This document shows positions 1-39,419 of a stretch of DNA of 39,419 nucleotides, one piece after another. Position 1 is the first letter of the stretch; each line of letters begins with the position of its first letter. This DNA comes from Gammaproteobacteria bacterium (lineage in GTDB: Bacteria; Pseudomonadota; Gammaproteobacteria; Methylococcales; Methylomonadaceae): NCBI GenBank assembly GCA_016874115.1, contig VGVA01000009.1:1-39419 (forward strand). Direction: 5' to 3'. The notes under the pieces were generated by a model. It had not been told where the DNA came from. It saw nothing but the letters and a program-made list of their open reading frames with translations, and did no database searches. Position numbers and translations under genes: made by a program.

Positions 1-1
1 G

Positions 2-85
2 CTGTTTCGTCGATTGATTGACCAGGCAGTTTGTACCGGTGCGGTGACTGAAACTGATCTTACTAGCGGAGATGTCTGGCGGTGA
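2..85 (+). CDS. C-terminal end of an unidentified upstream CDS (partial)
   Basis: Open frame from the window edge ...LFRRLIDQAVCTGAVTETDLTSGDVWR then TGA at 83-85. Confidence 0.35.
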   Translation: MFRRLIDQAVCTGAVTETDLTSGDVWR

Positions 86-212
86 TTACTAATGGTTGTG
101 GCAGGTGGAGCTAACCGTCCACCCCGCAAATTATTTTAACATACGGCGCAATACGGCTTCGCCTATTGACGCCCTATTCGATTGCGCCTTATGGCCTTAT
201 TCATATTTCTTC

Positions 213-896
213 ATGATGAGCGACATAATTAACCGGCTTCTTCTCCTTTGCGTACTGACCTTAACAATCCTTTGCAGCGGGTGTGCAACTTCGATCAAGG
301 GGGCTTGTTCCCTAGACGCAAGGGAACCGGCTAAATTAATCTATTTAGTCAGTCACGGCTGGCACGTCGGTATCGTTGTTAACAGGATCGATATACCCGA
401 TGATGTCCGGCTGGTTCATAAGGAATTTTCCAACACCGACTATCTTGAAATCGGGTGGGGCGACAGGGATTTCTACCAAATGCCGATTCCTGATTTGGAA
501 AATGCCCTTAAAGCGGTATTGTTGCCTACGCCAAGCGTCTTGCACATTGTTGCTTTCAATGACCCCGTAGTATCCCATTTTCCTCATAGCGAGATTATTA
601 GCGTTCGGCTGTCAGACGCCGGATTTCAGCGCATGATCCGTTATATTGCGGCAAGTTATGTGAGGGATCCGGTTGGCAACCCAGCGCCATTAGGCGTGGG
701 GCTCTATGGGACCAGTCAGTTTTACAGGTCTCATGAAACTTACCACTTGTTCAGGACCTGCAATGTCTGGGTAGCAAGGGCATTAGATACCGCCGGTTGC
801 CCGGTCAGACCATTCCTTGCAATCACCGGGGATAACCTGATGTCACAGGCACTGTCATTTGGAACGCTGCTACGGGACAAGCCATCCGATGATTGA
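213..896 (+). CDS. DUF2459/TIGR02117-like conserved lipoprotein; start probably at 213/216 rather than 96
   Basis: Lipobox-like LCSGC after a hydrophobic segment; SHGWHVGIVV, EIGWGDRDFY and FRTCNVWVARAL motifs typical of the family. Confidence 0.65.
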   Translation: MMSDIINRLLLLCVLTLTILCSGCATSIKGACSLDAREPAKLIYLVSHGWHVGIVVNRIDIPDDVRLVHKEFSNTDYLEIGWGDRDFYQMPIPDLENALKAVLLPTPSVLHIVAFNDPVVSHFPHSEIISVRLSDAGFQRMIRYIAASYVRDPVGNPAPLGVGLYGTSQFYRSHETYHLFRTCNVWVARALDTAGCPVRPFLAITGDNLMSQALSFGTLLRDKPSDD

Positions 897-1155
897 TCTA
901 AGGCCAGGCGCACTAACCAACGGGCAGTGCGCCGTATGTCTTCATGCCGAATTATTCAAACTCATATAAATCCCTTACACAACCGCCCCAACCAAGGGGA
1001 TAAACCCCTCGCCGTACTCAGTGGTGGAATGTTGAGTAAGGCCTTTATGCCCTCGGGTAAGTCTTTTACTTGCTTCTACCAAACCATGTTTTACCGGGTA
1101 ATAGTGGATATATAGTGTTCGCACATCAAATTTCTATTTTATTAAACCCTCACCC

Positions 1156-1182
1156 CAGCCCTCTCCCACATTGGGAGAGGGA
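1156..1182. repeat. Short palindromic (REP-like) intergenic hairpin
   Basis: CCCTCTCCCA-CAT-TGGGAGAGGG inverted repeat in intergenic DNA. Confidence 0.6.
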
Positions 1183-1237
1183 GTATAATGCCGAAATTTG
1201 AAGTGCGAAAAGTATAATCCAGGTGCGCCCGATGAAC

Positions 1238-1396
1238 ATGGGATTCTTTAATTTCAATCACTATCCTTTTAAGCGCGGCATTCATCCGCCGGAACATAAA
1301 AACGAGACCAAAGTCTTGCCGATCCGGCAATTCCTTTTCGCGTCTTTAATCATCCTGCCCACCTTACTGTATTATGCCCAGAAACAAACTTGCTAA
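1238..1396 (+). pseudogene. Diverged 5' fragment of rnfC (52-aa ORF MGFFNFNHYPFKRGIHPPEHKNETKVLPIRQFLFASLIILPTLLYYAQKQTC*)
   Basis: Near-identical to the start of rnfC at 2440 (MGFFNFLQNSFKHGIHPAEHKNETKDLPIRQFPFAPLIILPTLQHT). Confidence 0.8.
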
Positions 1397-1444
1397 AACT
1401 CACCTTTACAACCGGGCCAGGCATTACCGGCATGGCGGGAAACC

Positions 1445-2245
1445 TTGAACCAAGTGATTTTCGGTTCGGAAACACGCGCCGGGCGCGCTTTTGATATTGC
1501 GCTGATTATCCTGATATTTTTCAGTATAGTCACGGTCATGCTTGACAGCGTGGAATCCATGCAAAGGCTTTATTCGCAAGAACTGTTTTTCGCCGAGTGG
1601 TGTTTTACGGTGTTGTTTACCGTTGAATACCTGTTACGGTTGATTGCGGTGCGCAAACCCTGGCTTTATGCCCGCAGCTGTTTCGGCATTATCGATATCC
1701 TGTCGATCCTGCCTACCTATCTGGCGCTACTGTTGCCCGGCGTGCATTACATGCTGACTTTGCGGGTGCTCCGGTTGCTGAGGATTTTCCGGATATTGAA
1801 GCTGACCGAATATTTGCAGCAGGCGGATATTTTGATGGAATCACTGGCCAATAGCGTACAGAAAATCTTGATATTTATGTATGCAGTCGTAACCTTGGTT
1901 GTGGTCTTCGGGTCTCTGATGTACATCGTTGAGGGCCCGGAAGCAGGCTTTACCAGTATTCCCAAAAGCGTCTACTGGGCTATTGTAACCGTTACGACCG
2001 TTGGATATGGCGACATAGCGCCCCAAACCCCGCTTGGCCAGATGATTGCGGCGGTCATTATGATTATGGGTTACGGCATCATTGCAGTACCCACCGGTAT
2101 TTATAGCGCGGAGCTGATTAAAAGCAGCAGATCGCAGCGAGTCCACAATTACGCTTGCCCAAGCTGCGGCGCTGTGGACCATGACTTTGACGCCAATTTT
2201 TGTAAATTTTGCGGCAGCACTCTGGACAGTCATGTACCGCATTAA
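1445..2245 (+). CDS. Voltage-gated potassium channel (ion transporter family) with C-terminal zinc ribbon
   Basis: S4-like LRVLRLLRIFRILKL, selectivity filter TVTTVGYGD, C-terminal CPSCG...FCKFCG. Confidence 0.9.
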   Translation: MNQVIFGSETRAGRAFDIALIILIFFSIVTVMLDSVESMQRLYSQELFFAEWCFTVLFTVEYLLRLIAVRKPWLYARSCFGIIDILSILPTYLALLLPGVHYMLTLRVLRLLRIFRILKLTEYLQQADILMESLANSVQKILIFMYAVVTLVVVFGSLMYIVEGPEAGFTSIPKSVYWAIVTVTTVGYGDIAPQTPLGQMIAAVIMIMGYGIIAVPTGIYSAELIKSSRSQRVHNYACPSCGAVDHDFDANFCKFCGSTLDSHVPH

Positions 2246-2326
2246 TTTTATGGTGCATATAGAGCTTTTCATTGCTTGGGCTTTAATGACCGCCGGTCAC
2301 CGCAAGCCTGTCGAGGTAAACTTGTG

Positions 2327-2361
2327 AACCCCAACAAAAATGGCCTTTGCCCGTTGGGGTT
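2327..2361 (+). terminator. Hairpin between K+ channel gene and rnfC
   Basis: AACCCCAAC...GTTGGGGTT inverted repeat; short T-rich 3' flank. Confidence 0.45.
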
Positions 2362-2439
2362 TGTTCCTCGTTATGCCCCGTGGATACACCCCGGCCTGGC
2401 TTAAACTATACAAGGCCTAACGAATGATATGGTACGAAA

Positions 2440-3783
2440 ATGGGATTCTTTAACTTTCTTCAAAATTCTTTTAAGCACGGCATTCATCCGGCGGAGCATA
2501 AAAACGAGACCAAAGACTTGCCAATACGGCAATTCCCTTTCGCGCCATTAATTATCTTACCTACCTTACAACATACCGGCATCCCATCCCAGATCATAGT
2601 GAGCGAGGGTCAAGAAGTTGTCCGGGGTCAGTTGTTGGCGAAAGCCGGCGGCTTTGTGTCGGTGCCTTTGCATGCACCCGTATCCGGCACCATCCGGAAA
2701 ATGGGTTATGTCCCCACGATTTCAGGCAAAAAGGTACCAGGGATTTACTTGGAGTCATTCCCATCCTCCAGCCAGGAAGTGCCGGAAGGCAAAGGTATCC
2801 AAGTGGAATCCGCCACGCCGGAAGAAATTCTACAAGGCATTCAGGATGCCGGCATCGTGGGCTTGGGCGGCGCGGCGTTCCCTACCCATGTCAAATTGAA
2901 AATTCCCGAAGGTAAACGCTGTGAGGTATTAATCATTAACGGCGTCGAATGCGAGCCCTACCTGACCACCGACCACCGGGTCATGTTAGAGCAGGCGGAC
3001 GACATTTTCCTCGGTATTCAATACTTACAGAAAGTGACCGGCGCCCAACGGGTTATCATCGCCGTTGAAGCCAATAAACAAAACGCGGCTAATCACTTGG
3101 CCGGAAAGGTACCGAGGGAGGCGCCCATAAAAGTTCAGATCCTGCCGGTTAAATACCCGCAAGGCGCTGAAAAGATGTTGGTGTCTACCCTGCTGGGCAA
3201 GGAAGTTCCGTCAGGCGGTCTTCCCATTGATATCGGCGCTGTGGTTATCAATGTGGCCACGACCGCGGAAATCGGGCGGCTGCTGCCCCATGGCCAGGGT
3301 ATTCAGGAACGCGTCATCACCATTACCGGGCCGGGTGTAAAGCAAAAGGGGAATTATCTGATCCCTATCGGAACGCCGTTGCGTTTCGTGTTGGAGCAGG
3401 TTGGAACGGCAGAAAATATCAGCGAAGTTTATCTGGGCGGCCCCATGATGGGCACAGCCGTTGCCAACCTGGATATTTCGGTTACGAAAGGCACTTCCGG
3501 TATTCTGGTTTTCCCGGAAACAGAAATAAGGCGGAAAGAAAATATCTATCCCTGCATCAAATGCGGCGCCTGCCTGGACGCTTGTCCTATTTTTTTGAAT
3601 CCCTCGAAACTGGGAATCCTGGCGAAAGCCGGAGCTCACGATGAAATGGCGGAAAAATACCATCTGATGGACTGTTTTGAATGCGGGTCATGCGCCTATA
3701 TGTGCCCCTCAAACATTCCGCTGGTGCAATATTTCAGGTTATCGAAAAATAGGGTGAGAAAACGTAAGGCATCAATTACTTAG
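2440..3783 (+). CDS. rnfC: Rnf electron transport complex subunit C
   Basis: GGAAFPTHVKL, NGVECEPYLTTDHR, CIKCGACLDACP and CFECGSCAYMCPSNIPLVQYF ferredoxin motifs. Confidence 0.95.
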   Translation: MGFFNFLQNSFKHGIHPAEHKNETKDLPIRQFPFAPLIILPTLQHTGIPSQIIVSEGQEVVRGQLLAKAGGFVSVPLHAPVSGTIRKMGYVPTISGKKVPGIYLESFPSSSQEVPEGKGIQVESATPEEILQGIQDAGIVGLGGAAFPTHVKLKIPEGKRCEVLIINGVECEPYLTTDHRVMLEQADDIFLGIQYLQKVTGAQRVIIAVEANKQNAANHLAGKVPREAPIKVQILPVKYPQGAEKMLVSTLLGKEVPSGGLPIDIGAVVINVATTAEIGRLLPHGQGIQERVITITGPGVKQKGNYLIPIGTPLRFVLEQVGTAENISEVYLGGPMMGTAVANLDISVTKGTSGILVFPETEIRRKENIYPCIKCGACLDACPIFLNPSKLGILAKAGAHDEMAEKYHLMDCFECGSCAYMCPSNIPLVQYFRLSKNRVRKRKASIT

Positions 3784-3860
3784 TAAGTATGGTAAAAAGA
3801 AGCAGCAAATAATGTTAATTAAGGTGGTTTAATTTACAGTTGTTAAGAACAGCATTTTTC

Positions 3861-4868
3861 ATGTTGAATAAAACACTCAATATCAGCACCTCCCCCCATG
3901 CCGTTCAAGGCGTCAGCACGGCTGACATCATGCGGAATGTGGTTTGGGCGTTGCTGCCCGCTGCTTTTTTTGGCGTGTATGCGTTTGGCCTGAGCGCCTT
4001 GTTTTTACTGATAACAACAACCGTTTCCGCCGTTCTCACCGAACACTTTTTGTGCCGTTTTAGCAATAAGGAAAGCACGGTGTCCGATTGGTCGGCGGTT
4101 ATCACAGGCTTGCTACTGGGAATGACGTTGCCACCCAATTTCCCGTTATGGATGGCTTTTTTAGGTGGCGTTATTTCAATTACGCTGGGAAAATTTATTT
4201 TCGGCGGCCTGGGCTGCAATGTGTTCAACCCGGCCTTGGTCGGCCGGGCGTTTTTGCAGGCTGCTTTTCCGGTAGCCATCACCACCTGGTATCCGGCCTT
4301 CCTGCCAGATCGTTTTTCAACCTATTCCGTGGCTACCTTTACCTTGCCTTTCATGGAACCCGCTTTGGATGGTTTCACGGGAGCGACACCCTTGGCGGCC
4401 TTCAAATTCAGCCACCAGGCGACTGCAATCCCGGAGTTGGCGCTGGGCTTGATTAGCGGTTCAACAGGCGAAACCTGCGCAGTGCTTATTATCCTGGGCG
4501 GTCTATACCTTATTGCCCGGAACATGATGAACTGGCGTATCCCGGCATCTATCCTGTTGACGGTATTCGCCTTCTGCGGCTTATTAAACCTAATCAATAG
4601 CGAGCTTTATCCAACGCCTTTGTTCATGCTCTTTTCGGGCGGATTGATGCTCGGCGCTGTCTTCATGGCTACAGACCTGGTGGCGTCTCCGGTCACGCCG
4701 CTTGGCAATTGGGTTTATGGCGCCATCATAGGGCTTTTGGTTGTTGTCATCCGGATTTGGGGAGGACTGCCCGAGGGCGTGATGTATGCCGTCTTGCTCG
4801 GCAACGCCATCTCTCCCCACATCGACAACCTTATTAAACCCCGGGTTTACGGAACCGGCAAAAGGTAA
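3861..4868 (+). CDS. rnfD: Rnf complex subunit D (start at 3861)
   Basis: Multi-TM protein with DGFTGATPLA flavinylation motif, GLGCNVFNPALVGRAFL, FMATDLVASPVTPLG. Confidence 0.93.
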   Translation: MLNKTLNISTSPHAVQGVSTADIMRNVVWALLPAAFFGVYAFGLSALFLLITTTVSAVLTEHFLCRFSNKESTVSDWSAVITGLLLGMTLPPNFPLWMAFLGGVISITLGKFIFGGLGCNVFNPALVGRAFLQAAFPVAITTWYPAFLPDRFSTYSVATFTLPFMEPALDGFTGATPLAAFKFSHQATAIPELALGLISGSTGETCAVLIILGGLYLIARNMMNWRIPASILLTVFAFCGLLNLINSELYPTPLFMLFSGGLMLGAVFMATDLVASPVTPLGNWVYGAIIGLLVVVIRIWGGLPEGVMYAVLLGNAISPHIDNLIKPRVYGTGKR

Positions 4869-4869
4869 A

Positions 4870-5559
4870 ATGCAGATGCAGACCATGTCTCAAGCCGATA
4901 CCACGGAACCAACTATCAGCCTGAAAATGCTCAAGGCCATGGTGGGTATCGGTATTGTCTGCGCCTGTTTGATTGCGCTGACGTTTGAGTATACCCTGCC
5001 AAGAATTGAAAATTTGAAAGCCGAGGCATTGAATAAGGCTATTTCAATCGTCATACCGGGCATGGTGACGAAAAAAACATTCGGTGTTGATAGAAACAAC
5101 AATCTCTTGGAAGTTAATAACAAAGATAAGAGCCCGCATTTGCTTTATGCCGGTTACGATGAAAATGGAAAGCTAATGGGACTGGCCGTTGAGGCGAGCG
5201 GGATCGGCTTCGGCGGGGTTTTGCGTATTCTTTACGGTTATGATCCGGAGAAACAGGCCATCACCGGCTTTCATGTGCTGGAAAGCAAGGAAACGCCGGG
5301 GCTGGGTGATAAAATCGAAAAATCGTCCGATTTTCTGGAAAATTTCCGTGCGCTTGATGTCTCGCTCAATGAAGATAACGTCACCCTAAAACATAAAATT
5401 ACCGTCGTAAAAAACGGGGCTAAAAAAAATCCTTGGGAAATCGATGGCATTACCGGCGCCACGATATCTTCCAGGGCCATCGGAAATATTCTGGCGGACA
5501 GCACCCGTCAGATGGCGCCCTTGATTAATCGACATAAGTCAAACCTTGAAAAAAACTAA
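4870..5559 (+). CDS. rnfG: Rnf complex subunit G, FMN-binding
   Basis: Start codon 4870 overlaps the rnfD end region; GYDPEKQAITGFHVLESKETPGLGDKI and DGITGATISSRAI (covalent FMN motif). Confidence 0.93.
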   Translation: MQMQTMSQADTTEPTISLKMLKAMVGIGIVCACLIALTFEYTLPRIENLKAEALNKAISIVIPGMVTKKTFGVDRNNNLLEVNNKDKSPHLLYAGYDENGKLMGLAVEASGIGFGGVLRILYGYDPEKQAITGFHVLESKETPGLGDKIEKSSDFLENFRALDVSLNEDNVTLKHKITVVKNGAKKNPWEIDGITGATISSRAIGNILADSTRQMAPLINRHKSNLEKN

Positions 5560-5562
5560 CCG

Positions 5563-6234
5563 ATGAGCGTTCCAGCCAAAACTAAAACGGGATTTCTTGA
5601 TTCTCTAGAAAAAAGCCCTGCTACCGATATTTTCCTCAAAGGCTTGTGGCGGAAAAATCCTACTTTTGTGCAGGTCATCGGCATGTGCCCGGTGCTGGCC
5701 GTATCCAACACGGCTGAAAATGCCTTGGCGATGGGGCTTGCCACTGCCTTTGTTTTATTGATGTCAAATACGCTGGTTTCCATTCTGCGGTTCGTTATTC
5801 CAAAGCAGGTCCGTATTTCCTGTTACATTCTCATCATCGCCACATTCGTCACCATGGCGGATTACGCCATTCAAGCCATGAGTGTCGAACTGCATAAAGC
5901 ATTAGGCGCGTTTATCTCCCTTATCGTCGTGAATTGCCTCATACTTGGCCGGGCGGAGGCTTTTGCCTCTAAAAACACCGTCGAAACATCCGTGCTGGAC
6001 GCCCTGGGCATGGGCGCAGGCTTTACTTTCGCCTTGTTTTGCCTTGGCGCTGTACGGGAGTTATTAGGCAACGGAAGCCTATTCGGCATTGCCGTTTTTC
6101 CGGCAAGTTTTCAGGAATGGGTGGTCATGATGTTGCCCGCGGGCGGTTTTTTTACCCTGGCGCTCTGGCTATTCATCTTTAATGCCGTAAAAAGGGCTAA
6201 GCAAAACAAAGAAAGAGGAAAGGCATTGCCATGA
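5563..6234 (+). CDS. rnfE: Rnf complex subunit E
   Basis: NPTFVQVIGMCPVLAVSNTAENALAMG, NCLILGRAEAFAS typical of RnfE/NqrD. Confidence 0.95.
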   Translation: MSVPAKTKTGFLDSLEKSPATDIFLKGLWRKNPTFVQVIGMCPVLAVSNTAENALAMGLATAFVLLMSNTLVSILRFVIPKQVRISCYILIIATFVTMADYAIQAMSVELHKALGAFISLIVVNCLILGRAEAFASKNTVETSVLDALGMGAGFTFALFCLGAVRELLGNGSLFGIAVFPASFQEWVVMMLPAGGFFTLALWLFIFNAVKRAKQNKERGKALP

Positions 6235-6812
6235 AACCGGAATCATTCTGGCACATATTCATCAATGCGAGTTTGATCAATAACTTCGTATTGGCTTATT
6301 TTCTGGGAATCTGTCCTTTTCTCGGGGTATCCGGCAAAAAAGAAACCGCTATGAAAATGGGCGGAGCGGTGACCTTTGTGATGGTTATCGCAGCGACTTG
6401 CGCTTATGGCATTAATTTATTGTTAATTGCAGTCGGCGCCCCTTTTTTACAACTGATCAGTTATATCGTCGTGATTGCTTCCACGGTTCAGTTGGTGGAA
6501 ATGTTCATTAAAAAAATGAGTCCGGCATTATTCCGCGCCTTGGGCATATTCCTGCCTTTAATAACGACGAATTGTGCGATACTGGGGCTGGTGCTTTTCC
6601 AAACCAATAAGGGTTATGGGTTTCTTGAAAGTATCGTTTATGCGCTGGGAGCAGGCGCCGGGTTCACGTTGGCTTTGATGCTGATGGCGGGCCTCAGGGA
6701 ACAACTCGATTTTGCCGAAGTCCCAGAGGTAACAAAAGGTACGGTGCTGACGCTATTGATAGCGGGAATTTTATCCCTGTCTTTCATGGGCTTCGCAGGA
6801 TTAGGAGGATGA
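6231..6812 (+). CDS. rnfA: Rnf complex subunit A
   Basis: NNFVLAYFLGICPFLGVSGK, TTNCAILG, GFTLALMLMAGLREQL; overlaps rnfE stop. Confidence 0.95.
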   Translation: MKPESFWHIFINASLINNFVLAYFLGICPFLGVSGKKETAMKMGGAVTFVMVIAATCAYGINLLLIAVGAPFLQLISYIVVIASTVQLVEMFIKKMSPALFRALGIFLPLITTNCAILGLVLFQTNKGYGFLESIVYALGAGAGFTLALMLMAGLREQLDFAEVPEVTKGTVLTLLIAGILSLSFMGFAGLGG

Positions 6813-6825
6813 GAAATTAATTGAT

Positions 6826-7017
6826 ATGCTGAAGACATTATTCATCGGCGTCGCAGGGACGGTTTCGCTCATCTTTATCTGGGTTATTGTCCAGTATGGC
6901 TGGAGAAAACTATTTTTATCTTTACTCACCGATGTGGATGTCCTGGCCGGCAGAAACAGTTGCGGCAATTGTAATTGCACAACCGGCTGTGAAAACCAAA
7001 GGCAGGTAAAATCATAA
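6826..7017 (+). CDS. Small one-TM Cys-rich protein, NqrM-like in layout
   Basis: N-terminal TM helix then NSCGNCNCTTGC cluster; within the rnf operon. Confidence 0.5.
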   Translation: MLKTLFIGVAGTVSLIFIWVIVQYGWRKLFLSLLTDVDVLAGRNSCGNCNCTTGCENQRQVKS

Positions 7018-7042
7018 GCTTATTGGAAACCAAGATGACGTT

Positions 7043-7897
7043 ATGGCACATTTAGCTGATTTCAATACCGAAAAACAATACCATGCGACCGTTACTAAAA
7101 CGGAACGCCTGACGCCGCCAGGCAGCGAAGAAATCCGGGAAATTGTGCTGGCAACGGAACAGGACTTTTCATGCCAGGTAGACCAAAGTTTCGGCGTCCT
7201 GGTAAGAAGCACGGACGAGTTTGGCAATACCTGGCACCACCGTCTTTATAGCGTGGCGGACTTGCCGGACGAAAAAAACGGGAAGCCTCTTATTACCATG
7301 CTGGTGAAACGCTGCGCCTATGTGGACGACTTCAGCGGTGAATTATACCAGGGCGTAGCATCTAATTATTTGTGCGACCGGAAGGTTGGCGATGACATTA
7401 TAATCACCGGCCCGCACCGTCTTCCTTTTGCGATACCGGAAGATAAAAACGCCAATCTCATTCTTATCGGCATGGGTACCGGCATCGCGCCGTTTCGGGC
7501 TTTCGTCAAACACATTTACCGGCATGAAAAGAACTGGCAAGGCAAAATCCGTTTGTTTTACGGCGCCCGCAGCGGTCTGGAACTGCTGTATCTGAACGAC
7601 AAGGATGGCGACCTGTGCAATTACTACGACCAAGCAACTTTTGAAGCTTTTCATGCCCTTAGCCCGCGTCCGCACATGAACGATCCGATTGCGCTGGATA
7701 GTGCGATTGAGAAGCGGTCGGCTGAAATTATCGACATATTGTCTTTCGCCAATACTTATATTTATGTAGCCGGTTACGAGAAGATCCTGAAGATGTTGGA
7801 CAAAGCTTTCTCCAACATTATGGGATCAAAAGATAAATGGGAAATCCGGAAAGCGGAATTGGTCGCCGGTAAAAAGTGGGCGGAAATAATTTATTAA
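7043..7897 (+). CDS. Plant-type ferredoxin-NADP(+) reductase-like flavoprotein
   Basis: HRLYSVAD FAD motif, LILIGMGTGIAPFRAFVKHIY NADP-binding motif, C-terminal AEIIY. Confidence 0.88.
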   Translation: MAHLADFNTEKQYHATVTKTERLTPPGSEEIREIVLATEQDFSCQVDQSFGVLVRSTDEFGNTWHHRLYSVADLPDEKNGKPLITMLVKRCAYVDDFSGELYQGVASNYLCDRKVGDDIIITGPHRLPFAIPEDKNANLILIGMGTGIAPFRAFVKHIYRHEKNWQGKIRLFYGARSGLELLYLNDKDGDLCNYYDQATFEAFHALSPRPHMNDPIALDSAIEKRSAEIIDILSFANTYIYVAGYEKILKMLDKAFSNIMGSKDKWEIRKAELVAGKKWAEIIY

Positions 7898-7916
7898 TAG
7901 TCGCCAGTTCATATAA

Positions 7917-8037
7917 GGGAATCTCTAAAAATTGCACTTCGACAGGCTCAGTGCGAACGGTGTTCTAATAAAATCAAACAATTATCCGTTCGTGGTGAGC
8001 TTGTCGAACAATGAACGGATAATTTTTAGAGATTCCC
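7917..8037. repeat. 121-bp palindromic (MITE/REP-like) element inserted between FNR gene and rnfB
   Basis: Perfect 17-bp terminal inverted repeats GGGAATCTCTAAAAATT / AATTTTTAGAGATTCCC plus nested TTATCCGTTC...GAACGGATAA. Confidence 0.85.
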
Positions 8038-8077
8038 ATAAATCTGATGAACCAGGGCGTGGCTAACCTCATTATTC

Positions 8078-8944
8078 ATGACCATTCTAACCGCATTAGC
8101 CGTATTAGGTTGCCTGACTTTCCTTCTGGCCTTCATCCTGATTGTGGCCAACAAGAAGCTACAGGTACGCGAAGACCCTCGTATTGATGCCGTGGAGCAA
8201 ATGCTGCCACACACCAATTGCGGGGCCTGCGGTTATCCTGGTTGCCGTCCCTTTGCGGAAGCGCTTGTCAGCGGAAAAGTCTTGCCCGGCAAATGCTCGG
8301 TCAGCCCGGATGAGGGGCGCGCAGCCATCGCTAAGTTTCTCGGCGTCGGAATCGGCGCCGAGGAAAAACGGGTAGCCCGGCTGGCCTGTGGCGGCGGCAA
8401 CAATGTCGCCCTGAACCGCGCCAGGTATCATGGCATCCAGTCCTGCCAGGCCGCCTCCCTCGTTTCAGGCGGGGGCAAAGGTTGTTTCTGGGGCTGCTTA
8501 GGTTATGGCGATTGCGAAGCGGTATGCGATTTTAATGCCATCACCATGAATACCTTCGGCCTACCGGTGGTGGATATTGATAAGTGCACTGCTTGCGGCG
8601 ACTGCGTCGAAGCCTGCCCCAAGGATTTGTTTTCGCTGCACCCCATCAGTCACCGGCTATGGGTCAACTGCAAAAACCTGGAACAAGGTGAAGCTATTCT
8701 TGAAGAATGCCAGGTTGCCTGTACGGCTTGCGGCAAATGCGCCATGGATGCGCCGGATAACCTGATTTCTATGATCAATAATCTGCCCGTCGTTGATTAT
8801 TCTAAGAACCATCAGACCCAGATACCCATTCAACGTTGCCCTACGGGCGCCATCGTCTGGCTGGATGATAAATTGGGAATAATCAAGGGTGCGGAAAGCA
8901 AGAAAATCATTCGAAAAGGACAACGTCAGGAAGGGATTTCTTAG
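8078..8944 (+). CDS. rnfB: Rnf complex subunit B, multi-[4Fe-4S]
   Basis: N-terminal TM, CGACGYPGCRPFAEAL, CFWGCLGYGDCEAVC, CTACGDCVEACP, CTACGKC. Confidence 0.94.
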   Translation: MTILTALAVLGCLTFLLAFILIVANKKLQVREDPRIDAVEQMLPHTNCGACGYPGCRPFAEALVSGKVLPGKCSVSPDEGRAAIAKFLGVGIGAEEKRVARLACGGGNNVALNRARYHGIQSCQAASLVSGGGKGCFWGCLGYGDCEAVCDFNAITMNTFGLPVVDIDKCTACGDCVEACPKDLFSLHPISHRLWVNCKNLEQGEAILEECQVACTACGKCAMDAPDNLISMINNLPVVDYSKNHQTQIPIQRCPTGAIVWLDDKLGIIKGAESKKIIRKGQRQEGIS

Positions 8945-9137
8945 TCTCTGTCTAGCCATATCATGCCTGCTATTTTCAAATCAAATAAGGCGAGTATTAA
9001 TCTCTGGCCATAAATTATAATTGCATGGTAAATCCCTATTAAATCGAAATAAACGCCTGGTAATTTTAGTAACCTGTAAAATTCGCCGGCTAAAACCAAC
9101 TAGCTAAGGAAATGATCGACTATACGGAAGAAAATTC

Positions 9138-9698
9138 ATGATCAAGGAAAACCTAATTAAAACATTAGCCGGTTTAGCGATTCTCTTCTTGGCCTTGGCC
9201 GTGCTCGGTTATTGGTTTGAAGAAGACATGAGGATTGCGACAAATTGGGTGGTGGATCGAATCGGTTTTGCAGGCTTATGCTTGATTTTGCTGGTAACAG
9301 ATACCTTGGTAACGCCATTCTCACCGGATATTCTTTTGATTGTGGTCGCAAAAAGCGATCTGGCGGATAACTGGTTTCCCTATGTGCTGATCTTAAGCTT
9401 GATTTCGGTTATCGCCGGCATGCTGGGCTGGTGCATCGGCCGCTGGCTGGCGCATTTAAAATTTGTGCAAAAACTTTACGGTCAATTTAACGAAGAGCAG
9501 CGAAATTTTATTCAAAAATACGGCTTTTGGGCCATTGTTCTGGGCGCGGCAACGCCGCTACCTTATTCGGCAACCTGCTGGACCGCAGGCATCATGCGAA
9601 TTAAATGGACGACAGTTTTGGCCGCATCGTTGTTTTTCCGTATTCCGCGTGTCATTGTTTATTACCTCATAATTGCATCCACCGGTCATTTTTATTGA
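9138..9698 (+). CDS. VTT-domain (DedA/YqaA-like) membrane protein
   Basis: TDTLVTPFSPD, GWCIGRWL, YGFWAIVLGAATPLPYS motifs, several TM segments. Confidence 0.7.
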   Translation: MIKENLIKTLAGLAILFLALAVLGYWFEEDMRIATNWVVDRIGFAGLCLILLVTDTLVTPFSPDILLIVVAKSDLADNWFPYVLILSLISVIAGMLGWCIGRWLAHLKFVQKLYGQFNEEQRNFIQKYGFWAIVLGAATPLPYSATCWTAGIMRIKWTTVLAASLFFRIPRVIVYYLIIASTGHFY

Positions 9699-10067
9699 AC
9701 AAATTCCAACTAAGAACCATAAAGCCGAAAAGCATCAACAAACGCCACAAAGATTGCTCCGACAGGGGAACTTGCAGCGGTGCATCGGTATCCTAAACGG
9801 TGAGGTCGCGGTTTAATCCGGTGATGCCGCGCAGGTAACTGCGCGGATATGGCGTTCGTCCAGATGCTGTTGGACTACAGACAATGTGTACATCGCTTGG
9901 CGCAACAGCGGTAAGCGCGTCCATAAACACGACAGGATCGTGCCGATCAGGTGGTTGTCTGGATTGAGCGATAACAAACCAAGTCGATTCCTTACTTGCC
10001 AGCAGCGCCTAATGGACGTATTAATAACATAAGCGAATGTCCTATCTTTTGATGCAACGCAATAAAA

Positions 10068-11891
10068 ATGGAAGAAATAATTACCAAGATTTCGCAGCGA
10101 TACGACCACGATCCGGTCAATTTATTGCAGATTCTGCGGATAATCCAAGCCGAATACCACCATATTCCCGACGCGGCGATAGAGCAATTAGCCAAGCTCT
10201 TGTCCATACCCCGCACCCACATCCTTGCCGTCGCCGAATTCTACAGTTTTTTGCATTTAGCGCCTCGCGGGCGTTATGAGCTGCTCGTCAGCGATTCCAT
10301 TACCGATCGCATGCTGGGCAAGCAGGACGTGATGGCGTATCTGGCCCAGCAGCTAAAGGTCCCGATTGGCGGCACGCGCGATGACGGCGCGGTCAGCCTG
10401 GATAATACCTCCTGTACCGGCTTATGCGACCAAGGTCCGGCGGGATTGATAAACGGTCTTCCGTTAACCCGCCTGAACAAATCGCGTATCGATGTTATTG
10501 TTGATTTAATCAACCAGGATAAGCCGTTAGCGGAATGGCCGCGGGAATTATTCGCGGTGGCCGATAATATCCGCAAGCCCGGATTGCTGTTGAATAATGG
10601 GATACCGCTTGGTGAAGCCTTAAAGTCCGCATTTGTGCGAGGCTTGCCGGAGACCTTGGAAGAAATCAACCGTTCCGGGTTACGCGGAAGGGGCGGAGCC
10701 GGATACGCAACCGGCTGGAAATGGCACCTGTGTTATGAAGGCCCGGAAGAAGAGGCGTATTGCGATATCGAAACACAACGGCAACTACAACGCTATGTGA
10801 TCTGCAATGCCGACGAAGGTGAGCCCGGCACCTTCAAGGACAGGGTTTTGCTAAACAGTTATGCCCATCAAGTCTTCGAAGGCATGACCGTCTGCGCGGC
10901 GATCACCGGCGCAACTCAGGGCTTTTTGTATTTACGTGGCGAATATTTGTTTTTGTACGATAAGCTGCAAACCATCCTGGCTGGGCGCCGCCAAGCCGGA
11001 TTGTTGGGCAGCCATATTCTTGGCCAGGATTTTAATTTCGACATTGAAATTCATCTCGGCGCGGGCGCTTATATCTGCGGGGAAGAATCGGCGCTGATCG
11101 AGTCGCTGGAAGGCAAACCCGGCATTCCGCGCAACCGTCCGCCTTATCCGGTGACTCGAGGTTATCTGGGCAAACCCACCGTCGTCAATAACGTCGAAAC
11201 GTTCTTTGCCGCGACCGCGATAGCGGTCAACGGCGGCGAGTGGTTTGCCAAAATTGGCACGGAAAAATCCAAGGGCACGAAGATTTTAAGCATAAGCGGT
11301 GATTGCGCCCGGCCCGGCATTTATGAATATCCTTTCGGCACGGCTATTCAAACCATTCTGGATGATTGCGGCGCCAGCGATGTGCTGGGCGTGCAGGTGG
11401 GTGGGCCGTCCGGCGCATTTATTTCCGATCAGGAATTCGGCCGCAAGCTGGCGTTTGAGGATATGGCCACCGGCGGTTCGTTCATGATATTCAACAATTC
11501 CCGTAATATTTTGGATATCGTGCGCAATTTCAGCCATTTCTTCGCCCATGAAAGCTGTGGATTTTGTACGCCATGCCGGGTCGGCACATCATTGCTTAAA
11601 AACCAGTTGGACAAAATCATCGAAGGACATGGTTCGGCGGGCGATGTCGCTGCGCTGGAGGAAATCTGCCAGCTTGTCAAAAAATACAGCCATTGCGGGC
11701 TGGGGCAGACCGCCGCCAACCCGGTGTTATCGACCTTGGAGCGTTACCCTGAAATCTATCAGAGTAAATTGAAAAAGATCAGCTACGAGCCGGGTTTCGA
11801 TCTGGACGGCGCGCTGGAAAGCGCCCGGCGCATGGCGAAGCGGTCAGACAAGGCCGCGCATCTGGCGCAAATCGACGAACATCATGACTAA
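10068..11891 (+). CDS. hoxF: NAD-reducing hydrogenase diaphorase subunit HoxF (N-terminal NuoE-like domain fused to NuoF-like)
   Basis: NuoE-like N-terminus (CTGLCDQGP), RGRGGAGYATGWKW, NADEGEPGTFKDR, GAGAYICGEESALIESLEG, ESCGFCTPCRVG. Confidence 0.93.
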   Translation: MEEIITKISQRYDHDPVNLLQILRIIQAEYHHIPDAAIEQLAKLLSIPRTHILAVAEFYSFLHLAPRGRYELLVSDSITDRMLGKQDVMAYLAQQLKVPIGGTRDDGAVSLDNTSCTGLCDQGPAGLINGLPLTRLNKSRIDVIVDLINQDKPLAEWPRELFAVADNIRKPGLLLNNGIPLGEALKSAFVRGLPETLEEINRSGLRGRGGAGYATGWKWHLCYEGPEEEAYCDIETQRQLQRYVICNADEGEPGTFKDRVLLNSYAHQVFEGMTVCAAITGATQGFLYLRGEYLFLYDKLQTILAGRRQAGLLGSHILGQDFNFDIEIHLGAGAYICGEESALIESLEGKPGIPRNRPPYPVTRGYLGKPTVVNNVETFFAATAIAVNGGEWFAKIGTEKSKGTKILSISGDCARPGIYEYPFGTAIQTILDDCGASDVLGVQVGGPSGAFISDQEFGRKLAFEDMATGGSFMIFNNSRNILDIVRNFSHFFAHESCGFCTPCRVGTSLLKNQLDKIIEGHGSAGDVAALEEICQLVKKYSHCGLGQTAANPVLSTLERYPEIYQSKLKKISYEPGFDLDGALESARRMAKRSDKAAHLAQIDEHHD

Positions 11892-12603
11892 ATCCTTTAC
11901 TCTCGATGGCCGGATTATTCCTTTCGAGGACGGTGAAACCATTATCGAAGCTGCTGCCGCGGCAGGCGTTTACATTCCGCATCTTTGCCACCATCCGGAT
12001 TACACGCCGCACGGCAGTTGCAAGCTGTGTTCGGTGAAAGTCAACGGCCGTATCTGTTCGGCTTGCACGTTTCCGGCGGAGGAGGACCAGGAGATCGTCA
12101 GCGAATCCGGCGAAATCAATGCCGACCGCAAACGCATCACCCAGATGCTGTTCGTCGAGGGCAACCATCTGTGTCCGGGCTGCGAAAAAAGCGGCAATTG
12201 CCAGTTGCAGGCGGTGGCTTATCATTTGAACATGGTCGATAATCACTTTCCTCACTTTTTCGCCAAGCGTGAGCTCGATGCTTCCCACCCCGATGTGCTC
12301 ATCGACCATAACCGCTGTATTTTTTGCGAACTTTGCGTGCGCGCCAGCCGGGAAAAAGACGGCAAGAATGTGTTTGACATCGGCGGCCGGGGGATTAACA
12401 AACGGCTCATCGTTAATGCACCCACCGGCTTGCTGAAAGACAGCGACCTGGAAGTGACGGACGAAGCCGCCCATATCTGCCCGACCGGCGCGATTTTAAT
12501 TAAACGCACCGGCTACCTAATTCCTATTGGCCAGCGTCAGTTCGATCAACAGCCGATCGATAAGGTAAGTTTAACCACCGGGCAGGGCGGCCATGAGCAA
12601 TAA
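11884..12603 (+). CDS. hoxU: NAD-reducing hydrogenase diaphorase subunit HoxU
   Basis: PHLCHHPDYTPHGSCKLC [2Fe-2S], CPGCEKSGNCQLQ, CIFCELCVRASRE. Confidence 0.93.
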   Translation: MTKSFTLDGRIIPFEDGETIIEAAAAAGVYIPHLCHHPDYTPHGSCKLCSVKVNGRICSACTFPAEEDQEIVSESGEINADRKRITQMLFVEGNHLCPGCEKSGNCQLQAVAYHLNMVDNHFPHFFAKRELDASHPDVLIDHNRCIFCELCVRASREKDGKNVFDIGGRGINKRLIVNAPTGLLKDSDLEVTDEAAHICPTGAILIKRTGYLIPIGQRQFDQQPIDKVSLTTGQGGHEQ

Positions 12604-13132
12604 AATCAGAATCGCCACGACATCGCTGGCGGGCTGTTTCGGCTGCCACATGTCGTTTCTGGATATCGATGAACGCCTGACGAAATTTGCGGAAATCGTC
12701 GAATTCGACCGCTCGCCGCTGACCGACATCGAACACTGTGGCGAGTGCGACATAGGCCTGATCGAAGGCGGCGTGTGCAATTCGGAGAACGTGCACGTGC
12801 TGCGCGAATTTCGCAGGAAGTGCAAAATCCTGGTCGCCGTCGGCGCTTGCGCGATCAATGGCGGTGTGCCCGCGCTGCGCAACTTCATTCCGCTGGAAGA
12901 ATGCCTGGGCGAATCCTATCTCGACGGCATCGGCGTGGAAAATCCACAGATTCCGGGCGATGTCGAGTTGCCGTTACTGCTGGATAAAGTCCGTCCTGTG
13001 CATGAAATCGTCAAGATCGATTATTTCATGCCCGGCTGCCCGCCTTCGGGCGATGTGTTCTGGAAGGTTCTAACCGATTTATTGGAAGGCCGGGAACCCT
13101 CTTTGCCTTATGATTTAATACATTATGATTAA
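12593..13132 (+). CDS. hoxY: [NiFe] hydrogenase small subunit HoxY
   Basis: LAGCFGCHMSFLDID, VGACAINGGVPALRN, FMPGCPPSGDVFW; overlaps hoxU. Confidence 0.94.
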   Translation: MSNKIRIATTSLAGCFGCHMSFLDIDERLTKFAEIVEFDRSPLTDIEHCGECDIGLIEGGVCNSENVHVLREFRRKCKILVAVGACAINGGVPALRNFIPLEECLGESYLDGIGVENPQIPGDVELPLLLDKVRPVHEIVKIDYFMPGCPPSGDVFWKVLTDLLEGREPSLPYDLIHYD

Positions 13133-13526
13133 AACATCGGCTATGAATAAGACTCAATCCTTATTGTTAGCAGTTTTTAGCGTGTTTCTGATTATTGGTT
13201 TTGGCCCGGTCTCACCGACCTGTTTGATCGGTTTTTTTATTGTCCTGTTCAGACCTGTCTGGTTTAAACAGGTAACCATGTCCTTATATCAGGACAAGCC
13301 TTACGTTCGTGAGGAATTCGCAGTATCCGAACAAGAGACGAAGCAGGCAAGAAAACATCTTTTTTATGGCTTTTTGATTTTATTTATCACCGATATTATG
13401 CCTATTCCGGTCACAGCGCCTATCGCTATAATGATTGTTTTGACAAGGCCTGAGTGGTTTTTCCGGATGATGGTCAGAGTGTATGGCCCAAGAATTAATC
13501 TTGCAGTTATGCCGTCAAGAGGATAA
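13125..13526 (+). CDS. Uncharacterised membrane protein between hydrogenase small and large subunits
   Basis: Overlaps hoxY stop and abuts hoxH start; hydrophobic segments at both ends (SLLLAVFSVFLIIGFGPVSPTCLIGFFIVLF; FYGFLILFITDIMPIPVTAPIAIMIVL). Confidence 0.8.
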   Translation: MIKTSAMNKTQSLLLAVFSVFLIIGFGPVSPTCLIGFFIVLFRPVWFKQVTMSLYQDKPYVREEFAVSEQETKQARKHLFYGFLILFITDIMPIPVTAPIAIMIVLTRPEWFFRMMVRVYGPRINLAVMPSRG

Positions 13527-15073
13527 TGATGTACGAGCATTTGGAAACCGCGCAAAACCAGGAGAAACTAAGACGCATCGCCATCGATCCGGTATCGCGG
13601 GTCGAAGGCCACGGCAAGGTGACCTTATTGCTCGACGAGAACAATAAAGTCCGGCAAGCGCGCTTGCACATCGTCGAATTCCGCGGTTTCGAACGGTTTA
13701 TCCAGGGCCGTCCCTACTGGGAACTGCCGGTGCTGGTGCAGCGCCTGTGCGGCATCTGCCCGGTCAGCCACCATCTGGCGGCGGCCAAGGCCATTGACCA
13801 ATTGGTCGGCGTCGATCCTAAAAATTTGCCGGTAACCGCCACCAAGTTACGTCGTCTGCTCCATTTCGGCCAGGTGCTGCAATCCCATGCGCTGCATTTT
13901 TTCCATCTGTCCAGCCCGGATTTGCTGTTCGGTTTCGAGAGCGAAATCAATAAGCGCAACATCATTGCCGTGCTCAACGATTATCCCGGCATCGGCCTGC
14001 AGGGCGTCAAGCTGCGCAAATACGGCCAGGAGGTCATCCGCATGATTTCGGGCAAGCGCATCCACGGCAGCGGCGCGATTGCCGGCGGCATGAACAAGGC
14101 GCTTAGCAAAGAAGAACGCGATTATCTGTTGCTGGACATCGATCAGGTTATTGATTGGTCAACGTCCGCAGTTAATCTGGTCAAAAAAATCCATTGCTCG
14201 AATCTGCCTTATTACGACGAATTCGCCACCATCCGCTCCAACTATCTGGGGTTGATCCAGCCGAACGGTGCGCTGGAGCTTTATCACGGTGGCATCCGGT
14301 GTAAAAATGATAAAGGCGAAACCCTCGTCGATCATTACGATTACCGCCACTACAATGACCTTATTCACGAAGAAGTCCGCTCATGGACCTATATGAAATT
14401 TCCCTACCTGCTTCCACTGGGTAAGGATAACGGCTGGTACCGGGTCGGGCCGTTGGCGCGTGTAAACAATTGCGAGTTCATCGATACGCCGCTGGCCGAA
14501 GCGCAGCGAGCTGAATTCAAGGCGCATGGCGGCGCGAATTCCCTATCCGCTGCCGCACTCCCACCATCCCTGGCGGTCGAAGCGATGGTGCACAGCACGT
14601 TGGCAACGCACTGGGCGCGGCTAATCGAAATGCTGCATTGCGCCGAAAGTATTCAAAGGCTGCTGCACGATCCGGATATTTTGGGTCAAGATTTAATCGC
14701 CCACGGCGAGAAACGCTACGAAGGCATCGGCGTCATCGAAGCGCCGCGCGGCACCTTGTTCCATCATTACCAAATTGACGATAACGACATCGTCACCAAA
14801 GCCAATTTGATCGTTTCGACCACCAGCAACAACCAGGCGATGAACGAGTCGGTGCGGCAAGTGGCGGCGGAATACCTGTCCGGCCGGGAACTGACGGAAC
14901 CCTTATTGAACAACGTTGAAGTCGCCATCCGCGCTTACGACCCGTGCCTGTCGTGTGCGACGCATGCGGTCGGCAAAATGCCGTTGCAACTGGAGTTAGT
15001 CGATGCGCAAGGCCATTTAATCGACAAAATAGCTAAACACAGCGACGGTCAAGTGGAACGGATAAATGACTAA
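13526..15073 (+). CDS. hoxH: [NiFe] hydrogenase large subunit HoxH
   Basis: RVEGHGKV, RLCGICPVSHHLAAAKA (L1) and DPCLSCATHAVG (L2) NiFe motifs. Confidence 0.96.
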   Translation: MMYEHLETAQNQEKLRRIAIDPVSRVEGHGKVTLLLDENNKVRQARLHIVEFRGFERFIQGRPYWELPVLVQRLCGICPVSHHLAAAKAIDQLVGVDPKNLPVTATKLRRLLHFGQVLQSHALHFFHLSSPDLLFGFESEINKRNIIAVLNDYPGIGLQGVKLRKYGQEVIRMISGKRIHGSGAIAGGMNKALSKEERDYLLLDIDQVIDWSTSAVNLVKKIHCSNLPYYDEFATIRSNYLGLIQPNGALELYHGGIRCKNDKGETLVDHYDYRHYNDLIHEEVRSWTYMKFPYLLPLGKDNGWYRVGPLARVNNCEFIDTPLAEAQRAEFKAHGGANSLSAAALPPSLAVEAMVHSTLATHWARLIEMLHCAESIQRLLHDPDILGQDLIAHGEKRYEGIGVIEAPRGTLFHHYQIDDNDIVTKANLIVSTTSNNQAMNESVRQVAAEYLSGRELTEPLLNNVEVAIRAYDPCLSCATHAVGKMPLQLELVDAQGHLIDKIAKHSDGQVERIND

Positions 15074-15578
15074 GCCGGTGTTGATTTTCGGTTACGGCAA
15101 TCCCGGCCGAGGCGACGATGTCCTGGGACCATTGTTATTGGATTACATCGCCCGGCATTTTAATCTGGACGGTATCGAACTCTTGAGCGATTTCCAATTA
15201 CAGATTGAACACGCACTGGATTTGGCAGATCGTGAACTGGTGCTGTTTGCCGATTCTGCAATGCCGGGCGAAATATGTTATAAATTTTATGAACTCCTGC
15301 CGGAAAAAGACCGTAGCTACACCAGTCACGCAATGACGCCGCAATCGGTGTTGGACGTGTATACTGACATCCATGGTCAATCGCCCCCCGCGAGTTTTCT
15401 GCTGAGTATCATGGGCGAAACATTCGAACTCGGCGAAGGCTTAAGTCCGGTTGCCCGGCAAAATCTGTTGGCGGCGAAGTCTTTAGTCAACGAACTATTG
15501 GCTGAACCGGAAATAAAAACCTGGCGGAGAATAGCCGAACAGCGGCAGCCGTTCCGTCATCTTATTCAACACAAATAA
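15066..15578 (+). CDS. hoxW: Hydrogenase maturation endopeptidase (HoxW/HyaD family)
   Basis: FGYGNPGRGDDVLGPLL N-terminus, overlaps hoxH. Confidence 0.85.
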   Translation: MTKPVLIFGYGNPGRGDDVLGPLLLDYIARHFNLDGIELLSDFQLQIEHALDLADRELVLFADSAMPGEICYKFYELLPEKDRSYTSHAMTPQSVLDVYTDIHGQSPPASFLLSIMGETFELGEGLSPVARQNLLAAKSLVNELLAEPEIKTWRRIAEQRQPFRHLIQHK

Positions 15579-15585
15579 CGGCGAT

Positions 15586-15927
15586 ATGCATGAAATTTCG
15601 GTGCTGGAAAATCTTAGGGAAATTATTGAAGCGCAGGCGCAAGAACAGCATTTTAGCAATGTTGCCAGAGTCACGTTGGCCATCGGCAAGCTAAGCTGCG
15701 TTGACCCGGAAGCTTTACGATTCGGATTTGCCGCAGTGATGAAAGACACCGTCGCGGAACGGGCCGAACTGATCATCATGGAAATTCCAGCTTTGGGTTT
15801 TTGCGGACAATGCAAAGGACAAACAACGATGGAACTTTTGTACGATCCTTGCGCTTATTGCGGCGCGCCACTGACTGAAATCGTTCAAGGACGCGACCTG
15901 CGGATCGTCGATTTATTGGTAAGTTAA
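15586..15927 (+). CDS. hypA: Hydrogenase nickel-incorporation protein HypA
   Basis: MHEISVLENLREII N-terminus, CGQC...CAYCG zinc site. Confidence 0.94.
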   Translation: MHEISVLENLREIIEAQAQEQHFSNVARVTLAIGKLSCVDPEALRFGFAAVMKDTVAERAELIIMEIPALGFCGQCKGQTTMELLYDPCAYCGAPLTEIVQGRDLRIVDLLVS

Positions 15928-15945
15928 CAGAAAGGGGAAAAGGCT

Positions 15946-16740
15946 ATGTGCGGTATCTGCGGCTGCGGCGAACCCGCCGGACAAACGAAATTGAAACCGG
16001 TCACCGGCAGGCCACGGTATGTCTTCAATCCGGCCAGCGGCTATCACACCGGCATTCCGGCGGCAGAATTAAACTCAAGCGGGCAAAAACGGCTGCTCAA
16101 CATCGATCAGGATTTGTTCGCCAAGAATGATATTTATGCCGCGCAAAACCGGAGTTTTTTCCGGCAACATCAAATACTCGTTTTAAATCTTTTGTCCAGC
16201 CCCGGCGCGGGCAAGACCACTTTGCTGGTGGAAACGATCAAGCGTATGCAAGACCGGATTGCCATTGCCGTGATCGAAGGCGACCAACATACGGAACGCG
16301 ATGCCGAACGCATCCGGGTAGCAGGCGTGAAAGCCTTGCAAATCAATACCGGCCGTCTGTGCCATCTGGAAGCGGACATGATCGGGAAAGCCGTCACGCA
16401 GCTGAACATCGAAGACCGCAGTCTGCTGTTTATTGAAAACATCGGCAATCTGGTTTGCCCGTCGGCGTTCGACTTGGGGGAGTCCTATAAGGTCGTGATT
16501 TTGTCGGTCACCGAAGGCGATGATAAGCCGCTGAAATACCCGGACATGTTTCACGCCGCCGATTTGCTCATCATCAACAAAACCGACCTGCTGCCTTATG
16601 TGGATTTTGATGTTGCAAATTGCGAGGAGTTTGCCAGAAGAGTTAATCCAAACATTAAAATCATCCGGCTATCATCCACTAACCATGAAAACTTTAAAGC
16701 ATGGACAGACTGGCTTTCCGCGGGTATTGAGACAGATTGA
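15946..16740 (+). CDS. hypB: Hydrogenase nickel-incorporation GTPase HypB
   Basis: MCGICGCG N-terminus, LLSSPGAGKTTLL P-loop, NKTDLLPY; no His-rich stretch. Confidence 0.95.
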   Translation: MCGICGCGEPAGQTKLKPVTGRPRYVFNPASGYHTGIPAAELNSSGQKRLLNIDQDLFAKNDIYAAQNRSFFRQHQILVLNLLSSPGAGKTTLLVETIKRMQDRIAIAVIEGDQHTERDAERIRVAGVKALQINTGRLCHLEADMIGKAVTQLNIEDRSLLFIENIGNLVCPSAFDLGESYKVVILSVTEGDDKPLKYPDMFHAADLLIINKTDLLPYVDFDVANCEEFARRVNPNIKIIRLSSTNHENFKAWTDWLSAGIETD

Positions 16741-16747
16741 GTGCTTT

Positions 16748-17794
16748 TCAACAGATTCTCGGCAACTGTTCTCCGCTTAACAAATTCAATACACGGCTTG
16801 TCCCGAAACTCGTTTTGACGGTCACCATCCCGCCCGGCTTTGGTCTTATCACTTTACCGATCACAGCGGCCTGTTGGCCCAGCGGATCGAGCCGTAAAAT
16901 TTCGAGTGCCTGATAAGTCTGGTGTTCCGGGACAAACAAGACGAAACAACCTTCATTGGCGACATACAGGGGGTCGAAGCCTAATATTTCGCAGGCACTG
17001 CTTACCGCTTCATGAATAGGAACGGCAGTTTCGTCGATTTCGAGGTGGCAATCCGCCGCGGAGGCCAATTCCAGCAAAACGCTGGCAAGACCACCCCGGG
17101 TCAGATCCCTCATGCAATGAGCCTGGACGCCTGAATCAAGCAATCCGTGAACAATGCCCGAAAGATCCGAACAGTCGCTCGTAATGTGGTGATCAAACTG
17201 CATGCTTTCGCGTTCCAGCATGATGGCGATTCCATGTCTGGCAATATCGCCGTTAATGATGATGCTGTCGCCGGAGTGAATTTTTTGCGGCGAAATAGCC
17301 AATGCGCTCTCAATAATACCGATGCCGGCGGTATTGATATAAAGCCCATCGCCTTTGCCTTGCTCCACGACCTTGGTATCGCCGGTCACGATTTTCACAC
17401 CGGCTTTTTGTGCGGATTGCTGCATGGATTGCAAAATCCGTTTCAAGTCTGCAAGCGGAAATCCTTCTTCAATGATCAGCGAACAACTCAGATAAAGCGG
17501 CTTCGCGCCGCTCATCGCTAAATCATTCAGGGTCCCGCAAACCGCCAGTTTGCCAATGTCGCCGCCGGGAAAAAACAAAGGCTTGATCACGTAAGAATCG
17601 GTGGTGAATGCGAGTTTTGCACTGTTTACGGTGATGACCGCGCTATCTTGTTTTTGGGCCAAAATAGGATTATCGAAAACAGGTTGAATCAATCGATCCA
17701 GCAATTGCTGCATCAGACGACCGCCGCCGCCGTGCGCCATGACAATTTGTTCGTACGGCAATGGCAACGGACAATTAAGGTTGATTTCAGCCAT
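16748..17794 (-). CDS. hypE: Hydrogenase maturation protein HypE (likely start 17794; ORF extends to 17827)
   Basis: [25 protein letters not shown]-terminal PRIC. Confidence 0.94.
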
Positions 17795-18881
17795 GCGGGT
17801 GACGCCGGTAACGATAATACGCCGCACATGCGCCTTCCGAGGATACCATCGTCGCGCCGAGCGGCGTTTCCGGGGTACAACGAATTCCGAATTCTGGGCA
17901 TTGCGGAGGTTTTATCAACCCTTGCAATATCTGTCCGCTCTGACAATTGTGCGGTTCGCTGACTACATCGATGCCGGTATCGAAACGCAGTTCGGCGTTT
18001 CTGTCGTTGTATTCATCGGATAACGCCAATCCGCTGTTAGGTATCTTGCCAAGACCCCGCCAATGGCTATCGACAACTTTAAACACGTTCTGCATCAGTG
18101 CTTGTGCTGTCCGGTTACCGTTGGGGTTAACGACGCGGCGATATTGATTTTCGACTTCATAGCGTTTTTCTTCCAATTGCTTGAGGCATAAATAAATGCC
18201 TTGCAAAATATCGACCGGTTCAAAACCGGTAATTACAATCGGTTTACGATGTTTATGGCAGATCGGCAAATATTCTTGATAACCCATGATCGAACAAACG
18301 TGTCCGGCACCCAAAAATCCATTAATTGAATTTTCGGTCGACACCAGCAAGGCTTCCACGATAGGCGGGACACGAACATGACAAACCAGAAAAGACAAAT
18401 TCGACAAATTATCCTGTTTGGACTGCCATACGGCTATTGCGGTCGCCGGCGCTGTCGTTTCGAATCCTACGCCAAAAAAAACGATCTCCTTATCGAGGTT
18501 CTGCCGGGCAATCGTCAAGGCATCCAGCGGCGAGTAGACGATGCGAATGTCCGCGCCTCTGGCTTTCACGCTCAGCAAATCCTCGCGGGAGCCGGGTACC
18601 CGCAGCATGTCGCCAAACGAGCAAAAAATTACGCCCGGTTGCCTAGCCATCGCCAAAGCCTTGTCGATGGCCGTGAGCGGTGTGACACAGACGGGACAGC
18701 CCGGGCCGTGGATTAAGGTCACGTATTCCGGCAACAACTGATCGATGCCATATTTGAGGATGCTATGCGTTTGCCCGCCGCATACCTCCATAATGCGCCA
18801 AGGCCGGGTGGTCAAAGCGGAAATGGCGTCGGCCAGTCGTTTAACTGTATCCGGAGCTCTGTATTCATTAAGGTATTTCAC
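17787..18881 (-). CDS. hypD: Hydrogenase maturation protein HypD
   Basis: [37 protein letters not shown]. Confidence 0.95.
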
Positions 18882-19123
18882 TCGAAATCCGATCTATTGG
18901 CTAATTCGCTGAAAGCTTGAAAACTTGCCTTCGCCTCTTCTTCGTCAATGAGGGACAGGGCGATGCCCGCATGAACGATGACGAAGTCGTTGAGCTTCGC
19001 CTCCGGTACGAAACCAAGACTCACCACTTTACTGATTCCGAAAAAATCGACCTGCCCCGTGCGTTTTAACGGATCGGCATGGTCATCAATCGCAATAATT
19101 TGTCCGGGAATTGCCAGGCACAT
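18878..19123 (-). CDS. hypC: Hydrogenase assembly chaperone HypC
   Basis: [10 protein letters not shown]-terminus; overlaps hypD start. Confidence 0.94.
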
Positions 19124-19124
19124 G

Positions 19125-21413
19125 TTATTGAATTAAATATTTCGCGGCATAAATCTGACCCAGCGCAAGCCCACCGTCATTGGGCGGCACCTGTTCGTGG
19201 CAGAAGACTTGAAACCCGGCTGCTTGTAATTTTGCTACCACTTGTTCGACTAACACGGCATTCTGAAAACAGCCGCCGCTCAGGACAATTTTTTCTTGTT
19301 GCGCAAGCTTGGCAACCGCCGTTGTCATCTCAGCCAAGGTATTATGAAACTTTGCCGCTATCCTGGTTAAGGAATGGTTACCGGCATCCTGAAGTATTTC
19401 GCCTAACATCGGTTGCCAATCGATGACGACAGGTTTATCGCCGGTTAATGTAAAGGAATAATGTTGTTCTGTCGAAATGGCGGAGGCGAGATTTTCCAGT
19501 TTTATGGCCGCCTCCCCCTCATAAGTATTGAACTGGCATAGCCCTAAAATAGCCGCGACAGCATCGAATAAACGCCCTGCGCTGGTCGTCTTTGGACAAT
19601 TGATCTGTTTGGTTAAAGCGGTTTTAAGCATGCTCAGTTCTTGCTGGTTAAAGGATAATGCGCATTGCTCGGAAATGGTATCGCCAAAAGCTTCATACAA
19701 CAACCCCAATGCCGCGCGGCGCGGCTCCTGAATCGCTTTCACGCCGCCCGGCAGAGAAAAAGACCGAAAATGCGCGAACCGGCCGAACCCATTCGGCGTG
19801 ATTCGTAAAAACTCCCCGCCCCAAAGGGTGTTATCGTCGCCCAGGCCTGTGCCATCCCAGATTATGCCTAAGACAGGCGGTTCCAGTTGGTGTTCCGCCA
19901 TACAGGAAAGCGCATGGGCATAGTGATGCTGAACGGGTAAAAGCCTCCCCTCAAGGCCTTGAACATATTGGCTGCTGAAATAAGCATCATGGCTATCGTA
20001 CAAAAAGGATACCGGCTTGGTTTTATAAAATTGTTTCAAATCTGCAAAGGTCGAAACATATTGACGCTCGGAAAGTTCAGACTCCAGATTGCCTAGGTGC
20101 TGGCTGAGAATCACTTTATCCTGATGCGATAAGGCCAGAGTGCTTTTTAACTGCCCACCGGCCGCGATTAAACCATTCATATCGCCGTTTAACTTAAAAG
20201 GCAACGATGAATAACCGCGCGCCCGACGCAGGGCAGTCATTTTACCGTTGATCTCGCGCACTATTGAATCGTCCAAAGGCCTTGTTATAGGCCGGTTATG
20301 TGTCAACAAATAATCGGCAATGCCGTTCAGCCTTTCCAGCGCTTCTTCTTGCCTTATGCAGATCGGTTCGTCCTGACGGTTGGCGCTGGTAGCAATGACT
20401 GGCGATTCCAACTCGGAAAGCAAAAGATGGTGTAACGGCGAATAAGGCAGCATGATACCCAGAAGATTGATATCTGGCGCCGCCGAGCGAGTAATGGCAG
20501 AACTATCCTCATTTCGCTTCTTCAATAAAACAATCGGCGCGGCGCTGGAAAACAAGGTTTGTTGTTCGGTTTCGCTGATGAAACATAATTCATGCGCTTT
20601 CGATAAACTTCTGACCATCAGGGCAAAAGGCTTATAAGGCCGGTTTTTCCTTAGTCTTAACCGTTGGACCGCTTTTTGATTCGACGCGTCCACAATGAGC
20701 TGAAAACCGCCGATACTTTTTAACGCAATTATTTTTCCGGCTTTAATTTTTTCTATCGCATAATTCAATGCATCTTGTTTTTCGGCAATTAACACACCTT
20801 TTTCATCCAGCATTTGCAGCGAAGGGCCGCAGTACGGACAAGCGATTGTTTGGGCATGAAACCTGCGGTTATCCATCGAATAATAGTCATCATGACAATC
20901 CCGGCATAACTCGAAACCAGACATGGATGTTCGAATGCGGTCATAAGGTTGTTCCGTCATAATGGAATAGCGTGGACCGCAATAACTGCAACTGATAAAA
21001 GGGTAGCGATAGAAACGACTGCCGGAATCGAAAAGTTCAAGAAGGCAATCTTTACAGGTTGCAATGTCGGGAAGGACGAAAGCGGAGGCTATACCATCAG
21101 TTATACTTTTTCTAACCTGAAAATCCGCATAACCTTGAAGCGCTTTCGGTGTTATCGTTAACGACATGATTTCACTAAACGGTGGTTTATCGGTGTTCAG
21201 GTCGTCGAGAAAAGCATTTTGATTATTTCGCAATCCTTCAATGGCAATGCGGACTCCTTGGCTGGTATTAATGACCCAGCCCGTTTGCAGATGTTTGCGA
21301 GCAAGTTTGACAATAAACGGCCTAAAACCGACACCTTGAACCAAGCCTTCGATTTCTATGCGAAGATGATTTTTAAGATGATTTTTAATCGGATCAGACG
21401 CTCTCAAATTCAT
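19125..21413 (-). CDS. hypF: Carbamoyltransferase HypF
   Basis: Acylphosphatase-like GLVQGVGFRPF, two zinc-finger CX2CX18CX2C motifs, KGIGGFQL-like region, C-terminal GGCFQNAVLVE. Confidence 0.95.
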   Translation of the reverse strand: MNLRASDPIKNHLKNHLRIEIEGLVQGVGFRPFIVKLARKHLQTGWVINTSQGVRIAIEGLRNNQNAFLDDLNTDKPPFSEIMSLTITPKALQGYADFQVRKSITDGIASAFVLPDIATCKDCLLELFDSGSRFYRYPFISCSYCGPRYSIMTEQPYDRIRTSMSGFELCRDCHDDYYSMDNRRFHAQTIACPYCGPSLQMLDEKGVLIAEKQDALNYAIEKIKAGKIIALKSIGGFQLIVDASNQKAVQRLRLRKNRPYKPFALMVRSLSKAHELCFISETEQQTLFSSAAPIVLLKKRNEDSSAITRSAAPDINLLGIMLPYSPLHHLLLSELESPVIATSANRQDEPICIRQEEALERLNGIADYLLTHNRPITRPLDDSIVREINGKMTALRRARGYSSLPFKLNGDMNGLIAAGGQLKSTLALSHQDKVILSQHLGNLESELSERQYVSTFADLKQFYKTKPVSFLYDSHDAYFSSQYVQGLEGRLLPVQHHYAHALSCMAEHQLEPPVLGIIWDGTGLGDDNTLWGGEFLRITPNGFGRFAHFRSFSLPGGVKAIQEPRRAALGLLYEAFGDTISEQCALSFNQQELSMLKTALTKQINCPKTTSAGRLFDAVAAILGLCQFNTYEGEAAIKLENLASAISTEQHYSFTLTGDKPVVIDWQPMLGEILQDAGNHSLTRIAAKFHNTLAEMTTAVAKLAQQEKIVLSGGCFQNAVLVEQVVAKLQAAGFQVFCHEQVPPNDGGLALGQIYAAKYLIQ

Positions 21414-21542
21414 AAAATCTTACGATTAATAAGCAAGGCGGCCTGTTTAAAACCCAACGATAGCGGTTGCTGCCAGCGTTAAAATTCGATCCATCCGAAC
21501 TTCGCCCTCATTTCATTAACGAAATGTTTTCACATCATTCAC

Positions 21543-22199
21543 TTACAATGGCTTGCTGACAATTTTCAGCGTGATATCGCCGAGATTGCTTTCGATGGTA
21601 AAGCCCAGATTTTCCACAAACTGTAACATATTGGCATTATTGCTTGATACATCGCCCTGCATCATTTTAATGCCTTTTGTGCTGGCCGCCGCCATCAACT
21701 CAAACATCAGCTTATGGCCTAAGCCCTTGCCCTGCATTTCATCGGAAATCACGATGGCGAATTCACAGGATTCGCCCTCCGGATTGATGGCGTAACGGGC
21801 GATGCCGAGCTCGATGTCTTTGCCCTGTTGCTTTGCTATCGCGATGAGCGCCAGTTCCCGGCTATAGTCGATTTGGGTAAAACCAACCAATTGCGTCTGG
21901 CTCAGTTGCTGTATATTGTTCACAAACCGGAAATAACGGGAGTTTTCCGACAAATTGCGCACAAACGATTGTTCCAGAACATCATCTTCCGGCCGAATCG
22001 GGCGGATGGTGATGTTGGAACCGTCTTTCAGTTGCCAAGTGCTGACCAGATGCGTCGGATAAGGATAGATTGCCATGTGTGCATACCGATCCCGACCTGG
22101 ACTGCGGTATTCAATAACCACTCTGGCATCCACGGCAATTGCGCCATTTTCGTCGACAATAGTATCGGTAAGGCTTAACTTAACGGCATTGGGGGTTAC
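21543..22199 (-). pseudogene. C-terminal fragment of a Pat-type (acyl-CoA synthetase/ATP-grasp-GNAT) protein acetyltransferase, 5'-truncated at island junction
   Basis: Frame reads VTPNAVKLSLTDTIVDENGAIAVDARVVIEYRSPGRDRYAHMAIYPYPTHLVSTWQLKDGSNITIRPIRPEDD...; the ATP-grasp tail precedes the GNAT domain, with an in-frame TGA at 22200-22202 directly upstream. Confidence 0.75.
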
Positions 22200-22577
22200 T
22201 CAGCCTGTCGTCAATAGACCTGCAGGAGTGGTTTGCAGTTTTTAATACAGTGAAATAAGATTGTCAGGGCAAAATGTATTTATAGGGTTTGTTATAAAAG
22301 TCCCGGCAAGTTATCAACTTTTACTATAGATTAAAGATAAGCGGTGCAGTTTCTGAATCGCTTATTCTTTGAGGTGACCTAAGAATCCAAGCTTCTGAAT
22401 ATGAATCAGGCGTTATTGTTAGGTTTATATGTCTAAGCCATGCCAGGTTTTTTAGAGCCAAATACTATGAGTTCACTTTACCATTGGCAGTTTTGACAGT
22501 CCGCTTACCCATATTTCAAAGTCTGTAGCCAGATAATTTGACAGTCAGGATATGGCCGATCCAAGGCATTCAAAATC

Positions 22578-22674
22578 TGGCTGGTTTTGTATCGGAACCG
22601 GTGGCGGCTTTGCGAGCGGAATGCCTGGCGGTTTTGAAGTCGGAATCAGTGGTGGTTTTGATCGGAATACGCAG
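22578..22674. repeat. Four imperfect 24-bp tandem repeats resembling an IS21-family terminus
   Basis: TGGCTGGTTTTGTATCGGAACCGG / TGGCGGCTTTGCGAGCGGAATGCC / TGGCGGTTTTGAAGTCGGAATCAG / TGGTGGTTTTGATCGGAATACGCA. Confidence 0.6.
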
Positions 22675-22692
22675 CCAGCCTTTCGAACGAGC

Positions 22693-22724
22693 AAAAAAAA
22701 CCGAACGTGAAGTTCGGTTTTTTT
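22693..22724. terminator. Bidirectional rho-independent terminator after traV
   Basis: AAAAAAAACCGAAC-GTGAA-GTTCGGTTTTTTT. Confidence 0.85.
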
Positions 22725-22742
22725 GTTGAAGTTGGTGTTCGT

Positions 22743-23222
22743 CTATTTTACTGATGAGGGTGTTTGGACTGATAAAGGAGATATCGCAGTCCCTGGTGAT
22801 CGGAAGCGATCACCAAGATTCCAGCGTCTGCTTTCAATTTCTGTGTATAAGTACCCATCTGCATGGAGATCACCATCATCATCTTCCCAAGGCGCCATCC
22901 AAATACGCATTACCTTGGCTTGTGTTCTGATGGGAATCGGTTGCTCGATACTTGGCACCGCAACCTGGCTTGTTCCGTTCTTAATTTGACCGGTGACGAT
23001 TGCAGGTTTTCCGTTCTCATGTTTATCGGATTCCGATATCGTTTTCACATAATCCGAAGACTCAGTAGCTTGATATACCTGACGCGCTGACATGCAGCGG
23101 ACCCCGTCAACTCCACCTGGACAGGAAAAGTCTGATTGACCAATCCCCAAGTACGAACACCCGTTTAAAAGCGCCGTAAACGAAGCCAAAAATATAGATT
23201 TTAAGTATCGATTATCTACCAT
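22743..23222 (-). CDS. traV: F-type T4SS lipoprotein TraV (likely start 23222)
   Basis: Lipobox LLNGCSYLGIGQSDFSCPGG followed by VRCMSARQVY; last gene of the traL-E-K-B block. Confidence 0.8.
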   Translation of the reverse strand: MVDNRYLKSIFLASFTALLNGCSYLGIGQSDFSCPGGVDGVRCMSARQVYQATESSDYVKTISESDKHENGKPAIVTGQIKNGTSQVAVPSIEQPIPIRTQAKVMRIWMAPWEDDDGDLHADGYLYTEIESRRWNLGDRFRSPGTAISPLSVQTPSSVK

Positions 23223-23997
23223 TGATTTCATCCTCAAGGTCTTTTTCCAGCAAGGTTTTGAACGATTTAACGCCACCTTTAAACGTGTTTTTTGATGGCA
23301 AGAAGATGAAGGGAACTCCCTGTATATCCAGCAATTTAGTAGCTACAACTGCTTTCTGCAGAGGTTTTAGATCACATGCCCCTTCTTTACGAACCAGCGC
23401 TGGCAGCTTGGCATAATCCTTCGCAATCAAAGCCTTCAAAGATTGATCTTTATCTTGATTGCATATCAGTTTTTTGCTGATCTCAGCCGATTCTTTTCCG
23501 AGAACAGGGATCAAGACCAATTTGAATGAGTACTCTTTACCCAACGGCTCAAGCTGAACAATAAGATCGTGACAATAGTTGCATTGAGGATCCAAAAATA
23601 TTGTCACCTCTTTCTTGCCTTTGCCTATGGTGAATGTAGACAGTTCATCAGGACTTAGGCCGATTTTCCTCAAGTCTACTTTGTCAATGCCTTTGGTATC
23701 TGATACCGATCCAATAACCTTTCCCTGCCACATATCGACTAGCTTGAAATTACCCGCAACGACAAAATGACCGTTATCCGTTATCAAGAAAGTTCTTTCA
23801 CCCGCCTTAACCATCGATAATCCAGTCACAGGTAATCGTTTTACTTCGTCGACGCTACGCATGATGTCTTTGACTTCTGCCGTCATTTCAGTGTCTGTTT
23901 TTGGCTTGTTAAGCTGAGCCGCATCTAGCCCTACTGCATGAGATTCTCCCCAAAACAAAACCAGGACAAACAAAACTGATATCTTTTTCAACATTAT
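23212..23997 (-). CDS. dsbC: DsbC-like thiol:disulfide interchange protein
   Basis: Signal peptide, TIFLDPQCNYCHDL active site, GVPFIFLPS cis-Pro region. Confidence 0.88.
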   Translation of the reverse strand: MMLKKISVLFVLVLFWGESHAVGLDAAQLNKPKTDTEMTAEVKDIMRSVDEVKRLPVTGLSMVKAGERTFLITDNGHFVVAGNFKLVDMWQGKVIGSVSDTKGIDKVDLRKIGLSPDELSTFTIGKGKKEVTIFLDPQCNYCHDLIVQLEPLGKEYSFKLVLIPVLGKESAEISKKLICNQDKDQSLKALIAKDYAKLPALVRKEGACDLKPLQKAVVATKLLDIQGVPFIFLPSKNTFKGGVKSFKTLLEKDLEDEINGR

Positions 23998-24016
23998 TTT
24001 CTCCAAAATATTTAAT

Positions 24017-25612
24017 TTAGCGTCGATAGCCGCCGTAACCGCTTCCCATGTTGCTGCCCATACGAGAACCTAAATAACCGCCAACACCCTGTCCGCCACT
24101 ACTGAGCATTCCGCTCATCATGTTTCCCATCATTTCGTTTCCATACATCTCATTATTCCCGCCCCCGTAACTTGAGCTCGCATTACGTGCATTTCCTGCC
24201 ATGCCTGATCCCTGTTGGTTGGATTTCGATTTCGGTGACAAAGACATACCGCGGATCATGATGAAGTCGATTTTCCGGCCGGCATCAACTTCAATAATTG
24301 GGAAAATATTTTTTGCCATTTCCAGGTAGTAATCAGCAATTTGTTCAGCAGCGCCTTTCACGCCCCCCATTAACGCTTGACCACCTATCATTTCTGGTGA
24401 CGGATATTGGAAAACTTGTTGTTGACCAGGTGTTACATTCGCATATGCCTTAACTTTTTGCGGCGCAAACGCATTAGTAATCCCGGATACAAAACCAGAT
24501 AACAGTGAATTTGCAATGATTTGTCCGTTTTTGCTGACCAAGCGACCTCTAACACCCGCTTTCCCGTCTTCGCCAACAGAGTACGCATCGATAGCTGTTT
24601 CAATGATTGCGCCATCTTTTTTCACACATGAAATACGCTCTGCACGCATATATGCACGTTCAGCACTCAGGTCACCGTAGCCACTGGCAATTAGGAAACA
24701 TTCCCGAATATCCATCCTATATCGGTTTGGTAAAATTGCCTCATGTTTGACCCGCAATAGAGCTGGAAACGGATCATTGCGAGATTGGTTAGATGTAGGC
24801 GCATCAAGCCCCGTTACCAGGGTGCCGCTTAAAATACTGCCTGCCGGTAAGAACATGTCCGGAACACCGTTTTTGCCTGACGGTTTTTTGATGTTCACAT
24901 ATTCAGTGATTCTTTTTTCCACCTGTTTTTTGGCAGCGCCGGCATCAGTGCTCGGGCCGCTTTTGGCATTTTTCTGTCCTTCTTCACCGCTTCCGGTTAC
25001 CATTCGAATTTTTGGGCCAGTCTCTGGCAGCGAAACATCGCCATTTGAGGCTGGAGGACCTTGTTGGCCTAACAAATCTGGCTGAGGAAGCGCTTTGCCT
25101 CCTTTTTTCCCGCGGCCCTTTCCATTTTCATTGCCCTGGTCATCCAGCGGCACATCGGGCAGCGGGATTTGATTTTTCAGGTTTTCTTGTGCCGCACTCA
25201 TTTGCTGCATAAGATCGCCAGTTTGTTGCGCTAATCGCTCTGTTTTGCGATTCAGCTCGTCAGTTTGCATTTTTAGTGATTTTGACGCTTCTTGAATTTT
25301 TTGATCCTGGCGTTGAAACAGGGCACGAATCTCAGAAAAATCTTCGGTCAGTTTTTTTATTTTTCCTGCCATGGCATCAATGGACACGTCACGCGGGCTT
25401 TTACCGTTGAACAACGTGTACTCGACTTTTCTGGGTTTTTGAAGAAAGTTATTAGATGTGCCATCCGATGTGGCAGAGATGAGAATTGCTGCCACAATGA
25501 ACAACGCACCACTCCCGCCGAATAACGTTAATTGCTTTCGCTTGGAAGGATCGAGCGTTTCATACCATTCGATGATTTTTTCCTTGGCGGTCTTCTTTTC
25601 AAGATCGATCAC
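24017..25612 (-). CDS. traB: F-type T4SS protein TraB (VirB10-like)
   Basis: Cytoplasmic N-term + TM + coiled coil, FLPAGSILSGTLVTGLDAPT, C-terminal VDAGRKIDFIMIRG. Confidence 0.9.
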   Translation of the reverse strand: MIDLEKKTAKEKIIEWYETLDPSKRKQLTLFGGSGALFIVAAILISATSDGTSNNFLQKPRKVEYTLFNGKSPRDVSIDAMAGKIKKLTEDFSEIRALFQRQDQKIQEASKSLKMQTDELNRKTERLAQQTGDLMQQMSAAQENLKNQIPLPDVPLDDQGNENGKGRGKKGGKALPQPDLLGQQGPPASNGDVSLPETGPKIRMVTGSGEEGQKNAKSGPSTDAGAAKKQVEKRITEYVNIKKPSGKNGVPDMFLPAGSILSGTLVTGLDAPTSNQSRNDPFPALLRVKHEAILPNRYRMDIRECFLIASGYGDLSAERAYMRAERISCVKKDGAIIETAIDAYSVGEDGKAGVRGRLVSKNGQIIANSLLSGFVSGITNAFAPQKVKAYANVTPGQQQVFQYPSPEMIGGQALMGGVKGAAEQIADYYLEMAKNIFPIIEVDAGRKIDFIMIRGMSLSPKSKSNQQGSGMAGNARNASSSYGGGNNEMYGNEMMGNMMSGMLSSGGQGVGGYLGSRMGSNMGSGYGGYRR

Positions 25613-25630
25613 AATGATTCTCCAGAATTA

Positions 25631-26764
25631 TTAGAGCAGAGCCGGTCTGATTTCTTCGCCACTTTTACCTTCTGGCAATCGTAATAGAAGATAAATCTCG
25701 GTTTTTTCTCCTGGCTCCAACCTAACCTTTGGCCATGCTGCGACTGCCATGGTGTTTTCGCTGGCACAGAATGATTCTTCAAACGTTGTCGCCACCAGTC
25801 CATTGTTTTGCGCGATAAGCACAACAATTCTTGAGTCGTGGCCTGACAGTAATTGACCTGGCCAATAGGTCAAACCAGGGTCGTGGCAAAAGGTCATTGC
25901 GCGCAAGTCATCCGTCAAATCTTCTAGCGTGAACCCTTGCGGGATTTGTTGCTTGCCGAGATTTTGCATAATTGATTTCACTTCGGTGATATAAGGTGAA
26001 TCCTGTCTGAATAGCCTGTCATTTTTCGATGACCCTGCTTCACTTGCATTGGCTTTTGGATCGCCCTCGATTCTGATTTCTACCGGCATGACTAGTTCTT
26101 GAGGTGATAGTTGTAGTGACGCCGCATTTCCAGATTCGGTGTCTGATATAAACATGCTCACCGGAGACTCCGAGTCGGTCGCGATGTATATTGCAGAGCC
26201 ATCGACTTTTGTTTCAACATTGTCCACCGTCAACACTTTCGGCTCCAAATAAGGAGTCACGATCCTGTTCAGCTTACCTCTCGCGATGATCACGCTTTCG
26301 GTCCTGCCAGGTTTTGGCTTAATCGTAATTCCCGATTGCAAACCAAGATCGAGACCTTTCTGGTTTTTCGAACTTTCCGTTGAACTTTCCGAGGATTTTT
26401 CAGGCACCTTATCTAAAACTTTTGGCCTTTTCTTTGGCTTCGGCTCGGGTTTTGGCTCAACCGGTGGAGCTTGTGTTTGTTGATCCTGTAACAACGGCTC
26501 ATTCGCCACCTCTTGTCTCGGTTGAAAGTGTGTAGGGGGCGTGATTTGACCTGCTGTCTGTTTATCCGCTGGATCGAGTATTACCTGATTCTTGTCATTG
26601 TCATAGGCGCCCAAGTCACCGGCTTCGCCATTTTGATAAGAAGTTAAGGATGACCCATCAGCGGCTTCGAAGGGCAATTCTGGAGGAGGTGGTGTATCGT
26701 TATTGGCATAAGCGCTAGTGAATGCAATTATCACCATAGAATTAATGATTAACTTAAATTTCAT
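25631..26764 (-). CDS. traK: F-type T4SS secretin-like protein TraK
   Basis: Signal peptide, Pro-rich linker, VIARGKLNRIVTPYLEPKV; between traB and traE. Confidence 0.85.
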   Translation of the reverse strand: MKFKLIINSMVIIAFTSAYANNDTPPPPELPFEAADGSSLTSYQNGEAGDLGAYDNDKNQVILDPADKQTAGQITPPTHFQPRQEVANEPLLQDQQTQAPPVEPKPEPKPKKRPKVLDKVPEKSSESSTESSKNQKGLDLGLQSGITIKPKPGRTESVIIARGKLNRIVTPYLEPKVLTVDNVETKVDGSAIYIATDSESPVSMFISDTESGNAASLQLSPQELVMPVEIRIEGDPKANASEAGSSKNDRLFRQDSPYITEVKSIMQNLGKQQIPQGFTLEDLTDDLRAMTFCHDPGLTYWPGQLLSGHDSRIVVLIAQNNGLVATTFEESFCASENTMAVAAWPKVRLEPGEKTEIYLLLRLPEGKSGEEIRPALL

Positions 26765-27410
26765 TATGGTTGGCTCCTATTTTTTGTAATGCTTTTTGGC
26801 GTTCTTCTTCAGCTTTTAGTTTTGCCTCTTCTTTTTGAAGAACGCTTAATAATTTCGGCATGCCTTCATATGAAGCCATTTGAGTAATAATCGGTGAATA
26901 CTGTTTTACATCAATTTTGAATTCAAAGGTTTGTTCGGTTGCGTCAGATTTTCCTCCGGCACCCGTCATTCTGTTCTTTCCTGTCACAAATACCTTATCT
27001 GTTTCCGGCTCATAAGTAACCCTGACAATATCAAAACTCGATGTAACCTTTTCTTGTTTTAAGGTATCCAGTTCCTGGGCAATCTGCTCAGTAACGATAG
27101 CTCTAATTTCCCCTGTTACCATTCCAGCAAAAGAATCCAAAACAAAATCCGCATTCTCTGGAGTTACATTTCCGATAAGTGTTGCGGTATACATTGCCCA
27201 AGCTTTTTTATAGCCTTCCGATGCTTTATTTTTTGCTATCTCCGCTTTTTCCGACAATTCAGGAGGAATCAAAATTACGGATGAATCTTTTTTTAGCCAT
27301 CCGATAATAGTCAGAAGATTCAACCCTACCAAACCGATAATGATCAATTTTAAAAATCGATTTGACGCCTGCAGGCTTAACCACGTAGAAGCAAAGTTTT
27401 TATAATTCAT
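26754..27410 (-). CDS. traE: F-type T4SS protein TraE (VirB5/8-like)
   Basis: N-terminal TM; position and length typical; IIGLVGLNLLTIIGWLKKD...IPPELSEKA. Confidence 0.85.
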   Translation of the reverse strand: MNYKNFASTWLSLQASNRFLKLIIIGLVGLNLLTIIGWLKKDSSVILIPPELSEKAEIAKNKASEGYKKAWAMYTATLIGNVTPENADFVLDSFAGMVTGEIRAIVTEQIAQELDTLKQEKVTSSFDIVRVTYEPETDKVFVTGKNRMTGAGGKSDATEQTFEFKIDVKQYSPIITQMASYEGMPKLLSVLQKEEAKLKAEEERQKALQKIGANHNEI

Positions 27411-27417
27411 GAGCCCT

Positions 27418-27699
27418 CTAGAAAAAACGGCGAATAAAAGAAAGTGGCAACGACGTAGGAAATGATTCTTTTGAACTCATGCCGCCGTACCAATACATTG
27501 CATGAAGAAGGAATCCGGCTGCCTGCCTGTCTTTGACTTTGCGATAAAACTTGATGCCAACAAGTCCTATTATCAGCAATACACCCAGATAACCCACCAT
27601 AATCCCGGCCCCAAAAGCGATTGCCAGAAGAATAAATTCATCGAACTCCCAAAATAATATTTGCTGTGGATCATCTAAATAATTTGGTATATCTCGCAT
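27418..27699 (-). CDS. traL: F-type T4SS protein TraL
   Basis: Short protein IPNYLDDPQQILFWEFDEF with two TM segments. Confidence 0.88.
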   Translation of the reverse strand: MRDIPNYLDDPQQILFWEFDEFILLAIAFGAGIMVGYLGVLLIIGLVGIKFYRKVKDRQAAGFLLHAMYWYGGMSSKESFPTSLPLSFIRRFF

Positions 27700-27700
27700 A

Positions 27701-28351
27701 TCAATTACCTGTGATGGATATTAGGTTTGCTCTGCGGTTTTGAGCTCGATGAAATTCTGAATCGTTTGGAAACTCAGGCGAAGTTTCGCCGAATCCTTTC
27801 GTAGATATTTTTGACTCGCTTATTCCATGTTGAACCAAGTAATCCATTACAGCTCTGGCTCTTTTAACAGAAAGCTTTTTGTTGTATTTTGCGGAACCTT
27901 TCGAGTCAGCGTGACCTTCAATGCTGACATGCATCAGGCTCGTCTCGACCTTATGAATGAGATCATCAAGCTTTTTTGATTCACCATCTGAAATTGATGA
28001 TTGATCAAACTCAAATAAAACTGATTCTGTTTTCGGAATAAAATTTTCCGACAGCGCATTAAGAGGGTATGATTCAAATGCAGGTGTTACAGGCGCTGTA
28101 ATTGTTTCTTGTTGACCAGAAACAGTTAGCGCATGCTGAAATTCATTTGGAATTATTACCTGATCTTTGGCGCCTTGAATACTCTTGTAGTCCAAATTTG
28201 AAACTACCGGAGGCAAGTAGGCTGTTACGGTAATTTTTTCGCAATTATCATCGCCAAACAAAGATTCAAATGGACATGTATCCGTTGTCGTACACCCCGA
28301 CAAAACTAGGGTAATAATCATTAAATGCAATAATTTATTTGATTTTTTCAT
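27701..28351 (-). CDS. OmpA-family peptidoglycan-binding lipoprotein
   Basis: Lipobox LVLSGCTTTD; C-terminal LFEFDQSSISD...IEGHADSKGSAKYNKKLSVKRARAVMDYL. Confidence 0.9.
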   Translation of the reverse strand: MKKSNKLLHLMIITLVLSGCTTTDTCPFESLFGDDNCEKITVTAYLPPVVSNLDYKSIQGAKDQVIIPNEFQHALTVSGQQETITAPVTPAFESYPLNALSENFIPKTESVLFEFDQSSISDGESKKLDDLIHKVETSLMHVSIEGHADSKGSAKYNKKLSVKRARAVMDYLVQHGISESKISTKGFGETSPEFPNDSEFHRAQNRRANLISITGN

Positions 28352-28886
28352 TAATTATTTTCTCGTAACGTTTTATTTTTCCGACGTAATCTATTCCCCT
28401 GGCAGGATTGGACGGAGCGTGGTAATCGGATACCGTTTTAGTAATGTTTCTGTTGGTTTTTAAATCCTTCAGATAATCCGCAGCAACTCTAATATTCGTT
28501 CTTGGGTCTAATAAATCGGTTTCCTTCTCTACTTTGTCAGCATGCCAATAGAGATTCACCTGCATGATTCCCACGTCCACATTCCTAACTCCTTTTTTTA
28601 CCAAATCGACCAAAGCCGCTTCGGCAGCTTGTCTGGATGCGTACCGCCGTGGTCCGGCTTGAACATCTTCGTTCCCTTTATTAACGTTGAGAGTCCACGG
28701 CCAGGGTCTGAAACTACCATCTGACCAGTGCATACCGCTTTCATGTACTGCTATTCCGTACAGAGTCGCGACATTTATGCCAGCATACTTTGCTGCTTCA
28801 CCCCAAAAACTGTTTGCCAACACGGCATCAGGAAAAGCTCTCTGAGAAACCAACAATGAGAACGCGAGAATAAGATGTTTTTTCAT
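28335..28886 (-). CDS. Lytic transglycosylase (T4SS-associated; start at 28886)
   Basis: Signal peptide MKKHLILAFSLLVSQ; YGIAVHESGMHWSDG catalytic-Glu region, VGIMQVNLYWH, AADYLK. Confidence 0.85.
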   Translation of the reverse strand: MKKHLILAFSLLVSQRAFPDAVLANSFWGEAAKYAGINVATLYGIAVHESGMHWSDGSFRPWPWTLNVNKGNEDVQAGPRRYASRQAAEAALVDLVKKGVRNVDVGIMQVNLYWHADKVEKETDLLDPRTNIRVAADYLKDLKTNRNITKTVSDYHAPSNPARGIDYVGKIKRYEKIINEKIK

Positions 28887-28916
28887 GCAATCATCGTAAA
28901 CGGTCACAAGAAAACG

Positions 28917-28959
28917 CATCGTTGTGAAAGGCGCTGATTTTCGGCCTCTTTTGATTTTT
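28917..28959 (-). promoter_or_regulatory. Candidate activator box A upstream of the transglycosylase-traLEKBV operon
   Basis: AAAAATCAAAAGAGGCCGAAAATCAGCGCCTTTCACAACGATG (minus strand), 36/43 identical to box B; ends 30 nt before the start codon. Confidence 0.65.
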
Positions 28960-28976
28960 TGGCCTGAGCACAACAT

Positions 28977-29013
28977 TGACATCCTCCCGGCCTAAAGACC
29001 GGGGATGATGTCA
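28977..29013. repeat. Hairpin resembling the IS200/IS605-type end structure or a terminator
   Basis: TGACATC-C-TCCCGG-CCTAAAGA-CCGGGG-AT-GATGTCA. Confidence 0.5.
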
Positions 29014-29026
29014 GCTACGAGGTCAG

Positions 29027-29049
29027 TTATCCACAGATTCTGTGGATAA
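29027..29049. promoter_or_regulatory. Inverted pair of perfect DnaA-box 9-mers
   Basis: TTATCCACAG-ATT-CTGTGGATAA; contains TTATCCACA on both strands. Confidence 0.6.
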
Positions 29050-29119
29050 TCCTGTGTATCACTGAACTCCTGATTAGGTGTTATCTAGTCATCACTCAAA
29101 TTGACCAATTAATAGACAG

Positions 29120-31912
29120 CTACATGTTGTCTATTAAATATTGTCTTTGAGCATCGATATCGGTTCCTTGAGTTTGCAGATTGATCCTGTCAATCACATT
29201 ACTCGATTGAGTATTGGGTAGATCGCCGACGGTTGAAAACTGAGCGCTATAAATTTCGTCTGCTTTAGCCCCGTCCAACGGCATGACGTTTGCCACCTTC
29301 AACATGTTGATCCATTCACTAAAATCCATTTTGCTAAAATCAAGTTGACCGATTTCTTCAATCGTGAATCCTTCGCAACTTGGCGCCAATGGCTCACCAA
29401 AATCAGTTCCCATTTGCTTCCTGCCTTGTTCCTGAAACACCCTGGCAAAAGGGCTTGAAAAACAGCAGTAAACTTGCTTCTCGGCGACACAACTGCCCAG
29501 GAATTTAGACGAACAATATGTCCCGATCTCATCGGGTTTGGTGCACATTTTTTGATTTCTGTACATCTGAAGCTTTATTTCTTCTTCCGTACAAGCAAAA
29601 ACCAATTGGACTACTAATTTTGCTATTTGATAGATCGCATAAATAATTCCGACAACCGTTACGATTGAGGACAGTAATGAGCCGGCCATTGAATAGGTTG
29701 TCGTTGCAGCTGCACCAGTACCGCTTACCGTTGCTGATAGCAATGTTGATGCAGCGGCTTCCCCGAATGTCGAAGCAATCCATTCACCCAGCCATTGCAC
29801 AACTTGCTGTTTTATCGCCTCGATCCCTAAATCCACGCCTATCTCCTCGCCTAACATCGAAACAACAGAATCAGACATCGATGTGAACGTGTCGGTAATT
29901 GCTGTATAGGCGTCTGATATTAAACTGATGGGCGTTTCAAGGACTGTCCCGCTAGTCAGTACCTGCCAGGCACCGCTCTGACCAACACCTGACAGACCAT
30001 ACGCATATATCTCTACAGAGGTGTCAGCTAAGCTCCAAGTGTTCTTCGCTAACCAGATGTAATCAATCCAACTGCCGCCTATTGGCATATTGCAGCAATC
30101 TACCGATCCTAGGATCGACAAATCCGCCATTTGACATGTGTAAGCCTCTCCTTCAAATAGCTTGCATGCTCCAGCAAGAGGATCGCAAGAGAGTTGTTTT
30201 TGTGACTCATTCAGAGTTTGCAGCGCGGTTGCTGCTTTAATGAAATCCTCATTCGATTCTTGCTTAGGATCAACGCACTCGCCGCCCATGCATCGGATTT
30301 GTGCGTCACAAATGGTATTTTCACCATTGTTTGTTGTGTCGCATGTCGATGCCGTGTCGGTCCCGCAGTCATAAGTGATGATAAAGTCTTTGCATGCTCC
30401 GGTAACAGGATCAATCAGATCATTACCATTTGCATCCTTCTCACATTCTTCTTTGATGTAAGCGCAGGAGGATAAAGATTCGCAGGTGTTATGTTCGCCA
30501 GTGTTGAAATCGTATTGAGGACATACTTGATAACCTTGATAGTCCGTGTAACAGTCCAGAGATATCGTTCCCGGTGTTCTTGTCTCCGCTCGATTACATA
30601 TTGGGTTGGGAGGCATGACAGGAGCATCCGGCAGGATGTCCGTATTATTTGAAACGTATGTCGTGTAATTGTCTGGAGTAATAGTTACGGGGCCAACCAC
30701 CATTGCATTTGTCGCATTGGAACACTGCCACCAATCCGTCGACGCCTGGTCATTCAACGAACCGGATGATACAAAGGTAGGTGCTGTTCCACCTAGTGGC
30801 CATGCGTTAAACAATCTCTCTCTGCATCCAGCTGGACTATCAATAAATTGTTCTTCTATATCGGGTTCAGCTTCTACTTTTATTCTAGCGTAACCCTCTC
30901 CATTTCCATCGACCCTGGTTTGTTGCACGAAGCTAATTAACGTATCAGCAGCAGCTTGCTTGAATGTTGATGTTATATCCAAGCCCGGATATTCATCCCA
31001 ACTGGTCCCGTGTTCGCAGCCTCCCCAACCCGATTGCCCGGTAAAAATCAATGCACCATTCATCCATATTCGGGTCTCGTCGTCATATTTGACGCGATAA
31101 ACTGTCACTCGCTTGATTTTGTCTGGTCTTAACACTCTAAACGAGACGGATTGCGTGTATGTATCGCAATTACCAGCCCAATAGTTATCACCAACTATCC
31201 CAAGATTGAGAAAGGTACAACCTATACCACAGCTCTCTATGTTTCCATCTCCTGAACCGAACCCCATGACAGGACTATAAGCAAGGGATCGGGTTACAGA
31301 ACACTTTTCTGTCTTGAGAGATTTTTTACATTGTTTCAAGTCCTCGACGTGAATAGAACATGATTTTTCACTCCAATTTGTTGTTTTTTCACAGCCGCTG
31401 AACATATCGTCGATCAAGGGCGAGGTTCGAGACAAAACGTCATCCGATTGCTTCCAAATCGGATCGTTCAGCATGTTCGGCATTGCTGTATTGGCGCCCA
31501 TGAGCGTTTGATACGCAGCGGCATGTTGTGTTGAGCCTGTACTTAAACTTTCGATGTTGCTATTAACATAGCTTCCTTGAGCGCCGGCATTTCCATAAGC
31601 TGCGGCCGCGGCATCCATTGATCCCGGCTGGATCTCTTGGAACATTTCGTTTTGTTCTATGGTTTGGCCTGAAACCAATCCATTTGTCAGTGTGATCTGA
31701 CCGGTCGAGCCATTAACATTTGGAACAGTAAAGCCTGACATGAGCGAACCGCCCAATGCCTCACCTTCAGCCGCCTGGTCGAGAAAAGCATCAGCGAATA
31801 CAGGAAATGGCACAAAGAATGCCGCTAGCGTCAATAAATAAAACGCTGCAATAGAATTGTGAAATATGCAAACAATCAGTATGTGTGCTATTGGTTTTTG
31901 GATTTTATCCAT
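29120..31912 (-). CDS. traN: F-type conjugation mating-pair stabilisation protein TraN
   Basis: 930-aa Cys-rich exported protein located after traU; C-terminal CCFSSPFARVFQEQGRKQ, GIDFxxPxC-like region. Confidence 0.88.
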   Translation of the reverse strand: MDKIQKPIAHILIVCIFHNSIAAFYLLTLAAFFVPFPVFADAFLDQAAEGEALGGSLMSGFTVPNVNGSTGQITLTNGLVSGQTIEQNEMFQEIQPGSMDAAAAAYGNAGAQGSYVNSNIESLSTGSTQHAAAYQTLMGANTAMPNMLNDPIWKQSDDVLSRTSPLIDDMFSGCEKTTNWSEKSCSIHVEDLKQCKKSLKTEKCSVTRSLAYSPVMGFGSGDGNIESCGIGCTFLNLGIVGDNYWAGNCDTYTQSVSFRVLRPDKIKRVTVYRVKYDDETRIWMNGALIFTGQSGWGGCEHGTSWDEYPGLDITSTFKQAAADTLISFVQQTRVDGNGEGYARIKVEAEPDIEEQFIDSPAGCRERLFNAWPLGGTAPTFVSSGSLNDQASTDWWQCSNATNAMVVGPVTITPDNYTTYVSNNTDILPDAPVMPPNPICNRAETRTPGTISLDCYTDYQGYQVCPQYDFNTGEHNTCESLSSCAYIKEECEKDANGNDLIDPVTGACKDFIITYDCGTDTASTCDTTNNGENTICDAQIRCMGGECVDPKQESNEDFIKAATALQTLNESQKQLSCDPLAGACKLFEGEAYTCQMADLSILGSVDCCNMPIGGSWIDYIWLAKNTWSLADTSVEIYAYGLSGVGQSGAWQVLTSGTVLETPISLISDAYTAITDTFTSMSDSVVSMLGEEIGVDLGIEAIKQQVVQWLGEWIASTFGEAAASTLLSATVSGTGAAATTTYSMAGSLLSSIVTVVGIIYAIYQIAKLVVQLVFACTEEEIKLQMYRNQKMCTKPDEIGTYCSSKFLGSCVAEKQVYCCFSSPFARVFQEQGRKQMGTDFGEPLAPSCEGFTIEEIGQLDFSKMDFSEWINMLKVANVMPLDGAKADEIYSAQFSTVGDLPNTQSSNVIDRINLQTQGTDIDAQRQYLIDNM

Positions 31913-31917
31913 GGCTT

Positions 31918-33078
31918 TTATTCTTCAATGTAACTCAGGCAGCAATCGGTATAGCGCCAGATCAGGTAAACAAAATCCTCACCTGTGCCTGGTATGTTTC
32001 GCCACTCACCCCATTTAAAGGGAGATTCTCCGATGTAGTGGCAACAGTTTTCGCCGGGTACGACCTTTTCAACCATTTCTGGCTGTCCGTTTGCTCCAAT
32101 AACTGTGTTGCCATTTGCATCTTTCTTCTCAGTCAGCATTTTTTCGGCTTCCGCTTCAGTGACTGGGAACAACATACTCATCTTGTATTGTTGCTTTGGA
32201 ACCATGGGGTAGATCGTTCCGCTACATAAAGCGTCATTGCCATAAGTTTTATGGGCTAATCCTCGCCTGTGAAGTGCAGCCAATACCCTTGCCGACAATA
32301 AACTGGTGTCTCTAGGAGGCGAGGCATCGGATGCAATGTTTCCTACGAACGGATATAAGTTGCCCCAGCATCCAGCACACCACCATAACGAAGTCATGGG
32401 CTGCGATGCAGTGGTTATGGTGCAGTCGACTGTGCAGGCCGCTACAGCCAAAGGATTAGCAAACACCACTGCTTCGGGATTGAGGAAAAAAGCCAATTCA
32501 TCAATATTCCATGTCGGGTCCAATTCAGACATGTACATCATGTCCATACTTCTAAATCCGCCCGCATTGCAGCTATTTTGAACAAACAGATCCAGGATCA
32601 TGTACAAGGGATAAGCCCAATAGTGGTAGTTGTAAAAGGTCTTATCTGTTCCGTCGCCTTCCACCTCTTTATGCCCACCCCAAAGTCTTACGCCGTTGTT
32701 GAACGATATACCGCCAAGGGCTGGAGAACAGTAAGGCTTTCTAACGACCTCAATGAGTCTTGCTGGCAGCCATGCGCTAGCCGTCATGCCAATATTTGGA
32801 ATACCGTTGTCGTCGCTACAGAAGCAAAAGCTTTCATCCGTCGCTCCATCCGGTATATCGTTATCCATATCGAAAAGTGTCATGCCCAAAAGCCTGACGG
32901 GAAACAAACAACTCCAGCAAATACCGGTAATCATTTTCTTTCCCCAAAGATCGGCATCGGGGCATAACAATTTCTCTGCTGAAATCGTATTGCTTTCGGA
33001 AGTATTGATTGTTTCTTGCGCCAAGAGTTGGCCTGAGAGCATAAGTCCAAATAGGCTCAATAGTATTTTTTGACGCAT
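31918..33078 (-). CDS. traU: F-type conjugation protein TraU
   Basis: ICWSCLFPVRLLGM, PFCFC-like CFCSD, MTSLWWCAGCWGNLYPFVG, Cys-rich. Confidence 0.92.
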   Translation of the reverse strand: MRQKILLSLFGLMLSGQLLAQETINTSESNTISAEKLLCPDADLWGKKMITGICWSCLFPVRLLGMTLFDMDNDIPDGATDESFCFCSDDNGIPNIGMTASAWLPARLIEVVRKPYCSPALGGISFNNGVRLWGGHKEVEGDGTDKTFYNYHYWAYPLYMILDLFVQNSCNAGGFRSMDMMYMSELDPTWNIDELAFFLNPEAVVFANPLAVAACTVDCTITTASQPMTSLWWCAGCWGNLYPFVGNIASDASPPRDTSLLSARVLAALHRRGLAHKTYGNDALCSGTIYPMVPKQQYKMSMLFPVTEAEAEKMLTEKKDANGNTVIGANGQPEMVEKVVPGENCCHYIGESPFKWGEWRNIPGTGEDFVYLIWRYTDCCLSYIEE

Positions 33079-34262
33079 TAGTGAACCTCGCCGCTTGCAA
33101 GTTCTTTGGCGACAACGTGATCGCCTTGACCTTCAATTACGGTTGGCAACACCTCTAGCTTGAACCGGTCCACGATGCTTTTATTGAGCTTGTACAAAGG
33201 ACCGTTCACGAAATCGCCGGTCTCGTTGTAATGGCTCCAGCCACGCTCATTGTCGATCTTGGAAAACAGGTAGATGACTGGTTTACCCTTTTTGAGGAAT
33301 TCGTCTCCGGCCTTTTTGGCGATTTCAACCTGTTTTTTACTGGTGGCATCAAATATGATGTAGGCATGCCGCATTGGCATCATCGCTTGCGGATTGATCC
33401 TGTCGCCTTTTTTGATAATTAATTGTCCGTCGGGATGAAAAATATCCTGCGTCGAAACGATTGTCATGTCGATAGCCCTTTCCCTGGTCTTTTCGGCCGG
33501 TCGTAAATTAAATTCGTCTTGTTTCTTCCAGAAATTTGCGATGGCTTCAGTTTTTTGTTTTTCCCAATCGACATTTGCCGCCCTGCGCTGGATTTCTTCA
33601 ATCATGTCAGGCTCTAAAATGCCGTAAATTGGTCCCCGTTGGCCTTGATCTCCGGGTTCTTGCTTGCTTAACCAATCGAATCCCGGTAAACCACGTGCAC
33701 TACGTGTTTTTCCTTCTGCATCGGTCTCGACTATTGTTGGTACTGCTGTAATATTGAATCTTGTAAACAATGTGGGATCGATGACAGCACCTGGGACTGG
33801 CTTTAATTTCTGCACAATTGGCAAAAGCTTTTTGGTGATTGACCCCGTGTTTTGGTCTTTCTCAACTCCTCGAAAAACCAGTATCGACTTGGTAGCCGCT
33901 GCTTCTTCAGCCGCAGCTTTCATTTCATGCATAGGCATGCCGAACGAAACGAAAATCCAGCGCCCTTGCACAGCCTGAGCAAGCGACCGCTTACCCATGT
34001 CAATGTCGTTATCAGAACCCGGATTTACGATTCGACTGCCTTCCCGAAGTATCTTTTCTAAAGATGGACTTAAGTGCATGGGTTTGGTTTTCAACCAATC
34101 GGGCAATTGTCGATTCATATTGGGCTGCTGTTGTTTAAGGAGTTCCTTTAGAAAAAAGTCGTCTTCTCCCGCCATAACGGAAGAAGACGACAGGTGCAGC
34201 ATCACGACTGCAAGGAAGCGACTAGAAAATAGGGTACGCGCGACCAATGACATCTTTTTCAT
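33078..34262 (-). CDS. traW: TrbC-TraW fusion protein of F-type T4SS
   Basis: N-terminal TrbC-like IFVSFGMP...AVPTIV followed by TraW-like IYGILEPDMIEEIQRRA...GEVH. Confidence 0.87.
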   Translation of the reverse strand: MKKMSLVARTLFSSRFLAVVMLHLSSSSVMAGEDDFFLKELLKQQQPNMNRQLPDWLKTKPMHLSPSLEKILREGSRIVNPGSDNDIDMGKRSLAQAVQGRWIFVSFGMPMHEMKAAAEEAAATKSILVFRGVEKDQNTGSITKKLLPIVQKLKPVPGAVIDPTLFTRFNITAVPTIVETDAEGKTRSARGLPGFDWLSKQEPGDQGQRGPIYGILEPDMIEEIQRRAANVDWEKQKTEAIANFWKKQDEFNLRPAEKTRERAIDMTIVSTQDIFHPDGQLIIKKGDRINPQAMMPMRHAYIIFDATSKKQVEIAKKAGDEFLKKGKPVIYLFSKIDNERGWSHYNETGDFVNGPLYKLNKSIVDRFKLEVLPTVIEGQGDHVVAKELASGEVH

Positions 34263-34779
34263 CTACCAGTCCAAGAAGGTTATAACGAGAATCGAGGCTG
34301 TATTCATGATCACCGGCCACGAAGTATTTACCCAATTGGATCGTATTTTTCCCATCATGCAACTCATCATTTGGAAATAATTTTTTGAGGCTAAGACCAA
34401 CTTCTTTACCGACGAGCGTCCGGTCGCCCACGGTGAAATCCCGACCTTTCTTAGTAACAATTTTGCCTGGACCAGCGAGTAGGCGTTTAGCGAAGATATA
34501 TCCATCTGGATAGGGATCGCCGTTGTGCCATTTGAATGCTATAAAGCCCCCGGTTTCGACATTTTTATCAAGACAAATCAGGAACAGCGTGTAAGGCAGG
34601 CTAGGCGTTTGATTGATAGCCAAACGGTAGTTGGCGTGTATTACGCCATACAATAAAATCAACAATACCCAAGTAATCGAATGCGACTTAAGGTGGTTGA
34701 CTAAAATATGGCCGAATGTCTTTGTTCGTTCGATAAAGACATGTATCGTTAATGGTTCGTCTCTATTCAATGTTGACAT
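34222..34779 (-). CDS. TrhF/TraF-type S26 signal-peptidase-like protein
   Basis: One TM, SLPYTLFLICLDK and IFAKRLLAGPGKIV, YFVAGDHEYSLDSRY. Confidence 0.85.
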   Translation of the reverse strand: MSTLNRDEPLTIHVFIERTKTFGHILVNHLKSHSITWVLLILLYGVIHANYRLAINQTPSLPYTLFLICLDKNVETGGFIAFKWHNGDPYPDGYIFAKRLLAGPGKIVTKKGRDFTVGDRTLVGKEVGLSLKKLFPNDELHDGKNTIQLGKYFVAGDHEYSLDSRYNLLGLVDEKDVIGRAYPIF

Positions 34780-35065
34780 AAGCTTCCTCTGGAGCGCTCA
34801 GGACAGACTGCGCGTCGAGAATGACCACGCCGCGCTGGATTAACTCTTCAGTCGATGATTTAACTTTCGTCATAAGAGCTTTGGCGTCTTCTTCTGTTTT
34901 AGCCTGGTCTGTTTCTACAGCTTTTTTGACTAAGGCTTGCACATCGACAATGGCAATTTGTGCCGGCACTGGTGAAAAAGAGGCGGCGAAATAGCCGCCC
35001 AAAGCACCAGAGAGGACACAACAAAGTAATAAAACCAGCATTTTTATTGGGGTTAGAGAAATCAT
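34763..35065 (-). CDS. TrbI-like small T4SS membrane protein
   Basis: N-terminal TM then IAIVDVQALVKKAV...VVILDAQSVL; overlaps trhF start. Confidence 0.6.
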   Translation of the reverse strand: MISLTPIKMLVLLLCCVLSGALGGYFAASFSPVPAQIAIVDVQALVKKAVETDQAKTEEDAKALMTKVKSSTEELIQRGVVILDAQSVLSAPEEAYVNIE

Positions 35066-35643
35066 GCGTCGAGCCCGTACATCCTTGCGAATTCAGCAAT
35101 GCCGCCTTTAACCCCGCGACCAACAGCTTTGAATTTCCAGTCACCCTGGTAGCGGTAGAACTCTCCAAAAATCATTGAAGTGTAAATTGCCGTATCTCCC
35201 TCTTCACTTAGGTCGTAACGAGTAACTTCTTCTTGAGTATCTTTATTGACTAGTCGTACAAATGCATTAAGGACTTGGCCAAAATTTTGTTTGAGTTTGT
35301 CAGCGTCGTGAATGGATACAAAAACGATTAGTTTTTGAATTTCATCCGGCACTTTGTCCAAAAATACGTGAATAGACTCATCGTCGCCTTCGCCGGCGCC
35401 AGTTCTGTTATCACCCGCATGATTCACCGAACCGCAAAGCGACTTCTTATTGTTGTAAAAAATGAGATCTTTCTCATTTTTAGCCTTTTCGTTGGGCCCC
35501 ACCATTAGAATGGAGGCATCTAAATCAAAGGTTTCCTGGTCACTCTCTCTAACATCCCAGCCAAGGCCGACGATGATGTTTTTTAATGAAGAGTCCGTTT
35601 TTGACAGGTTGATATTCCCGCCTTTGGTCAAACTTAAAGCCAT
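35062..35643 (-). CDS. terD: TerD-family tellurium/stress protein
   Basis: MALSLTKGGNINLSK, VGLGWDVR, FDLDASILMV, GEGDDESIHVFLDKVP. Confidence 0.95.
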   Translation of the reverse strand: MALSLTKGGNINLSKTDSSLKNIIVGLGWDVRESDQETFDLDASILMVGPNEKAKNEKDLIFYNNKKSLCGSVNHAGDNRTGAGEGDDESIHVFLDKVPDEIQKLIVFVSIHDADKLKQNFGQVLNAFVRLVNKDTQEEVTRYDLSEEGDTAIYTSMIFGEFYRYQGDWKFKAVGRGVKGGIAEFARMYGLDA

Positions 35644-35663
35644 TTTTTACCCCTATGAGTTGG

Positions 35664-36725
35664 TTATGAATTGTTGTGAAGGTTGGGATAACGCTGCTTG
35701 AGCGATTCTGGAGCAACAAGCAATGCCTGTTGTTTGTTGTATGAATTTGAGGACCAGAGAGATAGACCAATCAAGACGGCACCGGTTACTCCTGTTATCA
35801 CTTCTGGTATCTCATGAACGATGCTGACCAGCATGAGCATTGCCAATGCGAGAATGGCGTAATGAGCGCCGTGTTCGAGGTAGATGTATTGATCGAGTAC
35901 GCCTTTTTTGACCAGGTAAATGGTCAGTGATCTAACGTATAGAGCTCCAATCCCCAAGCCAAGCGTGATGATTTGAATTTTTTGAGATATTGCGAAAGCT
36001 CCAATGACACCATCGAATGAGAATGAGGCGTCGAGCAATTCAAGATACAAAAACACAATGAGGCCACCCCGTTTAGCGGTTTTCGTGATTGACATTTGAT
36101 CTTCGGAAACCGCAAACAGACTATCCAAACTGCTCACGAATCCGTAAAGGAATATCCCCCAAATGCCACCTAACAAAACCGTGGACTTGATTTCAGAAGA
36201 TACCGTGGTGCTAATGATCAATAAACAAGCGAGAGAGATTGTCGTATTTACAGCATCGATTTTTCCTAGCGATTGAAGACGTTTTTCGATGCCCCCGATC
36301 CATAAGACATCACGCGTCTCGTCAAGCATAAAGCTCAATCCGACCATCAACAGAAACATGCCGCCGAGCGATGCGATCATGGGATGCGCTTGATGTAAGT
36401 GATACGCATACTGCTCGGGAGAATTTATCACCAACAAAATCACGTCATGAGAGCTTAATCCTGTTGCAAATGACACCACCATGACTGGAAAAACAAGGCG
36501 CATCCCAAATACAGCAATCAACATGCCCCAAGTAAGGAAACGTTTCTGCCAAATCGGCTCCATGTTTTTTAGCACACCGGCATTCACGACGGCGTTATCA
36601 ACCGAGAGGCTTATCTCCAGTATCGCCAGCACTAAGACTAGAAATGCATCTTTTATCCCATCTGTTACAAAAACCCCGATCAAGGCCAGCGTCAAGATAG
36701 CGTGAGAACCATAAAAACTACGCAC
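35664..36725 (-). CDS. TerC-like/DUF475 integral membrane protein
   Basis: LAILEISLSVDNAVVNAGVL, SLDSLFAVSEDQ, ELLDASFSFDGVIGAFAI, many TM segments. Confidence 0.9.
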   Translation of the reverse strand: MRSFYGSHAILTLALIGVFVTDGIKDAFLVLVLAILEISLSVDNAVVNAGVLKNMEPIWQKRFLTWGMLIAVFGMRLVFPVMVVSFATGLSSHDVILLVINSPEQYAYHLHQAHPMIASLGGMFLLMVGLSFMLDETRDVLWIGGIEKRLQSLGKIDAVNTTISLACLLIISTTVSSEIKSTVLLGGIWGIFLYGFVSSLDSLFAVSEDQMSITKTAKRGGLIVFLYLELLDASFSFDGVIGAFAISQKIQIITLGLGIGALYVRSLTIYLVKKGVLDQYIYLEHGAHYAILALAMLMLVSIVHEIPEVITGVTGAVLIGLSLWSSNSYNKQQALLVAPESLKQRYPNLHNNS

Positions 36726-36900
36726 GTTTATCTCCTTGAATCAATTTGACGTTCAGCAGTTCTGGCAGAAAAAACCTTGAAATGTGGGGTTTGAGCGTAC
36801 CCGATGTTTGATCGTTATCAGAACTTGCATTTATTTCCCTGGCTTGTGACTGATTGGCTAAAGCCATGCAGGGAGAAGATGTTATTAATTGTTTGCTCAT
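36718..36900 (-). CDS. Small hypothetical protein leading the ter operon
   Basis: 60-aa ORF MSKQLITSSPCMALANQ... overlapping the TerC-like start by 8 nt. Confidence 0.45.
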   Translation of the reverse strand: MSKQLITSSPCMALANQSQAREINASSDNDQTSGTLKPHISRFFLPELLNVKLIQGDKRA

Positions 36901-36953
36901 GAATTTTTCTTCCGGGTTACGTTGAAAAAATCTTACGAGAAACAACTTCTTTT

Positions 36954-36996
36954 CATCGGCATAAAAGACGCTGTTTTTCGGCCTCTTTTAATTTTT
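36954..36996 (-). promoter_or_regulatory. Candidate activator box B upstream of the ter-trbI-trhF-traW-U-N operon
   Basis: AAAAATTAAAAGAGGCCGAAAAACAGCGTCTTTTATGCCGATG (minus strand), matching box A. Confidence 0.65.
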
Positions 36997-37278
36997 GATC
37001 GTTTCCTGCCCCCCCCTAAATGCGGCACAACCCGGAAGGACATGAGAAGGATGGATTGACCTCTAGTCGATCGAACGCCGACTCGTGATCGATATTTTCA
37101 TGTTTTGTCAACAAGTTTATTTGATTGCATTATTTTGGAGTAACTAGCATTTGGGATGTGTGACCCTACATACCTTGCGCATCATGGCTTGCGCGGGTTA
37201 TTGCCCTTTTGGGTGATTTTTCGCGCTATGGCGTTTTTAATGCTTCAGCCAAAATTCACGCAAAAATAATAAGGAGAT

Positions 37279-37569
37279 GTGGTTAAAGTTATGAATCTTG
37301 TTAACGATGATTTAAAAGCTATCAACTTCCAATTTTTGATGCTGGCCAGAGAATGCGCCCGGCATAATCCCATGGAGGCGATTTGGATGTTTAATCTTAA
37401 TGACATAGAAATCGAGAAAATTGCCAGCATGACGCTGGAAGAAATCAAAAGCCTGTCTGAATGTGGCAGGGCTGTCTTTAGAATGCCGTCCGTCATGCCA
37501 ACGCCGCATGGTATTACATCAAGCATAGCAGCGTCCTTATTACCAATTGCGTCGCTTGCACAGGCTTAA
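37279..37569 (+). CDS. FlhD-like transcriptional activator subunit
   Basis: NFQFLMLARECARHNPMEAIWMFNLNDIEIEKIASMTLEEIKSLSECGRAVFRMP matches the FlhD fold pattern; followed by an flhC-like gene. Confidence 0.85.
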   Translation: MVKVMNLVNDDLKAINFQFLMLARECARHNPMEAIWMFNLNDIEIEKIASMTLEEIKSLSECGRAVFRMPSVMPTPHGITSSIAASLLPIASLAQA

Positions 37570-37579
37570 AGGGGGTTAA

Positions 37580-38305
37580 GTGATAAAGGAATCTCACTTG
37601 CGGCTTACACCCAAAGAGACAGACATTTTAGGTCTAAAACGCAAACTAGATTTGGCAAAAGGCATCATTGAAAAAGGGGGGAGACCTTCGATTGTGAGAG
37701 CTGTTTGTCAGATATCAAAAGCATCCGCTCTTCAATTCCATAAAGAGATCCATGGACAAGGACCATCAGCCGGTCTACTGCCCTATGACCCTGACTGGAT
37801 AGTCAAAGCACCACAAAATTGCCTACATGCTTCAATTTATTTCAATGTTTTTCAAACGATTTCCCAAAAGGCAATCAATGGTGAGAAACAAGATATGTCT
37901 CCTATCGGCAAAGTGGTGAACAATGAAATTAGCGGCCCTGAGCCAAGAAAAAATATCGTAGACGAAGCCTCAAAGCATGCGACTAAAGGCGAAATCTTCC
38001 TTGCTTCCTATACGCTCTATGAGCAGATTATTGGGGGCAATCCTAAGATACTAAATATCAATCGAGCTTGGCACATTGGACAGCAGATTGCCATGTCATA
38101 CATCTGTGGAATTAGCTGCGCCCGATGCAATTCGTCTTATGTTTCCATTCGAGACTACCCTGAACTTTATAAATTTTGTCCTCTATGCGACTCAATTACT
38201 GATTCAAGTGGGCGTCAAAAATGGAAAACGCCTAATCTGAACGTTAACAAGAAAAACGCTAACGATATATTTTCAAAATATACGTTTCATTCGGAGGCGT
38301 TGTGA
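37580..38305 (+). CDS. FlhC-like transcriptional activator subunit (SetC/AcaC-type)
   Basis: FHKEIHGQGPSAGLLPYDPDWIV...NCLHASIYFNVF, INRAWHIGQQIA, zinc site CARCNSSYV...CPLC. Confidence 0.88.
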   Translation: MIKESHLRLTPKETDILGLKRKLDLAKGIIEKGGRPSIVRAVCQISKASALQFHKEIHGQGPSAGLLPYDPDWIVKAPQNCLHASIYFNVFQTISQKAINGEKQDMSPIGKVVNNEISGPEPRKNIVDEASKHATKGEIFLASYTLYEQIIGGNPKILNINRAWHIGQQIAMSYICGISCARCNSSYVSIRDYPELYKFCPLCDSITDSSGRQKWKTPNLNVNKKNANDIFSKYTFHSEAL

Positions 38306-38916
38306 TTTTGTTAAAGAAGATATATAGACGAAAAATGCTTAATTCGGAAGGATCCAATCTTTCCCGGATCATTACTGAACGATTGTTGACTTCTGATCAG
38401 ATTTGTCGAGTAGATTTCGATTCAATCGATAATGTAACTGTAGTGTTCTTTCAAGATTTTTTGTTCCCGCTGGTTCTTGAGTTTGGGAGCGAAACCATAA
38501 AAAGCAGGGTTCATTTGATGAATTTGTCAGCTGAACATCATTTAGCCTACGAAGAAGCTTTTTTAAAGTCCTCCCAATATTTGGACAGGGTTGCAGCTCG
38601 GGATACCAAAACATTTGGCGACATATCTGATATCACTTGTGATTTACTTATTAAAGCCAGGGAATTGTCGCGCAGTGATCCATCTGCTGCTCATATTATT
38701 TTTGGGTTGGGGTCTGGAATGATTGAATCTCTTGCGAATATGGATATTGAACAAATTCGTCGAATTTCGTCTTCTGGCGTTATTTGTTTTGAACCACGAT
38801 TTACCGCAGAGTTCGCATCGAAACTGGCTGCCTTACAGGGAGATGAGATCGACGTATTTTTGAATGTCATCGGTAGTATAGACATGGAAGGGGTCTATGA
38901 GTCTGAATATCATTAA
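38302..38916 (+). CDS. Fusion protein: N-terminal STAS-like (DUF4325) domain and C-terminal FlhD-like domain
   Basis: N-term CRVDFDSIDNVTVVFFQDFLFPLVLEFGSETIKSRVHLMNLSAEHHLAYEEAF; C-term DLLIKARELSRSDPSAAHIIFGLGSGMIESLANMDIEQIRRISSSGVICFEPRF. Confidence 0.8.
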   Translation: MILLKKIYRRKMLNSEGSNLSRIITERLLTSDQICRVDFDSIDNVTVVFFQDFLFPLVLEFGSETIKSRVHLMNLSAEHHLAYEEAFLKSSQYLDRVAARDTKTFGDISDITCDLLIKARELSRSDPSAAHIIFGLGSGMIESLANMDIEQIRRISSSGVICFEPRFTAEFASKLAALQGDEIDVFLNVIGSIDMEGVYESEYH

Positions 38917-39218
38917 TCGCTATGCTATCGCCATTGAGCTTCTGTCTCTTGAAGCAAGAATTAACATCATTTCAGATGAGACAGGGTTGTCACCTAAGAT
39001 TCTACGCAAAGCGTTTGTCGATATGCACAAACGATCCCCACCGAGAGGACCTTTAAAATTCAACTCGAATTTTATATATAAGAGCTTCCTAAGAACGAAG
39101 GAAGCCACAGTATTTGTGTTCTTTTTTCGCATTGAAATCCATGATGAGTTTATTCAGCGATGTATTAACGCGTATCGCCGATACGAAGCATATATATTGA
39201 CTGTTTATAAAGTCAGAC
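38897..39218 (+). pseudogene. Second FlhC-like gene, truncated by IS21-family insertion (ORF runs to 39274 through IS sequence)
   Basis: AIAIELLSLEARINIISDETGLSPKILRKAFVDMHKRSPPRGPLKFNSNFIYKSFLRTKEATVFVFFFR is FlhC-like; zinc-binding C-terminus missing. Confidence 0.82.
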
Positions 39219-39274
39219 TGTCCGGCGTCAATTATCTTTGCCGGTTTGACGTCAATTACTCTGGCCGGTTTTAG
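39219..39274. repeat. IS21-family terminus with 24-bp tandem repeats
   Basis: TGTCCGGC-GTCAATTATCTTTGCCGGTTTGAC-GTCAATTACTCTGGCCGGTTTTAG. Confidence 0.75.
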
Positions 39275-39287
39275 TTTAAAAAATGGG

Positions 39288-39419
39288 TTACTTTTTTACG
39301 CGTTGTTTTTTCCGATAGCTTTCTCCTTCAATTTCAATAATGGTGGCATGGTGGATAATTCGGTCAATTGCCGCAACGGTCATCATGGTGTCAGGAAAGA
39401 TTTGATCCCATTGGCTGAA
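39288..39419 (-). mobile_element. istB: IS21-family helper ATPase IstB, C-terminal end (partial)
   Basis: Minus frame FSQWDQIFPDTMMTVAAIDRIIHHATIIEIEGESYRKKQRVKK*. Confidence 0.93.

Follow-up and report, generated by a model that had tools for sequence, protein, structure and literature searches.

A STAS-like domain fused to FlhD in a tandem FlhDC-type cassette of conjugative elements in Methylococcales

The window analyzed here is an entire contig of 39,419 bp from a 2.48-Mb draft genome that its relatives place in Methylococcales. Four genes lie at its right end, all on the forward strand, in the order FlhD1-FlhC1-[STAS-FlhD2]-FlhC2. The first encodes a stand-alone FlhD-like protein of 96 aa (FlhD1, 37279–37569; PF05247, E = 4.5e-4, below the cut-off) and the second an FlhC-like protein of 241 aa with a Cys4 motif (FlhC1, 37580–38305; PF05280, E = 1.6e-19). 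The third gene (38302–38916) is an intact ORF of 204 aa, in which a STAS-like (DUF4325) domain precedes an FlhD domain; its GTG start codon overlaps the stop codon of FlhC1. Only the N-terminal ~107 residues are present of the fourth gene product (FlhC2, 38897–39221; PF05280, E = 1.8e-7), the frame of which then enters an insertion. FlhC1, the fusion and FlhC2 overlap by a few bases and are therefore probably co-translated. NCBIfam equivalog cut-offs for FlhD and FlhC were not reached by the proteins of this cassette.

Divergent from the cassette, on the reverse strand, are genes for TerD (35062–35643) and a TerC-like/DUF475 protein (35664–36725), which are conserved neighbors of the cassette in plasmid-type elements. 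F-type conjugation genes encoding TraN, TraU, a TrbC-like protein and an S26 peptidase are also on the reverse strand (29120–34779; PF06986, PF06834), and their order is the same as on the annotated plasmid NZ_CP091425. These conjugation genes share the contig with genes for NiFe hydrogenase subunits, Hyp maturation proteins and Rnf-Nqr subunits, which Pfam places in the left part of the window (about 1–22 kb).

Upstream of FlhD1 lies a probably non-coding block (37153–37272, forward strand) that is strongly conserved among three elements: it shares 96.9% identity across 130 bp with L005/L051, and 75% across 80 nt with L052, which is more distant. The block is a candidate operator or leader. 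A 37-codon leader peptide was considered for it, but the reading frame has stops in L052 and the block is more likely non-coding; no Rfam match was obtained for it. A proposed shared activator motif, TTTCGCGCTATGGCGTTTT, was set aside, as it occurs in a single copy in the window. The block contains a direct repeat, CATACCTTGCGC/CATGGCTTGCGC.

Profile searches and structural models were used to assess the two halves of the fusion. The STAS-like domain covers residues 1–98 (38302–38595, forward strand) and the FlhD domain (FlhD2) about residues 104–190 (38611–38871, forward strand). In the 204-aa protein, Pfam places DUF4325 at residues 30–78 (E = 1.4e-3) and FlhD at residues 104–170 (E = 0.026), both scores being below the curated cut-offs (18.8 bits versus 23 for DUF4325). 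When the STAS part was searched alone, PF14213 was matched with an E-value of 4.4e-4. Twenty-five of 26 aligned relatives match DUF4325 (best E = 1.8e-12, up to about 50 bits). The fusion to FlhD sets these proteins apart from the DUF4325 family, and FlhD itself is matched by 23 of the 26 (best E = 4.3e-7). A profile built from the fusion family matched the FlhD structures 5hxg, 8j56 and 1g8e (E = 3e-6 to 1e-5) as well as the STAS protein VapS of Escherichia (structure 9z7o, E = 7.7e-6).

The model of the full-length fusion is modest (pTM 0.48). The ten best Foldseek matches of its FlhD half are nevertheless FlhD only (probability 1.00, E = 0.01–0.25), and the C-terminus is matched to FlhD structures both by profile and by Foldseek. 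The C-terminal half had been predicted to resemble the FlhD-like protein two genes upstream, and this likeness was confirmed by direct comparison with FlhD1 (34% identity over 59 aa, E = 0.0015) and by the family profile (E = 1.4e-9). For the N-terminus, an AlphaFold2 model of the STAS half alone is confident (pLDDT 92.7, pTM 0.84); its Foldseek matches include RsbS (the best, TM 0.54), RsbV, SpoIIAA and the STAS domain of prestin, none of which is significant by E-value. The original prediction had given about 120 residues to a DUF4325-like first half. The STAS-like part is shorter, with ~98 residues. The fusion is a genuine architecture: it is intact across dozens of loci, which rules out a gene-call or assembly artifact as its source. 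In-frame stops that appeared in some relatives are not real and came from alignments extended beyond the natural stop.

The arrangement seen in the window is conserved. FlhC1, the fusion and FlhC2 are neighbors on one strand in about 30 of 42 loci (with the FlhC2 of L003 taken from separate evidence), usually with FlhD1 in front. In a tree of FlhC proteins, the FlhC1 and FlhC2 sequences fall into distinct clades (support 100/99 and 98/99, respectively), which argues that the cassette is an old two-pair set and no recent accident. In four loci (L056, L078, L079 and L082), the fusion and FlhC2 are present and FlhD1/FlhC1 were not detected upstream, so a mixed complex would not be obligatory. Three loci (L081, L084 and L085) have N-truncated copies of the fusion. 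In L069–L071 and L076 an extra FlhD-FlhC pair adjoins the cassette on the opposite strand, giving three D-C pairs per locus; that of L076 is next to an SLT transglycosylase. A protein of 331–356 aa with no Pfam or NCBIfam match is encoded upstream of the cassette, in divergent orientation, in L060 (7396–8466) and 13 other loci. Upstream of the cassettes in L088 (5403–7055) and five other loci is a gene for a 551-aa HATPase_c_3 protein, which is not RsbW-like; some of these loci also have RadC-like and DUF4942 genes close to it.

In the window itself, the fourth gene is damaged. The alignment of FlhC2 to its intact relatives breaks at about 39221, and the remaining sequence (39222–39419, reverse strand) is the end of an IS21-family element, comprising the C-terminus of istB (IstB_IS21, E = 4.1e-13), inside which the contig ends. 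This 198-bp end occurs at five places in the genome (the window and contigs C66, C64, C16 and C112 of G000), several of them at contig ends, and the break at the right end of the window is therefore a repeat artifact. FlhC2 is intact in most relatives; that of L005/L051 is 155 aa long and has the Cys4 motif. A search of the same genome, which is incomplete, for the rest of flhC2 together with xis/int found nothing. When the window was examined for the partner expected of a SetCD/AcaCD-type activator, FlhC2 was not intact, being cut by the insertion sequence at ~39222. In this genome only the D1-C1 pair and the fusion are intact, and the fusion's likely partner, FlhC2, is truncated.

Matches were found in 43 of 201 Methylococcales genomes, about 31 of which match across both halves. 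No match covering both halves turned up outside Methylococcales, either among 369 Gammaproteobacteria genomes or in a further sample of 398 Pseudomonadota genomes (about 765 together); the only hits there were partial matches or single FlhD-like or DUF4325 proteins. A search of viral contigs and phage records gave no relatives. In PLSDB, the fusion is present on two Methylococcaceae plasmids, on one of which it is labelled 'DUF4325 domain-containing protein' beside an 'FlhC family transcriptional regulator'. Of the 32 cassettes on contigs of megabase size, 28 have TraU no more than 100 kb away, compared with a mean of 3.2 and a maximum of 10 at random, and integrases and excisionase- or AlpA-like genes adjoin many copies. 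The setting with the best support is that of a regulatory cassette carried by conjugative plasmids and ICE-like islands of Methylococcales. Gene order and the linkage to TraU bear out the setting first proposed for the fusion, an FlhDC-type regulatory cassette on conjugative elements.

The cassette can be compared with AcaCD of IncA/C plasmids and SetCD of SXT/R391 ICEs, which likewise consist of an FlhD-like and an FlhC-like protein on F-type conjugative elements. AcaCD acts as a master activator resembling FlhDC, and its two subunits co-purify (PMC4207636). As in AcaCD and SetCD, the D subunit precedes the C subunit here, and an FlhD-homologous D subunit is encoded beside an FlhC-homologous C subunit. 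The nearest unfused relative found for the FlhD half is a SetD-like protein consisting of a single 99-aa FlhD domain and followed by a SetC-like FlhC; in contrast, the cassette has two D-C pairs, the second D carrying a STAS domain. The SetC-like FlhC is 34.2% identical to AcaC, which equals the published identity of SetC and AcaC (PMC4207636). AcaD (202 aa) is nearly as long as the fusion (204 aa) and was considered as an already known STAS-FlhD protein, but its N-terminal half has no DUF4325 match and is not STAS. Of the AcaD copies of IncC plasmids (L138, 533–1138; L139, 530–1135), one has an FlhD match in its N-terminal half (E = 0.0015), and AcaD may be a tandem FlhD repeat. Flagellar FlhDC shares the FlhD fold and the Cys4 motif of FlhC, but the window cassette is not near flagellar genes.

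Literature searches for DUF4325 with FlhD, or for a STAS domain with FlhD and a transcriptional activator, returned no description. The NCBI label reads only 'DUF4325 domain-containing', in agreement with the original prediction, which knew of no described SetD, AcaD or FlhD protein of this architecture. The fusion is a real, conserved and apparently undescribed architecture within a known kind of regulator; its setting is ordinary and its make-up is new. FlhDC-type master activators govern the transfer of important mobile elements, and signal reception is known for few of them. The fusion adds a D-subunit architecture that is widespread, apparently undescribed and part of a paired cassette. 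In the same year, STAS domains joined to DNA-binding regulators proved to control immune operons, and the fusion provides a concrete, testable case of STAS modules moved onto the control of conjugation in methanotrophs.

On balance, the fusion probably supplies the second D subunit in a cassette of two tandem FlhDC-type activator pairs, with the STAS domain acting as a constitutive docking or assembly module and not as a phospho-switch. By analogy with SetCD and AcaCD, an FlhD-FlhC heteromer would turn on the genes for transfer and excision. The FlhD2 half would pair with FlhC2, perhaps mixing with D1/C1, and the N-terminal STAS domain would serve in protein docking or assembly, perhaps, by loose analogy, standing in for the ~100 additional residues at the N-terminus of AcaD. 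An unlikely alternative is that the STAS domain is a signal input, bound by an unlinked protein of the host or of the element, whether or not phosphorylation is involved (Thr46 being a possible site), so that the assembly of FlhD2-FlhC2 is timed.

The original prediction had viewed the fusion as a candidate partner-switch input. In the classical form of such a switch, a GHKL kinase encoded elsewhere would phosphorylate or bind the STAS domain and gate FlhD2-FlhC2, as CapK does with CapS. The precedent for a STAS domain on a DNA-binding regulator is proven: CapS, described in 2026, joins STAS to a DNA-binding domain and, like VapS, a sequence relative of the fusion, is paired with a GHKL kinase that phosphorylates an absolutely conserved Ser/Thr (PMC13373217). 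CapS and VapS also resemble the fusion in having STAS N-terminal to the regulatory part, but that part is FlhD in the fusion versus a wHTH or a toxin inhibitor, the phospho-serine is not conserved and no kinase adjoins. In the profile alignment, VapS Ser48 (residue 66 of the chain if 18 tag residues are assumed) aligns ungapped with Val47 of the fusion. This column is Ser/Thr in just 4 of the 38 family members with a letter there; Gln occupies it in 17, and it is mostly Gln, Val, Pro, Ala or Glu. The preceding position, 46, is Thr or Ser in 33 of the 40 members that have a residue there, so a shifted site is conceivable. HATPase_c_2 proteins are encoded by the carrier genomes examined. A profile built from twelve HATPase_c_2 proteins, run against 931 ORFs within ~10 kb of the 42 loci, detected no GHKL kinase of the RsbW/CapK kind; its only matches were proteins of sensor-histidine-kinase size, about 440–765 aa, in nine of the 42 loci. 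Of the 30 carrier genomes searched, only 4 have proteins joining a kinase-like part to DUF4325 (HTH-GHKL-DUF4325), and these are unlinked to the cassette. Since the phospho-site is lost and no such kinase adjoins, a phospho-switch is not supported, and we regard the classical partner switch as quite unlikely.

The HTH-GHKL-DUF4325 proteins (L089, L090, L091 and L097) are 335–347 aa long and carry a GHKL ATPase together with an HTH-like part at the N-terminus and, at the C-terminus, a DUF4325 that has Gln at the phospho-site. The I-T-Q-G-F signature of Q-type fusions resembles I-G-Q-A-F in these proteins and V-T-Q-S-Y in one stand-alone DUF4325 protein, and the shared Gln suggests a Q-type subfamily. 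A stand-alone DUF4325 protein with a VapS-like FASPFF motif is encoded in L092 on the reverse strand (1384–1758) and is followed by a 206-aa gene (764–1384); the two are possibly a VapSC-type pair in genome G140.

The STAS-FlhD subunit could instead be an anti-activator that competes with FlhD1 for FlhC and holds transfer off until needed. In favor of this role, a complete D1-C1 pair is co-encoded in most loci. However, nearly every copy of the fusion has its own FlhC2 behind it, with the Cys4 motif intact, and this points to a working pair; the loci that carry the fusion and FlhC2 without D1-C1 also speak against this role. We consider it as improbable as the partner switch, and continue to favor an activator subunit with a docking STAS domain.

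Selection on the gene was estimated from pairwise dN/dS by a simple counting method, in which numbers are small for close pairs and dS is saturated in two distant pairs. Where computable, dN/dS was 0.07–0.38 for the STAS half, 0.01–0.11 for the FlhD half and 0.07–0.19 for the whole fusion gene. Both halves are under purifying selection, stricter in the FlhD half, and the STAS half evolves faster. That the fusion is decaying or passenger sequence with a STAS part without a role, as the interrupted flhC2 of the window and the N-truncated copies might indicate, is very unlikely given purifying selection on the STAS half in most tested pairs and conservation of the fusion down to ~30% identity across about 30 genomes. 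Within the STAS domain, residues D38, L57, E60, G62 and N74 are conserved in the fusion family, a pattern compatible with a kept fold and perhaps with a kept interface.
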